This document shows positions 1-64,000 of a stretch of DNA of 64,000 bases, piece by piece. A program made the position numbers and the translations under genes. Source of the DNA: Calothrix sp. PCC 7507 (GTDB lineage: Bacteria > Cyanobacteriota > Cyanobacteriia > Cyanobacteriales > Nostocaceae). The stretch covers positions 6,373,501-6,437,500 of the forward strand of contig NC_019682.1 in assembly GCF_000316575.1 (NCBI RefSeq). The letters run 5' to 3'. Position 1 is the stretch's first letter. Every line of letters starts with the position of its first letter. The notes beneath the pieces were generated by a model, which was not told the origin of the DNA, did no database searches, and saw only the letters and a program-made list of their open reading frames with translations.

Positions 1-162
1 GGGCATAGAGTCGCGTTTTCTCTCTGCGCTAAAACAAGGGTTTGTACGCTACCTCAAAGTCTTAAAAAATACATTAAAAATGGCTGAAATATAATTTAGC
101 TCCAGTTCTTTCAGCCAAAAACAGGTTATCTAGGTCTGAGTTGAAAAAGTGAGAAAACGAAG

Positions 163-1758
163 ATGTCCCATTCTGAGTTCCCTGAGTCCACTGTTCCCGT
201 TGAAACAGAACAGCCTGCGATCGCTGATACCAGTCAGGCTCAACAAGAAAATTCCCACTTTGAAAAAGAACAACAATTCATACCCAATCTTAAAGAACGT
301 TGGCGGCTGATTTTAGGACTCATCCTGATAATTGGCAGTCTTGGTCTTGGCTGGCGCTGGTGGCAAACTAGCTCGGCTAGTAACGCCCGCGCAGGTGCTG
401 GTGCAATGGCTGGTCAACCGAAGGGAATTCCTGTCAAACTAGCGACTATGGAGACAGGAAGTGTCCAGGAAGCGTCGGAGTTCGTCGGCTCTTTGGAAGC
501 GCCACGCTCGGTGACACTCAAACCACAGATTGAAGGACGAGTCACCGAGATTGTGGTTAAAGAGGGCGATCGCATCCAGCAAGGGCAAGTTATGGTACGT
601 CTGCAAAGTGATGATGCCCAAGCCCAGCTATCACAAGCCAAAGCAGCGCTAGAAACCTCCCGCGCCAAGCTGGCTGAACTCAAAGCCGGTACTCGCAAAG
701 AAGAAATTGCCCAAGCAAGAGCCAAATTAACCCAAGCCCAAGCTCAACTCACAAATGCCCAAGGCGGGGCGCGTCCAGAAGAAGTTGCCCAAGTAGAAGC
801 TCAAATCGAAGCGGCAAAATCTGATCTGGAACTAGCACAGTCACGAGCCAAGCGGTACCAAAGTTTAAGAACAGAAGGTGCGGTTTCTCAAGATCAACTA
901 GAAGGTTATCTCAAAGAACAGCGTAGTTCAGAAGCCAGACTCCAAGAAGCCCAGCGCCGACTAGATCAAGTCCGCAAAAGTAGAGGCTCTGATATTAATC
1001 AGTTAGCGGCGGCTGTGGAACAAGAAAAACAAAATCTCAAGCAATTGGAGAATGGCCCTCGTCAAGAAGAAATTGCCCAAGCGCGATCGCAAGTAACCGA
1101 AGCCGCAGCTCTAGTTCGTGCTAACCAAGTCAAACTGCAATACACAAACATTCTTGCTCCTTTCACCGGCATTGTTGGTGATATACCGGTAAAGGTCGGA
1201 GATTATGTAGATAAAGGAGACGAACTTACCACACTCACCAAAAATGACTCTTTAGAACTGAATTTATCCATCCCCGTCAACCAAGCTAAACAATTGCGTG
1301 TGGGTTTACCAGTGCAAATGCTAGATGCTCAAGGTAAACCCGGCGCTACAGGTAGAGTGAGTTTTATCTCCCCAAATGCCAGCGCAGATTCACAGACAAT
1401 TTTGGCTAAAGCCACCTTTAGTAACTCTGGTGGGCAACTGCTCAATCGTCAGTTAGTCAGAGCCAAAGTGATTTGGGAAGAACGTCCAGGGATTCTCATC
1501 CCTGTGACAGCAGTATCTCGCTTAGGTGGGGAGAATTTTGTGTTTGTGGCACAACCACCAGAAAAACCCCAACCCGGAATGCCCGCCTTGGTAGCGGTGC
1601 AAAAGCCGGTGAAATTGGGCGCTATTGAGGGCAGTAATTATCAAGTAATTGAAGGACTAAAAGCTGGTGAAAAAGTCATTGTTTCCGGCATTCTTAACCT
1701 GACTAATGGCGCACCTATAGTTCCTGAAACTGAAGCACCGGCAGGAAAGAAGCCCTAA
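163..1758 (+). CDS. RND efflux periplasmic adaptor (HlyD/AcrA family)
   Basis: A 531-residue membrane fusion protein that would bridge an inner-membrane RND pump to an outer-membrane channel. After a polar N-terminus there is one membrane segment (about residues 46-67), then the first half of a lipoyl/barrel-sandwich domain (VTEIVVKEGDRIQQGQ), a long Ala/Gln/Glu-rich coiled-coil hairpin (about 145-325) with the repeated motif RQEEIAQAR or RPEEVAQVE, the returning lipoyl half (LAPFTGIVGDIPVKVGDYV) and a beta-barrel/membrane-proximal region. The hairpin is long for an AcrA-type adaptor. The start follows a GAGAAAACGAAG stretch. The RND pump gene begins 184 bp downstream on the same strand, so the two probably work together; no TolC-like gene is present. 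The substrate cannot be told from sequence. Confidence 0.92.
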   Translation: MSHSEFPESTVPVETEQPAIADTSQAQQENSHFEKEQQFIPNLKERWRLILGLILIIGSLGLGWRWWQTSSASNARAGAGAMAGQPKGIPVKLATMETGSVQEASEFVGSLEAPRSVTLKPQIEGRVTEIVVKEGDRIQQGQVMVRLQSDDAQAQLSQAKAALETSRAKLAELKAGTRKEEIAQARAKLTQAQAQLTNAQGGARPEEVAQVEAQIEAAKSDLELAQSRAKRYQSLRTEGAVSQDQLEGYLKEQRSSEARLQEAQRRLDQVRKSRGSDINQLAAAVEQEKQNLKQLENGPRQEEIAQARSQVTEAAALVRANQVKLQYTNILAPFTGIVGDIPVKVGDYVDKGDELTTLTKNDSLELNLSIPVNQAKQLRVGLPVQMLDAQGKPGATGRVSFISPNASADSQTILAKATFSNSGGQLLNRQLVRAKVIWEERPGILIPVTAVSRLGGENFVFVAQPPEKPQPGMPALVAVQKPVKLGAIEGSNYQVIEGLKAGEKVIVSGILNLTNGAPIVPETEAPAGKKP

Positions 1759-1794
1759 TCAATCCTGGCTTTGGGTAAAAATATAGAGTTTTTC

Positions 1795-1840
1795 AACGCA
1801 GAGGGGCGCAAAGTTGAGCGCAGAGGTACGCAGAGTTTTT
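1795..1840. repeat. GCGCAGAGG-type intergenic repeat
   Basis: Short iterated sequence (AACGCAGAGG, GCGCAAAG, GCGCAGAGG, ACGCAGAG) between adaptor and pump. It resembles a small interspersed repeat common between Nostoc genes and has no coding sense. Confidence 0.5.
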
Positions 1841-1942
1841 TTGAGTTGACACTTTTGCGTTCTTCTTTTGGGCTGACTCTGCGGGAAACTGACCTTCAGA
1901 CGCCTCTATTCCCCATTCCCTATTCCCCATCCCCAATTCTTT

Positions 1943-4900
1943 ATGTTTGTTGATTTTTTTATTAAGCGACCAGTATTTGCTTCGGTCTGTGGTGTGATTA
2001 TCCTCTTATTAGGATTAATTAGCATTCCTACACTGCCGATCGCTCGTTTTCCAGATATTACTCCTACTCAAATCAGCGTTACTGCCAATTACAGCGGCGC
2101 GAGTGCGGAAGTTGTCGAAAGTGGGGTAACAAACATCCTAGAGCGGCAAATCAACGGCATCGAAGGTCTGAGATATATGACCTCTAGTAGCAGTAACGAT
2201 GGTGGAACTACCATTACAGCAACCTTTGATTCATCGCGAAATAAAGATATTGCTGCCGTCGATGTGCAAAACCGTGTTTCCGTCGCTCAACCACAATTAC
2301 CTGATATTGTGCAGCGCACGGGGGTGAAGGTTTCTAAGCAGTCTAGCAGTATTCTTTTAGGAATTGGTTTGTTTGCTGAAAATAAAAAGTATGACAATAT
2401 ATTCTTGAGCAACTACGCCGACCTTTACATCGCAGATGCTTTAAAAAGAGTTAAAGGTGTTAGCGACGTGCGGATTTTTGGTGAACGCCGCTATGCAATG
2501 CGCTTGTGGTTAGACCCAAATCGCCTTGCTAGTCGGGGGTTAACAACTGATGATGTGACTAACGCCCTCGCTGAACAAAACTTGCAAGTTGGGGCTGGGA
2601 GAATCGGTCAAGAACCTGCAGCACCGGGACAAACATATCAAATTGACGTGCGTGCTTCTAGTCGATTGACAGAAGCAGCAGAATTTAACGAAATTGTTTT
2701 AAAAACTGAGAATGATGGCACATTAGTCAAATTAAAAGATGTAGGTAGAGCAGAACTAGGGGCAGAAAACTATAATACATTTCTGCGATTTCGTGCCAAC
2801 GAAGCTGTAGGTTTGGGAATTTATCAAGTTCCTGGTAGTAATGCTTTGGATGTGGGCAAAGGAGTCAAGGCCGAAATAGCAAAATTAGCTCCGAGTTTTC
2901 CCCCAGGTCTAAAATATCAGATAGCTTTTGACACAACCGCTTTTGTAGAAGAGTCTTTAGCAGAAGTGTTTAAGAGTTTGATAGAAGCGGTAGTGCTGGT
3001 AGTGATTGTGATTTTTGTGTTTTTGCAGAATTGGCGAACCACTCTAATTCCCGCAATTGTCATTCCACTATCGCTAATTGGGACGTTTATTTTCATCAAA
3101 GCTTTTAACTTTTCGATGAATAGTTTGACCTTGTTTGGTCTAACTTTGGGGTCGGGGATGGTGGTAGATGATGCAATCATCATCGTCGAACAAATCAGCC
3201 GCTTTATTCAGGGTAAAGGGATGAATCCCCGCCGGGCGGCTAGTGAATCAATGGCGGAACTGTTTGGGGCGGTGATTGCAACTTCACTGGTGCTGATGGC
3301 GGTGTTTGTACCGGTCGCCTTCTTTCCGGGAACCACAGGGGCGCTTTATCAACAGTTTGCGCTGACGATCGCCTTCTCGATCGGTATTTCTACTTTTTTA
3401 GCAGTTACCCTCACACCTTCTTTGTGTGCTATGCTGCTACGTCCAGGACAAAATCCTCCTAGATGGATTAGTTGGTTCTTTGACCTAATTAATCGGTTTC
3501 TCGATTGGGCAACAAGGGGATATGAGCGATCGCTGACTTTTCTCGTCCGCATCAAAAGCATCGTCATTGGGCTATTTATCGTCTCATTAGGACTGACTGC
3601 TTGGTTATATGTCTCAGTCCCTACAGCCTTTTTACCAGACGAAGACGAAGGTTATTTCTTGACCATTATTCAAGGGCCACAAGGCGTTTCGCTGCAATAT
3701 ACCAGCGACGTTATGGCCAAGGTAGAAAAAGAAATCCTCCAACTTCCAGAGGTTTTAGGAACCTTCGCTGTGGGCGGCTTCGGTTTCAGTGGAAGCACTG
3801 CCAATAGCGGTATCGTATTTACCACTTTAAAACCTTGGGATGAGCGCTCAAGACCCGATCAATCAGCCAAAGCAATTATCGGTAAATTACAAGGAAAATT
3901 ATTAGCCATCCCAGAAGCCAGGGTTTTTCCTGTAAATCCCCCACCCATTCAAGGTTTAGGCAACTTTGGCGGCTTTGTATTTCAACTCCAAGACCGCAGA
4001 GGTACTAGTGGTTTAGAAAATCTGGTGCAGTCAATGGGTCAAATGCTGGGGCGCGCCAATCAAACGCCGGGATTACAAGCTGTATTTAGTACCTTTGCGG
4101 CCGATACACCACAACTGCTAGTAGAAGTAGACCGCAACAAAGCCAAGTCACTGCAAGTTAGCATCAATGATATCTTCAATACCCTACAAACTGCTTTGGG
4201 TTCAAGATATGTGAATGATTTCAATCTCCAGCAGCGGAATTACCGGGTGTATGTGCAAGCTGATCAACAGTTTCGCTCCAATCCCAAAGATATTGGTCAG
4301 CTATTTGTGCGTTCTCAAAAGAATCAAATGATTCCCTTGAGTAACCTAGTCAAGATTACTCCCACAGTGGGAGCGCAAACAATTAATCACTACAATCTGT
4401 TCCGCGCCATTGAAATTAATGGTTCTGCTGCTCCCGGTTCTAGTTCTGGAGACGCAATTAAGGCTATGGAGCAGTTAGCCAAAGAAGTTTTACCACCTGG
4501 TTATGGTTATGAATGGTCAGGAACGGCTTTAGAAGAAATAGATTCTGGCAGTTTAGCACCTTTGATTTTTGGTTTAGGTTTGGTTTTTGTCTTTTTAGTA
4601 TTAGCAGCTCAATACGAAAACTACGTAGACCCCATCATCATCCTCCTTTCAGTTCCCTTAGCCATTTTTGGCGCACTTATAGCTCAATCAATGCGGGGTT
4701 TTGCTAATGATGTTTATTGTCAAATCGGTCTAGTAATGTTGATTGGATTAGCTAGTAAGAATGCGATTTTAATTGTGGAATTTGCTAACCAATTACGAGA
4801 ACAAGGAATGGGGATGACAAAGGCAGTGATCACAGCTTCTCAAGAGCGCTTACGACCAATTTTGATGACTGCATTTGCTACTCTATTAGGGATTTTCCCC

Positions 4901-5149
4901 TTAGCTAATGCCTCAGGTGCAGGAGCAGGAAGTCGCCAATCTTTGGGAACAGCAGTATTTGGTGGTATGTTCGTCGCTACTTTCTTGAGTTTGTTTGTCG
5001 TGCCAATTTTGTATATTGTCATTAAGTCAACTACCGATCGCTTGTTCAAATTAAATCAACATCCACAACTGCAAACAGATTCAGTTGCTTTGGATAGCAA
5101 TAATAATTCCCATGCCGCAGAAACTGACCATGAAGTATCCCGCTTTTAA
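1943..5149 (+). CDS. RND multidrug efflux permease (HAE1/AcrB type)
   Basis: A 1068-residue inner-membrane proton antiporter, the usual length for AcrB-type pumps. It starts with the typical N-terminus MFVDFFIKRPVFASVCGVII (first membrane helix), followed by the porter domain, a first helix bundle (about 340-500) containing the charged helix-4 motif GLTLGSGMVVDDAIIIVE, a second porter domain and a second bundle (about 870-1035) with GLVMLIGLASKNAILIVEFA. Both halves are complete, and no frameshift or stop is visible. The upstream adaptor supplies the periplasmic part. The C-terminal tail after the last helix is polar and Asn/His-rich. The alternative, a heavy-metal CusA-type pump, is less likely because the N-terminal and helix-4 motifs are of HAE1 type. 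Confidence 0.95.
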   Translation: MFVDFFIKRPVFASVCGVIILLLGLISIPTLPIARFPDITPTQISVTANYSGASAEVVESGVTNILERQINGIEGLRYMTSSSSNDGGTTITATFDSSRNKDIAAVDVQNRVSVAQPQLPDIVQRTGVKVSKQSSSILLGIGLFAENKKYDNIFLSNYADLYIADALKRVKGVSDVRIFGERRYAMRLWLDPNRLASRGLTTDDVTNALAEQNLQVGAGRIGQEPAAPGQTYQIDVRASSRLTEAAEFNEIVLKTENDGTLVKLKDVGRAELGAENYNTFLRFRANEAVGLGIYQVPGSNALDVGKGVKAEIAKLAPSFPPGLKYQIAFDTTAFVEESLAEVFKSLIEAVVLVVIVIFVFLQNWRTTLIPAIVIPLSLIGTFIFIKAFNFSMNSLTLFGLTLGSGMVVDDAIIIVEQISRFIQGKGMNPRRAASESMAELFGAVIATSLVLMAVFVPVAFFPGTTGALYQQFALTIAFSIGISTFLAVTLTPSLCAMLLRPGQNPPRWISWFFDLINRFLDWATRGYERSLTFLVRIKSIVIGLFIVSLGLTAWLYVSVPTAFLPDEDEGYFLTIIQGPQGVSLQYTSDVMAKVEKEILQLPEVLGTFAVGGFGFSGSTANSGIVFTTLKPWDERSRPDQSAKAIIGKLQGKLLAIPEARVFPVNPPPIQGLGNFGGFVFQLQDRRGTSGLENLVQSMGQMLGRANQTPGLQAVFSTFAADTPQLLVEVDRNKAKSLQVSINDIFNTLQTALGSRYVNDFNLQQRNYRVYVQADQQFRSNPKDIGQLFVRSQKNQMIPLSNLVKITPTVGAQTINHYNLFRAIEINGSAAPGSSSGDAIKAMEQLAKEVLPPGYGYEWSGTALEEIDSGSLAPLIFGLGLVFVFLVLAAQYENYVDPIIILLSVPLAIFGALIAQSMRGFANDVYCQIGLVMLIGLASKNAILIVEFANQLREQGMGMTKAVITASQERLRPILMTAFATLLGIFPLANASGAGAGSRQSLGTAVFGGMFVATFLSLFVVPILYIVIKSTTDRLFKLNQHPQLQTDSVALDSNNNSHAAETDHEVSRF

Positions 5150-5230
5150 ATCAGTGAACAGTTATAGCAGTTTGCAGATCAGTGAGGTACAAGTTTAAAT
5201 CACAAAGCCTGTAGATACTGTCTTGATTCG

Positions 5231-6202
5231 TCAAGAGGCATGAGCGAGATAATCAGGGTCAAAAGGCTTTTGGGATTTTAAAATCGCAAAAGCAAAATGC
5301 AAGAGCTTACGCATAACAGCACCAAGGACTTGCATTTTGACCTTGCCACGGTCAAGTAATCGCTGTGCAAATAATTTCAGCAAAGGATTATGGCGCATAG
5401 CAGCGACAGCAGGCATATAAAGTGCCTTTCGGAGTCGGGCATTGCCAATTCGCGATAAGTGAGACTTAGCTTGTACCGAAGAACCACTAGAACGTTCTTG
5501 GGGAGTTAAGCCAGCATGAGCAGCTAACTGGCGAGCGTTGCGGTATTGTTCAAGACAACCGATTTCGGTTAACAGCACAGCCGCAGTCTGCTCACCAATA
5601 CCAGGGATTGAGGTTAAAAGGTCGCGCTTGGCCTTCAAATCAGGATGGCGCTCAAAGTGGTCGTGAATCAGTTGTTTCACCTGGACAATCAGCTGTTTTA
5701 ACTGCTCTAAATGAGACTCAATTAAAGCGGCAACAGTGGGTGTGGCAGTTTCTAACCGATTCTGCTCCTGTTGGTACATGTCCGTGAGCGATTCTAAACG
5801 ACGAAGGAGCGCTTGAAGCTCTTTCACCTCAACTGGTAAAGGAGTCCAAAGTTCTGGGGCAATCGCCAGACAAAAACGCGCAATCACTGCGGCATCTACT
5901 TTGTCCGTCTTAGTACGAAGTAGTTCGCTCTTGGCAAATCCTTTAATGCGGGATGGATTGACCACACTGACTTTGTGACCATTCTCCACTAAAAACTCTG
6001 CCAATGCTTCGCCATAGGTGCTTGTCGCTTCCATGCAGCCATGAACTTGAGTCGCTCCTTGTTTGGAGAGCCAATTTTTCAGGACAAGAAAACCTTCTGG
6101 ATTGTTTTTAAAGACTTTGGATTTTGTGGTTTGGTTCTCCAGTATCAAAGTCACATGAAAATCTTTTTTACTGATATCGATACCGAGAACTATTTTTGAC
6201 AT
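5231..6202 (-). CDS. IS110-family transposase, intact
   Basis: A 323-residue transposase. The N-terminal RuvC-like DEDD domain shows GIDISKKDFHV, then HGCMEATSTYG (acidic Glu) and RTKTDKVDAAVIARF (paired Asp). The C-terminal half has the IS116/IS110/IS902 helix-hairpin-helix region SIPGIGEQTAAVLLTEIG and the conserved serine region AHAGLTPQERSSGSS...SRIGNARLRKALY. No stop or shift is present, so it may be active. IS110 elements usually lack clear terminal inverted repeats, and no element ends could be drawn. It lies 82 bp after the RND pump stop and does not interrupt a recognisable gene. Confidence 0.93.
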   Translation of the reverse strand: MSKIVLGIDISKKDFHVTLILENQTTKSKVFKNNPEGFLVLKNWLSKQGATQVHGCMEATSTYGEALAEFLVENGHKVSVVNPSRIKGFAKSELLRTKTDKVDAAVIARFCLAIAPELWTPLPVEVKELQALLRRLESLTDMYQQEQNRLETATPTVAALIESHLEQLKQLIVQVKQLIHDHFERHPDLKAKRDLLTSIPGIGEQTAAVLLTEIGCLEQYRNARQLAAHAGLTPQERSSGSSVQAKSHLSRIGNARLRKALYMPAVAAMRHNPLLKLFAQRLLDRGKVKMQVLGAVMRKLLHFAFAILKSQKPFDPDYLAHAS

Positions 6203-7025
6203 GAGACATTTCCTCCACAGTTAATTTCTACAATAGAAGAACTGATGAATTGCATCTACTATCCTTGTGAATGCAGACTTTCCCAATATTTGGGGTCTAA
6301 GATACTGTCCAGTTTCTACAATTCAATTCGATTTCACCGATACAGGTTGCCAATCTACGTGACAGACTTTTGTATAGTCAAAGGGGCGGGGCAGCTTGAC
6401 CTGGTATTACCAGTCCTCCAAAAAGAATTGTGTCGTTAAACTAGTACAGGCAACATTTAAGTTTTTTGAACTGCATTCTCAAGTCAAGTCTTTGCTCTAC
6501 ATCACAGTGAAAGCTATTTACTCGGTTCCTTGGGATCTTCTATTTAAGATACAAGGGGCGGGGAAACCCCCATTGGTGTCAACTTAAGCAAAATCGGCGG
6601 TTATAAACCGCACGCCAGTCGCCTCAAGTCGGGAAACCCGCCCACGGCGCTGGCTCGGCTACACAGACAAAACCTGCCTCCGCAGGTTAAACAACCTTAA
6701 TTTGACCTTAGTCCGCGGAGGCGGACTTCTCTGCGAGACGCTACGCGAACGCCTGTCTAGCCGCGAATTCTATTCGCCAGGTCTTAAGTTGACACAGGTG
6801 GGAAACCCCGCCCTCCCTTGTATTGCATCTGACGATCGCACAAGCACGAGAAAAAATTTGAGAGTGATGTGTTCGTTAACCTTGGGATCAGTCCTAGGGT
6901 AGGTTTTCACCCTTTCATCAATAGAAGTTATCGTTTTAACAAGTAAAGATATTTGTATTTATCAGTTGAAAGCCGTAGATTAAAAACCATGAGGACAAAC
7001 GAAAAGATACACAAAGAGGTGCAAG
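6203..7025. other. gene-free region upstream of the DUF1003 gene
   Basis: No convincing coding sequence in about 820 bases. The left part (6203-6540) has no recognised feature. A composite repeat fills 6555-6813. The last 200 bases are AT-rich and probably hold the promoter of the following gene, whose ribosome site is AGAGGTGC just before 7026. Confidence 0.6.
6555..6813. repeat. MITE-like composite repeat with nested inserts
   Basis: Imperfect terminal inverted repeats of about 30 bases enclose the element: the left arm (6555-6588) reads GGGGCGGGGAAACC... ending GTGTCAACTTAAG, and the right arm (6783-6813) starts CTTAAGTTGACAC and ends GGAAACCCCGCCC. Inside is a second repeat (6648-6780) containing CGGCTACACAGACAAAACC and AGCCGCGAATTC, related to 41808-41960. 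That repeat is itself split by a third short motif, GAGACGCTACGCGAACGC. No transposase is encoded. Confidence 0.65.
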
Positions 7026-7676
7026 ATGAATCCCTTAAAAACCGTATTAGCAAGCCGTGTTGATGCCAAAGTAGCCCAAAAGCCATTAGTAGCAATCCAA
7101 ACCACCACAGATGAATTAACTTCTGGACAGAGGCTCGCTGATAAACTGGCAAATCAAGTTGGTTCTTGGAAATTTCTCATTTGCCAAAGCACCATTTTGG
7201 CAGGGTGGGTGGGGATAAACTTAATGCCTGGGGTTCCCCACTGGGATGAGTCACCATTCATGATGCTCAACTTAGTATTTTCATTCGCTTCAGCTTATAC
7301 AGCCCCAGTTGTCTTAATGAGTCAGAACCGCCAGTCTGATACTGACCGTAGAAACGCCGAAATTGACCATTTAGTGAATTTGCGATCTGGACAAAATATT
7401 GAACTACTCCATGAAAAATTGGATGAGTTGCACGCACAACAGCTAACAGAACTGACTCAAATAGTCAAAGAACAACAGCGAGTCCTCCATGAACTAAGAG
7501 TAAGTTTAGTTCCTGTCTCTAAAGAAAATAAAGAGTTGAAAGTAAGTTTGTTACCAGGAATGAATTTAACAACTAGCAGTCAATTACCAAGAGAAGTTAC
7601 TGCTAACAAACATGTGAAAACTGAGCAGCCAATTGGCGACAACAGCAAAGTGATCGATAAAATCATGCGTCGCTAA
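7026..7676 (+). CDS. DUF1003 family membrane protein
   Basis: A 216-residue protein with the DUF1003 core: LANQVGSWKFLICQSTILAGWVGIN (first helix, about residues 45-65), then a second helix, FMMLNLVFSFASAYTAPVVL, ending in the conserved MSQNRQ...RDR-like region (SQNRQSDTDRRNAEIDHLVN). A predicted coiled segment follows (ELLHEKLDELHAQQLTELTQ). The last 60 residues are polar and poorly conserved. Function is unknown; the family is a small inner-membrane protein. Its own promoter is likely, given the long upstream gap. The next gene on the same strand is 291 bp away. Confidence 0.85.
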   Translation: MNPLKTVLASRVDAKVAQKPLVAIQTTTDELTSGQRLADKLANQVGSWKFLICQSTILAGWVGINLMPGVPHWDESPFMMLNLVFSFASAYTAPVVLMSQNRQSDTDRRNAEIDHLVNLRSGQNIELLHEKLDELHAQQLTELTQIVKEQQRVLHELRVSLVPVSKENKELKVSLLPGMNLTTSSQLPREVTANKHVKTEQPIGDNSKVIDKIMRR

Positions 7677-7967
7677 GATTGTGCCAAGAAAACTACTGCG
7701 ATCGCCCCGATAGAATGAGAGTCTGAATGTTAATTTATTCGCTGCATTGCATTATTGAGTCAAGCTCTCGCTCTGCATCTGGATATCCTTTAAGTATTTT
7801 GAAAATAAAATATTGTCTGGGGTTCAAATAATATCACAGAGTGAAATTATACATGTTTCCTTGAATCCCCCTCAAGCTCGATGCAAAACTAATTCGCCAG
7901 ATATTTGTAGACACACACCAACACTAGGTCAAACAACTACTAGTGTGAAGATTTAGGAGAGATAGAA

Positions 7968-8690
7968 ATGAACGAACTCGTCACCGCAATACCCACAGGA
8001 ATCACAGCTTTTACCGCCACAAATTTGGATGATTTAGTTATCCTCACGCTGTTGTTTTCCCAGGTAAATGCGACTTTCCGTCATCGTCACATTGTAATTG
8101 GTCAGTATCTAGGTTTCAGTACTCTGGTCGTTGCTAGCTTAGTTGGTTTTCTGGGAGGCTTGGTCTTACCACCTCATTTAGTTGGTCTTTTAGGTCTAGT
8201 ACCCATCACTGTTGGACTAAATCGTCTGCTGAATCCAGAAAGTGATTCGTCATCAGACGCAGACACAGAAACAGATTTATCTCATTCTTCTATTTTCACT
8301 AACTTTCTATCACCTCAAACCTGTAGTGTGGCAGCTGTGACTATTGCCAATGGCAGTGATAATGTCAGTATTTATATGCCATTGTTTGCTAACACTAATA
8401 TCTCTAGCTTACTGGTGATTATTGCAGTCTTCTTATCACTAGTTGGGGTTTGGTGCTACGTAACTTATAAGTTGACTTGTCAACCTGCAATTTCTAATAT
8501 TTTAACTCGCTATGGCAACAATCTTGTTCCCTTTGTGTTAATAGGCTTGGGTATATTTATTATTCTAGACAGTGCCTCTTTAAATCCAATTGCCTTAGTA
8601 GCTAGCTGCTTGTGTTTGATGGGACTTGTAAAACTGTATGCAATCAACGGGCAAGCAGCAACATCTTCTGGTGTAGACTTACGAGGTTAG
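7968..8690 (+). CDS. CadD-like cadmium resistance transporter family protein
   Basis: A 240-residue integral membrane protein, starting MNELVTAIPTGITAFTATNL with the family motif ATNLDDLVILTLLFSQV. Five or six hydrophobic segments are visible, split by a polar acidic loop (about residues 88-103, rich in Asp/Ser/Thr). A second half motif, TIANGSDNVSIYMPLF, carries the Asp/Asn pair expected in LysE/CadD-superfamily transporters. The start is set by AGGAGAG nine bases before the ATG. Cadmium export is known for some family members, but the substrate here is an inference; many cyanobacterial relatives are uncharacterised. Confidence 0.85.
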   Translation: MNELVTAIPTGITAFTATNLDDLVILTLLFSQVNATFRHRHIVIGQYLGFSTLVVASLVGFLGGLVLPPHLVGLLGLVPITVGLNRLLNPESDSSSDADTETDLSHSSIFTNFLSPQTCSVAAVTIANGSDNVSIYMPLFANTNISSLLVIIAVFLSLVGVWCYVTYKLTCQPAISNILTRYGNNLVPFVLIGLGIFIILDSASLNPIALVASCLCLMGLVKLYAINGQAATSSGVDLRG

Positions 8691-9199
8691 TCATAACAAA
8701 TTTGCAAAAAGAATGATTGTAGGGGCGGGGTTTCCCCGCCCCTAATGTGTGTTTCCCCGCCCTTTATTTGACGAAAATCCCTTCATCTTAACTCTAGATA
8801 AAGTATAGGAATCCGGTTTGATTATTGAAAAAATTCCGTACACTTTAATCTTAAGTGTAGGGTGGGCATTGCCCACCAAAACCCGGATGTGGTGGGCAAT
8901 GCCCAACGCCACTCCTCTCAACGCGGGAAACCCGCGCACGAGGGTGGCTCCCCTACATGTATTTCAGAAATCAAATATGAGTCCTATATTAATGTAATTT
9001 CTAAAAATAATCTTACCAATTAGAGGGCAAACGGTTGTTTGCCCCTACGTTTTATTCACGATCGCATGGTAATTTCTATTGGAGGAAATCTCTTAAGCTG
9101 TCACACTGACAATCTGCATATTGGTAACTTTGCTAAAATCCATCAAACTTTCCCCCATTCTCCCCTCAGCTAACAAGGGAAAATTAAATACAATCAAGC
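8691..9199. other. repeat-rich gene-free region
   Basis: No gene seen in about 500 bases between two genes that converge here. It holds a palindrome AGGGGCGGGG...CCCCGCCCCT (8722-8743) that could terminate the CadD-like gene, the GTGGGCATTGCCCACC repeat (8857-8910), an ACGCGGGAAACCCGCG stem (8920-8937) and the hairpin GGGCAAACGGTTGTTTGCCC (9024-9043). Confidence 0.6.
8857..8910. repeat. interspersed palindromic repeat, copy 1
   Basis: Two arms, GGTGGGCATTGCCCACC and GTGGGCAATGCCCA, are joined by AAAACCCGGATGTG. A nearly identical copy lies at 15405-15459, so this is a dispersed family and not a single-gene terminator. Confidence 0.75.
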
Positions 9200-10531
9200 T
9201 TATCTCTGGGAATGGATATAGTCCACAAAATAAAATTTAGGACTGAGCCATAATTTTAGCCAAGTGTAAAATCCCAGACCTAATAATGCTGTAATTATTA
9301 GTGGTAAACCTAGCCTAATTCGCAGTGAATCAGGTAGGATTGCCACTCCGGAAACAACAATAATAAAGTATGCTAAAAGTGCTGCTCGCAACCATTGGAT
9401 AGTTTTCAGAGTATTTCTACAGCTACTGCAATGTCGGGTATGTTGATTGTAGCGATCAAGTACTACCAAACGGTTATCATTGATGGTTAAATCTTCTGGC
9501 AGACTAATTCCCACTTCTTGCCACGGTAGCCGACCTTGACAATATTTATCAAACCAATTGCGAAACTCAATCACTAAGCGGTCTGCACTTGTGGGTAGCT
9601 TATAAGCAGTTTTCCAGCTTTCAGTTAATTGTCTTTGTTGGAGAAAATATTCTTGCTGACTCAGAAGAATCATATCTCCATCAAGAACTAAATTCCGGTT
9701 AGTAATATGATCCCACCAACGGGGTATGAAACGATGAAGTGTCTGGGCAAAATTACGGGGAAATTGGGCGACAATCCTTGATTTGCCTGGAGACACAGGG
9801 ATGCAGTAGGTGACAAGTCCCATCTTTTTATCAGAATTGCCAATATTGATTGCATATTCTAGGCGACAAGGTGGTTCAAAAGTAATTTTTGTGCTGAAAT
9901 TTCCCGCAGTGCTAACTTCAATTAAACTGGCTGTGGATTCCTCAATACTTAGAGATATGGGTCTGGCTTTATCTCGATTACCCTGCACCCCATGATGGGC
10001 AAAAGGAACATGGCTAGGATCGGCCACGTTTTCTACAAGTGTTTGCCAGTCATATTCCAAATCACGGACAAAAGAATTCCAAACAAAACCTTTGTTTGCA
10101 TCTATTTGAGGTGACAAAGGTAACGGTGTGATGGCGGCTTGTTCTACTGATTTTGCATCAGGCCAGACCCAAAGCAGGTCATTTTCTTGACGAGTTGGCA
10201 ATGTAACCGCACACAAATTTTGTTGATTCTTGGTAACAAGTTGTGGGTTTTCGGCTTGGGGAATGTGGGTACAAATTCCTTGGGCATCAAACTGCCAACC
10301 GTGATATGTACACATTAAATTTCCTGTCTTGTCGTCAATGCGCCCCTCACTCAAAGGCGCCAGTCGGTGAGGACATTGGTCTAAAAATACCCGATAAGTC
10401 TCAGATGACTTTGGCTTCCAAATGACGAGACGGAGTCCCAAAACTGTGACTGGATTGGGTCGTTGGGAATCAAGGTCTTCAATGGGTGAGACAGGATACC
10501 AGTGTTGGAAAAAGTTAAATTCCGATTGCAT
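9200..10531 (-). CDS. Rieske [2Fe-2S] oxygenase, pheophorbide a oxygenase-like
   Basis: About 443 residues from the chosen start. The Rieske site is CPHRLAPLSEGR...CTYHGWQFD. The mononuclear iron site is NVADPSHVPFAHHG, with the N/D-x-x-D/H-x-x-H spacing of the PaO/Tic55/CAO group. The C-terminal CxxC (HCSSC) and two terminal membrane helices (WLRAALLAYFIIVVSGVAIL and LGLPLIITALLGLGF) also fit this group, so it is probably bound to thylakoid or plasma membrane and acts on a chlorophyll-type or hydrophobic substrate. The frame is open upstream to 10723, but that stretch is a MITE (10620-10739) plus a hairpin, so the start was placed at the ATG at 10531 (MQSEFNFFQHWYPV), where family similarity begins. 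The exact substrate is unknown. Confidence 0.9.
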   Translation of the reverse strand: MQSEFNFFQHWYPVSPIEDLDSQRPNPVTVLGLRLVIWKPKSSETYRVFLDQCPHRLAPLSEGRIDDKTGNLMCTYHGWQFDAQGICTHIPQAENPQLVTKNQQNLCAVTLPTRQENDLLWVWPDAKSVEQAAITPLPLSPQIDANKGFVWNSFVRDLEYDWQTLVENVADPSHVPFAHHGVQGNRDKARPISLSIEESTASLIEVSTAGNFSTKITFEPPCRLEYAINIGNSDKKMGLVTYCIPVSPGKSRIVAQFPRNFAQTLHRFIPRWWDHITNRNLVLDGDMILLSQQEYFLQQRQLTESWKTAYKLPTSADRLVIEFRNWFDKYCQGRLPWQEVGISLPEDLTINDNRLVVLDRYNQHTRHCSSCRNTLKTIQWLRAALLAYFIIVVSGVAILPDSLRIRLGLPLIITALLGLGFYTWLKLWLSPKFYFVDYIHSQR

Positions 10532-10570
10532 TCTACGAAGAATTATAGTGAAAGTAGTATGATACATTTG

Positions 10571-10599
10571 GCTTGAATTTTGAAACCTAAAATTCAAGC
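10571..10599. other. perfect hairpin upstream of the Rieske gene
   Basis: GCTTGAATTTT and AAAATTCAAGC form an 11-bp perfect stem around a 7-base loop, 40 bases upstream of the chosen Rieske start. It could be a regulatory hairpin or a repeat end. Confidence 0.5.
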
Positions 10600-10619
10600 T
10601 AAACCACAACAAAATTACC

Positions 10620-10739
10620 TTATACCAATTCGTATGAAGATGCACATAATAATACCCCCCTGTAGTCCCCCCTTGCCAAGGGGGGACGGCGATAGCCGGG
10701 GGGTGAATTATATGCAGCTTCACAAAAAAACGGTATTAA
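10620..10739. repeat. MITE with TATACCAATT ends, copy 1
   Basis: The left end TATACCAATTCGTATGAAGA...TGCA and the right end TGCAGCTTCACA...CGGTATTA are imperfect inverted repeats of about 25 bases. The core is TAGTCCCCCCTTGCC followed by GGGGGGACGG. A second element at 30566-30679 has the same ends but a different core. No protein is encoded. Confidence 0.75.
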
Positions 10740-10817
10740 TTAGCAACAATATATCAAGGTGAGCAAAGTCTTTGAGCCAAGAATCCTAGCACCTTGAAGT
10801 TGGGGAATCTCACATTT

Positions 10818-11078
10818 ATGTCCAATTCTGCAATTACTGTCACCGTCAAATTATTCGCTGCTTATCAAGAAGCCTATGGTGCATCAGAGATGGTGCTGGA
10901 ATTTCCCGATGATACACCTGTCAAATTTGTATGCGATCGCCTAATTGCCGATCGCCCAGAACTAGACCAATGGCGCGAGCTTACCCGCTTTGGCATTAAT
11001 ATGACCTTTGTGGAACCAGATACCATCCTCCAGGATGGCGATGAAGTTGTCCTCATTCCACCCGTCAGTGGTGGCTAG
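10818..11078 (+). CDS. MoaD/ThiS family sulfur-carrier protein
   Basis: About 86 residues from MSNSAITVTVKLFAAYQEAY. It has the ubiquitin-like beta-grasp pattern and ends in the diagnostic double glycine (EVVLIPPVSGG), which is adenylated and thiocarboxylated in family members to carry sulfur for molybdopterin, thiamine or other products. An earlier in-frame ATG at 10794 (MKLGNLTF) is possible, but family similarity starts at 10818. No moaE or thiG neighbour is present, so the pathway is open. The following ATPase gene is convergent. Confidence 0.85.
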   Translation: MSNSAITVTVKLFAAYQEAYGASEMVLEFPDDTPVKFVCDRLIADRPELDQWRELTRFGINMTFVEPDTILQDGDEVVLIPPVSGG

Positions 11079-11118
11079 GGCAAGGGGGCAGGGGGCAGGG
11101 GAAAAAAGAAACTGAGGA

Positions 11119-11895
11119 TTAGATAGCAGCGATCGCACAAACTTGCAAGCCGACTGGTGTGTCAATAACCACAGATTGCACTCCAAATACCTGCGCTATG
11201 GTGTTTGGTGTCAGAACTTCTCCAGGTGTGCCCACTGACCACAGATAACCCTGTTTTAATAGAGCGATGCGGGAACTATACCGTGCTGCTAAATTTAATT
11301 CATGTAAAACTGTGACTATAGTTAATTCTTGTTGCTGATTGAGATTTTTCAGCAATTCTAGAAGTTGTAGTTGATAATTGATATCTAAATAAGTTGTGGG
11401 TTCATCTAATAGTAATACTTTTGGTTCTTGTGCCAGTGCCAAAGCTAAAAAAGCACGTTGGCGTTCACCACCAGATAGTTGTTCGACGAGGCGATCGCTC
11501 AATTTTTCTAGTTGCGTCTTTTTAATTGCTGCTTCTACTTTCTGCCAATCTGCGGGGTTTAATTCCCATTGCCACCAAGGTTGATGTGGCGTGCGTCCTA
11601 AACTAACTAATTGTCGCACTGTTAAGCCCACAGGCACGGTTTGTTGTTGGGGTAACAATGCTAGTTTCTGGGCAACTAAATTCGGTGGTTGAGAGTGAAT
11701 TGCTTTGCCATCAAGTAATACTATTCCTTGCTGTGGGGAGAGAATACGACTGAGCAATTTAAGTAATGTAGACTTACCAGAACCGTTAGCACCAACTAAA
11801 CTTAACCATTCTCCCGTAGCCAGAGTCAGGTTAATATCTTGGACAATTGGTACTGTGGTGTAACCGCCAGTGAGATTTTGTAATTCTAGGGGCAT
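11119..11895 (-). CDS. ABC transporter ATPase, FecE/BtuD type (iron-siderophore or cobalamin import)
   Basis: A 258-residue nucleotide-binding subunit. Walker A is GANGSGKST (about 36-44), the Q-loop lies in LLPQQQTVP, the signature is LSGGERQRA, Walker B is KVLLLDEPTTYLD and the switch His is in VLHELNLAAR. Family and neighbour point to the FecE/FhuC/BtuD group: the permease gene ends 64 bp upstream on the same strand. The two-gene unit lacks a substrate-binding protein, which must be elsewhere. With a divergent iron porin beyond the permease, ferric siderophore uptake is the best inference. Confidence 0.9.
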   Translation of the reverse strand: MPLELQNLTGGYTTVPIVQDINLTLATGEWLSLVGANGSGKSTLLKLLSRILSPQQGIVLLDGKAIHSQPPNLVAQKLALLPQQQTVPVGLTVRQLVSLGRTPHQPWWQWELNPADWQKVEAAIKKTQLEKLSDRLVEQLSGGERQRAFLALALAQEPKVLLLDEPTTYLDINYQLQLLELLKNLNQQQELTIVTVLHELNLAARYSSRIALLKQGYLWSVGTPGEVLTPNTIAQVFGVQSVVIDTPVGLQVCAIAAI

Positions 11896-11959
11896 TATCA
11901 GTTATCAGTTACTTGTACTGAGCGACTTGTGCCGAGCGAAGTCGAGGTAAGTCGAAGTA

Positions 11960-12970
11960 TCAGTTATCAGTTACTTTGAATCCAGGGGAACGACGATAAA
12001 GTAACCAGATAAACAGTGGTGAACCCAACAAAGCTGTGACTGAACCTACTGGTAATTCTATGGCTCCCAGTCTGGAGAGTAAATCAGCAAAGGTGAGTAA
12101 CCAAGCACCAGCAAGGGCTGAAAGTGGTAGAACAAAGCGGTGATCTGTGCCAACGATTAGGCGGACACCGTGGGGGACGACAAGGCCAACAAATCCAATT
12201 AAGCCACCGATACTGACTGCGCCTGCAGCTAATAAAGTAGCGACACCACCTATTAAAAGACGCGATCGCGTTAACGAAACTCCCAAACCCACAGCCATAT
12301 CATCTCCCAAAGCCAGCACATTAACTGATCGCGCCAGTAAACATCCCCCCACCAAGGCGACGATAATATAGGGGCCAGCCGTGATAATTTCTTTCCAACC
12401 CCGGCCGTTGAGGCTACCAATCAACCAGTTGAGCGCAATTTGAATTTGTCCGTCTTCAGCTAGCAGAAGCAATGTACTTTGCACAGCACCAAATAAAGAA
12501 CTGATTGCGACTCCACCTAAAATTAGCCGTTCAACAGCAATTCCTGAACCTGCGCGTCCCAGGAAAATTACTATCACTGAAGTCAAAATTGCTCCCAGCC
12601 AAGCCGCCAAAGGAATTGCTGCGGGAAAAATTTGTAGCGTTACCATGACTATGACAACTAGTCCAGCACCCGCAGAAATGCCCAAAATAAATGGATCAGC
12701 GAGGCTATTACGTAACATTCCTTGCAACAGTGCGCCCGACATTCCCAAGGCCGCACCGACAATTAAAGCCGCAATAATCCGTGGGAGGCGTAAATCCCAG
12801 AGAATTGTCTGCTTAATGCGATCGCCTCGATGTAGAATTGCGTCCCACAATTCGGGAACACTAAAAGGTACTGCACCTTGAGAGAGGGAAAGCCCCAATG
12901 TCACCACCAATGCTATCACCAAAAGCAAAACAGCCCAGAGTAGGCGGTGTTTGATCAAAATCATTTGCAA
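11960..12970 (-). CDS. FecCD-family ABC permease (iron-siderophore or cobalamin)
   Basis: A 336-residue permease with about ten membrane helices. Typical FecCD motifs are seen: LWDLRLPRIIAALIVGAALGMSGALLQG near residue 55-85, GISAGAGLVV, the coupling region GGLIGFVGLVVPHGVRLIVG and the terminal PVGSVTALLGSPLFIWLL. It starts MQMILIKHRLLW; a start two codons later is also possible. The ATPase gene follows on the same strand. The upstream gap carries a repeated operator-like motif shared with the divergent iron porin gene. Confidence 0.93.
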   Translation of the reverse strand: MQMILIKHRLLWAVLLLVIALVVTLGLSLSQGAVPFSVPELWDAILHRGDRIKQTILWDLRLPRIIAALIVGAALGMSGALLQGMLRNSLADPFILGISAGAGLVVIVMVTLQIFPAAIPLAAWLGAILTSVIVIFLGRAGSGIAVERLILGGVAISSLFGAVQSTLLLLAEDGQIQIALNWLIGSLNGRGWKEIITAGPYIIVALVGGCLLARSVNVLALGDDMAVGLGVSLTRSRLLIGGVATLLAAGAVSIGGLIGFVGLVVPHGVRLIVGTDHRFVLPLSALAGAWLLTFADLLSRLGAIELPVGSVTALLGSPLFIWLLYRRSPGFKVTDN

Positions 12971-12990
12971 TTAATTGCCTAGTTTGATGA

Positions 12991-13082
12991 ATTGAAATAT
13001 ATAACCATTTTCAATTTCGAGGAATACAGGTCTTGTAGGAGGATAATAACTGGTTTACTGATTGAAATGATAACCATCTAAA
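12991..13082. promoter_or_regulatory. paired operator-like motif between iron genes (Fur-like candidate)
   Basis: The motif ATTGAAAT-(2-3 bases)-TAACCAT occurs twice: at 12991-13008 (ATTGAAATATATAACCAT) and at 13061-13077 (ATTGAAATGATAACCAT). The first copy also forms a perfect inverted repeat, ATTGAAA-N11-TTTCAAT (12991-13015). It sits just upstream of the FecCD permease and in the same divergent gap as the iron porin. The AT-rich GATAACCAT-like sequence recalls Fur boxes, but the match is not strict. Confidence 0.4.
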
Positions 13083-13306
13083 TGACAAATCATAGTTGGC
13101 GTTCATTGTGGCGTTAAACAGTATTTAATGTATATAAACAATCATTACGGTATTCACTCATGTAATAAAAAGTAAATTCCAATACACTAAGCTTACTAAT
13201 AAAAATTAAGGTATAGCAGGCAGTAGTCTGTTGCAAAATATACCTATTTTTATTGAATTACTTCAATATTGCGCTTAAATCCCGTGTATACCAGTGAGGA
13301 GTTGCC

Positions 13307-15199
13307 ATGAACAGATATCTACTAGCTTGTGCTGGAGGTACAAGCTTCCTATGTTTAGTTTTTGGATTGTTACCAGTCCAAGCAATGCCGAATTCAGAAG
13401 TAGTTGATGACTCAATTGTCAAGACTAATCCTGAAACATTAGAAGTTACTAACGGTAGTATAACCAATGATCAAAGCCAGTTGAATTCCAGAGTTACTCC
13501 TAGTGAAACTCAAACAGAATTGAGCAAGGATACTGGTATTCAAAAAACAGATGCATCTGTCGATAATTTAAAAATCACTACAGACCCTACACCTCCCCCG
13601 TCAGCCAACACAATGGCGCAGGTGACATCCGTCTCACAACTATCTGATGTACAGCCTAATGATTGGGCTTTTCAAGCACTGCAATCTCTAGTTGAGCGCT
13701 ATGGTTGTATTGCTGGATATCCCAATGGCACTTATCGAGGCAATCGTGCTTTAACTCGCTATGAATTTGCGGCTGGATTGAATGCTTGTTTAGATAGAGT
13801 CAACGAACTAATTGCCACAGCAACTGCTGATTTAGTCACTAAACAAGACTTGGCAACTTTGCAGAAATTGCAAGAAGAATTTGCAGCCGAACTAGCAACA
13901 TTGCGTGGTCGTGTAGATGCTTTAGAAAGTCGTACAGCAACATTAGAAGCCAATCAATTCTCCACAACTACTAAACTAAATGGGGAAGTTATTGTTGCAG
14001 GTATTGCTGCTACAGGAGGCGCACCAGGAAAAGGTGATCCTAACACCATCTTGGCAACCAGAGTTAGATTAAATCTCACCACTAGTTTCACAGGTAAAGA
14101 CTTACTAATTACTGGTTTACAAGCCCATAACTTTTTAGGTGGTTTAGATGGTAGTAGTAGTGTTCAAGGAACTTTAGGATTAGCTTCGCCCGTACTCAGC
14201 GCTAGTAGCGCTCGTACAAGTTTTGAACCCCAATTTCCTGGTATTGACGTGAAAACATTATCGAGCGTCAGCCCCAATTCTCTGCAACTCTACAAACTGC
14301 TGTATATCTTTCCCGTTGCTGATCAATTAACATTATTTGCTGGAACTGCAGCCGAAACTTCAGATGCCTTTCCGGCAATTTTACCTTTTTATGGTGAAGG
14401 GCAAGAAGCGATTTCCCGCTTTGCAGGTTTGAATCCTGTAGTCCGGATTTCTGGTGGTACTTCTGGTTCTGGTTTAGCATCAGCAGCTGGATTTATTTTC
14501 AACATTTCCAAGCAATTAGATTTCAGAGCTTTGTATGGCAATGTCAATGCTAACTTGCCTAGTTCGGCTGCAGATATTCAACCAGGAGTTTCTGGTACAC
14601 CTTTAGGATCAGGTTTGTTTAGTGGTAGTAGTGTTGTCGCAGCACAATTAACTTTTAGACCGAGTAGTGCCATAGATATTGGTTTAAACTATGCCAATAG
14701 TTATCACCAAATTAACATTATGGGTACAGGGTTAACAAGTAATGATATTGGTGGTGCTTTAAGTAATGTTCCTTTGGGAACACCAGTTAAACTTAACTCC
14801 TTTGGCGGAACTGTAAATTGGCGGGTTTCTCCCAAAATTTCTTTAGCTGGCTACGGTGCTGCGCTATTTGTAGATGATTCTTCAGCTAGTATTAGTGCTT
14901 CTAGCACATTCACTAGTTGGATGGTAGGACTGCACTTCAAAGATTTATTCAAACAAGGAAATAATGCAGGAATAATTTTTGGACAGCCACTATATCGTAC
15001 CTCTGCTGATGGTGCATCTACACTTACCTCTCCTGGTGTCAATCGAGCTGTTCCTTACCATTTAGAGGCTTACTACCGGATTAAAGTAAGTGACAATATC
15101 AGCATTACTCCAGGTGCATTTGTGCTATTTAATCCTGAAGGTGATAGTAACAATGAAACAACAACGGTAGGCGTACTCCGCTCTACGTTTACTTTCTAA
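13307..15199 (+). CDS. iron uptake porin with SLH domain (OprB-type barrel)
   Basis: A 630-residue outer-membrane protein. The signal peptide (about residues 1-27) ends LLPVQA-MPN. A low-complexity Thr/Ser/Asp linker follows, then one SLH domain (about 105-165: VSQLSDVQPNDWAFQALQSL...ALTRYEFAAGLNACLDRV) that binds pyruvylated cell-wall polymer, a coiled coil (QEEFAAELATLRGRVDALES) and a long beta-barrel region rich in alternating hydrophobics and Gly/Ser, ending in an aromatic, VLRSTFTF. This is the standard layout of cyanobacterial SLH porins, several of which are iron-associated. Ribosome site GAGGAG lies eight bases before the ATG. The divergent FecCD-type genes support a role in metal uptake. 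Confidence 0.92.
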   Translation: MNRYLLACAGGTSFLCLVFGLLPVQAMPNSEVVDDSIVKTNPETLEVTNGSITNDQSQLNSRVTPSETQTELSKDTGIQKTDASVDNLKITTDPTPPPSANTMAQVTSVSQLSDVQPNDWAFQALQSLVERYGCIAGYPNGTYRGNRALTRYEFAAGLNACLDRVNELIATATADLVTKQDLATLQKLQEEFAAELATLRGRVDALESRTATLEANQFSTTTKLNGEVIVAGIAATGGAPGKGDPNTILATRVRLNLTTSFTGKDLLITGLQAHNFLGGLDGSSSVQGTLGLASPVLSASSARTSFEPQFPGIDVKTLSSVSPNSLQLYKLLYIFPVADQLTLFAGTAAETSDAFPAILPFYGEGQEAISRFAGLNPVVRISGGTSGSGLASAAGFIFNISKQLDFRALYGNVNANLPSSAADIQPGVSGTPLGSGLFSGSSVVAAQLTFRPSSAIDIGLNYANSYHQINIMGTGLTSNDIGGALSNVPLGTPVKLNSFGGTVNWRVSPKISLAGYGAALFVDDSSASISASSTFTSWMVGLHFKDLFKQGNNAGIIFGQPLYRTSADGASTLTSPGVNRAVPYHLEAYYRIKVSDNISITPGAFVLFNPEGDSNNETTTVGVLRSTFTF

Positions 15200-15258
15200 A
15201 CCTTTTTAGTGCATAACTCTTTCATTACTATAGAGAAAGCGTTATTCATCAGCAACCC

Positions 15259-15322
15259 AGATCCCCGACTTCTTATAGACACCCATAGGGTGGCTTCCCG
15301 CAGGGTAGAAGTCGGGGATCTT
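15259..15322. terminator. inverted-repeat element, possible terminator of the porin gene
   Basis: Arms AGATCCCCGACTTCT and AGAAGTCGGGGATCT enclose a 34-base centre and are followed by TTTGCTTTTT. The same arms form a tight palindrome at 43874-43906, so it is a dispersed repeat that may act as a terminator. Confidence 0.55.
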
Positions 15323-15404
15323 TGCTTTTTAGGTACATCTTATTAGCAAATTTATATAATGCGATCGCTCTATAGCAATTCTAAAAGATTTGCATATCAA
15401 GCAC

Positions 15405-15459
15405 TGTAGGGTGGGCAATGCCCACCAAAACCCGGATATGGTGGGCATTGCCCACCCTA
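15405..15459. repeat. interspersed palindromic repeat, copy 2
   Basis: GTAGGGTGGGCAATGCCCAC, then AAAACCCGGATATG, then GTGGGCATTGCCCACCCTAC. It is near-identical to 8857-8910 and is a complete palindrome of GTAGGGTGGGC ends. Confidence 0.75.
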
Positions 15460-15643
15460 CCTATAGTTCTAATTTAATCATGTGATTGCTTATGCGATCG
15501 CTATAGAAAAATCTATGCTAAATCAATCATCAATCTTTCTAATCAATAGCTTTATAAATTAGCATTTTACTATTTTATATTTATGAGTCAAAGTTAAGGA
15601 TAATAACACTTACTGCAAATAATATTAGTTTTGGAGAAAACGA

Positions 15644-17374
15644 ATGGTTGCACTCACACAGCTTCATCAAGCTAATTCAACTCCAGGACGTTTGACAATT
15701 CAAACTATCGAGATTGCGCCTCAAACAACAGCTATCCGTTCTCTCGACTGGGATAGAGAGCGTTTTGACATCGAGTTTGGTTTACAGAATGGGACAACCT
15801 ATAATTCTTTTTTAATTCAAGGAGAAAAAGTTGCTCTAGTTGATACTTCTCACCGCAAGTTCGAGCAATTATATCTTGAGATACTGTTAGGCTTAATTGA
15901 TCCGTCTCAAATAGACTATTTGATTATCAGTCACACAGAACCAGATCATAGTGGCTTAGTCAAAGATATCTTAAAATTAGCGCCCTCTATTACTGTTGTT
16001 GGCGCTAAGATAGCAATTCAATTTTTAGAAAATATGGTTCACCAGCCTTTTAAATCAATGCTGGTAAAAAATGGCGATCGCCTAGATTTAGGCAACGGAC
16101 ATGAATTAGAATTTATCTCTGCGCCTAACTTACACTGGCCAGACACAATCTTTAGCTACGATCACAAAACAGGGATTCTCTACACCTGCGATGTGTTTGG
16201 AATGCACTATTGTGATGATCACACCTATGATGAAAATTTCATCTCCATAGAGGAGGATTTTAAATATTACTATGATTGCCTGATGGGGCCAAATGCACGT
16301 TCTGTATTAGCAGCTTTAAAACGGATTGAAAAGTTAACAATAGGCACAATCGCCACAGGACATGGGCCTTTATTACAACAAAATCTTGCAGAATGTATTG
16401 GACGGTATCAAAGCTGGAGCTTAGAACAAGCCAAAGCAGAGACATTAGTAGCTATATTTTATGCTGAAGATTACGGTTATAGCGACCATTTAGCACATAG
16501 CATAGCACATGGCATTACTAAAACAAATGTGGCAGTTGAATTGGTAGACTTTAATAGTGCCGAGCCGCAAGAAGTGAGAGAATTAGTAGCTCAAGCTTCT
16601 GGTTTAATTATTGCTATGCCGCCCCAATCTTCAATAGCGGCTCATGCTGCTTTAAGTACCATTTTAGCTGCTGTTCATCATAAGCAAACCATTGGTTTAT
16701 TTGAGACAGGGGGAGGAGAAGATGAACCAATTTACCCCTTACGCAATAAGTTTCAAGAATTGGGATTAACTGAAGCTTTTCCACCTATCTTAGTTAAAGA
16801 AATTCCCACCCCAGCCGTAGAACAATTGTGTGATGAAGCAGGTATAGATATGGGTCAATGGCTAACCCGCGATCGCACAATTAAACAGATAAAATCTATC
16901 AATACAGACTTAGAGAAAGCCCTGGGACGTATTAGCACCGGGCTATATATTATCACTGCCAAAAAAGGAGAAATTCAGAGTGCAATGTTTGCTTCTTGGG
17001 TGACGCAAGCTAGTCTGAATCCTTTAGGAGTGGCGATCGCTGTAGCTAAAGAACGAGCTATTGAATCCTTGATGCATGTAGGCGATCGCTTCGTTTTAAA
17101 TGTTTTAGAAGATGGCAATTATCAAGGCTTAATGAAACATTTTCTCAAGCGTTTTGCTCCCGGTGCAGACCGTTTTGCTGGAGTCAAAACTTATCCAGCT
17201 ACTAATGAATCTCCAATTTTAGCTGAAGCCCTAGCTTATATGGAATGCGAAATCACTAGCCGGATGGATTGCGGCGATCATTGGGTGATTTATAGCACTG
17301 TCCAAACCGGAAGAGTGGCTAAAGTTAATTCACTTACTGCTGTTCATCATCGCAAATTTGGCAATCATTACTAA
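15644..17374 (+). CDS. flv4: diflavin flavoprotein Flv4 (A-type flavodiiron protein)
   Basis: A 576-residue soluble protein in three domains: metallo-beta-lactamase-like diiron domain (about 30-270), flavodoxin-like domain (about 275-420) and a C-terminal flavin-reductase domain (about 430-576) found only in phototroph flavodiirons. Diiron ligands are canonical: HTEPDHSG, CDDHTYDE region and GHGP. With the next two genes it forms the flv4-sll0218-flv2 arrangement, in which Flv2/Flv4 form a heterodimer that takes electrons after photosystem II under high light or low CO2. The assignment as Flv4 and not Flv3 rests on that gene order and the intact ligands. It probably leads the operon. Confidence 0.9.
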   Translation: MVALTQLHQANSTPGRLTIQTIEIAPQTTAIRSLDWDRERFDIEFGLQNGTTYNSFLIQGEKVALVDTSHRKFEQLYLEILLGLIDPSQIDYLIISHTEPDHSGLVKDILKLAPSITVVGAKIAIQFLENMVHQPFKSMLVKNGDRLDLGNGHELEFISAPNLHWPDTIFSYDHKTGILYTCDVFGMHYCDDHTYDENFISIEEDFKYYYDCLMGPNARSVLAALKRIEKLTIGTIATGHGPLLQQNLAECIGRYQSWSLEQAKAETLVAIFYAEDYGYSDHLAHSIAHGITKTNVAVELVDFNSAEPQEVRELVAQASGLIIAMPPQSSIAAHAALSTILAAVHHKQTIGLFETGGGEDEPIYPLRNKFQELGLTEAFPPILVKEIPTPAVEQLCDEAGIDMGQWLTRDRTIKQIKSINTDLEKALGRISTGLYIITAKKGEIQSAMFASWVTQASLNPLGVAIAVAKERAIESLMHVGDRFVLNVLEDGNYQGLMKHFLKRFAPGADRFAGVKTYPATNESPILAEALAYMECEITSRMDCGDHWVIYSTVQTGRVAKVNSLTAVHHRKFGNHY

Positions 17375-17421
17375 ATTGGGAAATGGGGAATAGGGCATTA
17401 AATATTCCTCATGTATCCGTA

Positions 17422-17524
17422 AGAATTCAGCACTCAGGAGTCAGAAGTCAGAATTTAGAAGGAATTTAATATGATTCGTATATTAATTCATCAAATTTTA
17501 TCTTGATTCTGGCTCCTAAATCCT
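17422..17524. repeat. GAATTCAG/ACTCCTGA-type repeat between flv4 and the next gene
   Basis: AGAATTCAG, ACTCAGGAGTCAGAAGTCAG and, at the other end, TTGATTCTGGCTCCTAAATC form imperfect inverted ends around an AT-rich core. The end motif is shared with 21118-21288. Confidence 0.45.
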
Positions 17525-17570
17525 CCCTTCATCTTCCTCATCTCCCTTATTCCCAAATTACAAAAAAGTT

Positions 17571-18083
17571 ATGTATAAGCCTGGTGAAGATACCCCCATT
17601 TCTCTGTATGAAATCAATCGGGGGCGGATTGTCCGCACTTTGGAATTGATCCAAGATGTGATTGTGATTTCTCTGTGCATTGGTTTATTTAGCTTCATGG
17701 TGCTGCAGGTGAGAGATATGTTTCTCTCTCTACTTCCTCCTTTAGATTTTCATGTTGTTACTGCCGATATTCTCTTTTTACTCATCTTAGTTGAGTTATT
17801 TCGACTGTTGATTATTTATCTCCAAGAACAACGCATATCTATTGGGGTAGCGGTAGAAGTTTCAATTGTTTCCGCCTTGCGAGAAGTCATTGTTAAAGGC
17901 GTTCTAGAAACCGATTGGAGTAAAGTTTTAGCCACTTGTGCTTTCTTATTAGTTTTGGGACTTTTACTCGTTCTGCGAGTTTGGCTCCCACCTACTTTTG
18001 AAGGAATTGATCCAGAACAACAAGTATCAAAACTCTACAGAAATCGCCTCAAAACGGAATTGTCAAAAAATAATAGCCATTAG
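17571..18083 (+). CDS. Sll0218-like small membrane protein (PsiE-type fold) of the flv4-flv2 operon
   Basis: 170 residues with four hydrophobic helices (about 27-50, 63-86, 95-115 and 123-145), giving a PsiE-like four-helix membrane protein. It lies between flv4 and flv2 in the same position as sll0218 of Synechocystis, whose product is reported to stabilise photosystem II dimers. The gene is 196 bp after flv4 and 76 bp before flv2, same strand. Identity is inferred from position, size and topology; the same fold occurs in phosphate-starvation PsiE proteins. Confidence 0.8.
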   Translation: MYKPGEDTPISLYEINRGRIVRTLELIQDVIVISLCIGLFSFMVLQVRDMFLSLLPPLDFHVVTADILFLLILVELFRLLIIYLQEQRISIGVAVEVSIVSALREVIVKGVLETDWSKVLATCAFLLVLGLLLVLRVWLPPTFEGIDPEQQVSKLYRNRLKTELSKNNSH

Positions 18084-18159
18084 GTTATTGGTCATTGGTC
18101 ATTTGTCTCCCTTATCCCCAGTCCACATTCCCCATTACCCATTCCCCAAAGAGGTTACT

Positions 18160-19896
18160 ATGTCTGTCGCTACTTTAACTCCGTCACGTTCGAGAGATGT
18201 GCAAGTTGCCGAGATTGGCAAAGATACTTTAATTTTGCGATCGCGTACTTGGGAAAGATTAAAATTTGAGGTTGAATACTCACGTCAACGAGGAACTACG
18301 GCGAATTCTTATCTCATCCAAGCTGATAAAAAAGCCTTAATTGATCCCCCTGGTGAATCCTTTACAGAAATTTATCTCCAGCAACTAGCACAACATATAG
18401 ATTTCACCACCCTAGATTACATCATTCTTGGTCATGTCAATCCCAACCGCAGAGCCACCTTAAAAGCACTACTTTCTCTCGCCCCGCAAGTGACGCTGAT
18501 TTGTTCTCGCCCTGCTGCTAATGCGCTGAAAACTACCTTTCCAGAATGGGAATCACGCATTCAAGTTGTGCGCTCAGAGGATAATCTAGATTTAGGACAA
18601 GGACATAATCTATCATTTATGACAGTCCCGACTCCCAGGTGGGCGGATGGACTTTGCACTTACGACTCCGTCACCAAAGTTCTTTACACAGACAAATTTT
18701 TTGGCGCTCATATTTGCGAAGATATCTTGTTTGATGAAGACTGGAAAGAGCTAGATGCAGAACGTCGTTACTATTTTGAATGTCTCCATGCACCCCAAGC
18801 CAAACAAGTCGCAGTAGCCTTAGATAAATTTTCGGTTTTCGGAGCTAAATGTTATGCTCCTGCTCATGGCCCGGTTGTCCGTTATAGCTTGAGTCGCTTT
18901 ACCTATGATTACCGTCAATGGTGTCAAGGGCAAAAATCTCAAGAGTTGACTGTAGCGTTACTTTATGCATCTGCCTATGGTAATACAGCGATTGTAGCTG
19001 ATGCGATCGCCCAAGGCTTAATTCAAAATGGAGTTAATGTTGAGTCAGTCAACTGTGAACTAGCAGACTCAGCGGAGATTACCCAAGTTGTCGAAGCTTG
19101 CGATGGATTAATTATCGGCTCACCTACCTTAGGCGGACACGCACCCACGCAAATTCAAACCGCATTAGGAATAGTCCTCTCTACAGCCGCTAAAACTAAG
19201 TTAGCTGGGGTATTTGGTTCCTATGGTTGGAGTGGTGAAGCAATTGATTTATTAGAAAGCAAACTCAAAGATGCTAATTATCGTTTAGGGTTTGAAACGA
19301 TTCGAGTGCGTTTTAGTCCCACTCCCGAAATTTTACAGCAGTGTCAACTCTCTGGTGCTACCTTTGCCCAAAACTTGAAAAAAAATAAGAAACTGCGTAC
19401 TCCTCGTCAGATTGTCACAGAAACTCATGTAGATCGCACTGCACAAGCTGTAGGGCGGATCATTGGTTCTTTGTGTGTTGTCACAACTCGTGATGGCGAA
19501 ACCCATAAAGGATTCCTGACTTCTTGGATATCTCAAGCAACTTTCAACCCACCAGGAATCATGATTGCGATCGCTCAAGAGCAAAACGCAGATTTATTAC
19601 ATCATCCCGGCGATCAGTTTGTGCTAAATATCCTGAAAGAGGGAAGAAATGTCCGTCGTTATTTTTCTCGCTATAGCACTTTAGGAAATAATTCCTTTGC
19701 CAATCTTGCCACACAAACGGCTGTTAATGGTTGTCTGATTTTAACTGAGGCATTAGCTTATTTAGTATGTACAGTCAGAAATCAAATCCAATGTGGTGAT
19801 AGATGGTTGATTTATGCAGAAATCGAGCAAGGAGAAGTATTAGAAAATGAAGGGCTAACTGCCATTGAACACCGTAAATCTGGTAGCGATTTTTAA
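18160..19896 (+). CDS. flv2: diflavin flavoprotein Flv2 (non-canonical diiron site)
   Basis: 578 residues from MSVATLTPSRSRDVQ; the frame is open from 17998 but overlaps the previous gene, and AGAGG lies just before 18160. Domains match Flv4 (lactamase-like, flavodoxin-like, flavin reductase). The iron-ligand motif is replaced: GHVNPNRRA stands where Flv4 has HTEPDHS, as is known for the Flv1/Flv2 class. This partner is thought to work only as a heterodimer. The flavodoxin region is clear (ALLYASAYGNTAIVADAIAQ) and the reductase domain starts near residue 430 (AVGRIIGSLCVVTTRDGE). Confidence 0.9.
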   Translation: MSVATLTPSRSRDVQVAEIGKDTLILRSRTWERLKFEVEYSRQRGTTANSYLIQADKKALIDPPGESFTEIYLQQLAQHIDFTTLDYIILGHVNPNRRATLKALLSLAPQVTLICSRPAANALKTTFPEWESRIQVVRSEDNLDLGQGHNLSFMTVPTPRWADGLCTYDSVTKVLYTDKFFGAHICEDILFDEDWKELDAERRYYFECLHAPQAKQVAVALDKFSVFGAKCYAPAHGPVVRYSLSRFTYDYRQWCQGQKSQELTVALLYASAYGNTAIVADAIAQGLIQNGVNVESVNCELADSAEITQVVEACDGLIIGSPTLGGHAPTQIQTALGIVLSTAAKTKLAGVFGSYGWSGEAIDLLESKLKDANYRLGFETIRVRFSPTPEILQQCQLSGATFAQNLKKNKKLRTPRQIVTETHVDRTAQAVGRIIGSLCVVTTRDGETHKGFLTSWISQATFNPPGIMIAIAQEQNADLLHHPGDQFVLNILKEGRNVRRYFSRYSTLGNNSFANLATQTAVNGCLILTEALAYLVCTVRNQIQCGDRWLIYAEIEQGEVLENEGLTAIEHRKSGSDF

Positions 19897-19936
19897 CAGT
19901 TACCAGGTATAAAAAAATGCGGCAAATAGACCATAT

Positions 19937-19964
19937 GTAGAGACACGATTAATCGCGTCTCTAC
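19937..19964. terminator. GTAGAGACG hairpin downstream of flv2
   Basis: GTAGAGACACGATT and AATCGCGTCTCTAC pair into a near-perfect stem 40 bases after the flv2 stop. The same motif family occurs at 46362-46390. It is a dispersed repeat that may act as a bidirectional terminator. Confidence 0.55.
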
Positions 19965-19984
19965 CCAAAAATGTGTTGCAATCA

Positions 19985-20350
19985 TTAATTGATTTGTTGT
20001 CCATTCTCTGAGTCGATAGTGTATTCTATAACCCAAACCTGAATCTTTTCTCCACCTTTGTTTTTGGACTTACGGTCTGGAGCAATCCACGACAGATATG
20101 AGCCATCTTCTAAAACTCTTTCTCCTGGAAATTTAACATTCTTCGGAACTCTTCCAAGATATTGGCATCCACGATTTTGAGTAGCATGAACCATCCGATA
20201 AGAATGTAACCCTCTGTCCCACATTAGGAGCATCCCTTGACCACAGTTTCGTAGTAGTTTTAAAGCTCGCACTCTCTCACCGATACGATAGGGACACATT
20301 AAGGCATCAACAATCAGGGGTGGTAAAGAGCAGCGCAAGGGCGAGAAGGG
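19985..20350 (-). pseudogene. fragment of an IS4-type transposase
   Basis: About 120 codons resembling the middle of an IS4-like DDE transposase (VDALMCPYRIGERVRALKLL, then GMLLMWDRGLHSYRMV with the DRG motif, then LGRVPKNVKF). Both ends of the transposase are missing. The fragment is fused in frame to the broken prolyl oligopeptidase at about 20350, so the pair reads as one open frame beginning GTG at 20680, which is unlikely to be a real protein. Confidence 0.8.
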
Positions 20351-21071
20351 CGTTGCGATCGCATGAAAATAAACGGCATGGTTTTCTACGTTTCCCTGGG
20401 ATGCTGCGCCCTGCTTAGGTTCAGGGAAACGGGCGTAGAAAAAGCCAGACCCATCCTTAGCCCACGCGATGGTGGTGAACCTCGCCCATTTGACCTCATC
20501 GCCCAGCACCTTGCCCGTGTTGACATCCAGCACCCGAATGGTGCGCCAGTCCGTGCCGCCATCCTGCACCGCATAGGCTAGACGCTTGCCGTCGTTAGAA
20601 ACCGACCATTCAGCCAGCGCGATCGCCCCGTCCTTTGCCCAACTGTTGGGATCGATCAGCACGCGCCCTGCGCCATCCACGCTGTCGCGGACATAGAGAA
20701 CCCTCTGGTTCTGAACGCCGGAGTTGCGGAAGTAGAAATATCGTCCGCCCTTTTAGACCGGAATGGTGAACCGCTCATAGTTGTACAACTGTTTCAGCCG
20801 AGCCTTGAAGATATCTCGAGGCAGGGTATCAAGATAAGCATTGGTGACTTTATTCTGCGATTCGATCCAAGCAGCAACGTCCTTATCGCTGCAAACATCG
20901 TTTTCCAGCCAGCGATAGGGGTCGGCGATCGTCTCCCCGAACTGCTCCTCGACGACATCGCCTTGTTTGGTTTGAGGATAAGTAATCATAGGTGTCTCCG
21001 TTATTGACTGTGAGCAGGCGGAAGCGGAATAGGTGGTAAAAAGCAGCACGAGAGCGCGAGGGGCGGCGCAT
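20351..21071 (-). pseudogene. prolyl oligopeptidase (S9A) remnant, copy 1
   Basis: Start ATG at 21071 (signal-peptide region, frameshifted relative to copy 2 at 27452), then the S9A N-terminus (YPQTKQGDVVEEQFGETIAD, PYRWLEND), then an in-frame TAA at about 20753-20755, where relatives continue KGGRYFYFRNSG, then LKW-like FSEPKQG propeller sequence (GFFYARFPEPKQG) up to the IS4 fragment. The whole catalytic hydrolase domain is gone. An intact homologue would be a periplasmic lipoprotein of around 700 residues. Shift, stop and truncation together make this a dead gene. Confidence 0.85.
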
Positions 21072-21117
21072 CGGTATTTTGTTAATCATTTTTGCTGTTC
21101 TCCAGTTTTATCAACAC

Positions 21118-21288
21118 AGAATTCAGGAGTCAGGAGCCAGAAAACAGACATGAATTTTGTGCGACTGGCGGATGAATCAAGGGGTTTAAGACCCCCACTA
21201 AATCGAAGATTTAGTGGTCTTCAATCAGTGGGGGATTCAGACCCGCCACTGATTGATTCTGACTCCTGAATTCTGACTTCTGAATTCT
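21118..21288. repeat. MITE-like element with GAATTCAGGAGTCAG ends
   Basis: The left end AGAATTCAGGAGTCAGGAG and right end GACTCCTGAATTCTGAC are inverted repeats. Inside are two hairpins: CACTAAATC-GAA-GATTTAGTG and AATCAGTGG...CCACTGATT. It lies between the oligopeptidase remnant and the ABC ATPase and has no coding content. Confidence 0.6.
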
Positions 21289-21350
21289 TCTTCAACTGCG
21301 CTTTTAGTTTTTTCTCCAAAGTAGACTTGGACTTCTTTAAGCTTTTATAA

Positions 21351-22031
21351 TTATTTCTCCTGCTCAATAATTACCCCATCCACCATCTGAATTATCCGCT
21401 TTGTTCTAGCGGCAACATTGGCATCATGGGTAACGATCGCGATCGTCGTACCTTGTTGATTTAACTCAGTCAGCAGATTCATAATCTCCTCGGAAGTTTT
21501 GGTATCTAGTGCGCCAGTCGGTTCATCGGCGAGGACTAAGGCGGGGTGATTCACTAAAGCACGGGCGATGGCGACGCGCTGTTGTTGTCCACCAGAAAGT
21601 TGATTGGGACGGTTCTGGATGCGATCGCTTAAACCAACTTGGATTAATGCTTCTGTCGCCTGTTCGACCCGTTGCGACTTATCAACATCGGCATAAATCA
21701 TCGGTAGCATCACATTCGCCAAAGATGTGAGCTTTGGCAAGAGGTTGAACTGTTGAAATACAAACCCAATATATTGATTGCGAATATCTGCAAGTTCATC
21801 ATCATCAAGCGTAGTCAGATTTTGACCTGCTAAAAAATACTGTCCACTGCTAGGTCGATCGAGACAACCGATAATATTCATTAGGGTCGATTTGCCCGAA
21901 CCTGAAGCTCCCATAATTGCGACATATTCGCCCTCCTCGATCGACAAATTCACGCGCTTGAGGACTGGGACTTCGATCGTGTCCAAGTGATAGGTTTTAG
22001 TAATATCTTCGAGAGAAATCATACTTGCCAT
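21351..22031 (-). CDS. ABC exporter ATPase, MacB/LolD type
   Basis: About 226 residues from MASMISLEDITKTYHL; this ATG lies two bases after the TGA of the permease gene, so translation is likely coupled (an in-frame TTG at 22037 overlaps that stop). Walker A is GASGSGKST, signature LSGGQQQRV, Walker B LVLADEPTGALD, and the H-switch VTHD. The FNLLPKL and TGALD motifs are typical of the LolD/MacB ATPase group. With the permease and adaptor genes it makes a three-gene tripartite exporter. Confidence 0.92.
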   Translation of the reverse strand: MASMISLEDITKTYHLDTIEVPVLKRVNLSIEEGEYVAIMGASGSGKSTLMNIIGCLDRPSSGQYFLAGQNLTTLDDDELADIRNQYIGFVFQQFNLLPKLTSLANVMLPMIYADVDKSQRVEQATEALIQVGLSDRIQNRPNQLSGGQQQRVAIARALVNHPALVLADEPTGALDTKTSEEIMNLLTELNQQGTTIAIVTHDANVAARTKRIIQMVDGVIIEQEK

Positions 22032-22033
22032 AA

Positions 22034-23386
22034 TCAATCCCCACGTAGTGCCAAGATCGGGTCTAGTTTTGCCGCATTACGAGCAGGAATACCGCCCGCT
22101 AGTACCCCAACAATCAGTGAAAGGACAAAACCCACCGCCACTGACAATAGCGACACCACAAAGGGAAATTTGAAGATCGTAGCGGTAGCGAAAGCGAGGG
22201 CTACACCCAACCCAATCCCGATCGCACCGCCAATACTCGAAATGACGATCGATTCCATCAAAAATTGATTCAGAATTGCGCCGCTAGTTGCACCGACGGC
22301 TTTTCGTAGCCCGATTTCCCGCGTCCGTTCCATCACGGACACCAACATGATATTGGCAATCCCAATCCCACCAACTACTAGCGAAATTCCCGCGATCGCA
22401 CCAACCATCAGCGTCAGCGACCCCATAATACTCGTGAAAGTTTTAATCAGATCCACTTCATTGGTGACAGTAAAATCATCTTCTTTAGGTAGGCGAATAT
22501 CATGGCGCAGCCGCAGCACATTTGCCACCTGAAATTCTGCTGCTTCAAGTTGGTCGGGATTACTCGCTTTTACCCAAAAGCCGTTAATTGCCACACCTGT
22601 GAGCGCATTGTTACCAACAATCTCAGCGGACATATTAGTTAGGGGCAGATACACCATATTATTTGTATCTTGCAGCCCGACAGCCCCTTTCCGCTCCATC
22701 ACCCCCACTACGCGATAACGTTTACCCTGAATCCGAATATCGCTACCGATCGCCGTTTCTGACGCAGCGAACAGATCGTCTCGAACTTTGGCACCAATTA
22801 CCACCACTGCTTTGGCTGTATCTAAATCCTGCTGCTGAAAAAATATCCCTAATTCTGGTCGGACATTTCTCACGTCTGGAAAGTTTAAATCCGTGCCGAT
22901 GGCAGTGATTGAAATGTTGACGTTACCCCGCACCACCTGAACACTTGGGCGGTATAAGAACGCTGACACTGCTGTAGCAGCGGGGACTTGTTTGGCGATC
23001 GCTTGGGCATCTTCCCAAGTAAGCGTACTAGCAGAACCAGCCCCCTGACTGATGCCGCCCGTTCTCGCTGCTGCTGCGGAGACTTGGAGGATATTGGTAC
23101 CCAATGCTGCAATGCTCGACTCGGTGGATTTTTGAACTCCCTGACCGATCGAAGTAATCGCAATGACAGAGGATATCCCAATAATTACACCCAGCATCGT
23201 CAATCCGCTACGGATTCTATTACTCCACAAGGTTTCTACTGCCATCAAAAATATTTCCAGCAGCGAGATTTTGCGCTTACTACGGCGAGATGAACGTAGA
23301 AAGGATTTGTTCGGCAAATCCCCTCTTCGGAGGGGTGCCCGCAGGGCGGGGTGGGTAGATCTACGCATAAATTTAAGTATCCACAA
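22034..23386 (-). CDS. MacB-type ABC exporter permease (FtsX family)
   Basis: Four helices: one near the N-terminus (LWSNRIRSGLTMLGVIIGIS), a large periplasmic domain (about residues 85-320), then three C-terminal helices (MVGAIAGISLVVGGIGIANIML...). The signature ERTREIGLRKAVGAT follows the second helix. Here the ATPase is a separate gene, unlike E. coli MacB. The start is uncertain: the first 30 codons from 23386 are a dispersed repeat (23314-23358), and family similarity begins near MAVETLWSNRIRSG (ATG at 23245) or a few codons earlier. Substrates in the family include macrolides, lipoproteins and peptides. Confidence 0.88.
   Translation of the reverse strand: MWILKFMRRSTHPALRAPLRRGDLPNKSFLRSSRRSKRKISLLEIFLMAVETLWSNRIRSGLTMLGVIIGISSVIAITSIGQGVQKSTESSIAALGTNILQVSAAAARTGGISQGAGSASTLTWEDAQAIAKQVPAATAVSAFLYRPSVQVVRGNVNISITAIGTDLNFPDVRNVRPELGIFFQQQDLDTAKAVVVIGAKVRDDLFAASETAIGSDIRIQGKRYRVVGVMERKGAVGLQDTNNMVYLPLTNMSAEIVGNNALTGVAINGFWVKASNPDQLEAAEFQVANVLRLRHDIRLPKEDDFTVTNEVDLIKTFTSIMGSLTLMVGAIAGISLVVGGIGIANIMLVSVMERTREIGLRKAVGATSGAILNQFLMESIVISSIGGAIGIGLGVALAFATATIFKFPFVVSLLSVAVGFVLSLIVGVLAGGIPARNAAKLDPILALRGD
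23314..23358. repeat. dispersed repeat under the apparent MacB start
   Basis: GGCAAATCCCCTCTTCGGAG, GGGTGCCCGCAGGGCGGGG and GTGGGT match a GC-rich repeat type common in Nostoc intergenic regions. It translates to RSTHPALRAPLRRGDLPNK in the permease frame, which argues against using the earliest ATG. Confidence 0.55.
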
Positions 23387-23424
23387 ATGGTGATTTCGGA
23401 GATTGTAATTTCTGACTATCTACG

Positions 23425-24768
23425 TCAACCCCCACCTGTAATCGGAGTAACCTTACGGGTTCCGGGTGGAAAACTGAGTAAAACCCGTTCGTTCCCAGTT
23501 AAACCAGACTTAACTTCAGTCTTATCGTTAACAGTCGTCCCCACCCCGATCGGCATAAATACCGGATCGCCGCCTGTTTTCGCTACATATACACCCTGAG
23601 ATGCTTTCTGCTGAACGATCGCCGCCGTCGGCACAACTAGCACCTGGTTCAGTTCTCCGGCTTTGAAATCGATCGTCACATTCATCCCTTGACTGAGCAG
23701 TTTTTGGGAGTCGGCAACCGCCACTTTTACCTCAAAACTGGTCACATTTTGTTGTACCAATGACTGGGTAGCAACTTGTGTCACTTTGCCCTCAAAGGTT
23801 TTGCCAGAGTAAGCATCCACTTTAATTACCGCTATCTGCCCGACACGGATTTGGGCAATACTGGCTTCGGCTACCTGCGCCACGATTTCATTGGTAGATG
23901 CTAGAGCCAGAATTGAAGATGATGTTGCCGAAGTTACCGCACTACCCGCCGTTGTGGGGGTCACAAACGCCCCTGGATCGGCATATTTACGAGCAATAAT
24001 CCCCGCAAAGGGGGCGCGAATCACGGTATCGTCGATATTCCGTTGAGCGATCGTGACTGCCCCTTGGGCTGCCATAACTTGAGCGCGGGCTTGAGCGATG
24101 TCTTCAGGGCGCGATCCTGCTTTGAGTAGATTTAATGCTTGCTGGCTCTGCTCTACTTGCGCTTGGGCACTATCACTAGTCGATCGAGCAAGACTCAATG
24201 CTTGTTGAGAGATGGCTCCCTGTGCTTGTAATTTTTGGTTACGGCGCAGGTCTTCAGCCGCTTGCCTGTAGGTAGCCTGAACTTTATTTAGGTTGGCTGT
24301 AGATCCAGCGATATCTTGCGATCGATTCCCCGCGATGACCTTATTTAAATTTGCCTGAGCAGCAGCAAGGTTTCCTCGTGCCTGGAGCAATTGCCCTTGG
24401 ATGTTTGAATTGTCCATATAGGCGAGAATCTGACCTGGTTTGACAAAATCGCCTTCTTTGACCAGCAACTGCTTCAAAACACCAGAGGTTTTGGGACTGA
24501 CATTGACCGAACTTTCGGGTTGCACGGTACCATTGGCGGATACCAAAATTGTTAGATTGCCCCGTGTGACTGCTGCTGTCTGAATCTTGCTTTGTGCCTG
24601 CTGTTTAGCGACTGTCACTAATTGGTTATAAACAAGATAACTCAGACCACCAGCGAGCGGGATTGCCACTAGCAATCCCATCAACCACTTGTTAGTTTTG
24701 AATCGATTGTGTAGCTTCTGCTTGGCAGAATCAACGCCTTTCTTGAAATTCAAGCTAATACTCGACAT
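23425..24768 (-). CDS. MacA-like periplasmic adaptor of the ABC exporter
   Basis: 447 residues. One N-terminal membrane helix (about 29-49, LMGLLVAIPLAGGLSYLVYN), split lipoyl domain (GVLKQLLVKEGDFVKPGQIL and IRAPFAGIIARKYADPGAFV), an Ala/Gln-rich coiled-coil hairpin (about 120-235), then beta-barrel and membrane-proximal domains. The gene precedes the permease by 38 bp on the same strand, giving the order adaptor-permease-ATPase. Codons in this block carry many GATCG sites, as in the neighbours. No outer-membrane factor gene is nearby. Confidence 0.92.
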   Translation of the reverse strand: MSSISLNFKKGVDSAKQKLHNRFKTNKWLMGLLVAIPLAGGLSYLVYNQLVTVAKQQAQSKIQTAAVTRGNLTILVSANGTVQPESSVNVSPKTSGVLKQLLVKEGDFVKPGQILAYMDNSNIQGQLLQARGNLAAAQANLNKVIAGNRSQDIAGSTANLNKVQATYRQAAEDLRRNQKLQAQGAISQQALSLARSTSDSAQAQVEQSQQALNLLKAGSRPEDIAQARAQVMAAQGAVTIAQRNIDDTVIRAPFAGIIARKYADPGAFVTPTTAGSAVTSATSSSILALASTNEIVAQVAEASIAQIRVGQIAVIKVDAYSGKTFEGKVTQVATQSLVQQNVTSFEVKVAVADSQKLLSQGMNVTIDFKAGELNQVLVVPTAAIVQQKASQGVYVAKTGGDPVFMPIGVGTTVNDKTEVKSGLTGNERVLLSFPPGTRKVTPITGGG

Positions 24769-24831
24769 TGTTACCTCAAATTTTGGTGTCAGGCATTAGT
24801 GCAGCCGAGCCAACGCCTTCAATTGCAGATA

Positions 24832-25014
24832 TTAGCCTCGATTCATACCACGATTGACTTCTCGACTGACTTGAACGTAGGTTCGATAACCATGCCGCTC
24901 CAGCCGGTTGGCAGCCCGCAAGCAGGATTTAGGTGTTGGCAACTCATAGTTTGAAACGGCTCTGTCATAAAATTTGGATTCGATACCCACGCCGCTCCAG
25001 TCGGTTGGCAGCAC
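24832..25014 (-). pseudogene. duplicated, frame-shifted tail of the small secreted protein gene
   Basis: The open frame encodes CLRAANRLERHGYRTYVQVS, nearly repeating the C-terminus of the upstream secreted protein (QRAANRLERRGYRIQIL) in another frame. The shared DNA (24882-24914 versus 24979-25011) differs at about three of 33 bases, with 97 bp between copies. This tail may be the original C-terminus, displaced by a partial duplication, and is not a convincing separate gene. Confidence 0.55.
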
Positions 25015-25315
25015 GTTGGGCAGCGCGACGATTGTAGTGCTTACTCACATAAATCCATTTGCGATCGTCATGGCTGCGGTAATAAACAATAAACAGGCGA
25101 TCGCCACTTTGGTAGCGACGACCTTCATTGTCGCGATCTTGGTTGTCACGATTTCGATTGTCACGATTTTGGTCGCGATCGTACTGGGCGAGCAACATAT
25201 TCGGCTCTCGATCGAGGTTCGGGCTAATTTTTTCTGAATCTAGTGCTTGTGCCGTAAAGGGCGTAGTTACTACGAATCCTGTACATACCAGTGCCAGCAA
25301 AATTATCTTTTTCAT
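24965..25315 (-). CDS. small secreted protein, unknown function
   Basis: 116 residues: signal peptide MKKIILLALVCTGFVVTTPF with cleavage after AQA, an Asp/Arg/Asn-rich linker (DRDQNRDNRNRDNQDRDNEG, about 47-66), then a compact C-terminal domain (GDRLFIVYYRSHDDRKWIYV followed by RRAAQRAANRLERRGYRI), reminiscent of SPOR-like repeats in its alternating strand and basic helix. The C-terminus appears altered by a partial tandem duplication (see 24832-25014). Not recognised as a named family. Confidence 0.7.
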   Translation of the reverse strand: MKKIILLALVCTGFVVTTPFTAQALDSEKISPNLDREPNMLLAQYDRDQNRDNRNRDNQDRDNEGRRYQSGDRLFIVYYRSHDDRKWIYVSKHYNRRAAQRAANRLERRGYRIQIL

Positions 25316-25736
25316 CAGATTAGTTTCAAAGTGGAAAGTTTGGGTCGATTAATTAAATTTAGAGTTTAATTAATTGACAGATACTTTAAAGTTAATCAAT
25401 AAAATAAATGAATTACTCTCTCTAGAGAAACAGATAAAAATATCATAATAAAATGAATTATTACAATGTTAATTTTTGCGTTGTTTTATATATAAATCGC
25501 ACCTAAAAATACTCTATTTTAAGATGCGTAACTAGGTTCTGACAGGCTTTGAGGCATTGATTTTATGAAATAAAATAGATTGCAAATAACTCACAATTCC
25601 CTCGCATTTATAAGGCATGGTAAACATGAGTAAATTTATGAAATAAAAAAGATATTTTAATTTCTATCTAGGAAAATTATCTAAGGCTACTCATACTAGT
25701 AAAACCACCCATCATGGAGAATGAATGGTTTGTTGA
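25316..25736. other. AT-rich gene-free region
   Basis: No coding sequence seen. A 14-base direct repeat TTTATGAAATAAAA occurs at 25562 and 25635. The 25320-25360 part probably carries the promoter of the secreted-protein gene. A weak stem (AACCACCCATCAT...AATGGTT, near 25700-25730) lies just after the SnoaL-like gene and might terminate it. Confidence 0.5.
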
Positions 25737-26084
25737 CTAGGTTTTGATGACGAAAGCCCTTAATTCGACGATTTTACCGTCGCGAAAACGCCAGATATCG
25801 CAGTACGAATAATGAGCCGCCTTCCCGTCTTCGTCCTTCATTGTGATGTCGCCGAGTGCCGTGACGAAATTACCTTCAGCGATTAAGTTAGAGACCATAA
25901 ACTTTGGCGGCTCGATGTACGTCATTGCCATATATTGGCGAACGGCTTCTTTTCCTTTAAGGGTCTTGTCGCCTACAAACATCCATTCCGTGTCGTCGGT
26001 GCAGCATGACAAGAATCCTTCATTGTTGCCTTCAGCGATCGCCGCGTTTGCTTCTTCTAAGATTGCTTTATTTTTATCTGACAT
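25737..26084 (-). CDS. SnoaL/NTF2-like protein, 115 aa
   Basis: Starts MSDKNKAILEEANAAIAEGN; the ATG at 26084 has AGAGGAG eight bases upstream, better than the in-frame ATG at 26105. The fold pattern is an N-terminal helix with WxFVGDKTLKGKEAVRQYM, then four strands ending YSYCDIWRFRDGKIVELRAF, typical of ketosteroid isomerase-like (SnoaL) proteins. It could be an isomerase, cyclase or ligand-binding protein. It is one of two such genes in this block, next to an SDR gene, which hints at small-molecule metabolism. Confidence 0.85.
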   Translation of the reverse strand: MSDKNKAILEEANAAIAEGNNEGFLSCCTDDTEWMFVGDKTLKGKEAVRQYMAMTYIEPPKFMVSNLIAEGNFVTALGDITMKDEDGKAAHYSYCDIWRFRDGKIVELRAFVIKT

Positions 26085-26251
26085 CTGAACTTCTCCTCTG
26101 TTCAAGTGGATGCTTTAATGAAGCGGTTTCTCTACCGATGTATCCTTCTCCTCAGCGACGCCGATGAACGGCTCAAATCAGCGACGGCAGAAAAACTCGA
26201 ACGCAGTACTAGAGGCGTTAGACCGTCTGCTACTCTGGACACAGCACTCCT

Positions 26252-27004
26252 TTAGATTTGTGCCACGCCACCATCGACGAATAGCTCAATGCCGTTGACA
26301 AAGCTGCTGTCATCTGAAGCGAGAAAGACAACGGCTTTGGCGATCTCGTCGGGCTTGCCGACTCGTCCCAATGGAATAGTGCTAGCTTGGCTCTCCACAA
26401 ATGCTTTCAGCTGCTCTTCACTGAGTCCCAAGAGATTGTAACCGGGAGTCGGAACGACACCAGGGCTGACCGCATTCACTCGGATCTGACGGTCTTTGAG
26501 GTCGAGTATCCAGTTGCGGGCAAATGATCGCACGGCAGCTTTGGTGGCGCTATAGACGCTGAAGGCTGGGGTGCCCTTGATGGAAGTAGTGGAGGCATTC
26601 AGGATGACGGAAGCGCCCTCTGGCATCAGCGGCAGCGCCTTCTGCACGGTGAACAGTAGACCCTTGACATTGGTGTTGAAGGTTTTGTCAAAGTGTTCTT
26701 CGGTAATTGAACCCAGTGGAGCAAATTCGCCAATGCCAGCATTCGCAAAGATCACATCCAAGTGACCTTGCTCTTGCTTGATCGTGGCGTAAAGACGATC
26801 GAGGTCTGCCAGCTTTGAGACATCGCTCTGAATGCCCATGACGTTCTTACCAATCTCGTTTACAGCAGCATCAAGTTCAGTCTGGCGACGACCCGTGATA
26901 AAAACATAGGCACCTTCAGCGACAAATCGCTTGGCAGTGGCAAGACCAATACCGCTGGTGCCGCCAGTGACAAGTGCAACTTTGTCTGAGAGTTTTTGTG
27001 ACAT
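26252..27004 (-). CDS. short-chain dehydrogenase/reductase (SDR)
   Basis: 250 residues from [20 protein letters not shown] (upstream in-frame ATG at 27076 is not favoured). The cofactor motif [11 protein letters not shown] motif (FANAGIGEF), catalytic Ser region ([11 protein letters not shown]), YSATK active-site Tyr/Lys, and the C-terminal [16 protein letters not shown] are all intact. GRR after strand 2 suggests NADP(H) preference. The closest pattern is the classical SDR oxidoreductase of glucose dehydrogenase/3-oxoacyl-ACP reductase type. Substrate unknown. The tail of a second, deleted SDR is fused to the pseudogene just upstream. Confidence 0.93.
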
Positions 27005-27053
27005 AGTGTTTTCCTGGTTGGGTTTAGGGATTACAACTTTGATTACGTCTTGT

Positions 27054-27452
27054 TCAAGCAGCCAAGCCGCCATCAATTTTGAGGCTCGCGCCCGTGATAA
27101 AAGCGGCTTCAGGACTGACGCTCAAGGATTGCAGCAGGCTCGGCTGGTTGGGAGTTGCATAGACCAGACGATCCTGCGCTTGAGGCGTACCGATCGCATG
27201 AAAATAAACGGCATGATTTTCCACGCTTGCCTGGGACGCTGTGCCTTGCTTCGGTTCAGGAAAATGAGCGTAGAAAAAACCGGAGCCGTCCTTAGTCCAC
27301 TTGATGCTAGTGAACCTCGCCCATTTGAACTCATCGCCCCGCTTGGTTTCGGGATAGGCGATCGCAGGTATGGTTGCTACGGAATCCGAGCAGGCAGAAA
27401 CGAAATAGGTGGCAAAGAACAGCGGGAGAGCGAGAAGGGCTGCGCGGCGCAT
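27054..27452 (-). pseudogene. prolyl oligopeptidase remnant copy 2, fused to an SDR tail
   Basis: A lipoprotein-type signal (MRRAALLALPLFFATYFVSA, then C) leads into AIAYPETKRGD, which jumps directly to EFKWARFTSIKWTKDGSGFF: about 110 codons present in copy 1 are missing. The join falls at GGCGATG, found on both sides of the missing segment in copy 1, so deletion between short direct repeats is likely. The propeller sequence then runs into [20 protein letters not shown], the C-terminus of an SDR. The frame stays open, so a hybrid peptide could be made, but no catalytic domain remains. Confidence 0.85.
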
Positions 27453-27651
27453 CGGTGTTTTTCGAGATGAGGGTCGAAACCCAAAGAAGTCGAATTCTAG
27501 TACTTCTTGTCGTGATTTTACATTTTTGATCATGTCACTTACCCATGTATGGTTTGTTGAGTGAGTGGTCAGACGAGCGATCGCACCCGCTCGACTGGAA
27601 CTTTTGATCGAACTTCTCGAATGTCAAAGTTATTTGTTTCCCTCTAATTGA

Positions 27652-28122
27652 TCAATGTTCTGGCGGTGGAGGCACTAACTCCATTCCCTGCTTCGCTGCG
27701 ACGGCAGCAATGCTATCGATGTCCAATGTGCCAGCAGCAGTGAGCTTGGACAGATCCTCAAAAAAGTTCTCGATGCCTGCGGGAACGAAAAGGGTCAGCA
27801 TCCTTGCGGGTGTGGTGCCGATATTTTTGTAAGAATGCGGAACGCCTTTGGGAGCGGTGATAAACCAACCTGCGATCGCTGTCACAGTGCGATCTCCAAT
27901 CTGAAAGGCAAAGGTTCCCTCCAGAATGTAAAACGACTCGTCTTCGCGCCGATGGAGATGTAGGGGTGGTCCGGCTTGTGGCTCGTCGATCACCTCAATT
28001 AAGGTGTAGGCACCGTCTGTATCAGCGCTGACCGCTTTGAAAGTTATCGTTTCTCCTGGCAGCACCAGGAGCGATCTGCCTTCGCCAGATGGAACGGCGA
28101 TGTTCTTCAAAATAGTTTCCAT
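27652..28122 (-). CDS. cupin-domain protein (quercetinase-like)
   Basis: 156 residues, single cupin barrel. Motif 1 is PLHLHRREDESFYILEGTF, giving the usual His, His, Glu metal ligands, and motif 2 is GVPHSYKNIGTTPARML with the fourth His. The layout matches small quercetin dioxygenase-like cupins, which bind iron or another divalent metal. AAGGAG lies seven bases before the ATG. The neighbouring SnoaL-like gene starts 30 bp upstream on the same strand, probably in one operon. Confidence 0.88.
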   Translation of the reverse strand: METILKNIAVPSGEGRSLLVLPGETITFKAVSADTDGAYTLIEVIDEPQAGPPLHLHRREDESFYILEGTFAFQIGDRTVTAIAGWFITAPKGVPHSYKNIGTTPARMLTLFVPAGIENFFEDLSKLTAAGTLDIDSIAAVAAKQGMELVPPPPEH

Positions 28123-28151
28123 GAATCATTCTCCTTAAAATGCCTAACCCT

Positions 28152-28544
28152 CTAGCCAGTTGACGACTGGTCATGAACCGGCTCCATGTATAGCCTTGCC
28201 CACGCGATGATTCCGTTACGTAGACCAGCAACGACTACACCACGTAAATTCAGTGCCGATCCGGACGTGCGCGTACCTTGCCAGTGCCATTCAGCCCAGG
28301 CGAGGTCACAGTGGATCGTCGAAGCGACCAAAGTTGCACGTAAATCTGGAACTTGGGCAAAGAGGGCAGTCCAGTTCTCCCGCACTTGGGCTGGGTTGGT
28401 GAAGGCACTCTCAGGATGTAGCGGTTGTTCGCCTTTGAAGTCGTTAGCGAAGCAGCTAACGAACGCGTCAACGTCGTGTGCGTTGATGGCATCAGACATT
28501 CGTTGAAGCACTTTTGGCATCTCATATTGGGCTTTTGCGCTCAT
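28152..28544 (-). CDS. SnoaL/NTF2-like protein, 130 aa
   Basis: From MSAKAQYEMPKVLQRMSDAI (AGGAA just upstream; an ATG at 28565 is also in frame). Residues 12-60 form the first helices with AINAHDVDAFVSCFANDFKG, then FAQVPDLRATLVASTIHCDL, AWAEWHWQGTRTSGSALNLR and a closing strand (GIIAWARLYMEPV). This is the typical polyketide-cyclase/SnoaL pattern. It appears to head a short operon with the cupin gene. Confidence 0.85.
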   Translation of the reverse strand: MSAKAQYEMPKVLQRMSDAINAHDVDAFVSCFANDFKGEQPLHPESAFTNPAQVRENWTALFAQVPDLRATLVASTIHCDLAWAEWHWQGTRTSGSALNLRGVVVAGLRNGIIAWARLYMEPVHDQSSTG

Positions 28545-28690
28545 GTTTCCTGTTGTGTTAGGCATATTTCAATCAAGGATTGTAGAAGCGTTCAAGATCG
28601 TCGATTCTCCTGGCAGCACTTGGAGCGCTTTGCCTCGTCATCTGAAACCCCTGTATACCCTAAACCTCTATGAGAAAGAGTACTGAAGAT

Positions 28691-29077
28691 TCAACTTTTC
28701 CTACAAGTTTGCCGCATCAAGATCCGATTGTTTTTATACACCTCTAAAGTTCCAGACTGCGCGTTATCCAACGTGCCATCCCACACCCAATATTCATAAT
28801 TTCTATTCCGAAACTTATACACTTGAACACCTTCTGTCGCTTGCTTAGTTCCTTTGCCCAAACTTAAATTACCGCTGGGATTGGTCGCCCGATAGAGCAG
28901 TTCACCAGAATTATAATTCTGCCAAATATTGATGTTGTAACCACCCTGACATTTTGTACTCAGGATGATGCCAGCAGTAGAATCAGCAGAAGCAGGTAAG
29001 GAAAAATTAACTAAGACACTGATTGGTAGAGCAAGGAGTAACGCGGATCTTTTCAGTAGTGTTTTCATTGTTTTCAT
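28691..29077 (-). CDS. small secreted protein, unknown function
   Basis: About 128 residues from MKTMKTLLKRSALLLALPIS; an ATG three codons later is equally possible. The signal peptide ends LPASADS. The mature part is a beta-rich domain (KCQGGYNINIWQNYNSGELL, then VQVYKFRNRNYEYWVWDGTL) ending with LMRQTCRKS; two cysteines could pair. The frame extends upstream to 29218, but that portion looks like non-secreted junk overlapping the hydrolase stop. Family not recognised; similar short proteins are frequent in Nostoc. Confidence 0.7.
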   Translation of the reverse strand: MKTMKTLLKRSALLLALPISVLVNFSLPASADSTAGIILSTKCQGGYNINIWQNYNSGELLYRATNPSGNLSLGKGTKQATEGVQVYKFRNRNYEYWVWDGTLDNAQSGTLEVYKNNRILMRQTCRKS

Positions 29078-29214
29078 TAGTGTTGTACAATCAATTTTTT
29101 GGTAACATTTGCCTGTACTGCGAACGCTTATCAAATTCCCACCTGCGCTGGTAATTTCATTAACCACGCGATTAGATGCCCACGTCACATCTGCAATTTT
29201 TCGGTCTAGTTTTT

Positions 29215-30096
29215 TCATGATGATGAGTCCTGTGATTGTCCAACATGAGTTGTCATAAAGCGACGGATATGATCTGCGATCGCATCTCCTTCCTCTTCTA
29301 AGGCAAAATGTCCGGTATCGAGTAAATGAAACTCAACGTCTTTCAAGTCGCGCTTGTAGGGATAAGCGCCTTCGGCTGGGAAGATGTCATCATTCTTACC
29401 CCAAACAATCAGAGTAGGTGGCTGATATTTGCGAAAATACTCCTGCCATTGCAGATATAATGGTGGATTGGTGCCATAGCTATACAGCAGCGCCAGCTGA
29501 ATCTCATCGTTGCCAGGGCGATCGAGGAAGAGTTGATCCATATTCCAGGTATCCGGGCTGATCGCTTCAAGATTGCGAACGCCGTGGATGTATTGCCACT
29601 TCGTTGTTTCCAGTGTGAAAAAGGATCTGAGCTTGTCAGCATTCTCAGGAGAACGGTCTTGCCAGTAGGCTTTAGCTGGGTTCCAAAATTCGCCGCGTAT
29701 ACCTTCCTCATAGGCATTCCCGTTTTGGACAATCAGCGCTTCCACTCGCTCTGGATATTTAGCTGCAATCCGATAGCCAATGGGAGCGCCATAATCCATT
29801 ACGTAGAGGCTATATTTCTTCAGATCGATCGCCGTAATAAATTTCTCCACGATTTGGGTCAAGCGATCAAACGTGTAGTCAAACTCATCTACAGTTGGCA
29901 TAGAACTGTTGCCGTAGCTCGGATAATCCGGGGCAACTAGATGGAAGCGATCGGCAAGCGCAGGCATCAGATTGCGAAACATGTGAGATGAGGTTGGAAA
30001 GCCGTGTAACAGCAGAATCGTTGGATTACTGCGAGAACCAGCTTCTCGGTAGAAGATATCTAAACCATCGATTGAGATTGTGTGAAATGTGGTCAT
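29215..30096 (-). CDS. alpha/beta hydrolase (haloalkane dehalogenase/epoxide hydrolase-like)
   Basis: 293 residues. Oxyanion-hole motif LLHGFPTSS near residue 30; the nucleophile elbow is VMDYGAP (about residue 100) with Asp in place of Ser, as in haloalkane dehalogenases and epoxide hydrolases. Acid region [18 protein letters not shown] and catalytic His in [13 protein letters not shown] (about 271). All triad residues are present, so an active hydrolase is expected; whether it acts on halides or epoxides is not clear. Upstream is a decayed dehydrogenase tail. Confidence 0.88.
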
Positions 30097-30105
30097 GATT
30101 TTATC

Positions 30106-30213
30106 TCATATTGCAATGTCGATTACGATTTTGCCGACCGATGTGCCTTGCTCTACCGCATTGTGGGCATCCAGTGCGGTATCCAACGTAAAATGGGTCA
30201 TTAAATTACTCAT
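30106..30213 (-). pseudogene. C-terminal remnant of a zinc-type (quinone) oxidoreductase behind a foreign start
   Basis: A 35-codon frame, MSNLMTHF..., reads LDTALDAHNAVEQGTSVGKI then VIDIAI. This is the C-terminal helix-strand of medium-chain NADPH:quinone oxidoreductases (usual ending GKIVIDI or GKVVL). The first codons probably belong to another gene, because the start codon stands just below regulatory copy A (30300-30770), much as the gene at 47427 stands below copy B. The body of the oxidoreductase is deleted. Confidence 0.7.
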
Positions 30214-30299
30214 GTTAATTAATTGTTTGCGTAATCAGGAGCCGTCAAAAAATAATTTTTACGCTTGTTGATATCTATGAAGTTTACTGAGGAGCATCT

Positions 30300-30770
30300 C
30301 TAATCCAATGAATGTGTCAGCTTGAGTTTCTTTTACTGCACATTTAATAGTTACAAATTTCTCGCAATATAACCTCTACCTTTTGAAGGTTCTAATAGAA
30401 GTTATACAATTCACACACTATTTAAACCTTTTTTAAAATATCATTGCTTTTAAAAACAATTTATCCTTGCTCCTCGCAGTAATACTTTCACTACTAGATT
30501 TATGCAATTATATTGCAGTCTTCTATCGCAATTAGAAACTGTAATTAAAACGTATTTTAACTAAGTTATACCAATTCTGTATGAAGATGCATAGAAAGAA
30601 CCCCTCCCAACCTCCCCGATACTTTGGGGAGGTTGGGAGGGGTCAAAACAATGTGCAGCTTCACAGAAAATTGGTATTATTACAAATAGCTGCAAGTTTC
30701 ATCCTTTAGGAGTAGTAATTAAACTCATGCTTTATTGAAAATAAATACTTGTCAATTTCGCAAAAATCAT
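30300..30770. promoter_or_regulatory. duplicated non-coding sequence, copy A (interrupted by a MITE)
   Basis: It aligns over its length with 47497-47835. Shared blocks in order: GAGTTT, TTTAAT..TTACAAATTT, ATAACCTCTACCTTT, ACACTATTTAAACC, ATTGCAGT, GAACGTATTTTAACT-like, GTAATTAAA, TCAATTTCGCAAA. Spacing from GAGTTT to CGTATTTTAAC is 228 bp here and 226 bp in copy B. In both places a minus-strand gene starts just beyond the left end, so an upstream regulatory role or a long 5' leader on the minus strand is inferred. Confidence 0.6.
30566..30679. repeat. MITE with TATACCAATT ends, copy 2
   Basis: The ends TTATACCAATTCTGTATGAA and TTCACAGAAAATTGGTATTA are inverted repeats matching the element at 10620-10739. 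The core here is a palindrome, CCCCTCCCAACCTCCCC...GGGGAGGTTGGGAGGGG, unrelated to the core of copy 1. The corresponding point in copy B of the host sequence (47738-47745) lacks the element. Confidence 0.75.
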
Positions 30771-30901
30771 CGTAATCGATCGCGGGGCGATCGCTTTTAC
30801 TGGCAATTCTGAAGGCTCTTGCGTCTGTAGATCCAAAAACCTTTAGTGAAGCAGTTAGTAACAAAAACAGCAAAACTGCTTGAATATTCTCTTAAAATAT
30901 C

Positions 30902-31084
30902 ATGAAAACGGCAAGAAATAACCCACTAGATATACGCCACATTAGTCTGAAAGTAACAGAGTTAATTAAGCAATACGCTGTTGTAAATAACTGTACGCAG
31001 GATGAAATGCTAGAGCGTATTGTTTTGGAGTGGAACAGCCAACAAAGCGAGAGCGAACGACCATCAGGAGACGAAGATGAATAG
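30902..31084 (+). CDS. small protein with ribbon-helix-helix-like pattern, 60 aa
   Basis: MKTARNNPLDIRHISLKVTE begins a strand (IRHISLKV) followed by two helices (TELIKQYAVVNN and TQDEMLERIVLEW) and an acidic tail. This is the size and order of Arc/CopG-type DNA-binding antitoxins, but no toxin gene follows; a strong hairpin does. It is the only plus-strand gene between the two minus-strand blocks. Function is inferred from pattern only. Confidence 0.5.
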   Translation: MKTARNNPLDIRHISLKVTELIKQYAVVNNCTQDEMLERIVLEWNSQQSESERPSGDEDE

Positions 31085-31111
31085 CTTTTTTGTACAAGCC
31101 CTTGACGTAAT

Positions 31112-31140
31112 CTGACTTTTCACGGGATGTGAAAAGTCAG
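31112..31140. terminator. strong hairpin after the small plus-strand gene
   Basis: CTGACTTTTCAC and GTGAAAAGTCAG form a perfect 12-bp stem with a five-base loop, 28 bases past the stop at 31084. No long T-run follows on the plus strand. Confidence 0.6.
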
Positions 31141-31246
31141 GTTCGCTTTTCGCGTCTCGTAGAGAACCTCATTTTGAATTTTGAATCCCGGCGGTACTAG
31201 TACAGTATGGCGGAAATAAACCACCCATTTGAAATGTCTAGAACCC

Positions 31247-31336
31247 TTACGCAATCAGAATTACGAATTACGAATTACGTTAGCGCAGCGTTAGCGACGC
31301 AGGAGCGTCATTACGAATTCCGCCTTGCGGTACTAC
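31247..31336. repeat. AATTACG tandem and GTTAGCGCAGCG mini-repeats downstream of mgtA
   Basis: AATTACGAATTACGAATTACG is followed by TTAGCGCAGCGTTAGCGACG and CAGGAGCGTCATTACGAATT; short iterated motifs of the Nostoc type with no coding sense. Confidence 0.5.
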
Positions 31337-31340
31337 GTTC

Positions 31341-34004
31341 TTAGGTATATCCATATTTCTTGATGAACCAAGTTTTCACAAATTGAGTCAATATACAATA
31401 GCAAGTTAGGATTACAGCTAACCAAAGAAAATAAACGGCTGGCAAAGGAACAAACCCTAAACTAGCCCCAATTGGAGAAAATGGCAGATACATTCCGACT
31501 CCCATCACAGTAGCGGTAATCAACAGCATGGGCAAAGAAGCCCGACTCTGGAAAAAAGGAATCTTAGCCGTGCGAATGACATGGACAATCAGCGTTTGAG
31601 TCATCAGACTTTCCACAAACCAACCTGTTTGGAACAAAGCTTGATTGTCTACAGAATTTGCCCCAAATACAAACCACATCAGGGCATAGGTGGAATAGTC
31701 GAAAATGGAGCTAATCGGCCCGATGAAGATCATAAATCGCCGAATATTGTCGATTTTCCATTTCGGCGGCTTGATCAAGTCTTCTCGATCGACATCATCA
31801 AAGGGGATGCCCGTTTGCGAAAAGTCGTAGAGGAGATTATTTATTAATATCTGCACTGGCTGCATCGGTAAAAATGGCAGAATCGCACTCGCGCCCAAGA
31901 CGCTAAACATATTCCCAAAGTTAGAGCTAGTGCCCATTCTGATATATTTGATGATATTGGCAAAAGTCTTGCGACCTTCGATTACCCCAGATTCCAGTAT
32001 TAACAAATTTTTTTCTAACAAAATAATGTCTGCCGACTCTTTAGCAATATCGACTGCCGTATCAACTGAGATGCCCACATCTGCCTCCCGCAAAGCGGCT
32101 GCATCATTGATCCCATCTCCCATGTATCCTACAATATTGCCTTTTTTTCGCAGCACCTGAATAACTTTAGCTTTTTGAGTGGGAGAGAATTTAGCAAAAA
32201 TAGTTGTGGTTGCAGCAGATAAAGCTAATTCATCATCTGATAGAGATTCAATATCGCTACCTAATAAAACGTTTTGGACAGGTAAGCCAACATCTTTGCA
32301 GATTTTACGAGTAATGATTTCATTATCCCCGGTGATAATTTTTATATCAACTCCATTGTGCTTGAGGGCTTTAATCGCTTGGGCTGCGGAATCTTTGGGT
32401 GGATCGAGAAACGCAATGTTACCCAACAGAACCAAATTACTCTCATCGGTAATGGAATAATGCAATTGATCGGTTGGCATCACTTTGTATGCCACCGCAA
32501 CTACCCGTAACCCTTCAGAGTTTAGTTTTTGTTGTAAATCGGCAACCTTGATATGGACTGACTGATCCATTGGCAAAACCTTGTCATCAACTTTGAGTTG
32601 GGTGCAGACTTTTAGGACTTCTTCAACTGCACCTTTGCAAATTAGGATATGCTGTTTTCCCATTTCTTCGACAACGACAGACATCCGACGACGCACAAAA
32701 TCAAAGGGAATTTCATCAAATTTCTGGTAGTTTTTCTCAATGTCTAAAGATGCAAGTTCTTGATTGTGATCGAGAACGGCAACATCCAATAAGTTCTTTA
32801 AGCCAGTCTGGTAAAAGCTATTGAGATAGGCATATTTGAGAACATCTGTACTTTCTTGACCGTAGGGATCTAAGTGCCTCTGCAAGACGATTTTATCTTG
32901 AGTTAGAGTGCCTGTTTTGTCAGTACAGAGAATATTCATCGAGCCAAAGTCTTGAATAGCATCAATATTTTTGACAATCACCTTTTTGTTAGACATGGTA
33001 ATTGCCCCCTTGGCCAAATTTGCCGTGACAATTACAGGTAACATTTCTGGAGCCAGCCCCACAGCCACAGATAAAGCGAATGTAAATGCCTCGATCCAAT
33101 TGCCTTTAACCACTCCATTGATCACAAAGACTAGTGGAGCCATGATCGTCATAAAGCGCAACAGCAGCATGGTTACGCCATTCACACCTTTGTCAAAACT
33201 CGTTCGGGCTTTGCGTCCACTAACGGTTTTGGCCAGTGATGCTAGATAAGTATGACTACCCGTTTCGGCGACAACGGCTGTTCCAGAACCACTGACTACG
33301 GTAGTGCCCATGAAACAGAGATTAACTAGCTCCAGTGGGTTTTTCTCATTGCGATCTGGGAGTTCTGGGTGTTTTTCAGTGGGTAGAGACTCCCCGGTGA
33401 GGGTTGACTGACTGAGGAATAAATCTTTGGTAGCAATCAGCCTGACATCGGCTGGAATCATATCTCCGGCTGAAAGAAAGATGACATCACCAGGCACCAG
33501 CAACTTTACGGCAATTTCCTTTCCTGCTGTTATTCCCTTCTCTTTTTTCAGTGCGGCACTCTTGCGACTCACCGTTGCCGTTGCGCTCACCATTTCCCGC
33601 AGCTTTTCGGCGGCTTTGTTCGACTGAAATTCTTGTGAAAAGCGCAACAACCCACCGAAAATCACCATCGAAAAAATGATCAAGGCGGCTGTTGGACTCC
33701 CAGTTAACAGTGAAATTGTCGCCAGAACAATAAGTAAAAGCGAGAGGGGATTAGTCACCGTTTTCAGCAGTTGGATATACCACGCGATCGCTTTTTCACG
33801 GGCGATCTCATTCAGCCCGGATTTTCCTAATCTCTGCTTGGCTTCAGTCTCAGTCAGCCCTTCCAGAGAAGTGTCAAATAAGTGCAGAACTCCATCTACA
33901 TCATGTTGAGCGATATCGATAAGCGCGTTGGATGAGTCTATAGACTGGCTAGATCCCGTTTTAGGCTTTTTGGATGAATTGGGAGACTGGCTTAACGTCT
34001 TCAT
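31341..34004 (-). CDS. mgtA: magnesium-translocating P-type ATPase (MgtA/MgtB)
   Basis: 887 residues, the normal length for type IIIB P-ATPases. The TGES actuator loop (LTGESLPTEKHPE), phosphorylation motif DKTGTLT (Asp near residue 362), nucleotide-binding KGAVEEVL, TGDNEIITRKI and hinge MGDGINDAAALREADVGISV are intact. Ten helices are expected: the membrane segment ANLAKGAITM precedes the phosphorylation domain and six helices follow it, including the NNLLYDFSQTGIPFD motif characteristic of MgtA. It would import Mg2+ with ATP. The gene lies 149 bp after cbpM on the same strand, an unusual partner that suggests a stress-linked operon. Confidence 0.95.
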   Translation of the reverse strand: MKTLSQSPNSSKKPKTGSSQSIDSSNALIDIAQHDVDGVLHLFDTSLEGLTETEAKQRLGKSGLNEIAREKAIAWYIQLLKTVTNPLSLLLIVLATISLLTGSPTAALIIFSMVIFGGLLRFSQEFQSNKAAEKLREMVSATATVSRKSAALKKEKGITAGKEIAVKLLVPGDVIFLSAGDMIPADVRLIATKDLFLSQSTLTGESLPTEKHPELPDRNEKNPLELVNLCFMGTTVVSGSGTAVVAETGSHTYLASLAKTVSGRKARTSFDKGVNGVTMLLLRFMTIMAPLVFVINGVVKGNWIEAFTFALSVAVGLAPEMLPVIVTANLAKGAITMSNKKVIVKNIDAIQDFGSMNILCTDKTGTLTQDKIVLQRHLDPYGQESTDVLKYAYLNSFYQTGLKNLLDVAVLDHNQELASLDIEKNYQKFDEIPFDFVRRRMSVVVEEMGKQHILICKGAVEEVLKVCTQLKVDDKVLPMDQSVHIKVADLQQKLNSEGLRVVAVAYKVMPTDQLHYSITDESNLVLLGNIAFLDPPKDSAAQAIKALKHNGVDIKIITGDNEIITRKICKDVGLPVQNVLLGSDIESLSDDELALSAATTTIFAKFSPTQKAKVIQVLRKKGNIVGYMGDGINDAAALREADVGISVDTAVDIAKESADIILLEKNLLILESGVIEGRKTFANIIKYIRMGTSSNFGNMFSVLGASAILPFLPMQPVQILINNLLYDFSQTGIPFDDVDREDLIKPPKWKIDNIRRFMIFIGPISSIFDYSTYALMWFVFGANSVDNQALFQTGWFVESLMTQTLIVHVIRTAKIPFFQSRASLPMLLITATVMGVGMYLPFSPIGASLGFVPLPAVYFLWLAVILTCYCILTQFVKTWFIKKYGYT

Positions 34005-34153
34005 AAGGTAAGCTCCAAAACGTGGAGAGTTGGGGATTCATCGGTTTGGTTTGCGGCAAATCTTTTTGCTGCCTAACGCGACTCGGCAAAGTGCTGTCGG
34101 ATCTTCGCTGCGCTCATGATCTAACGCGGGCTTTGACTGTTGCTTCAGATTGC

Positions 34154-34465
34154 TCATAACGAGTTAGAGGGATGCGACTGATACAGCTTTAGCTGTGCCC
34201 GTAATTGGGCAATTTCAGTCGTCATATCTAGCACCATTGCCGCTCCGACTAAGTTTAGCCCCAAATCTCGACGCAAGCGTTGAATCTGAGCAATCCGCGC
34301 AATCTCGCGGGAATGCAGCAAATCACCGATGGGTTCGATTACGCCTAACTCAACGTAAAACTTCACCAGCGTAATCGAAGTCTTAGTGAGCAATGCAGCA
34401 TATTCAAAGCTGTAAAGTTGCTCACCTTCGAGTGAAACCACGGTTTTTGAAAGGCTGAAAGTCAT
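34154..34465 (-). CDS. cbpM: chaperone modulator CbpM
   Basis: 103 residues with a MerR-like helix-turn-helix pattern (YSFEYAALLTKTSITLVKFY, then VELGVIEPIG) followed by a helix with RREIARIAQIQRLRRDLGLN-like sequence and a C-terminal helix. CbpM binds and inhibits the J-domain of CbpA in E. coli. The gene stands 276 bp after the CbpA-like gene, separated by repeats, on the same strand; gene pairing strongly supports the call. Confidence 0.88.
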   Translation of the reverse strand: MTFSLSKTVVSLEGEQLYSFEYAALLTKTSITLVKFYVELGVIEPIGDLLHSREIARIAQIQRLRRDLGLNLVGAAMVLDMTTEIAQLRAQLKLYQSHPSNSL

Positions 34466-34741
34466 ACGATTTTAGATTTTAGATTTTAGATTTTGGATTG
34501 ACCCCAGAGATAAATTTAGGGGCTTAAGAATTTTAGATTTCGACTACGCTCAGTCGAACGATTTTGGATTTTCGATTTATTCTACAGATAAATCTGCTTG
34601 CTCTCTACTAAACCTCGTCCATTTTGAAACTTTGAGTAGTGCGGGCATCTTGCCCGCTACTACAATATGGAAGCAAGATGCTCCCACTACTTTTAAAACT
34701 ATGATTCTCAAAATAGATGTGATTTACTAAGGAAATATTGG
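34466..34741. repeat. repeat-filled spacer between cbpA and cbpM
   Basis: Tandem TAGATTTTAGATTTTAGAT (34471-34495) is followed by TCGACTACGCTCAGTCGA and, at 34636-34663, the hairpin GTAGTGCGGGC...GCCCGCTACTAC. These have no coding content. Confidence 0.55.
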
Positions 34742-35683
34742 TCATAATTTAATCTCCTCTAATTGGGTACGTGGGTTAAAGCTAGTATTTGCCTGGATTT
34801 TTTCGTAGTATTCTTGCTCGATCGCACTCAGGTCTTGCGGGGTGACAATCTGAAGTTTGGCAAATAAATCACCTCGTCCCCCTTTGGGCAATGTCCAGCC
34901 TTTGCCGCGCAGTCTCAGCGATTGCCCCGATCGCACCCCTTTGGGAACTTTCATCGTCACGCTACCATCGGGGGTGGGTACGCTGATTTCTGCCCCTAAA
35001 ACCGCTTCATCGGGGCGAATTGGAATGTCACAAACAAGGTTATCGCCCTCAAATCGATAGAAGGGATGGGTTAAAACTTCGATAGTTAGATATAAATCGC
35101 CACGCTGTTGAGAGAATGGACTAGGACGACCTTTACCCTTGAGCCGAATTCGACTGCCTGGTTTTGCACCTGCGGGAATACGGACGTTGATTGTTTCCTC
35201 GTCGAGTTGTAAACGCTTTTGAACACCGTGAAATGCTTCAGAAAATGTGAGTCCGATCGCAGCTTCAGTATCCGGTGCAGGAGCTTGAGAACGAAATCCC
35301 CCATTAAAATCATCAAAGCCACCAGTGGAGGTTTTACGTCTCGATCGACCCAGCAAATCGTTGATAAACGAATCAAAGTCACCGTACTGATCGAAGTCGG
35401 TTGTACCAACATTAGTGGAACTGGGTGGTGCTTCAGTGTAACCAGGGTTATTCCAGTGCTGACCAAAGCGATCGTACTTCTGCCGCTTCTCTGGATCGGA
35501 GAGTACTTCATTCGCTTCGTTTAGTTCTTTGAACTTTGTTCCTGCGTCATTGTCTCCAGGATTGAGGTCAGGATGATATTTGCGGGCAAGCTTGCGGTAA
35601 GTCCGTTTGATTTCTTCAGGGGTTGCAGTTTTGCTTACTCCCAAAATGGCATAGTAGTCTTTAAAGTCTGTTGTAGTTGACAT
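34742..35683 (-). CDS. cbpA: CbpA-type J-domain protein (DnaJ without zinc finger)
   Basis: 313 residues. N-terminal J-domain (about 8-75) with the HPD motif (RKYHPDLNPGD) and QKYDRFG. There is a Gly/Ser-rich linker (about 90-140), then two beta-sandwich substrate-binding domains (VRIPAGAKPGSRIRLKGKG, and PKGVRSGQSLRLRGKGWTLP). It lacks the CxxCxGxG zinc motifs of true DnaJ, matching CbpA. It delivers substrates to DnaK. Its modulator CbpM and the Mg2+ pump follow. Likely stress-induced, though no clear promoter element is seen. Confidence 0.92.
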   Translation of the reverse strand: MSTTTDFKDYYAILGVSKTATPEEIKRTYRKLARKYHPDLNPGDNDAGTKFKELNEANEVLSDPEKRQKYDRFGQHWNNPGYTEAPPSSTNVGTTDFDQYGDFDSFINDLLGRSRRKTSTGGFDDFNGGFRSQAPAPDTEAAIGLTFSEAFHGVQKRLQLDEETINVRIPAGAKPGSRIRLKGKGRPSPFSQQRGDLYLTIEVLTHPFYRFEGDNLVCDIPIRPDEAVLGAEISVPTPDGSVTMKVPKGVRSGQSLRLRGKGWTLPKGGRGDLFAKLQIVTPQDLSAIEQEYYEKIQANTSFNPRTQLEEIKL

Positions 35684-35802
35684 CAGTTACCTCTTGTTCG
35701 CGTAGCGGCAATTTAGGAGAATTGCAGGTTTTTTGCGGTGGGTGTATTTTCAGTTAGAGATAAGTTCCAATTCAATCATGCTAACAATTGCTCTCACGAA
35801 GT

Positions 35803-36309
35803 CTAGGGAAGATTCACACTTTTTCTTTCAAGGCGATTCTTGTGTTTTGTATAAGCAAAGCCACTAGCAATAATCATCACAAAGGCAGGAGCCGTAAGCC
35901 ATAACCAGAAACCAGGAAGTAACTTAATTAATAGAAGCTGACTATCAGGATTACTACCATTAGGTAACGGAAACCAATATGTTGAGATTGTGCCTGTAAA
36001 ACCTATGATAATTGAAGTCAAAGCAGAAGCTATTGAAAACTTGTATTTTTTCTGTACAAAAAATTTACAGGAATACCAATAAAGTGGATTAGCCAACCAG
36101 CCAATAGCCGGCGCTTGAAGAAATAACAATCCAAGTATTCCCCCAATTGTAGCTTCAACCCCCTTCATGATATAAGTTGAACCTGTGTGTATTGTCTTGG
36201 GTTCGATTATCTCAAAATTTAGTGCTGGCAAGCTAAGTGCCATTATATAAATAAATAAAGATATTCCTAATAAAAACAAGGGTTGTATTAAGAAAGATGC
36301 TTTTTTCAT
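35803..36309 (-). CDS. membrane protein, unknown function, 168 aa
   Basis: From MKKASFLIQPLFLLGISLFI; an upstream in-frame ATG at 36345 is weaker. Four hydrophobic stretches (about 8-30, 55-75, 90-115 and 135-155). The motif IGGILGLLFLQAPAIGWLAN and a conserved WYSCKFFVQKKYKFS loop are visible. No family is recognised. It sits between a DUF6544-like gene (95 bp upstream) and the cbpA gene, all on one strand. Confidence 0.7.
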   Translation of the reverse strand: MKKASFLIQPLFLLGISLFIYIMALSLPALNFEIIEPKTIHTGSTYIMKGVEATIGGILGLLFLQAPAIGWLANPLYWYSCKFFVQKKYKFSIASALTSIIIGFTGTISTYWFPLPNGSNPDSQLLLIKLLPGFWLWLTAPAFVMIIASGFAYTKHKNRLERKSVNLP

Positions 36310-36403
36310 TAGGTGGATTCTATACAGAGTTACTTGGCTATTCAAGATAAGATGAGAACAACATTAAAAGTGCAAATATGATGTTTATTTTGATTGGAGT
36401 CTA

Positions 36404-37252
36404 TCAAGACGCGAACTCATAGTGAATCTCTGTAATTCTTCCTTTAAAATAGAGCTGAGTGCCTTCTGGATACTCCCATCCCACCTCGCCTTCTAAGGGA
36501 ATAAGCATCCCATTACGAACTGAATATTCCCAAAATCGACCGACCCAAGGCATAGCAGTCAGCTTGTCACGATAACGAGCCTCAGCCCGACAAGTAGCGA
36601 TCGCCCCTTCAGCATTAAACTGAAATACGAGGGAGACAGTTGTTGCACCATCGGTCAAAGTAGCGCGAGCGGAGGTGTCATTAATTGCGTCCCATAGCAC
36701 ACCCTGACTGGGTAATAGGGCAGTGGGATACCAAGTAGTTTCAGCAAAGTACCGTAACAATTCACCTTGATTGTTTTCAGGCGCACCGTGCATTTTTGCA
36801 ACTGTAAAAAGACCAAGTAATGATGCGTGTAAGCTGCCTTCTCCTAAGAGATAGGTATCATGAACAAAGGCATTAACTCCTGGAGCCATCTGGATGCGTG
36901 CATCCCAATCAAAACCGAGGCGTTGAGTCATCACAAGTTGAGTGGCAGTAAACGGATTCCACTTGGCTTCCGTTTCATTCAGATTGAACTGTCCTTGCTG
37001 AGATAGCTTGACGACAGCCACAATTGGTTGTCCATCCTTGAGTACTGTCCGAAAAAATCGCTGTACGGGTTCTGGTAAGCCTTCGATTTCTTTTTGCTCA
37101 TAGATTTGGGGCTTAATTGTTTGCCGTCCATTTATTAATTTGGCTCGTAAGTTATCAGTGTTTGACTGCCAGCGATAGCTACCATAGATCGCAGCAAGTC
37201 TAAGGCAGACTATGATTAAAACACCAATAATTGACATCCATTTAATCCACAT
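36404..37252 (-). CDS. DUF6544/DUF6920-like membrane-anchored protein
   Basis: 282 residues: one N-terminal membrane helix (about 7-25), then a soluble beta-rich domain. Motifs LPEPVQRFFRTVLKDGQPIV, FNLNETEAKWNPFTATQ, FDWDARIQMAPGVNAFVHDT, LLRYFAETTWYPTALLPSQG and WVGRFWEYSVRNGMLIPLEG follow the pattern of a conserved family of unknown function that I recall under DUF6544/6920. It lacks a catalytic signature. Size is normal for the family. Confidence 0.72.
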   Translation of the reverse strand: MWIKWMSIIGVLIIVCLRLAAIYGSYRWQSNTDNLRAKLINGRQTIKPQIYEQKEIEGLPEPVQRFFRTVLKDGQPIVAVVKLSQQGQFNLNETEAKWNPFTATQLVMTQRLGFDWDARIQMAPGVNAFVHDTYLLGEGSLHASLLGLFTVAKMHGAPENNQGELLRYFAETTWYPTALLPSQGVLWDAINDTSARATLTDGATTVSLVFQFNAEGAIATCRAEARYRDKLTAMPWVGRFWEYSVRNGMLIPLEGEVGWEYPEGTQLYFKGRITEIHYEFAS

Positions 37253-37270
37253 GATACTTACCTATATTTG

Positions 37271-37480
37271 TTAATTCAGAAGTTGATAAATTGTGATGAT
37301 TGAAATAATCACTACAATAGATGTATAGATCAGCATTGTGTACTGGGATAACCAATTGGGAAGATAAATTGCAAAATTGTCTTTTGTAGAGTTTGAATAT
37401 TTACGAGCCATCAAAGTTAATGGGCATTGAAGTTTGAAAGTTAACAGAGTCAGCCCTTCTATAAATACAAATCCATTTGC
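37271..37480 (-). pseudogene. C-terminal fragment of a small membrane protein
   Basis: Reading to a TAA at 37271-37273, the sequence gives FVFIEGLTLLTFKLQCPLTL, MARKYSNSTKDNFAIYLPNW and a final helix (IYTSIVVIISIITIYQLL). It looks like the second half of a 100-residue membrane protein (CPLTxxARxYS motif). Its N-terminus is replaced by the DUF6064-like start in another frame. Confidence 0.6.
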
Positions 37481-37563
37481 ATCGGAAATATAGTTTGATT
37501 GTATTTCTCAAAAACCTGAAAAACCTGTTCGGTAGTCAAAGGAATTTTAAGTAACTTTCTCAT
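37459..37563 (-). pseudogene. DUF6064-like N-terminal fragment
   Basis: MRKLLKIPLTTEQVFQVFEK, then YNQTIFPMQMDLYL and a TAG. LPxTxEQxFxVFxxYNxxIxPMQ is the N-terminal pattern I recall for DUF6064 membrane proteins (about 230 residues when complete). Everything after residue 34 is missing because of a deletion that joined it to another gene's tail. Confidence 0.6.
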
Positions 37564-37657
37564 GTTTTCTTCGCAGTTAGCTGTTTACAATTTCCCTTGC
37601 ATAGCAGCAGTCCACCTAATACTGTTGAGGTTGACATCTGCCAGATATAAACTACTC

Positions 37658-38158
37658 TTACTCTTGATCAAAATGGAGCGCTCTCTTTTTCGGCGTTTCT
37701 ACAAGTACTGATATCACGAGTAAACTTAGCCCAATAATTTTGATCAAGGCGTTAATTGCGTGTGTATACTCCCATTGATTTCTATACCGCATCCAATCTT
37801 GTGGAATGGGATTCGTCAACCATTTGGCGAATTCAGCATTCATTGGCGTAACAAATATTATCCAACTCACAAATGCAAGTACCAAAAAAATTACTCCGCC
37901 CAAAGTCCAGTAGAAACTTGAACCACGTTTGCGAACAAGAAATACCAACACAATTGCCGTCAGAATTGCTGTAATTTCAAAAGCTGCGCCGACTGAGCCA
38001 AACAACTTATAAACATTTTCAAAAACCGTTACTTTAACCCATAGTTGTTGGTCAAACTGCATTCTTTGCGGCAACTCTAGCAAATGGGTCATAGACAAAC
38101 TGAGGCTAAACGAAGCCAGCATAAGTGTTATGAATCGCCAAGCCCGTATGAATGTCAT
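37658..38158 (-). CDS. DUF1772-like small membrane protein
   Basis: 166 residues with four helices (about 5-25, 55-77, 84-105 and 138-155). The pattern HLLELPQRMQFDQQLWVKVT, ending TPMNAEFAKWL and WEYTHAINALIKI, resembles DUF1772 (anthrone oxygenase-like) proteins, where TPxN and a late H..R/N stretch are conserved. Function unknown. Flanked on one side by the DUF6064 remnant, on the other by a GIN-domain lipoprotein 196 bp away. Confidence 0.65.
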   Translation of the reverse strand: MTFIRAWRFITLMLASFSLSLSMTHLLELPQRMQFDQQLWVKVTVFENVYKLFGSVGAAFEITAILTAIVLVFLVRKRGSSFYWTLGGVIFLVLAFVSWIIFVTPMNAEFAKWLTNPIPQDWMRYRNQWEYTHAINALIKIIGLSLLVISVLVETPKKRALHFDQE

Positions 38159-38353
38159 TTGATTACCCTTGTGCAGAGACGATTAATGGGAACATTGATA
38201 AAATTCAGTACCCTTTTAATATTTGAGTTAACAACTTTAACTTCTGGCATTACTGTGACGGGTGTTTGTTCTATTTCCTGAATGAATTGATTGAATACGA
38301 TATGAAACGTAACGGTTGATGTACGAGTGAAACTTTATGGTTTTTGATAAAAA

Positions 38354-39016
38354 CTACCGTTTCTTGACTGATCCCACCCCTTTCACGGATTCCCGAACTT
38401 GGGGAGAACCAATATACTCTACTGACCCCACGCCAGATACAGTCGCGTCTAACCGATCGCTCACATTGACCACCGCACTCCCCACGCCGCTATGGCGAAC
38501 CGTAGCCTGTTTAGTCTTGAATTCCTCGCCCTTAAAGCTTCCGACCCCAGAAAGGCTAAGGTCTAGTACATCAGCGCTTCCTGCGATCGTCATACTACCC
38601 ACGCCATCAAGGGAAACTGATAACTGTTTGCCTTGAATACCCTTGGCTTCAATACTGCCGACACCATCTAAGTTTAAGCTTTGCAGACTCTTGACCTGCA
38701 AAGCAAACTCAATAGGCTTGGTCGGAGCGAAAGAGGAATCATTTACAATGCCGAGATACAGAATGCGATCTGTCACGCGACTCTCTAAAAGCGGAAGGAT
38801 GTTGTCTTCAGCGCTAATAGTCAGGGACTCTTTTCCCGTCTGCTGCACCTTGACCCTACCCACAGATTTAAAGGAGATGGATGAAAATCCAGCCACTTCT
38901 CTAGATTCAGTTTTGACGATTCCAGATCCTCTGAGCTTACCCAAGTTCAAAGAGCAGCCTGCAAACAGACTCAAAGCTGCCAAACACGCAGCCAAACCGT
39001 ATAGCTTTGATCTCAT
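38354..39016 (-). CDS. GIN-domain (DUF2807) lipoprotein
   Basis: About 220 residues from MRSKLYGLAACLAALSLFAG; the next residue is Cys, so this is a lipobox (LFAGC). AGGG lies six bases before this ATG; starts at 39031 or 39058 are also in frame. The mature domain is a repetitive beta-helix-like head GIN domain with iterated GVGS motifs (LDGVGSIEAKG, LDGVGSMTIAG, LSGVGSFKGEE, HSGVGSAVVNV, VSGVGSVEYIG), one per 20 or so residues. Such proteins are envelope-associated with unknown role, often near stress genes. Confidence 0.87.
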   Translation of the reverse strand: MRSKLYGLAACLAALSLFAGCSLNLGKLRGSGIVKTESREVAGFSSISFKSVGRVKVQQTGKESLTISAEDNILPLLESRVTDRILYLGIVNDSSFAPTKPIEFALQVKSLQSLNLDGVGSIEAKGIQGKQLSVSLDGVGSMTIAGSADVLDLSLSGVGSFKGEEFKTKQATVRHSGVGSAVVNVSDRLDATVSGVGSVEYIGSPQVRESVKGVGSVKKR

Positions 39017-39035
39017 TGTTTCCCTATTCATACAA

Positions 39036-40145
39036 TCATTTCCGTATAAACCAATCAACGGGGCGGCGTAGTGAAACTGGCGACGGATAATTTTTTATAT
39101 AACCCGATCGCAATATAAATTGAATATTTTCGCTAATCCCAATTGATTGATTTAGAGTTTGTCTCGTTGAGGCTTCTTCTAATATCTGAGTCATCGGATG
39201 AATCGCAATACTCTTTTCCCGCACTTTCAGGAAAAGTCTTTGCATTCGTCTGCCAGTTTCCAGCAGTGTCGCCACCGAATTGTCTTTACTAGTAATGAGA
39301 ATCCAACCAGCCGATTCCGACACTTCCTGTTTAATTTTATCAAGCCCTGTCTCTCGGAAATCTTTTTTCATCACATTATTTTTACTGTAAAAGTTTCGCA
39401 CCACCCAGCCAGAAAATCCTTCTATTTCCATGCTTGCCGTTGTCAGCCCGTCACGATATTTCTCAGCATCCTTACTAGAGAATCTGATCCAGTCGGCTAA
39501 TTCTTGCTGCGCTGGGTTGCGATCGGATTGAAGGCGGTTAGCAACGATAGTTTGTTCGTTTATAAATTGACTTTCTTTACTGGTGACAGGTAGATAATGA
39601 ATAAATTCCGAATTAAGAAGATATTTGATATCTTCTGGTTTCAGCACATTACTTAAAAAATCAGAACGAACAGTGCGGCGATTTTTTATTTTTGCGATGT
39701 CAAAAGCATTTTTTAACTCTTTTTTTTTCAATTTTACTTCCATCACCCGTTCGTCCTGATTAGTCTTAGCTAGCAAATTCCAATTGCAGCCGTAGCCAAA
39801 AAAACTAGCGGCATATTCCAGATTTTGAATAAAAGTACCGATTGATAAAATCGTTTCTCTCTGAGTCGGGTCAACGGCAGGTAGCCATTTACTTTTATCG
39901 TTGCCGATAATCCAGTGATAAGGTTCGACATATTGAACAAACCACGGCTGCGTATTGTGTCCACTCGGCGCGAGGGAGGCGAGAAACAGAATTTCTTTTT
40001 CATCCGGTTTGAGAGTTTTTTTGTTATCGTTTGCTGGTTTTATATCCGTCCTTAAAAGGTTCCTTTTATCACTCAACAAATAAGATGTTGTCACAGTTGC
40101 AATTATTGTTCCTCCTGCAATACTGATAAAATTTTTCCTGTTCAT
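39036..40145 (-). CDS. Acg-family FMN-binding (nitroreductase-like) protein
   Basis: 369 residues, an exported or anchored N-terminus (MNRKNFISIAGGTIIATVTT), then a nitroreductase-like core: LASLAPSGHNTQPWFVQYVE (the SxHNxQPW flavin motif), IGTFIQNLEYAASFFGY, the RRTVRSDF motif and GWILITSKDNSVATLLETGR. This matches the Acg family, in which the protein sequesters FMN; in mycobacteria it belongs to the dormancy regulon. It is 31 bp downstream of the pyruvate kinase gene, same strand. Confidence 0.85.
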   Translation of the reverse strand: MNRKNFISIAGGTIIATVTTSYLLSDKRNLLRTDIKPANDNKKTLKPDEKEILFLASLAPSGHNTQPWFVQYVEPYHWIIGNDKSKWLPAVDPTQRETILSIGTFIQNLEYAASFFGYGCNWNLLAKTNQDERVMEVKLKKKELKNAFDIAKIKNRRTVRSDFLSNVLKPEDIKYLLNSEFIHYLPVTSKESQFINEQTIVANRLQSDRNPAQQELADWIRFSSKDAEKYRDGLTTASMEIEGFSGWVVRNFYSKNNVMKKDFRETGLDKIKQEVSESAGWILITSKDNSVATLLETGRRMQRLFLKVREKSIAIHPMTQILEEASTRQTLNQSIGISENIQFILRSGYIKNYPSPVSLRRPVDWFIRK

Positions 40146-40176
40146 AACACTTGTAATTGAGGGTAAGTTAAAAAAA

Positions 40177-41772
40177 TTACCACGAATGGAGCGCCCGCAA
40201 CTGTGGCGTTTTTTTCAATTGATGGGCTTCCATGCGTGTGAGAACATCATCTAAAATGGCGATCGCTTCGGCAATAAACGGCCCTTTATTTAACATCACA
40301 CACTCAGCCCGTTCAGCCATTGCAGCATCCGTCATCTCTCCCCGCGAAGGTGTGCCATCTTTTACCAAACTCTCTAGTACTTGGGTTGCCCAAATAACAG
40401 GAACATGAGCCGCTTCGCAAATCCAGAGAATTTCTTCTTGGATCTCTGTTAAACGCTGGTATCCAATTTCAACTGCTAAATCACCTCTGGCAATCATCAC
40501 ACCAAATGATTGCTTACCTGCGGCATAGATGATTAATTCTGGCAGATTAGAAACAGCGATCGCGGTTTCAATTTTTGCCACGATCGCCGGTCGGGTTAGC
40601 CGTCCCTCAAAGCGCTTGTCCAATTCTTGTTGGAGTAACTCAATATCGGCAGATCGTTGCACAAAAGAGTAGCCAATAATATCTGCGTGGATGGCAACAA
40701 AATCCAAGTCGGATAAATCTTTTTCAGTCAGTGGACTAAGAGGTAACACTGTATTTGGGAAATTCAACCCCTTTTCAGGTTTGAGTTTAACTCCTTTGGG
40801 ACTGGCATGAGTCACTTGTAGTAAAAGTCCCGTTTGTCCATTGGCTACTGAGTACTGGGTATCAACTACACAAGTCCGAATCTTGCCATCATCGATATAT
40901 ACGAGGGTGTCAACCGTTAACAAATCGAGAATTTCGGGAACTGTACAGCAAGTCTGGAAATAGTCTACAGGTGATGTACCTGCTTTACTTCCGAGTTCCG
41001 GCTCACACCGCGACAGCAGGATATGATCTCCTTTAAATACCCGTTTTTTATCAAGTGGTGCAAGTACCTGTCCCGTGCGGATTTTCACACCAGCTAAATC
41101 CATCATAACTTTACAAGGCGTTCCTGTTTCCTGTTCCCCTCGACGGATATGGTCGATCATCCTCCCCCAAGCTTTGGTTGTATCGTGGGCGCAGTTAATT
41201 CGCACACAGTTTGCGCCGCGTTGTATAATTTCTCGCACCATCTCATAGTTAGTGGCGGCCTCGGTGGGTAGTGTTACCATAATCCTGACCCGACGCTGGG
41301 GTGGGGAGTGACCAAACAATTCTTCGGTATGCTGTTGTAGTAGGCGATCGCCTTCAAAAAAGAACTCGATGGGTGGACGGTTGAGGTGCTGGGCAGACTC
41401 AGAGCCGCAAATGACTTCCAAGGTGGCAATGACAGCATCAAGATTGGGCATCACCCGTCCTTCAATCCGTCCTAATGAGGATAAGCCCCAAGGCATAAGT
41501 GCAGCTTGGAGGGAGCGGAGATCATGCCGACGTAAAGCTAGATATTCAGCTAAATTCAAGGCACTAGAAAGAAACTCAGTGCGATGAATGTGCAATTTCC
41601 ATTCGTTAAAGGTGACTTGTCCTTCGCTTTCAACAGTCTGGCGAAGTTCTTGCAGAGTCGATAGTAAATTCTGTGGACTTGATAGATTCAGAAGTGTGCC
41701 AAACGGCTGAATTTCTTGACCATGCTGATTGCTTTCTGTCTTAGCGTTCGAGTTTGAAGTTTTAAGCTGCAT
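40177..41772 (-). CDS. atypical pyruvate kinase
   Basis: 531 residues. A helical N-terminal extension of about 165 residues precedes the kinase barrel, which begins RRVRIMVTLPTEAATNYEMV. Kinase features: substrate loop CVRINCAHDTTKAWGRM (canonical RLNFSHG changed), MDLAGVKIRTG, the K-I-E site (AIVAKIETAIAVSNL), MIARGDLAVEIG and VIWATQVLESL. The chain ends soon after CVMLNKGPFIAEAIAILDDV, so the C-terminal allosteric domain is missing. This is a recognisable but divergent class; glycolytic activity cannot be assumed. The neighbours are stress genes, not glycolysis genes. Confidence 0.85.
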   Translation of the reverse strand: MQLKTSNSNAKTESNQHGQEIQPFGTLLNLSSPQNLLSTLQELRQTVESEGQVTFNEWKLHIHRTEFLSSALNLAEYLALRRHDLRSLQAALMPWGLSSLGRIEGRVMPNLDAVIATLEVICGSESAQHLNRPPIEFFFEGDRLLQQHTEELFGHSPPQRRVRIMVTLPTEAATNYEMVREIIQRGANCVRINCAHDTTKAWGRMIDHIRRGEQETGTPCKVMMDLAGVKIRTGQVLAPLDKKRVFKGDHILLSRCEPELGSKAGTSPVDYFQTCCTVPEILDLLTVDTLVYIDDGKIRTCVVDTQYSVANGQTGLLLQVTHASPKGVKLKPEKGLNFPNTVLPLSPLTEKDLSDLDFVAIHADIIGYSFVQRSADIELLQQELDKRFEGRLTRPAIVAKIETAIAVSNLPELIIYAAGKQSFGVMIARGDLAVEIGYQRLTEIQEEILWICEAAHVPVIWATQVLESLVKDGTPSRGEMTDAAMAERAECVMLNKGPFIAEAIAILDDVLTRMEAHQLKKTPQLRALHSW

Positions 41773-41807
41773 TAAAGTTTTTCCCTATTATTTTTTGGTT
41801 CAAAGAA

Positions 41808-41960
41808 AAGCCCTGGCGACTAGAAGTCGCGGCTACACAGGCAAAACCTGCCGACCCAGGTTAAAAATCCTTAATTTTTTCTTAGTCCACGGAGGCGGTC
41901 ACTGAGCTTGTCGAAGTGTGGACTTTGTTTGTGTAGCCGCGAATTCCATTCGCCCAGGCT
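41808..41960. repeat. CGGCTACACAGGCAAAACC-type dispersed repeat, overlapping the hdeD end
   Basis: The outer arms GTCGCGGCTACACAGGCAAA and TGTGTAGCCGCGAATTCCAT form an inverted pair; the same sequence type is at 6648-6780. A second motif (GAGCTTGTCGAAGTG) is nested inside. The right end supplies the last codons of the HdeD-like gene. Confidence 0.65.
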
Positions 41961-42516
41961 TTCCTGAATGCAGAGTTAGCATCCAAACTCCATCGAACAA
42001 AAGATTGATGCCAATGAAAGTGCCAATCAGCCAAGTTGCGTTAAATGGAAAGTTAGACCAAATGAAAATACCGAAAATAATGCCGATGATTCCGCTTACA
42101 AGCATTAATCCCCAGTTAGATGAAATCCGGCGCATTTGAAATGCGATCGCCACTTGAATCACGCCTTGCACAAAAATGGTAATACCCAACACCAATGTCA
42201 GGGCAAGCACCCCTTCAAAGGGATTTGCCACCACGAGAATTCCAGATAGGAGATACAAAAGACCTAGAATCAGCTTCTCGACAACTTTACCTGCACCTCT
42301 TGATTGAAAGGCATAAACAATTTGAGTAATTCCAGCAAAGATAAATATCCAGCCAAACAGTAAGGTTGAAGCAACGCTGGCAAAGAAAGGAAATGCGATT
42401 GCAATGATGCCCAACACGATCATGAGAATAGCGATGCCTACGGCTACCAAGGGTATCGCGGTTGTCCACCCAGAACTAACAACTTGTTCATCAATTTCCG
42501 GCTCAATAACTCTCAT
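41899..42516 (-). CDS. HdeD family acid-resistance membrane protein
   Basis: About 205 residues from MRVIEPEIDEQVVSSGW; AGGAG stands six bases before this ATG and runs into the earlier in-frame ATG at 42522. Six membrane helices occur as pairs (VGIAILMIVLGIIAIAFPFF; LLFGWIFIFAGITQIVYAFQ; LGLLYLLSGILVVANPFEGV; ALTLVLGITIFVQGVIQVAI; MLVSGIIGIIFGIFIWSNFP; LIGTFIGINLLFDGVWML). The last 20 residues (PGRMEFAATQTKSTLRQAQ) come from a dispersed repeat (41808-41960), so the C-terminus is probably not native. HdeD is a stress-related membrane protein. Confidence 0.9.
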   Translation of the reverse strand: MRVIEPEIDEQVVSSGWTTAIPLVAVGIAILMIVLGIIAIAFPFFASVASTLLFGWIFIFAGITQIVYAFQSRGAGKVVEKLILGLLYLLSGILVVANPFEGVLALTLVLGITIFVQGVIQVAIAFQMRRISSNWGLMLVSGIIGIIFGIFIWSNFPFNATWLIGTFIGINLLFDGVWMLTLHSGKPGRMEFAATQTKSTLRQAQ

Positions 42517-42554
42517 GTTCATCTCCTTTTAAATTTAATAAAAAATTTGATTGA

Positions 42555-43829
42555 TCAATGTTGTACAAATTGTGGTAGTGATTTAGGATTTGTGATATCA
42601 ATCGAGCCTTGGCTTAACCCAACCAGTTGAGCAACTCGAAAAGCAGAAGTTATAGCTCCTTCATGCAAGCCATCACCAAGATAGGCTCCTGCATGGTAGG
42701 TGTTGTTCTCGCCATTAGTGGCAATTACTTCATCTCGGTATTGAAAAGATTCAGTGGTATATAACGGGGTGTGATGTTCCTGAATGTGAATGAGGCGATC
42801 GCTAGCAATCAACTCCTCTAGTTGGAACGATAAAAAATAATTTGGTGGCGATGAGATGTCACAAATCTGATTCAGGCAACTGTTATAACCCCATCGGCTT
42901 TTTGCCTGAAAAAAATCAAATTCTGAGGGTTGTTTAATGCCATAGCGGTTGTATATGGAACTATCTGTATGCAGTAAGGTAGTGGCATAATTCGCTTTCC
43001 AGGCAGAAAACCGTTTGATTTCGGCATCGGTTGGATCTGCTAACAGCGCCATTACTTGGTCGGGTGGGGTAGCAAATACGACTTTATCAAACTCCTGAAT
43101 TTCACCTGTCCTTCGCACAATTTTCACAGCATCCGAACTTCTGGAAATCCAGTCAATATCTGCATTCAGCAAAACCTCACCCTGGAATCGCGCCAGAATT
43201 TTTTCAATGTAAGAATACACACCGCCTTTAACCCTAAGCCAATGGACTGCGACATCGTTGCGTAAAACAGGCATAGCTAATTCTGCCGGAAAATCATCAA
43301 TCAGTTCCAACGGCATCGAATAGCTATACATGACTAGCAATTTTAGCCAAGTATTGCGAGTACAGGCGCGTTTCAAGTATTGCGACAAAGGCTGATTGTA
43401 AAAATCTTGCAGGTGAGCAAATTTTATTCTTAGCCATAATCCAGCAGAACGGGCATAGAGGGTATCGAGGCGTAAATATTCAATTAGGCGGCGAATACCT
43501 GTGAAGTTTTTCTGGATTGTGACTCCTGATAAAAAGTGGCTGCCATTTTTGAAAAACATCGCTGAACCCATATTCACAGGTTCTAATTCCACTCCTAACT
43601 CTTCCATGAGGGCGATGAAGTTATGGAACACAGTCGGAAATTCCAGCACTCCATTTTCCAAAATTTCATTACAATCGGATTGGTTCGGCTGAACGTTCTT
43701 GTTCAGTGTCCGAATATGTCCACCTAAAGTAGATTGCCGTTCAAACACAGTGACGTGATGCCCTTGTTTATCGAGTAGGTAAGCTGTCACCATGCCACTG
43801 GCTCCCCCCCCAACGATCGCAATTCTCAT
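42555..43829 (-). CDS. FAD-dependent amine oxidase-like protein
   Basis: 424 residues. The N-terminal Rossmann motif MRIAIVGGGASGMVTAYLLD (GxGxxG), then HVTVFERQSTLGGHIRTL, KVVFATPPDQVMALL and the C-terminal FAD loop NTYHAGAYLGDGLHEGAITS. In many bacteria such proteins accompany cyclopropane fatty-acid synthase genes and act on lipid chains. Here the neighbour, 99 bp upstream on the same strand, is a phytoene-desaturase-like oxidoreductase, and an oleate-hydratase remnant lies further up, so lipid or fatty-acid chemistry is inferred. Confidence 0.8.
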   Translation of the reverse strand: MRIAIVGGGASGMVTAYLLDKQGHHVTVFERQSTLGGHIRTLNKNVQPNQSDCNEILENGVLEFPTVFHNFIALMEELGVELEPVNMGSAMFFKNGSHFLSGVTIQKNFTGIRRLIEYLRLDTLYARSAGLWLRIKFAHLQDFYNQPLSQYLKRACTRNTWLKLLVMYSYSMPLELIDDFPAELAMPVLRNDVAVHWLRVKGGVYSYIEKILARFQGEVLLNADIDWISRSSDAVKIVRRTGEIQEFDKVVFATPPDQVMALLADPTDAEIKRFSAWKANYATTLLHTDSSIYNRYGIKQPSEFDFFQAKSRWGYNSCLNQICDISSPPNYFLSFQLEELIASDRLIHIQEHHTPLYTTESFQYRDEVIATNGENNTYHAGAYLGDGLHEGAITSAFRVAQLVGLSQGSIDITNPKSLPQFVQH

Positions 43830-43873
43830 GATTTACCTCTTAATTAATAGATAAAGTGCGTAGTGTGGTGTTC

Positions 43874-43906
43874 AGATCCCCGACTTCTTAAAGAAGTCGG
43901 GGATCT
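43874..43906. terminator. perfect palindrome between the two FAD oxidoreductase genes
   Basis: AGATCCCCGACTTCTT, one A, then AAGAAGTCGGGGATCT: 16-bp arms with a one-base centre. It shares its arms with 15259-15322 and may act as a terminator or as an mRNA-stabilising hairpin in the spacer. Confidence 0.6.
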
Positions 43907-43928
43907 AGCAACCCCAGCCTTTTTAGCC

Positions 43929-45461
43929 TTAGCCTAAAATCACGTCGCCTGATAACCTTTGATACAGCAGTGCGCCTGTCCAAAATGTGGGAGCAAAGCC
44001 CGGATAGCCAGATGAGGCATTGCAGAAATAGAAATGCTTGAGTGAGGTTTCGTGATTCAGTCGTCCCATACCCATATTGCGCGGTGTCAGACTGGAGCCG
44101 TAGGAATTCCCATTGGGACACCAGCAAAAACGCTCATTGGTAGTAGGGCTACCTGTGATATGGAAGACCATGTGTTTTCTAAAGTTCGGTACATAGTTTT
44201 TTTCCACAACATCGAGGATGGAGTCTAAGATTTCTTGCTTTTTCTGGTTGTAAGCTTTGCGATCGCTCTCCCGTAATTCCTGGAAGTAGTTGTAATTGGC
44301 AACGGTGAGAAATTCCACAATCTGGCAGTCTTCTGGGCAGTCCCGACTTCCTTTAGTCAATAAAGTGGGTGTTGTGATGGCAAAACTAGGATTAGAAAAG
44401 TCATTGCGATCGTACATCTGCGTGAAGGCTTCATTTAAATCGTGATGCCCTGTATGAAAGAGATTCCACTTGCCAAATCCATACTCTCGGAGGTCGATAT
44501 CTTTGACGACGCAATAAGCCATGTAGTTAGATGCCGAATATTCATAGTTGAGTTTTCGACGCACACTTTTAGAAAACTGCGATTCCCCGATCATCTTGGC
44601 TACTTTTTTGGGGTCAATATTGCAAATTACGGTGTCGCTTGTAAATTCATGGGTTTGATGGGTGGTGAGATCCATCGCTTGAACTCCCGTAACCGTTCTG
44701 TCTGTAACTCTAAAATTCGTAACTTCATGGTTGAGCAACACCTGTCCCCCATGTGATTCGATGACATTAACCAAGGAATTAATCACATACTCAAAATGCT
44801 GAGTTGGGTAAAATGCACCTGCTTGATACCCTCGAAACAATATAACCCAAGCATAGAAAGAGAGTTGATTTGGAGGCAGCAAAAAATCAGGCCATTGCAG
44901 GGCTAATAGGGTTTGAGCATCTTGGGGTAGTTGGAACTTGTCAAAGACATCCTGAAGTGTGCTGTTGAGGTACTGGACGGCACAAAATACCTCATTTAGA
45001 TGTTTTAGCAGTTCAATTGGCTTGAGCGGTGGAGAGAGTTTTTTCAAGCCTTCACCAGTCTTTTCCACTTCGTTGACGAATTGGCGAATGCGATCGCCAT
45101 GAGCAGGGAACAGATTAGACAATCGCTGGATCAGTTCTTCTGGCTCCGAGGGAATATCCAAGCTATGCTCTGGCGATCGCATGTGATCAAAGCCTTCCGA
45201 GTCATAACGTTCAAAAGTTACTTCCCGATCTAACCCTAGTTTTTTGAGTACCCGATTGACGGTTTGCCCTTCCCCGCAGTCCCAGACATAGTGAAATTGA
45301 GCGTTAAACGTATATTTTTTAGCCATTGTAAACGTATGCCCAAAACCTCCGGGATGCTCATGGGCTTCGAGAATCTGCACAGTCTTACCAGAGTTGGCCA
45401 TCAAAGCGCCAAAGACTAATGCTGATAAACCACTACCGACAATCAGGTAATCCGGTTTCAT
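43929..45461 (-). CDS. phytoene desaturase-like NAD(P)/FAD oxidoreductase
   Basis: 510 residues. Rossmann motif DYLIVGSGLSALVFGALMAN with the FAD-binding continuation VQILEAHEHPGGFGHTF, then GGQVLLNHEVTNFRV, and the C-terminal FAD signature NMGMGRLNHETSLKHFYFCN, YPGFAPTFWTGALLYQ. The pattern fits the CrtI/CrtO/retinol-saturase superfamily. A carotenoid substrate is possible, but the neighbours suggest a fatty-acid-related substrate as well. Intact and of normal length. Confidence 0.83.
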   Translation of the reverse strand: MKPDYLIVGSGLSALVFGALMANSGKTVQILEAHEHPGGFGHTFTMAKKYTFNAQFHYVWDCGEGQTVNRVLKKLGLDREVTFERYDSEGFDHMRSPEHSLDIPSEPEELIQRLSNLFPAHGDRIRQFVNEVEKTGEGLKKLSPPLKPIELLKHLNEVFCAVQYLNSTLQDVFDKFQLPQDAQTLLALQWPDFLLPPNQLSFYAWVILFRGYQAGAFYPTQHFEYVINSLVNVIESHGGQVLLNHEVTNFRVTDRTVTGVQAMDLTTHQTHEFTSDTVICNIDPKKVAKMIGESQFSKSVRRKLNYEYSASNYMAYCVVKDIDLREYGFGKWNLFHTGHHDLNEAFTQMYDRNDFSNPSFAITTPTLLTKGSRDCPEDCQIVEFLTVANYNYFQELRESDRKAYNQKKQEILDSILDVVEKNYVPNFRKHMVFHITGSPTTNERFCWCPNGNSYGSSLTPRNMGMGRLNHETSLKHFYFCNASSGYPGFAPTFWTGALLYQRLSGDVILG

Positions 45462-45527
45462 GAGAGAGTTCCTCGAACAATAAAAATCTGAGTTCTGTCC
45501 CGTTGAAACGCCCGTTAGTCAAAAGAG

Positions 45528-45560
45528 ACAGGGGAGCAGGGGAGCAGGGGGGAGGGGGAA
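45528..45560. repeat. GGGGAGCA tandem repeat
   Basis: AGACAGGGGAGCAGGGGAGC followed by AGGGGGGAGGGGG: purine-rich short tandem repeats of the heptamer/octamer type found in heterocystous cyanobacteria. Confidence 0.6.
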
Positions 45561-45579
45561 AGACTGAGACGGAGAAACA

Positions 45580-45850
45580 TTACCTAAACGCTTTGACTAA
45601 AGCCTTAAACTCGACTTGCAGTGACTTGTCATGAGGCGAGATAGGTGGGATTTGGCGATCAATACTGAGGAATTCGTAGACTGCCATCTTTAGGGTTCCC
45701 GGCTCCATCCATACTTCCGCCCAGGAGGGGTTTTGCTTCTAGGATAAAAATATTTCCGCCAAGAAGTCCGCCATCACGAATCATGAAGGCGGCGGCTGCC
45801 AAAGAGCCGATACCACCACCTAACAGATAGGCATTAGATTTTTTACCCAT
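45580..45850 (-). pseudogene. collapsed oleate hydratase gene (both ends kept, middle lost)
   Basis: The N-terminal 50 codons (MGKKSNAYLLGGGIGSLAAA, AFMIRDGGLLGGNIFILEAK, GGSMDGAG) match the FAD-binding start of oleate hydratases (about 550-650 residues). At about 45690 the sequence passes, one base out of frame, into AVYEFLSIDRQIPPISPHDK, then LQVEFKALVKAFR and a TAA at 45580-45582, which resembles the C-terminus of the same family. About 500 codons are missing. The 10-hydroxylation of fatty acids by the parent enzyme is therefore lost. Confidence 0.75.
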
Positions 45851-45954
45851 ATTAACTAAGTCCCTGCAAAGCTTGGTTTAATCGTGTTTTACGTCTTTTG
45901 TGAACCTAAATCTAAAGTTCTTGACGTGTCGGACAGATAATGATTTCATTCACA

Positions 45955-46308
45955 TTAATTAGCTTGTAACTGGATCAACGTTTTTGTCCCGGCAGCGTCA
46001 CTAATCCGAACCGCTATCATCACACCGTTTGAGTTCTGTCCCGTTAAAACTTCAGTTGGTGAATCGATTGTGTGAGCGTAAGTCACTTCATCTCTACCCA
46101 CTTCAATCACCAAATCATCTCCCTTGCCGGGGCGATCATAAACCATTGCCATCAAAGGTGCGTTTTGAATCAGTTCTGCATTATCGAGTTCTGAATCGAT
46201 GATTTTGATTGAAATATACCGTCCACGATTACCACTTGAGAACAGATCAAAAAATTCACCCCATCGCTCACGCGGCACAGATTTTTTGATGTCAATTTTA
46301 CTTACCAT
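45955..46308 (-). CDS. DUF5335-like protein, 117 aa
   Basis: MVSKIDIKKSVPRERWGEFF begins a compact alpha/beta protein; conserved pieces are DLFSSGNRGRYISIKIID, LMAMVYDRPGKGDDLVIEVG and EVTYAHTIDSPTEVLTGQNS. I recall this pattern as DUF5335, common next to general-stress genes. AAAGGA lies eight bases before the ATG. Function unknown. Confidence 0.72.
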   Translation of the reverse strand: MVSKIDIKKSVPRERWGEFFDLFSSGNRGRYISIKIIDSELDNAELIQNAPLMAMVYDRPGKGDDLVIEVGRDEVTYAHTIDSPTEVLTGQNSNGVMIAVRISDAAGTKTLIQLQAN

Positions 46309-46361
46309 GATGATTCCTTTAAATATTTCCAGAAATTAAATATGCGTTATCCAGAAATCTT

Positions 46362-46390
46362 GTAGAGACGTAGCACTGCTACGTCTCTAC
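46362..46390. terminator. GTAGAGACG palindrome
   Basis: GTAGAGACGTAGCA, one C, then TGCTACGTCTCTAC: perfect 14-bp arms. It is related to 19937-19964 and lies between two same-strand genes just after the general-stress gene stop. Confidence 0.6.
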
Positions 46391-46423
46391 TATCTAATGT
46401 TGCCGGGTTAATAGTTCAAAGCG

Positions 46424-46963
46424 TTAGACAGGAATCGAAATGCTCATTCCATGACTAATTTTGTCTAGCATTTGCCTCGCCTGACTGACATCCTCGTTGC
46501 TACCTGTCACAAGGATTATGAACTCGCCTGCTTGGATTCGAGTTTCGTACTTCACTATCTCGTGCTTGGGGATTCCTAACCCTCCTAAAGCACCCGCCAG
46601 TCCTCCGACAGCAGCAGCACCAGCAGCACCAACAAGTGTTCCTTCTAACCAACCTGCCAATACTCCCGCAATGGGGCCAGCAATGATGATTGGAGCGACT
46701 CCGGGAATAAATAACACTCCAGCCCCTGCTAAAATGCCAAATAAACCGCCGACGAAGCTACCCCAATAACCACCCCCTGCGGCTCCAGCTTTGGCAGTAT
46801 CTTTCCAAGTGAGAAATCCCCGCACATGTTCGGTGGTTTGGTAGTCTTTGCCAATAATTGAGAGCTTTTGCATATCAAAGCCTTGTTTTTGCAGCTCCAA
46901 TACAACCTTTTCTGCTTCTGCATGGGAGGGGAAATGAGCAACAACCGTATGTGTATATGTCAT
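46424..46963 (-). CDS. general stress protein with glycine-rich membrane core
   Basis: About 179 residues from MTYTHTVVAHFPSHAEAEKV; AAGGAG is eight bases before this ATG, while the in-frame ATG at 46993 has none. A ferredoxin-like N-terminal part (VVLELQKQGFDMQKLSIIGK) is followed by a Gly/Ala-rich double helix (AGPIAGVLAGWLEGTLVGAA and GGLAGALGGLGIP) and a closing beta segment (YETRIQAGEFIILVTG). This matches general stress protein 17M-like families. Cellular role unknown, presumably envelope stress. Confidence 0.82.
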   Translation of the reverse strand: MTYTHTVVAHFPSHAEAEKVVLELQKQGFDMQKLSIIGKDYQTTEHVRGFLTWKDTAKAGAAGGGYWGSFVGGLFGILAGAGVLFIPGVAPIIIAGPIAGVLAGWLEGTLVGAAGAAAVGGLAGALGGLGIPKHEIVKYETRIQAGEFIILVTGSNEDVSQARQMLDKISHGMSISIPV

Positions 46964-47001
46964 GAATTTGGCTCCTTTATATATGTCAAGCAAATTACGA
47001 A

Positions 47002-47427
47002 TTATTTCTTCGTAGTTACTGCTGCGGATTCGGCATCTAGTCTGGCAGCGATCGCTTCTAAGGTTGCTTTCTCAGCCTCTTCAATGGTGGCGATCGCTAA
47101 GAAGGTCGCCGTAGCTGCATGGTTTTCAGCTTTATCTGCCCGATGTTCGAGTTTCTTTACTTTGCGTCCCGTTTTCCATTCCTCGACATGGGACTTCACT
47201 TCAGATTCTTTTTCCTCAAATTGAGCTTTGAGCTTTGCCCGATAATCATCGAATTCTTTTTTCTTAGCATCCAGCTTTGTCTTCGCTTCATCAAGTTGAG
47301 ATTCAATCTCAATTTGAGTTTTTTTCGGCGCAGATTGAATACTTTCTCTCAGCGATTTTACCCGTTCTTCAACCGCTTCTAAATTGTCATGAAGATTTTT
47401 GGTGAAGTTATCAATTGCAGTACTCAT
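47002..47427 (-). CDS. coiled-coil protein, unknown function, 141 aa
   Basis: Almost entirely helical and charged (Lys/Glu/Asp): VEERVKSLRESIQSAPKKTQ, then LDEAKTKLDAKKKEFDDYRA. It ends with an Ala-rich helix (ENHAATATFLAIATIEEAEK). No cysteine, no signal peptide. The gene heads the minus-strand stress block, and its upstream region is copy B of the duplicated sequence. Confidence 0.75.
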   Translation of the reverse strand: MSTAIDNFTKNLHDNLEAVEERVKSLRESIQSAPKKTQIEIESQLDEAKTKLDAKKKEFDDYRAKLKAQFEEKESEVKSHVEEWKTGRKVKKLEHRADKAENHAATATFLAIATIEEAEKATLEAIAARLDAESAAVTTKK

Positions 47428-48108
47428 GATAATTGCTCTAGTATGTTGAATTTCGGGAATCTGGCTATATTCTTATCAAGTTAAGATTGAATCTCAGTTT
47501 GAGTTTGTTTAGCCGCACGTTTAATGTTTACAAATTTTAACCAACATAACCTCTACCTTTAGAACGTTTTAGTATAATTCATACAACTTATACACTATTT
47601 AAACCCTTAATAACACCTATTTTCTATTAAAAAAAACTTTTTTGCTGCTTTTAGCAAGACTTTCAGCACTAGGTTCAGACAATGATATTGCAGTATTATT
47701 GCCACCATCTTAAACTACGAATAGAACGTATTTTAACTGATTTTTTCACAAGCAATTGTAAGTATATTTCTTGAGGAATAGTAATTAAAGCAAGGCTTTT
47801 TTGTAAATGTATATTTATCAATTTCGCAAACATACCCCAACTAATGCTGATAAATTAATGCGTATAGACTCTGGTGGGCGAATGTTCCCGTATTTTTGAA
47901 GTTTTCTATAGTAATTCCTTGAACGCTATCAATAACCAAGATGAAAAGGTGAAAATAATCTTAGAAATCAAACATGAGTTTGTCATAGTTTAAGAGTACT
48001 CCATTTAATAAATCTCTAATTACTAATAAAAATAGAGGAAATCTTGAAGGAAAACGCAAAACGACTCATAAACCTGTCTTCGGAGAGCGACAGGAATATA
48101 TGTTTTGC
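47428..48108. other. gene-free region containing copy B of the duplicated sequence
   Basis: Contains 47497-47835 (copy B). The remainder (47836-48108) is AT-rich with a hairpin CCTGTC...GACAGG at 48073-48094, just after the 77-aa gene on the minus strand. No other gene is seen. Confidence 0.65.
47497..47835. promoter_or_regulatory. duplicated non-coding sequence, copy B (uninterrupted)
   Basis: The uninterrupted relative of 30300-30770. Blocks shared in the same order: TTACAAATTT, ATAACCTCTACCTTT, ACACTATTTAAACC, ATTGCAGT, GAACGTATTTTAACT, GTAATTAAA, TCAATTTCGCAAA. The sequence in the minus direction ends about 70 bases before the ATG at 47427, consistent with an upstream region for the stress block. 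Confidence 0.6.
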
Positions 48109-48342
48109 TCATTCTGCGTCAGCTTCTTTAATCTTCAAGAAGGCTCTAGCCTCAGCCATTCTGACAATATGCTCTAAATATTGATACCCTTGCCATTGCT
48201 GCTCTTCTGCTGCGGTTAAACCGACCGCCCGATTTTTTTCTACCAGAGTGTTAATTTGAGCTTGCAGGGATTCAGAGGGACGCAGGGCAATAATGGCTTC
48301 AGCAGTGGGTAGGCTTGCCAGAAATTCTACGACTTCAGCCAT
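48109..48342 (-). CDS. conserved small protein, 77 aa
   Basis: MAEVVEFLASLPTAEAIIAL, then RPSESLQAQINTLVEKNRAV and LTAAEEQQWQGYQYLEHIVR, then MAEARAFLKIKE. A frequent cyanobacterial family of unknown function that I recall often standing next to an HNH nuclease or other partner gene; none is present here. The 171-bp gap to ygfZ on the plus strand is a divergent promoter region. Confidence 0.7.
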   Translation of the reverse strand: MAEVVEFLASLPTAEAIIALRPSESLQAQINTLVEKNRAVGLTAAEEQQWQGYQYLEHIVRMAEARAFLKIKEADAE

Positions 48343-48513
48343 ACCAACACCATCTATTAGTCTGGATCGCTTCTAGGGGTGAGTTATGGAGGGCTTTAAC
48401 TACAACGCTGCTGTCTGGGTGGACTTCAATCCCCAAAGATATTGAACCTGTAAACCGTGATTTGCTAAGATTTTCAATGCGAGAACATTGAAACGAGCCA
48501 ACTCTTCATCACT

Positions 48514-49494
48514 ATGTCAACATCTGCAATTGACTCTCAAGACGCAGCAGTTATCCAAGCCGCAAGCGAAGGGGTTGCTGTGTGCGATCGCTCGCACTGG
48601 GGACGCATCCGTGTTTCTGACGATGATCGTCTCCGCTTTTTACACAATCAAAGTACTAACGATTTTCAAAGTCTCAAGCCTGGGCAAGGTTGTGATACGG
48701 TGATGGTGACATCCACAGCCCGCACAATAGACTTGGTCACTGCTTTCGTTCTCGATGATGCGGTGCTGCTGTTGGTTTCCCCTAACCGACGGGAATTTCT
48801 ATTCCAATGGCTGGATCGTTATATCTTTTTTGCTGATAAGGTGCAATTGACCGATGTGACTGATGAGACGGCAACTTTTAGTCTAATTGGGCCAGGAAGT
48901 GATGCCATAGTCACAAAGTTGGGTGCTGGCGCAATTATAGGTCAACCCTATGGTAATCATCTTTTAGTTGATGGGGTGCGTGTTGCCGTGGGTAGTGGCT
49001 TGGCTTCCCCTGGATATACCCTAATTCTGCCAGCCACTGATAAAGAAAAGCTGTGGAGCCAAATTTTAGCATTAGGCGCAGTTGAGTTGAGCGATCGCAC
49101 TTGGGATATGTTGCGAATATTACAAGGTCGCCCGGCTCCAGAGTCTGAACTGACAGATGATTACAATCCCCTAGAAGTGGGTTTATGGCAGACTATTTCT
49201 TTCAATAAGGGTTGCTACATCGGTCAAGAAACCATTGCTCGCCTCAACACTTACAAAGGTGTAAAACAATACCTCTGGGGCATACATCTCATAGCTCCTG
49301 CTGAAGTCGGAGAAGTGATTACAGTTGGAGATGAAAAAGTCGGAAAACTCACCAGTTACACAGAAACCGCTGATGGTTATTTCGGTTTGGGTTACATCCG
49401 CACCAAAGCCGGTGGTGTCGGTTTAAAAGTAAAAGTAGGCGAAACTGAGGGTGAAGTTGTAGACATCCCCTTTGTTTCCCATGATTATCCATAG
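48514..49494 (+). CDS. ygfZ: YgfZ/GcvT-family folate-binding protein
   Basis: 326 residues. The diagnostic KGCYIGQETIARL motif (K-G-C-Y-x-G-Q-E) is present near residue 235, following DYNPLEVGLWQTISFN. The N-terminal region has RLRFLHNQSTNDF. YgfZ proteins bind folate and help Fe-S cluster assembly or repair, including for MiaB; miaB is present 10 kb downstream. The divergent 77-aa gene shares its upstream gap. Confidence 0.92.
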   Translation: MSTSAIDSQDAAVIQAASEGVAVCDRSHWGRIRVSDDDRLRFLHNQSTNDFQSLKPGQGCDTVMVTSTARTIDLVTAFVLDDAVLLLVSPNRREFLFQWLDRYIFFADKVQLTDVTDETATFSLIGPGSDAIVTKLGAGAIIGQPYGNHLLVDGVRVAVGSGLASPGYTLILPATDKEKLWSQILALGAVELSDRTWDMLRILQGRPAPESELTDDYNPLEVGLWQTISFNKGCYIGQETIARLNTYKGVKQYLWGIHLIAPAEVGEVITVGDEKVGKLTSYTETADGYFGLGYIRTKAGGVGLKVKVGETEGEVVDIPFVSHDYP

Positions 49495-49507
49495 GAACAG
49501 TGAACAG

Positions 49508-49542
49508 ACTGATAACTGATAACTGATAACTGATAACTGATC
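49508..49542. repeat. ACTGATA tandem heptamer
   Basis: Four exact ACTGATA units and one ACTGATC, a short tandemly repeated repetitive sequence of the type described in heterocystous cyanobacteria, between two convergent genes. Confidence 0.85.
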
Positions 49543-49543
49543 C

Positions 49544-50056
49544 TCAGTCCCACCAATAGGAAACGATAACCGCATCCCGATCTTGTCGAATATCCTGACC
49601 CCATAGCGACCCCTCTAATCGAGTTTTCAATCGGCGCTGCAGCCGGAAACTGTAGTCTTCATTCGTGCCATCAGTTACTTCTACCGAGTCAGCTCGCCAC
49701 TTTTTGCCTAAGTCCAAAAGTTCAGACACCTTTGTGTCTTGGTTCTCTGTGATGATGTATAGCGTATCCGCAGGATAGGCAATGAAATGGATAATGCTAG
49801 TCTCAGGCATAGGACGATAGTTTGCCATTGCCAAGAGAGTATCAATCACACCACCAAAGCTGAGACCGTTTTCATCTGGTGCAAAGATTGGTTTTGTGAA
49901 CAAAAAGCTTGCCCATAAATCGGTACGCTTAGAAAGGTCAGTAATCACCTCCTTACCATCAAACTCATTAAATTGACGCTGCCAAACCAAGGCTGCAAAG
50001 ATTTCTTGGGGAGAATAAGATTGAGCAATTGATTGGATTTTGGCTAAGTCAAGCAT
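49544..50056 (-). CDS. conserved protein of unknown function, 170 aa
   Basis: Start chosen at the ATG with AAGGAG six bases upstream. Visible patterns: YSPQEIFAALVWQRQFNEFD, DLWASFLFTKPIFAPDENGL, FGGVIDTLLAMANYRPMPET, HFIAYPADTLYIITENQDTK. It lacks a membrane segment or signal peptide; the C-terminus ends VIVSYWWD. No family recognised. Head-to-head with the carotenoid oxygenase gene. Confidence 0.75.
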   Translation of the reverse strand: MLDLAKIQSIAQSYSPQEIFAALVWQRQFNEFDGKEVITDLSKRTDLWASFLFTKPIFAPDENGLSFGGVIDTLLAMANYRPMPETSIIHFIAYPADTLYIITENQDTKVSELLDLGKKWRADSVEVTDGTNEDYSFRLQRRLKTRLEGSLWGQDIRQDRDAVIVSYWWD

Positions 50057-50269
50057 CGCTGCTCCTTACCTGATTACAACTTTTTGCCAAACAGAGTGGG
50101 ATAAATGTCTGGAAACCGTGAATTTTAAAAACGATCGCACCTGCATTATCTCCTGAACTCGACCAGGCGATCGCAAGAGAAATCCTTTACCTTGTTTATC
50201 GGTTTTTCTGAATAGGAGTTTTTCATGAAAATATAAGAGTAGAGTAATTTATTTAAGTATTAATTTAAA

Positions 50270-51682
50270 ATGCACACAATTAATAAAAAGTCAACCAAAA
50301 AATCCTGGGCAAATGCGATCGCCCAACCAGCAATTGAGTTTTCCTCTACCCAACTGCCAATCCTCACTGGTAAAATTCCTGAAGGCTTACGCGGCACACT
50401 TTACCGCAATGGACCAGCACGCCTAGAACGCGGCGGAATGCACATGGGACACTGGTTTGATGGGGATGGGGCAATTCTGGCTGTGCATTTTACCAATGCA
50501 GGCACCACGGGAGTATATCGCTATGTGCAAACTGCTGGATACAAAGCAGAAGCCGCAGCAGGTAAATTGTTGTATGGCAATTATGGCATGACTGCACCAG
50601 GACTCATATGGAATCAATGGCTCAAACCAATCAAAAACGCTGCTAATACCTCAGTTTTGGCACTTCCAGATAAACTGTTGGCGCTATGGGAAGGAGGTAA
50701 ACCTCACGCCTTAGATTTGCAAACCTTAGAAACTTGGGGCGAAGATGATTTAGGTGGCTTAACTAACGGACTAAGCTATTCTGCACACTACAAGCAGGAT
50801 GCACAGACAGGGGAGATTTTTAACTTTGGCGTTAGTCCAGGATTAAATGCGACACTGAATGTTTATAAAAGCGATGCTACTGGTAGGATTATCCAAAAGG
50901 CAGCATACCAGATAGACGGTGTGCCATTAATACATGATTTTGTTTTAGCAGGACAGTATTTAATATTCTTCATTTCCCCAGTCAGGTTGAATCTTTTTCC
51001 CGTTCTCACGGGAGTAAGTAGCTATAGTGATGCGCTACAATGGCAGCCTCAATTAGGTACTCAGATTTTAGTCATTAACCGCGAAACACTATCTTTGGTA
51101 AGTCGTGGGGAAACTGAACCTTGGTTTCAATGGCATTTTGCCAACGGTTATGTAGATGATCAAGGTGTGGTGATTGTGGATATCGCCCGTTATGAAGACT
51201 TTAGCACAAACCAATATCTTAAAGAAGTAGCTACAGGTGAAACTCACACCGCTGCTAAAAGTACATTCTCACGAGTAAATTTAAATCCCCAAACTGGCAA
51301 AGTTGCAGCAATTGAGCAGCTATCAGACCAACATTGCGAGTTCCCGATGGTATCGCAGCAAAATGTCGGACAAGTTTCTCGCTATACATACATGTCTGGA
51401 TTCCGTCGAGGAACAGATATTAGCCAAGAGTTGTTAAATGCGATCGCCCGTTTTGATCACAAGACTAACACCCTCACCACCGCAGACTTCGGCGAAAATC
51501 GCTATCCCTCGGAACCCATCCCAGTTGAAGATTGGCTGTTAACAGTAGTATATGACAGTAATTCTCATAGTAGCGAAGTTTGGGTATTTGAGAGCGATCG
51601 CCTAGACCAAGAACCCGTTTGCAAACTCCAATTACCCAGCGTTATCCCCCCCAGCTTCCACGGAACTTGGAAACCAGCGTAA
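50270..51682 (+). CDS. carotenoid/apocarotenoid oxygenase (RPE65/CCD family)
   Basis: 470 residues, single seven-bladed propeller. The four iron-binding histidines are present: in SYSAHYK (about 172), PLIHDFV (about 222), QWHFANG (about 288) and SFHGTW (about 463), plus the GTLYRNGPA and HWFDGDGAI motifs. An Fe(II) dioxygenase that cleaves carotenoids or apocarotenoids; Nostoc relatives with this layout make apocarotenals such as retinal. Which of the Nostoc paralogues it matches cannot be told here. Confidence 0.93.
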   Translation: MHTINKKSTKKSWANAIAQPAIEFSSTQLPILTGKIPEGLRGTLYRNGPARLERGGMHMGHWFDGDGAILAVHFTNAGTTGVYRYVQTAGYKAEAAAGKLLYGNYGMTAPGLIWNQWLKPIKNAANTSVLALPDKLLALWEGGKPHALDLQTLETWGEDDLGGLTNGLSYSAHYKQDAQTGEIFNFGVSPGLNATLNVYKSDATGRIIQKAAYQIDGVPLIHDFVLAGQYLIFFISPVRLNLFPVLTGVSSYSDALQWQPQLGTQILVINRETLSLVSRGETEPWFQWHFANGYVDDQGVVIVDIARYEDFSTNQYLKEVATGETHTAAKSTFSRVNLNPQTGKVAAIEQLSDQHCEFPMVSQQNVGQVSRYTYMSGFRRGTDISQELLNAIARFDHKTNTLTTADFGENRYPSEPIPVEDWLLTVVYDSNSHSSEVWVFESDRLDQEPVCKLQLPSVIPPSFHGTWKPA

Positions 51683-51757
51683 AATTTTTTGCCTGGGGAA
51701 GATGTAATATTCACAGCATGATGAGCGATCGCTTCCACACACAACCATATCTCATTT

Positions 51758-54607
51758 TTAATCGTCTCCTGTATCACCAGGCGTTCCTCCCTTATCTGCA
51801 TTCCAAGCACTAGCCCCTGCGCCAAAACGTCCGCTAGCCAGCCATTCTGCTTTCAACAACGACCACCAATCTGCTGTCAACCCTTTGACGATATAATCGT
51901 ATGGGAGCCAGCCATAGCCACCTTGACCCCAACGCGTTCCCCAAGAATTGCGAATTAGCAATGCACCTTCTGACTTAATTCCGTCTGCATTTTCGACTGG
52001 CTTGCGGTCATGATAGCCTACTGCAACTACTGTATGACCGCCAATCACTCGGTCTTGTTTATTAGGTAGAGGGATATGCCCTTTTACCGTGTTAGCTTCA
52101 TCATAGACAGATTTGTAGAGCGTGAAGCCAAATATACAGGGAAGTTCAGCAGCCAGTAGCACTTTTACTTGCGAAAGCAGTGTGTATCGAGAAATACTAC
52201 CATAATCTAGGCGAAAATATTTGAGAGTTTTATAGTTCTCAGCAAAGGAATAGCAAAAAGGCGTTGGTTGTTCATCAAATTTAGCTTCGTCATAACTCCA
52301 GTAATTTTCTGGACAAACACCAAATGCTACCATTGCTTTCATTGTATCGCGTACAGAGGCTCCGGAATCACCTTCGGCTTGCATTAAATTGCGTGTAACT
52401 TTGTAGAGAAACAAAGGTGAAGCATCAGTATAGTTACCCGAACTTTTTTTCTCAGCATATTCCATTAAAGCAATACCAGCATGGGCTGTACAAGAGTTAA
52501 TGCTTCCCTGATCTTCAATTGGAGAACACCAATAACTGAGATCAACAAATTCAGGTAACGAGAAAAATACTCTTTGAGATTTTGATTCCGGCGGATTTTT
52601 CTGACAGTTATCTTCCTGTAATTTCCTGAACTGATTACGCAGTTTAAAATGAATCGGTAACTGCAAATTACTCTCTGTATACTGACACGAGTTATTACTC
52701 GCATCAATTGACGTTATCTGCTTAATCTCTTGAATTTCCAACAAGGTTTTTTTAAATCGAACAAACTTTCTTAAATCATTCAGTTGATCGTCATTATATT
52801 CACTTATTTTTTTCACCAAGCAATATATTAAAGGATATGTATTTCCAATGCTCTGCAAAACTTGTTGTAAATATTCTTTAAATTTAGCTTTTTTAGCTTT
52901 TTTGGTTTCTTCTGTTTGTTCTTCAATAGATTGACTGCTTTGGTTTTTATCGTGAATTTCGTCCAACTGTTGAAGTATCACCCCTAACATGAATTTTAAA
53001 AAATCAGGATTTTCTATAAGATTAAAATCTCTGATTAAGCGAAAATTATATTCTTCAATAGTTTCTCGCATTAATTCTCTTGTTTTTTGATTTTCTGGAT
53101 TATTATCTCCTCCAATTACAGAGTGCAGTCTTTTAATTACTTGCTCTACTGCTTGATTCAAGTTTCCATATTTAGCTAAAGGCATCAAAACCTGTGCAAT
53201 TAACTTAATAATTGCATCAATCAATGGGCGAATTTGATTTTCTATTTCTGTTCCTGATGATTCTTCATTCATCAAATTTTTCTGACAAAGTTCAATTAAT
53301 TTATCATGACTTGGTGACGGTACAGGTTCGATTCTTTCTTTTAATGATTGGGGCGGTATTTGCGGCGGTACAATTTGATATACCGCTTTCATAAACTTTT
53401 GCCATTCAGAAATCTTTTCTTCAATACCTTTCTTAATTGCTGCTGCTATTGTAGTTGGTGCGTCATATTCTTCTATTTCTTCGGTTTCCGGAATATTTTT
53501 CTCATCATATATTTTTCCAGCAATTTTATTTATTGTTTGCTTAACTTCGTTTTCTAGAGATAAAACTGATTCTAAGCCATTGATTTTTTCTAAAATACTA
53601 TTTAGTTCTGCCTCCGAGTTGTTTATCCATTCTTCGTTCTTAGCATCAGATACACCAATCAATGGGTCGTATTTTTTAGTAATTTCAGTTAAGGCGATCG
53701 CATTACCATGATAATCTTTAATCCACCGGCCTCCATTTCTGGTGACACACAAAAGACCATTAACAATATCACCCTTATGATCTTTGAGATATTGAATAGT
53801 GTCTTCGATATTTTTTTTACTTTTTTGTATTTTTGCTATATCCAAAATATCTATGAAATCAAAAGTCTCACATTGTAATTTCTTTAATAACTCGAATAGA
53901 TGAATGATTAATTTTATTTGACCACTCTGAAAGTGTTGAAAGCTACGTTTTGTGAATATCTCTGTTTCTCCTCGAGGATTTTTTCCTCGAGGATCGCTCC
54001 ATTTTTGCCATCTATCAGGAAGATCCTTAAGAAAGGAGGGCGAATCGATAATGATTGATAAATCAGCTAATTCTTTGATAGCTTCCATATCATCTTTATC
54101 GATTGAACCATGTTGATCATCTATGGTATTTTGCAACCGCTGTTGAGTATTGAGTACTTGATTGATCATCTTGCTGGTTTCAACATCAAACGTAGCATCT
54201 TTTAGCTTCGTGATATCCATAATCTCGTAGATATTATCTGAGCTATTAAATTTCCACGTCCAAAGAATCCGTTGCAAGTAATTCTTGATTAGTAGAACTT
54301 CTGAGTCTGCCATGCCTACTTGGAAAACGTTATGTAGTTTCACGGTGACAAATTGGCTATTTTCTCCTAAAATTTCTTGTTCTAAACCATTTTGCAATTC
54401 ACTAAATTTTTGCTTGTCTGCATCTACATTTCCTGTTTTTGCTAGAATGCCTAAAGCTTCCGAAATCTTTCTGGCAAGGTTTTCAATAGAACCTGTTTCT
54501 TTTTGACTTTGAATTCTATTTGTTAAATTTTGCAGTGCTTCACTTTGCAATGTAAAGTCATTGATATCGGGATAATCTGGAATCCAGCCTGTACCTTTAT
54601 TTTTCAT
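51758..54607 (-). CDS. C1 (papain-like) peptidase with large helical insertion
   Basis: 949 residues. The first 20 residues (GTGWIPDYPDINDFTL) match the short N-terminal motif that normally stands just before the catalytic domain in bacterial C1 peptidases. Here about 620 residues of Lys/Glu-rich helical sequence intervene. The catalytic domain (about 690-930) has the nucleophile in IEDQGSINSCTAHAG (Cys about 705), His in VIGGHTVVAVGYHDR (about 855) and Asn in LLIRNSWGTRWGQGGYG (about 885), all intact. No signal peptide is seen, so it is probably cytosolic. It is encoded 25 bp after the STAND-WD40 gene in the same operon and is a likely effector for that protein. Confidence 0.88.
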   Translation of the reverse strand: MKNKGTGWIPDYPDINDFTLQSEALQNLTNRIQSQKETGSIENLARKISEALGILAKTGNVDADKQKFSELQNGLEQEILGENSQFVTVKLHNVFQVGMADSEVLLIKNYLQRILWTWKFNSSDNIYEIMDITKLKDATFDVETSKMINQVLNTQQRLQNTIDDQHGSIDKDDMEAIKELADLSIIIDSPSFLKDLPDRWQKWSDPRGKNPRGETEIFTKRSFQHFQSGQIKLIIHLFELLKKLQCETFDFIDILDIAKIQKSKKNIEDTIQYLKDHKGDIVNGLLCVTRNGGRWIKDYHGNAIALTEITKKYDPLIGVSDAKNEEWINNSEAELNSILEKINGLESVLSLENEVKQTINKIAGKIYDEKNIPETEEIEEYDAPTTIAAAIKKGIEEKISEWQKFMKAVYQIVPPQIPPQSLKERIEPVPSPSHDKLIELCQKNLMNEESSGTEIENQIRPLIDAIIKLIAQVLMPLAKYGNLNQAVEQVIKRLHSVIGGDNNPENQKTRELMRETIEEYNFRLIRDFNLIENPDFLKFMLGVILQQLDEIHDKNQSSQSIEEQTEETKKAKKAKFKEYLQQVLQSIGNTYPLIYCLVKKISEYNDDQLNDLRKFVRFKKTLLEIQEIKQITSIDASNNSCQYTESNLQLPIHFKLRNQFRKLQEDNCQKNPPESKSQRVFFSLPEFVDLSYWCSPIEDQGSINSCTAHAGIALMEYAEKKSSGNYTDASPLFLYKVTRNLMQAEGDSGASVRDTMKAMVAFGVCPENYWSYDEAKFDEQPTPFCYSFAENYKTLKYFRLDYGSISRYTLLSQVKVLLAAELPCIFGFTLYKSVYDEANTVKGHIPLPNKQDRVIGGHTVVAVGYHDRKPVENADGIKSEGALLIRNSWGTRWGQGGYGWLPYDYIVKGLTADWWSLLKAEWLASGRFGAGASAWNADKGGTPGDTGDD

Positions 54608-54632
54608 TTTTCTGCCCCTGGTTTAGTAGAAG

Positions 54633-57600
54633 TTACTTACATGAATGATGGGATTTTAAGTAATCATGTATTTGATTACATCCTTTGGCTATGAATCCTG
54701 TAAAACTCATATCTGAGACATCCCATAGCAAGACGATGCCATCGGCACTGCTAGAAGCTAATAATTTACTATCACGGCTAAAACTCACGGCATTGACTTC
54801 CGATTTATGCCCCATTAAAGTTGTAATTAATTTGCCATCTGGTTGCCAAATTTTGATGGTTTTGTCGCTACTAGCAGTAGCAATTTTTTTGCCATCCGGG
54901 CTGAAGCTAACATCAAGTACTGATGCATTATGTTCATTCAGAGTTTTGATTAAGTTACCTGCTAAACTCCAAATTTTGATGGTTTTGTCACTACTAGCAG
55001 TAGCAATTGTTTTGCCATCTGGGCTGAAACCTACACTCCAAACTGAATTTTTGTGTGCGGGAATTGTTCTGATTTCAGTGCCATCTAAACGCCACAGCTT
55101 GACTGTACCATCGTCACCTGTAGTAGCAATAGTTTTACCATCTGGGCTGAAATTGACATTTAAAACTCTGCCATTATGTCCTTTAAGAGTATGAAGTTCC
55201 TTCCCGTCGAGACTCCACAGTTTAGCTGTGCCATCGTCACTAGCAGAAGCAATGATATCTCGACTGAAAATCACAGTATTGACGCTACGTGTATGTCCTT
55301 GCAGTATTTGCTGAAATTTCCCGTCTCGACTCCAGAGTTTGATGGTTGCGTCAGTACCACCAGTGGCTATTGTTCGCCCATCGGGGCTGAAGCCAACTCC
55401 ATACGCACTCTTTTGTTGACTCGGCCAAGTGGAAAGTAGTTTACCTTTGAGACTCCACAACCGAATCATGCCATCTTCGCCGACACTAACTACTTGCTGA
55501 CTATTATCTGGGCTAAACCTGGGACTCGTCGCTGCACCTTGATGTCCCACCAGAACAGTCAACAAGCTGCGATTTACTTGCCAGAGCTTGATAGTTTTGT
55601 CATTACTCGCAGTCGCTAACAGCTTACCATCGGGACTGAAGTTGAGGCTGGGAATTTGTCCTTCATGACTTGCCCAGGTGTCAATGAGTGTACCGTCTTT
55701 CCGCCAGAGTTTGACAGTGCCATTAAAACTACCAGAAGCAATGGTTTCTCCATCTGGATGAAAACTGACGCTATTTACTGGTTCTGAATGCGGTAGGATT
55801 TTGGGCGGTTGTCCTTCTTTTCCCCACAGTTTGACTGTTTGATCGGAGCTAGCTGTTGCCAAGATGCCGCTTTTGGGACTGAAATCTGCGCTCATAATCG
55901 CGTTATTATGTCCAGTCCATTCTTTGATCGGCTTGTCATTTTTTCCCCAGAGGCGAATTTTTGTGTCGTCGCTGATGGTGATAATTCTATCTTGAGCAAT
56001 AAAAATCGCTTGCCTGACTCTTGCACTATGTCCTTTGAATGTCTGGAGTAACTTACCGTCTAATTGCCAAAGTTTCGCTGTTTTATCTTTGCTGCTAGTG
56101 GCAATTGTCTTGCCATCGGGACTGAAACTAACGCTATAAACTGTGCTGTTGTGGGCTGGGATTGTCCTGATATACTTACCATCACGATGCCAAAGTATAA
56201 CGGTACCATCTTGACTAGCGGAGGCTAGGATCTGCCCATTGGGACTGAATTTTACACTCGTTACGGGTTTGGTATGCCCTGGTAGAGTGTTGATCAGACT
56301 GCCATCTGTTCGCCAGAGTTTGATTGTTTTGTCGTAACTAGCTGTAGCCAGAATTTGACCGTCTGGACTAAAAATGACGCTTTGAACAATTTTCTCATGT
56401 GCTTGCAGACGATCGCGTTCTCGCGTCCAGTAGACGGCTTCTGCTAGGGTTGCTTGCACATCGGCTTGCGTTTGGGGATTTTTGCCCAAAAATAGTGATT
56501 GGTAGCGATCGCTCGCCTCTAAGCCATCTATGAGAGCATCAAATGTATGTCTGTTATTAGCAAAACGAGCCTCTGAGGTTTGCCGCAAGGCGGTAATTTG
56601 TCTGCTTTCGGCTCTTTGATATTGAACGGTGGAGAAAGTCGCTAAGGCTAATGCCACAGTAGAAAAAGCAGATAAGCCAATGATGGTTTTGCGGCGTTGG
56701 CGATCGCGTCGTCCTGAACTAGCATTAATAAACTGATTCGCAGCTTCACTAAACCCACCCAAAACGGAGTTAAATGCTTCATTCCGTCTCAGTTCCAGGG
56801 TTTGTTCTAGTCTTGATCCACTCCACAGTTCATCATCTGCTTTCGTATTTTGCCATCTGAGGACATCTTCATTTAAACGATTACGGAGGGCGATCGCTTG
56901 ACGATTTGCACCGATCCATTCATGTAACCTTGTCCAAGAAGTCAGCAAGGCTTCATGGGCAATCTCTAGAGTGGAGATGTCAGCCTCTGGCTGATAGTTA
57001 CTTACCAACAGGCTTTGGTCGATCAATTGTGTCAATACTGCTGCTTCTTCTGGGCTAAACTCAGATCGCATTGCCCTTTTGCGGACTGGTTTCCAGTCGG
57101 TTCCTGACTCTTCATCCCCGCCAATTTCGACTAACTTTAAGAATATGCGTTGCACACACAGTTGTTGTTCTGCTGTGAAATTGTTGTATATTGCCTCAAC
57201 TCGTTGATGGAGTGCGCCTCTGACACCACCCAACTGGCGATAGGTATTGATATTGAGTGTGCGATCGCTAATAGCATTCAGATTAACTTCTGTTTCCCAA
57301 AGTAAATTCAGCGTATATTGCAACAACGGCAAATACCCCGCCTGTCCCTCGATATTGGTAATAATTTCCTCTACCAATCCCGTTTCAAACACCACCCCAC
57401 GCTGGGCTGCTGGCTGTTCTATCGCTAATCGCAACTCATCTCGTTGCATTTCGGCAATAAATGGACGATGCTTATCTGTAGCTTTGACTAACTGCGGATA
57501 AGGACTCAATCGATCCAGAAAGTCAGCCCGCATTGTCGCTACAATTTTGACAGCATGTTGCTTAGTTTTGCTTAGTTGCACCAAACTGGCGATAAATTGG

Positions 57601-58166
57601 TTGCGCTTTTCTAAATGACTATTAGTAAATAACTCCTCAAATTGGTCAATCAAAATAAACCAATAATCATCAGGCTGCTTTAATCTCGTTAGCACCTGAT
57701 TAAGAGTATCAGCTTTGGCTTCACGGGCAATTTGGACTTCGCTTTGTTTGTATTTACCCAGTAGGCTCGCATAAAAAGACTCAAATGGATCGACATCTGG
57801 AGTAAACACAAAGTTTACTAACCGTGAACCCCATTTTTGAGACAACCAAGGAATTAAACCTGCTCTGACTAAAGATGACTTGCCACTACCACTAGCCCCT
57901 AATAGCAAAATTAGGTTAGTTTGTTCTAGTTCATTTACCAAACCCGTGAGAAATTGATCCCGTCCAAAAAATAGGTCTTTGTCTTCTGGTTCAAATTTCT
58001 TTAAACCTTTGTAGGGAGAAGTTGCTATAAATTGACGGGTTTTAATCTCATCAACTGCGATTTGCAGAATTTGAGTCTGATTGAGAGTAACAACGTTGCT
58101 GTCACCCATTGAGATATGACTAATTTTTTGCCTAGCTTCTTGATTACTAGGAAATTCCTGGCTCAT
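54633..58166 (-). CDS. STAND NTPase (nSTAND1 type) with membrane anchor and 14 WD40 repeats
   Basis: 1177 residues from the ATG overlapping the previous stop (ATGA at 58163-58166); an ATG at 58178 is also in frame. Parts: a short leader with SMGDSNVVTLNQTQI, the nSTAND1 signature YKGLKKFEPEDKDLFFGRDQ, Walker A GASGSGKSS (near residue 92-100), Walker B WFILIDQFEELF, a helical region up to about 490, one membrane helix (TIIGLSAFSTVALALATFST, about 500), a linker, then 14 WD40 repeats (about 590-1160; FSPDG...DKTIKLW), which would build two seven-bladed propellers. A sensor-type switch ATPase. Operon with a small helical protein upstream and a C1 peptidase downstream. Confidence 0.92.
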   Translation of the reverse strand: MSQEFPSNQEARQKISHISMGDSNVVTLNQTQILQIAVDEIKTRQFIATSPYKGLKKFEPEDKDLFFGRDQFLTGLVNELEQTNLILLLGASGSGKSSLVRAGLIPWLSQKWGSRLVNFVFTPDVDPFESFYASLLGKYKQSEVQIAREAKADTLNQVLTRLKQPDDYWFILIDQFEELFTNSHLEKRNQFIASLVQLSKTKQHAVKIVATMRADFLDRLSPYPQLVKATDKHRPFIAEMQRDELRLAIEQPAAQRGVVFETGLVEEIITNIEGQAGYLPLLQYTLNLLWETEVNLNAISDRTLNINTYRQLGGVRGALHQRVEAIYNNFTAEQQLCVQRIFLKLVEIGGDEESGTDWKPVRKRAMRSEFSPEEAAVLTQLIDQSLLVSNYQPEADISTLEIAHEALLTSWTRLHEWIGANRQAIALRNRLNEDVLRWQNTKADDELWSGSRLEQTLELRRNEAFNSVLGGFSEAANQFINASSGRRDRQRRKTIIGLSAFSTVALALATFSTVQYQRAESRQITALRQTSEARFANNRHTFDALIDGLEASDRYQSLFLGKNPQTQADVQATLAEAVYWTRERDRLQAHEKIVQSVIFSPDGQILATASYDKTIKLWRTDGSLINTLPGHTKPVTSVKFSPNGQILASASQDGTVILWHRDGKYIRTIPAHNSTVYSVSFSPDGKTIATSSKDKTAKLWQLDGKLLQTFKGHSARVRQAIFIAQDRIITISDDTKIRLWGKNDKPIKEWTGHNNAIMSADFSPKSGILATASSDQTVKLWGKEGQPPKILPHSEPVNSVSFHPDGETIASGSFNGTVKLWRKDGTLIDTWASHEGQIPSLNFSPDGKLLATASNDKTIKLWQVNRSLLTVLVGHQGAATSPRFSPDNSQQVVSVGEDGMIRLWSLKGKLLSTWPSQQKSAYGVGFSPDGRTIATGGTDATIKLWSRDGKFQQILQGHTRSVNTVIFSRDIIASASDDGTAKLWSLDGKELHTLKGHNGRVLNVNFSPDGKTIATTGDDGTVKLWRLDGTEIRTIPAHKNSVWSVGFSPDGKTIATASSDKTIKIWSLAGNLIKTLNEHNASVLDVSFSPDGKKIATASSDKTIKIWQPDGKLITTLMGHKSEVNAVSFSRDSKLLASSSADGIVLLWDVSDMSFTGFIAKGCNQIHDYLKSHHSCK

Positions 58167-58678
58167 AGCCCTACCCATACCTTAGCAAGTAAAGGAGCTA
58201 TTTTCAAAACTGGCTCTGCTATCTCTGCCGCCCCTGTTAAACCTTTTTTTAATGCTTCTAATGCTTGTTCTACCAAGTTTTTATCTGGTTTAGGCTTGTT
58301 TAATTCTCCTTCAATTGTTTGCAGCGGCACTTCTAAAGTTTTTTTCTCAATCAAGTTTAAGCTATTACTTCCTGCAATATCTTGCTTCAATTTCGAGAGC
58401 AAATTTAAGGCTTCTTGGATATTAGCATTCTCAATCCTAGCCTGAGTCCTATTTTGACTGATGCTACTTCCCCGATCTGCTTGCAATTGATTAAAGGCAA
58501 TATCGGAGTTACCGCTACCAATAGTAATACCCTCAATATTTTGGGAATGGGACTCCACAACACCAGTAGTGGACGGATTACTCAAAATCTTGGCTAGGGA
58601 ATTTTGCAATTCCAATTTTTCTTCCACCGTAAGATTTTGAATAATCTCTAAAACTTCGTTCACATTGTATTTTGGCAT
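58163..58678 (-). CDS. small helical protein, possible adaptor of the STAND-peptidase operon
   Basis: 171 residues. Leading helices (MPKYNVNEVLEIIQNLTVEE) are followed by a polar Gly/Asn segment (EGITIGSGNSDIAFNQLQAD) like the SMGDSNVVTLNQ stretch in the STAND protein, then helices (LLSKLKQDIAGSNSLNLIEK, LEGELNKPKPDKNLVEQALE-like) and a hydrophobic end (AEIAEPVLKIAPLLAKVWV). No named family is recognised. The stop overlaps the STAND start by ATGA, so expression is coupled. The end hydrophobic helix could sit at the membrane near the STAND anchor. Confidence 0.75.
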   Translation of the reverse strand: MPKYNVNEVLEIIQNLTVEEKLELQNSLAKILSNPSTTGVVESHSQNIEGITIGSGNSDIAFNQLQADRGSSISQNRTQARIENANIQEALNLLSKLKQDIAGSNSLNLIEKKTLEVPLQTIEGELNKPKPDKNLVEQALEALKKGLTGAAEIAEPVLKIAPLLAKVWVGL

Positions 58679-58990
58679 ACAATAAATCTCTCAATTCATA
58701 TCGCAGCATACCAAAATATTCCTTAAAATCGAAGTAGTTTTGATGATTTATATGTTTTTTGACGTTAAAACTAAATCGTCACAAAAAGCAGTCTGATGGG
58801 TCGAGGTGACTACAATATAGTCACAAGAATTACGAATTATGAAGTATGTAGATGCAAAGCGGCTTGCCACTATTCTTAGTATGAAATTACCCCAGCCCAA
58901 AAAAGGGACTTGCAAATGAAAACTCCACCCCGCAAGTAGATGGAGTTTTTGGGCATGGGGAGAAAAAGTCGTACGTCTGCGTTTTCAAAT
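58679..58990. other. upstream region of the STAND operon
   Basis: AT-rich, no gene. The operon promoter is presumably in 58680-58800. A hairpin AAAACTCCA...TGGAGTTTT at 58919-58950 serves as terminator for the Uma2 pseudogene on the minus strand. A short AATTACGAATTATGAA repeat is near 58829. Confidence 0.55.
58919..58950 (-). terminator. terminator after the Uma2 pseudogene
   Basis: AAAACTCCA and TGGAGTTTT(T) form a 9-bp stem around CCCCGCAAGTAGA; A/T runs on both sides suit a rho-independent terminator in either direction. Confidence 0.6.
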
Positions 58991-59710
58991 CTACAATCGG
59001 TCTGGATCAATTCCTAAAGCCTTTAGTTGCGCTGCTAATTGTTCAGCGCGTTGTTCAGCAGTTTGGGCGCGTTGTTCAGCACTTTCGGCCCGTTCAGCAC
59101 CAGTCGGCAAAACATGATTCTTGTTGTTGCACCAACGCAACCAAACATCTTGCTTACCTTCAAACACACCTTCCCATAACGTCAAACCTAAACCCACTCC
59201 TTCTAACCAGAATCCTTCTATCTCTACATAATGTCTCAGTCTTAACTCATAGATATGCAGCAACTGATTTCCCAACAGTTGCAAGGGATCAAATACTGCG
59301 TAGTACTAAATTCCCATCCGAGCATAATCTACCAACTTACTACTCAGTTCGTTACCTTCACGATTAGAAACAATTTCTATGGCCACATCAGGTGCTTTAC
59401 CAAATTCCGACACAAAATAAGTCCGGTTCTTCTTTTCGCGCCAATCTTCCGGCATGGTAACATCCAGACTGAGAAACACATCTGGCACTAGTGGCGGTAA
59501 GCCAATCCCATAAAAAACCCCAACATTTGCCGCTGCGATAAATGCCTCAGAACCTTTGGGAGTCTGCCACGAACTATATAGAACTTCCGTTAACAGCCGT
59601 TGTTGTTTTTCCGAACGAAAGTTATCCACAGGTGTATCGTCTTCGATCACTAGCTGGTTAATATCTGGAGCCTCAGCAATGTAATCTGAGGATAAAGCTT
59701 CTTGAACCAT
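58991..59710 (-). pseudogene. Uma2-family protein interrupted by one in-frame TAG
   Basis: The 134-residue part (MVQEALSSDYIAEAPDINQL, PPLVPDVFLSLDVTMPEDWR, PDVAIEIVSNREGNELSSK with the PD-(D/E)xK-like site) ends DYARMGI-stop, and the same frame continues YYAVFDPLQLLGNQLLHIYE to LAAQLKALGIDPDRL. Relatives usually read GVKYYAVFDP here, so AAG to TAG is the simplest change (59306-59308). The C-terminus has Glu/Gln/Arg heptads (ERAESAEQRAQTAEQRAEQ). A single base restores a 239-residue protein. Uma2 is a nuclease-like family widely duplicated in cyanobacteria. Confidence 0.85.
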
Positions 59711-59802
59711 AAGAGCGCCTACCCAATCAGGTTGCTTTTTCTATACTTTAATAGAATAGAGATCAATCTGATATACATTAATCTGTTTAAACCTAATTTC
59801 CC

Positions 59803-61167
59803 ATGACCACTTCTCAACGCCGCTATCACATCACTACTTTCGGTTGCCAGATGAATAAAGCCGACTCAGAACGCATGGCTGGCATCTTAGAAGACATGGG
59901 CTTTGAATTTTCAGAAGATCCCAATAATGCAGATTTGATTCTCTACAATACCTGCACAATTCGGGATAATGCCCAGCATAAGGTATATTCCTACCTAGGC
60001 AGACAGGCGAAGCGCAAACATGAACAACCTAATTTAAAATTAATCCTAGCTGGTTGCGTTGCCCAACAGGAAGGGGAAAGCCTATTACGGCGTGTGCCAG
60101 AATTAGATTTGGTGATGGGGCCACAACACGCCAACCGTCTTAAAGATTTGCTGGAATCAGTTTTGGAGGGCAACCAAGTTGTCGCCACAGAAGCAGTTCA
60201 CATCATGGAAGACATCACCCAACCGCGCCGCGACAGCAGCGTTACCGCTTGGGTGAATGTGATTTATGGCTGTAACGAACGCTGCACCTATTGCGTAGTT
60301 CCTAATGTGCGTGGTGTGGAACAATCCCGCACACCGGCAGCTATTCGCGCCGAAATAGAAGCATTGGGACAGCAAGGTTATAAGGAAATTACCTTGCTTG
60401 GTCAAAATATTGACGCTTATGGACGTGATTTACCAGGGGCGACACCAGAAGGGCGACATCTGCACACCCTGACAGATTTACTCTATTACATCCATGATGT
60501 GCCAGGAATTGAAAGGATACGTTTTGCTACTAGCCATCCCCGTTATTTTACGGAACGCCTAATTAAGGCTTGTGCCGAGTTACCCAAGGTGTGCGAACAC
60601 TTCCACATTCCCTTTCAATCTGGAGACAACGAACTTTTGAAAGCTATGGCGCGGGGTTATACCCACGAAAAATATCGCCGGATTATCGACACAATTCGCC
60701 GCTATATGCCAGATGCGTCGATTAGTGCGGATGCGATCGTCGGGTTTCCTGGGGAGACAGAAGCACAGTTTGAGAATACCCTCAAACTCACAGCAGACAT
60801 CGGTTTTGATATGTTGAATACGGCAGCATATTCACCCCGTCCGGGAACACCAGCGGCTTTGTGGGACAATCAGTTGAGTGAGGAAGTAAAGAGCGATCGC
60901 CTACAAAGATTAAACCATTTAGTCAACGTCAAAGTCGCCGAGCGATCGCAGCGTTATTTTGGCCGCATTGAAGAAGTCTTAGTAGAAGACCAAAACCCCA
61001 AAGATAAAACCCAAGTCATGGGACGCACGCGGGGTAATCGTCTCACCTTCTTCACTGGCGATATTAATCAAATAAAAGGGCAGGTGGTAAAGGTGAAAAT
61101 CACCGAAGTTCGTCCTTTTAGTTTGACTGGGGAACCCGTGGAGGTGCGGCAAGCCATGCCAGTTTAA
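59803..61167 (+). CDS. miaB: tRNA-2-methylthio-N6-dimethylallyladenosine synthase
   Basis: 454 residues. The UPF0004 domain cysteines are in [24 protein letters not shown] and [10 protein letters not shown]; the radical SAM cluster motif is [15 protein letters not shown] (CxxxCxxC); the TRAM domain ends the protein. This is a full-length methylthiotransferase that modifies A37 of tRNAs reading UNN codons. It starts [16 protein letters not shown]. It is flanked by pseudogene debris on both sides but is itself intact. Confidence 0.97.
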
Positions 61168-61476
61168 ATCAGTGAACAGTAAACAGTTATCACGGTTTCA
61201 TTCGGAGATTTAACACTGTCACCGTGAGCCTGCCTGACTAACTGCTTAGTGACCACCCCGACGTAGCTCATTACAAGTAACTGACAACTGTTAACTGTTC
61301 ACTGGTAACTGTTAAATGTTTTTGGTTTTTAATTATTTTTTAGGCTACCATTTAAATAAAAAGAAGTGGCAAAGCCACTTCCTAATTCCCAGGTAGAACC
61401 TAAGAAAGAGTATAACTACTAAACAGGTTTAAAATCGTATAAACTGACACTAAATCAGTGTATATAATTGTTTGAG
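61168..61476. other. gene-free region after miaB
   Basis: Short repeats of AGTGAACAGTAAACAGTTAT, ACTGACAACTGTTAACTG and TGGTAACTGTTAA type, and a terminator-like hairpin at 61363-61381. No gene seen. Confidence 0.6.
61363..61381. terminator. hairpin GAAGTGGC...GCCACTTC
   Basis: GAAGTGGC-AAA-GCCACTTC, 8-bp stem, about 195 bases after the miaB stop. It may terminate miaB or belong to a repeat. Confidence 0.5.
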
Positions 61477-61686
61477 TCATGATGATTGTAATACTGACTC
61501 GAGTTCGTCCATTTCATTATTCAGATGTGCGAGTCTGGCTTTTTCGTCTAAAAGCTGTTGTTCTAAATGAAACCTTACTGCCGTACCAGCCTCAATAGCC
61601 AAATCTTTACCCATTCGCCTCACTTTCTCGCTACGGATCTTTCATTCTGCTTGCAGTGCATCCAATTTCTGCTGCAAACGTCATTT
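61477..61686 (-). pseudogene. remnant of a cyanobacterial conflict-type protein helical segment
   Basis: Reading frame: RLQQKLDALQAE-stop-KIRSEKVRRMGKDLAIEAGT, AVRFHLEQQLLDEKARLAHL, NNEMDELESVLQSS, then TGA at 61477-61479. The pattern LQAEWxxRSEKxxRxRxxxAIExxTxxxFxLEQQxxxxEAxL is one I recall from helical linkers of cyanobacterial CHAT, TIR and STAND proteins; the Trp is replaced by TGA. Both ends are missing. Confidence 0.55.
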
Positions 61687-61800
61687 ACACCGTGCTGTGC
61701 TAGGTTAAGTGTTTTTCACTCCTATGTCTTTTGTATAGATGATTATGGGCGATCGCCATAATTAATATCAGCTCCTTTATGATTTCGGTGAGGTAACACG

Positions 61801-62037
61801 ATGGTCATCGCAGCCAACAATCTTGCTCTACCAGATCACATCGAGCTACCAGAGTCTGATGGTACTTTTGTGTTCGCGGAGCGTGCTGGAGGCAAAAATT
61901 TTCAGGAACACCCGCAAAGTATTCTCTTAACTGATTCTATTCTGCCACGGTTACAAGAAATTCATCTAAAGATTGGGAATATTCAAGTTTTCATCGTGCT
62001 GTATGTCAAGGTACATAGATGTTATGTGGGGCGATGA
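61801..62037 (+). pseudogene. N-terminal Uma2-family fragment
   Basis: MVIAANNLALPDHIELPESD, then ERAGGKNFQEHPQSILLTDS, then ILPRLQEIHLKIGNIQVF, then shifts out of family similarity and stops at 62037. The start matches large Uma2 proteins with LPDHxQLPxSDGTFVxNFQEHPQSIxLT. An insertion of about 7 codons (FAERAGG) and loss of everything past residue 60 mark it as broken. An overlapping frame (62003 on) reads DVMWGDEDEILFNADISKE with unknown origin. Confidence 0.65.
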
Positions 62038-62369
62038 AGATGAGATATTATTTAATGCCGATATTAGTAAAGAGTAATGTCATGAAAAAGTAGGTTGGGT
62101 AGAACGTAGTCCAACCCCAACAAATTCATTATTTGCAGTAAAAATTATTGATGTGATCGCTATCATTAAAAATGGGTACAATCCAATAAATACATTGTGT
62201 ATTGTTGTGGAAAGTGTTGGGTTGAGGAACGAAACCCAACCTACTTGGATCTAAATCTACTTGCTAATTGCCCAGATTTTAAAAAAAATTATCCGCCTAC
62301 GGCGGGGGGTAATAAAAAGTAAAGAAGTGTAAAGGGTAAAAGGGTAAGAGTGTAAAGGGAAAGGAGTCC
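62038..62369. other. gene-free region with repeat
   Basis: Holds the repeat at 62090-62245 and a purine-rich run (AAGTAAAGAAGTGTAAAGGG type) immediately downstream of the kinase gene on the minus strand. No gene seen. Confidence 0.55.
62090..62245. repeat. element with GTAGGTTGGGT ends
   Basis: The left end GTAGGTTGGGT and right end ACCCAACCTAC are exact inverted repeats; each end can also fold on itself (TTGGGT...CCAACCCC and GTTGGGTT...AACCCAAC). A MITE-like repeat type widespread in Nostoc, with an AT-rich core and no protein. Confidence 0.65.
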
Positions 62370-64000
62370 TCACGCGAGAACAAGAACGACGCGAAAACCG
62401 AAATAGTCGTCACGGGCGTCGGGGGAATTCCAGCCACGGTTCCCACCGCGACAGTACCCTGGGTCGAAGTTCCAAGAACCACCACGCAGCAGACGGGCAG
62501 ATTGATTATCATTATCATTGATCCACGCCTTACCATTTGTCGGTACGCCATTGTAATTATCATGGTAATGGTCTTGACACCACTCCCAAACATTGCCATG
62601 CATATCGTATAACCCAAAAGCGTTGGCGGGAAAAGTTCCTACTGGGGTTGTTTCATTGCGATATTGACCTTTGGGTGCAGAGGCGTATGTAAAAGTCCCG
62701 TTGTAATTTACTAAATCTGTTGTAATCGTCGCACCAAAATAAAACGGCGTAGTCGTCCCCGCACGACAAGCATATTCCCATTCCGCTTCGCTAGGTAGTC
62801 GATAGGTGCGTCCTGTCTTCTGACTCAACTTCTTGCAAAATTCCACCGCATCATCCCAACTCACTTTTTCTACAGGTTTTTTCTCTCCTTTAAAGTTAGA
62901 AGGATTTGTCCCCATAATTGCTTGATACTGCGCTTGGGTAACTTCATATTTCCCCATGAAGAAGCCAGGAACTGTTACCTGACGCGGTGGACTCTCATCT
63001 TTCTCTCTTTTCTCTTCCCCATCCGGTGAACCCATTGTGAAAGTCCCCCCTGGTATCTGCACCATTTCCAAAGTGACACCATTTCCCAAGTCTTCTATAA
63101 ATCTTTTAGCTTCAAGCTGGCGGCGGTTGGTGATGGTTCCCTGTGCATTCACCGTCACTGTTTCAAATGGAAAGGTTTTTAAGCTATTGCTAGAAACGGG
63201 AGACGGCTTACTAGAACCTCCTGAAATAGACGGCCACAAACGCGGTACTACAATTGCCAAGCCCAACCCAGCACTCGCAAACCCAACTGTTTGAATTACC
63301 CTGCGTCGTGACCAGTTGGGGAATATTATTTTCGTTGGTGTTGGTGTTGGTGTTGGTATGGGTGGTGGCGGTGGTTGTCGTCGTTGTGGTTTTGGTGGCT
63401 GGAGTGCTTGCAACACTTCTTCTGCTGAAAAATATCTGTCTCGAAAGTGATAAGTCACCATCTTATTTAACACCATAGCCAGTTGCTCACTGACATTTGC
63501 CCCATTACGCCAAATCACTTCACCGTCAGTGGAGTCTTTTGGTAGTTGATGAGGTTGTATCCCTGTTAACGCATGAATCCCCAACATCCCCACTGCGTAG
63601 ACATCGCTACATAATTTTGGTTGTCCCGTTGCTTGTTCACTGGGCATATAACCAACCGTGCCAATCGTCACGCTAACACTGGTTTGCCCTTCAGTATTCA
63701 ACATCATGGTGTTAACTTCTTTGACTGCGCCAAAGTCTATCAAGACTATCTTGCTGTCCTGACGACGACGCATGATGTTCTGAGGTTTGATGTCGCGGTG
63801 GATGATATTCTTTTTGTGGACTACTGCTAATACTTCCAGAATTTCTTGTAATAGCTTTGTGACTTCTGTTTCCGTTAACTTCTTACCAACAATGATTTCT
63901 TTGCTGAGGTCTTCCCCATCAACAAATTCCTGAACCAAATAAAATTCGCCTTGTTCTTCAAAGTGGGCAAATAGTTTGGGTATTTGATCGCTATCATTGC
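62370..64000 (-). CDS. Ser/Thr protein kinase fused to FGE-sulfatase (SUMF1) domain, N-terminus outside window
   Basis: Partial: the N-lobe lies beyond 64000. Visible: hinge YLVQEFVDGEDL, catalytic loop IIHRDIKPQNIMRRR, DFG in VLIDFGAVKE, then the C-lobe. A Pro/Thr-rich linker with TPTPTPTK leads to one membrane helix (VIQTVGFASAGLGLAIVVPR). The FGE-type domain starts LEMVQIPGGTFTMGSPDGEE and contains FFMGKYEVTQAQYQ, YRLPSEAEWEYACRAGTTTP, NAFGLYDMHGNVWEWCQDHY and ends RLLRGGSWNFDPGYC...GFRVV. A membrane-anchored kinase with an extracytoplasmic C-type-lectin-like fold. The last 41 codons resemble a DGR variable region. Confidence 0.93.
   Translation of the reverse strand, partial: NDSDQIPKLFAHFEEQGEFYLVQEFVDGEDLSKEIIVGKKLTETEVTKLLQEILEVLAVVHKKNIIHRDIKPQNIMRRRQDSKIVLIDFGAVKEVNTMMLNTEGQTSVSVTIGTVGYMPSEQATGQPKLCSDVYAVGMLGIHALTGIQPHQLPKDSTDGEVIWRNGANVSEQLAMVLNKMVTYHFRDRYFSAEEVLQALQPPKPQRRQPPPPPIPTPTPTPTKIIFPNWSRRRVIQTVGFASAGLGLAIVVPRLWPSISGGSSKPSPVSSNSLKTFPFETVTVNAQGTITNRRQLEAKRFIEDLGNGVTLEMVQIPGGTFTMGSPDGEEKREKDESPPRQVTVPGFFMGKYEVTQAQYQAIMGTNPSNFKGEKKPVEKVSWDDAVEFCKKLSQKTGRTYRLPSEAEWEYACRAGTTTPFYFGATITTDLVNYNGTFTYASAPKGQYRNETTPVGTFPANAFGLYDMHGNVWEWCQDHYHDNYNGVPTNGKAWINDNDNQSARLLRGGSWNFDPGYCRGGNRGWNSPDARDDYFGFRVVLVLA
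62373..62495 (-). other. candidate DGR variable region at the 3' end of the kinase-FGE gene
   Basis: The end reads SWNFDPGYCRGGNRGWNSPD, then ARDDYFGFRVVLVLA. The frame WNxxPxxCRxxxRxxxxPxxRxxxxGFRVV is what FGE-fold DGR targets share, with changeable positions filled by residues reachable from Asn codons (F, D, Y, G, A, N). Codons there include TTC, GAC, TAC, GGC, GCC, TAT. The matching template and reverse transcriptase are not in the window. Confidence 0.45.

Follow-up and report, generated by a model that had tools for sequence, protein, structure and literature searches.

The window, a 64,000-nucleotide stretch of Calothrix sp. PCC 7507 DNA, carries three intact genes on its minus strand between positions 51758 and 58678. 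They encode, in order, a 171-aa helical protein, an nSTAND1–WD40 receptor, and a C1 peptidase (Table 1). The reading frames match the gene order of the original prediction, and the two junctions that it described are both found in the ORF coordinates: genes 1 and 2 overlap by ATGA, which arises from an internal ATG at position 58166 in gene 2, and the receptor stop is separated from the peptidase start by 25 bp. A 4-base overlap is annotated for a relative of gene 2 on a Dolichospermum plasmid. Genes 1–3 plausibly form one operon. Pfam and modeling agree with the predicted domains, namely a 171-aa helical protein, nSTAND1 with 14 WD40 stretches, and a C1 peptidase.

Table 1. Features of the three-gene locus (window coordinates)
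Feature	Coordinates	Strand	Description
Gene 1, small protein	58163..58678	-	171 aa; N-terminal helix pair, then Gly/Asn/Gln motif, then C-terminal helical bundle
N-terminal helices of gene 1, about residues 1-33	58580..58678	-	AF2 model: helices 5-13, 17-31; block pLDDT 69-79
Putative amyloid-signaling-type motif of gene 1, about residues 41-80	58439..58558	-	Resembles the leaders of neighboring receptors
C-terminal helical bundle of gene 1, residues 81-171	58166..58438	-	Block pLDDT 71-93
Gene 2, nSTAND1-WD40 receptor	54633..58178	-	1181 aa counted from first ATG; likely start 58166 (ATGA overlap)
Leader motif of gene 2	58071..58130	-	Matching with small-protein motifs across the family
nSTAND1 NTPase domain	56832..58016	-	Pfam PF20703, E 1.8e-111
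Predicted hydrophobic/membrane helix of gene 2	56625..56690	-	Residues 497-518, Kyte-Doolittle 1.7
WD40 region, 14 repeats, approximate bounds	54729..56423	-	Pfam PF00400, 14 stretches
Gene 3, long C1 (papain, xylellain-like) peptidase	51758..54607	-	949 aa
GWIPDYPDIND segment, N-terminal, gene 3	54557..54589	-	Conserved across the 9 aligned long peptidases
~660-residue insert of gene 3	52568..54550	-	Between N-terminal segment and catalytic domain
C1 catalytic domain, gene 3	51908..52528	-	Q700, C706, H858, N887

In the AF2 model of the small protein, the N-terminal helices are followed by residues 33–59 with pLDDT <50 and by a low-confidence helix at residues 60–80 (block pLDDT 53–64). The last helix of the C-terminal bundle is hydrophobic (Kyte–Doolittle 1.39). 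Pfam contains models for the EAD, Death-like, and TRADD-N families, and none of these matches the small protein up to E 1; its only three Pfam matches are all at E 0.15 or worse. The C-terminal ~90 residues match the PADLOC candidate PDC-M14B (E 3.7e-6 in the window, 3.9e-9 in the relative at L127), a likeness to the bundle that leaves the front part of the PDC-M14B model without a match; the name PDC-M14B occurs in no paper of the literature searched. The receptor belongs to nSTAND1 by its PF20703 match, and its WD40 repeats share a mean identity of 39% over the 12 found by pattern. Judged by hydropathy, its predicted membrane helix is plausible, as it coincides with the strongest hydrophobic stretch of the protein.

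The small protein and the receptor recur as a pair, with an nSTAND1-like gene ≤1 kb from the small-protein gene in 30 of 43 rows. Small-protein matches weaker than the 33 best (32 genomes) were followed only in G294, G379, G565, and G402; rows L024, L059, L101, and L111 have no ORF-level profile match, and L125 has a short match only. For the pairing test, the 30 pairs were thinned to 21 dereplicated loci, and the 13 rows without a nearby nSTAND1-like gene were excluded, five of them being tested apart. The Gly/Asn/Gln stretch of the small protein matches the leader of its own receptor with a mean score of 66.3, versus 38.7 for crossed pairs (0 of 20,000 permutations), and in 19 of the 21 pairs the true score is reached by no more than 2 of 2,000 residue-shuffled leaders. 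The five further pairs, whose partners are nSTAND1, NACHT, or trypsin–CHASE2 proteins, gave 0 of 2,000 shuffles each. The original prediction took a shared stretch in the window as a sign of contact between the small protein and the STAND leader. Such matching holds across the 21 loci, but the window pair alone is weak: 90 of 2,000 shuffled leaders reach the true score, and its own leader ranks 8th of 21. By partner swapping, these ~26 natural divergent couples (21 plus five) can probe the specificity of homotypic, possibly amyloid, signaling.

Look-alike motifs in two otherwise unrelated neighbors are the published signature of amyloid signaling (PMC7889193). The motifs may instead be short segments that fold, or a docking site without fixed structure, and hold the small protein and the receptor in a one-to-one complex. 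Consistent with a non-amyloid contact, the AF2 model shows disorder or a low-confidence helix where the motif lies, and the strict RHIM/PP/BASS3 core phi-Q-phi-G is found in 0 of 21 small proteins and 0 of 21 leaders; the RHIM-type core is G-(I,V)-Q-(I,V)-G (PMC7885112). The core without Q, however, is present in 10 small proteins and 10 leaders of the 21 (3.0 and 4.0 by shuffling), and the relaxed core with a following Asn is found in both partners of 9 of the 21 pairs, where shuffling predicts 0.04. The window lies outside these nine and is included among the eight pairs in which both partners carry a shorter phi-x-phi-G core. With the published signature, the relaxed core argues against the non-amyloid reading, which is unlikely on balance.

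Gene 3 has a Pfam Peptidase_C1 match (E 1.1e-10), and its catalytic domain has the Gln, Cys, His, and Asn of C1A papain peptidases. The intact Cys/His/Asn triad that had been predicted is thus present, together with the Gln, and all four residues are invariant across the 9 long peptidases aligned. The catalytic domain is common to xylellain (PDB 3ois, labeled Cysteine protease there; E 3.5e-31), a short bacterial C1A peptidase. Whereas 3ois has 291 aa, gene 3 adds ~660 residues before the catalytic domain and has a WD40 receptor as its neighbor. In xylellain-type C1A peptidases, an N-terminal segment covers the active site, and the GWIPDYPDIND region aligns with 3ois residues 29–49 at 1.1 bits, which is not significant on its own. 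Within the insert of the long peptidases, Pfam finds PG_binding_1 in L157 (E 4.8e-18), in L060, L165, and L162 (1.2e-9 to 5.2e-11), and at 0.056 in L055, with no match in L156, L166, L061, or the window.

The neighborhoods of 48 C1 loci were compared (eight with wider neighborhoods, further match rows, L055, and the window). The long class was defined by the insert, four split genes being placed through a neighboring piece with a GW-PDYPD or GW-PEYPD start. Because another class, MED, was named only once the neighbors had been seen, the main test set the long peptidases against all others: the long genes adjoin WD40 genes at 15 of 15 loci read, compared with 4 of 33 for the other relatives (Fisher 3.5e-9). 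When 80%-identity clusters are counted, a WD40 neighbor is found for 8 of 8 long clusters and 4 of 23 others (Fisher 6.3e-5). The insert-bearing set forms a single group on the tree (support 99/99; L178 was left out, its domain being too short), and the link to WD40 receptors may reflect descent from one ancestral association. Since this clade adjoins WD40 receptors at every locus read, the peptidase is not a random neighbor; homologues occurring only as unlinked genes, an outcome named in advance as fatal to the original prediction, are not what the loci read show.

The receptors beside the long C1 genes vary at their front end, which may be TIR, TIR–nSTAND1, caspase–nSTAND1, or a separate motif protein, and WD40 is the feature present in all 15. 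The TIR and caspase receptors come with an effector of their own, so that the peptidase may act as a regulator: it would trim or release the WD40 receptor or clear spent receptor, while TIR, caspase, or the small protein does the killing. We regard such a role as possible but rather doubtful.

The original prediction treated the three genes as a unit, and the plausible operon agrees with this, but the order is rare across genomes: the full trio is found at 2 of 43 small-protein loci (the window and Nostoc spongiaeforme), or 2 of 9 close ones. Genes 1 and 2, and WD40 receptors, do not need the peptidase, because it is missing at 41 of the 43 loci (7 of the 9 close ones) and, of the 22 paired receptors in which a WD40 pattern is seen, 20 lack it. 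The trio is accessory. The system is absent between identical flanking genes in two relatives (five flank sites read, two informative), the gene 1–2 pair is carried on two plasmids, and the distribution is patchy across cyanobacterial families, to which the systematic search was confined. As a check, the original prediction asked whether the gene order lies in defense islands; ten other window proteins run through PADLOC gave no clear island. Against the known anti-phage systems in PADLOC, the receptor and the small protein gave only partial matches, none over the whole protein, and the peptidase gave none at all. Among PADLOC side matches in the window, one protein matched PD-T4-6, mad6, and MkoA, and two gave desaturase-named matches.

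In some relatives of gene 1, a CHAT caspase-like domain, whose name is taken from HetF, lies ahead of the motif. This domain and the occurrence across cyanobacterial families would suit a switch for development or stress in filamentous cyanobacteria (e.g., differentiation or death under stress) that is not antiviral; such a role is improbable, however, since the patchy, accessory, and partly plasmid-borne distribution is a better match to conflict systems than to core development. That gene 3 has hitchhiked into the cluster and does housekeeping work, as its absence from most small-protein loci might imply, is very improbable in view of the WD40 receptors beside all 15 long C1 genes read and of the trio kept at L055, where the peptidase is 46% identical overall to that of the window.

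Judged from its sequence features, the three-gene cluster suggests a bacterial cell-death or defense machine. The most likely reading is a WD40-sensing, NLR-like death or defense switch with the peptidase as receptor partner, acting either downstream as executioner or as a protease that licenses the receptor. A danger cue would be bound by the WD40 propellers, and the nSTAND1 NTPase would then oligomerize, probably at the membrane. Once clustered, the leader motifs would act as a template for the similar motif of the small protein, in an amyloid-like or other homotypic fashion, thereby clustering its helical bundle, a likely membrane-acting or adaptor effector. The C1 peptidase would be dedicated to the WD40 receptor as its partner, and its N-terminal segment and insert would block it until activation frees or recruits it; the resulting protein cutting would lead to cell death or arrest. 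For this mechanism as a whole, in which the system is an accessory, NLR-like alarm inside the cells of multicellular cyanobacteria, we estimate a probability of about 0.5. More tentative than the mechanism itself is a broader proposal: multicellular cyanobacteria would pair one clade of papain-family proteases, marked by a regulatory insert of its own, with WD40 death receptors. The protease would be dedicated to such receptors yet exchangeable among those with TIR, caspase, or amyloid-paired helical effector front ends, an apoptosome-like combination of WD40 and cysteine protease in which a papain takes the part of the protease.

The original prediction considered the system a candidate undescribed one. 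This applies to the link between long C1 peptidases and WD40 receptors, for which no description was found in the papers searched, but not to motif-paired NLR systems, already known as bacterial amyloid signalosomes (PMC7889193). By sequence, the layout of the small protein and receptor is that of BASS NLR pairs, a known kind. The signalosomes (BASS/BELL/NLR pairs; PMC7889193, PMC8086366) resemble our locus in several ways: the genes are adjacent or overlapping, the NLR N-terminus and a small helical protein carry look-alike motifs, CHAT variants exist, and filamentous cyanobacteria are among the hosts. A similar motif in the NLR N-terminus and the adjacent-gene protein is found across the 21 pairs, weakly in the window. 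In BASS systems, the motif is C-terminal of the BELL domain, whereas the motif of gene 1 (~41–80) precedes the bundle; as far as these sources extend, BASS systems have no extra peptidase gene, whereas the window locus has one. STAND conflict systems with EAD, Death-like, or TRADD-N adaptors, in the available parts of their descriptions (Kaur et al. 2020, 2021; PMC7159879, PMC8195603), have in common with the locus a STAND NTPase with superstructure repeats, an adaptor that joins receptor to effector, peptidase effectors, and multicellular bacteria. None of their adaptor families matches the small protein, and their peptidases are mainly caspase- or trypsin-like in contrast to the papain type seen here. 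Should the broader proposal be true, papain-type enzymes would stand with caspases and trypsins among the proteases linked to NLR-like receptors of bacteria, and the element in common would be the WD40 sensor, not the killing domain.

The three-gene operon joins two parts of different standing. The motif-paired, NLR-like receptor is the ordinary part and belongs to an already known kind, and the papain clade tied to WD40 receptors is the unexpected part. The original prediction had described a small protein, an nSTAND1-WD40 receptor and a C1 peptidase encoded in order, and the points checked are correct. The genes of the small protein and the receptor overlap (by ATGA, taking 58166 as the receptor start), and the peptidase gene starts 25 bp past the end of the receptor gene.

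Positions of the operon genes and of two further minus-strand features in the window
Feature	Position	Strand
Small protein gene	58163-58678	minus
Receptor gene	54633-58178	minus
Peptidase gene	51758-54607	minus
Uma2-type gene	58991-59710	minus
Protein matching PD-T4-6 models	62370-63938	minus

The host genome is a single contig of 7.02 Mb, in which the operon is flanked by a carotenoid-oxygenase-like gene (Pfam RPE65) on one side and a MiaB-like radical-SAM gene on the other. The operon is accessory. In a genome of the same genus (locus L221), about 2.1 kb separate the oxygenase gene from the MiaB gene, and this interval holds other small genes but not the operon. The operon is also missing in another relative (L223), where the distance is about 0.8 kb and the oxygenase gene is shortened. 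Three further genomes (L222, L224 and L225) have no oxygenase gene near MiaB and are therefore uninformative on its absence. The pair of small protein and receptor is plasmid-borne in Nostoc sp. TCL26-01 and Dolichospermum sp. UHCC 0315A. The Uma2-type gene of the window is apparently split over two frames (a 134-aa piece, Pfam Uma2 E 1.5e-8, then a 97-aa frame); at the same flank, L223 carries a 193-aa Uma2 gene. No clear defence system was found when ten other window proteins were compared with PADLOC (E ≤1e-5): two match a desaturase-named model, and one strongly matches the models of PD-T4-6, which we take to be kinase-like, and also matches the mad6 and MkoA models.

The link between peptidase and WD40 receptor was examined at 48 C1 loci, comprising rows from 45 of the 388 genomes of the order (1e-30), L062 from another order, L055 and the window. 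A WD40 gene is adjacent, upstream and on the same strand at 15/15 loci whose peptidase has the long insert (four with split reading frames). Among the other 33 C1 loci, 4 have a WD40 neighbour, which is convergent, and 29 have none (Fisher 3.5e-9; 6.3e-5 after collapse at 80% identity). The long peptidases form one group in the tree (99/99), and the four convergent ones stand beside it (84/93, a branch that is not firm). A further convergent case is found on a Nostoc carneum plasmid, where a 786-aa C1 protein lies beside a 1400-aa protein that appears by eye to have a CHAT-like start, a P-loop middle and a WD40-like end. Since all loci of the long set have WD40 neighbours and the receptor starts differ, what stays constant is the combination of C1 with WD40, and the front end varies. 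The link fails in reverse: a WD40 pattern is present in 22 motif-paired receptors, and only 2 of these are accompanied by the peptidase. We know of no published description of a link between C1 papain peptidases and WD40 receptors. The literature on papain-like or C1 peptidases with STAND NTPases or WD40 repeats in cyanobacteria, with most subscription papers outside its scope, yielded no such link (including passages of PMC7159879, PMC8195603 and PMC10907252).

Receptors adjacent to the long C1 peptidases
Receptor	Loci
TIR-nSTAND1-WD40, with adjacent caspase-TIR gene	L060 (Pfam); L162, L164, L165 (same gene starts); L163 (same receptor start)
Three TIR stretches within the first 500 residues, then WD40	L156
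TIR-WD40, no NTPase among the 25 families listed	L157 (first 500 residues scanned); L158-L160 (same start)
Caspase-nSTAND1	L161
Cut by contig end	L166, L167
nSTAND1-WD40 with separate small protein	window, L055

The catalytic domain of the peptidase is of the C1A type. Among sequences with a solved structure it comes closest to 3ois (E 3.5e-31), a PDB entry that bears the label cysteine protease; we take 3ois to be xylellain, whose structure paper is cited in PMC10380794, and its N-terminal segment presumably covers the active site. The GWIPDYPD segment of the window aligns to the same place in 3ois, although the stretch alone is not significant; it lies about 660 residues from the catalytic domain and is retained with small changes in all nine long peptidases aligned. 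The window and L055 peptidases are 46% identical as whole proteins and 83% in the catalytic part. PG_binding_1 scores above the Pfam cut-off in 4 of 8 relatives scanned and is not recognised by Pfam in the window peptidase; in L157:8251-10857, L060, L162 and L165 the module lies within the insert, with no obvious signal peptide by eye at the peptidase start. The catalytic domain has common relatives, most of them short proteins, which at 1e-5 were found across the phylum in 37 of 292 genomes. Three short C1 peptidases (L065, L066 and L173) lie beside LanM-like proteins or one gene away, that of L065, the one scanned, matching Pfam DUF4135 and LANC_like. The peptidase may act as an executioner or as a licensing protease.

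The small protein, whose closest named relatives are from Nostoc and Komarekiella, fits no family in Pfam or NCBIfam, and its last 90 residues match the PADLOC candidate PDC-M14B. Its AlphaFold model is shallow (5 sequences, mean pLDDT 72, pTM 0.50) and predicts two N-terminal helices, a stretch below pLDDT 50 (residues 33-59) and a low-confidence helix (residues 60-80), followed by a helical bundle at the C-terminus (block pLDDT 71-93); structure comparison of this model returned generic bundles and nothing more specific. A search with the single protein reached 11 of 292 genomes across the phylum (E ≤0.001), and within the order a profile of motif and bundle matched in 56 of 388 genomes (E ≤1e-4), 32 of them below 1e-20. 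In several relatives (L016, L017 and L019) a CHAT-like domain precedes the motif in the alignment; L017, the one scanned, matches Pfam CHAT at E 9.4e-11. One and the same tail of motif and bundle thus occurs on a stand-alone small protein and on a protease-like one. Small motif-bundle proteins at L116, L121 and L124 have no nSTAND1-like gene within 1 kb.

An nSTAND1-like gene lies within 1 kb of the effector in 30 of 43 rows, and the pairs were thinned to 21. The effector motif scores on average 66.3 against its own neighbour's leader and 38.7 in crossed pairs, a mean reached by none of 20000 partner permutations; in 8 pairs the leader of the own neighbour is the best-scoring one, and in 17 it is among the top three. 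This excess may come in part from shared descent of the gene pairs. The residue-shuffle test is independent of such descent, and for all but two of the 21 pairs the true score is reached by no more than 2 of 2000 shuffled leaders. The likeness between small protein and STAND leader proposed in the original prediction thus holds across the 21 pairs but is unconvincing for the window alone, where 90/2000 shuffles reach the true score and the own leader ranks 8; the other weak pair is L105 (34/2000). Close relatives of the window pair more strongly (L014, 0/2000; L055, 1/2000). Five pairs outside the first set each gave 0/2000, with partners of nSTAND1 (L107), NACHT (L122, L127 and L128) and trypsin-CHASE2 (L108) type, as did the plasmid pair L219. 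At L108:5714-8936, the effector is CHAT-like with motif and bundle, and its partner, in place of an NTPase, is a trypsin-CHASE2 protein that carries the matching motif N-terminally. At L056, L057, L058 and L099, a short receptor (726-735 aa) without a WD40 pattern is followed, in the position of the window's peptidase, by a 421-427-aa protein, which has no Pfam match at L056, the locus scanned.

Bacterial amyloid signalosomes (BASS) have a published signature of short motifs that resemble each other, one in the leader of an NLR and the other in a small helical effector encoded by an adjacent or overlapping gene (PMC7889193; PMC8086366), and such motifs are also reported with CHAT domains (PMC7889193). 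In 9/21 pairs, the window not included, both partners have a relaxed core followed by Asn, against 0.04 expected by shuffling, and in 8/21, the window included, both have a shorter phi-x-phi-G core, against 0.54. Because the bundle follows the motif in the window's family, whereas in BASS it precedes the motif, and because the strict RHIM/BASS3 core (as given in PMC7885112) is absent from all 21 pairs, we leave aside membership of the ten BASS families and say, by analogy, that the pair would work like a BASS pair, with look-alike motifs in the receptor leader and in the small helical protein of the neighbouring gene.
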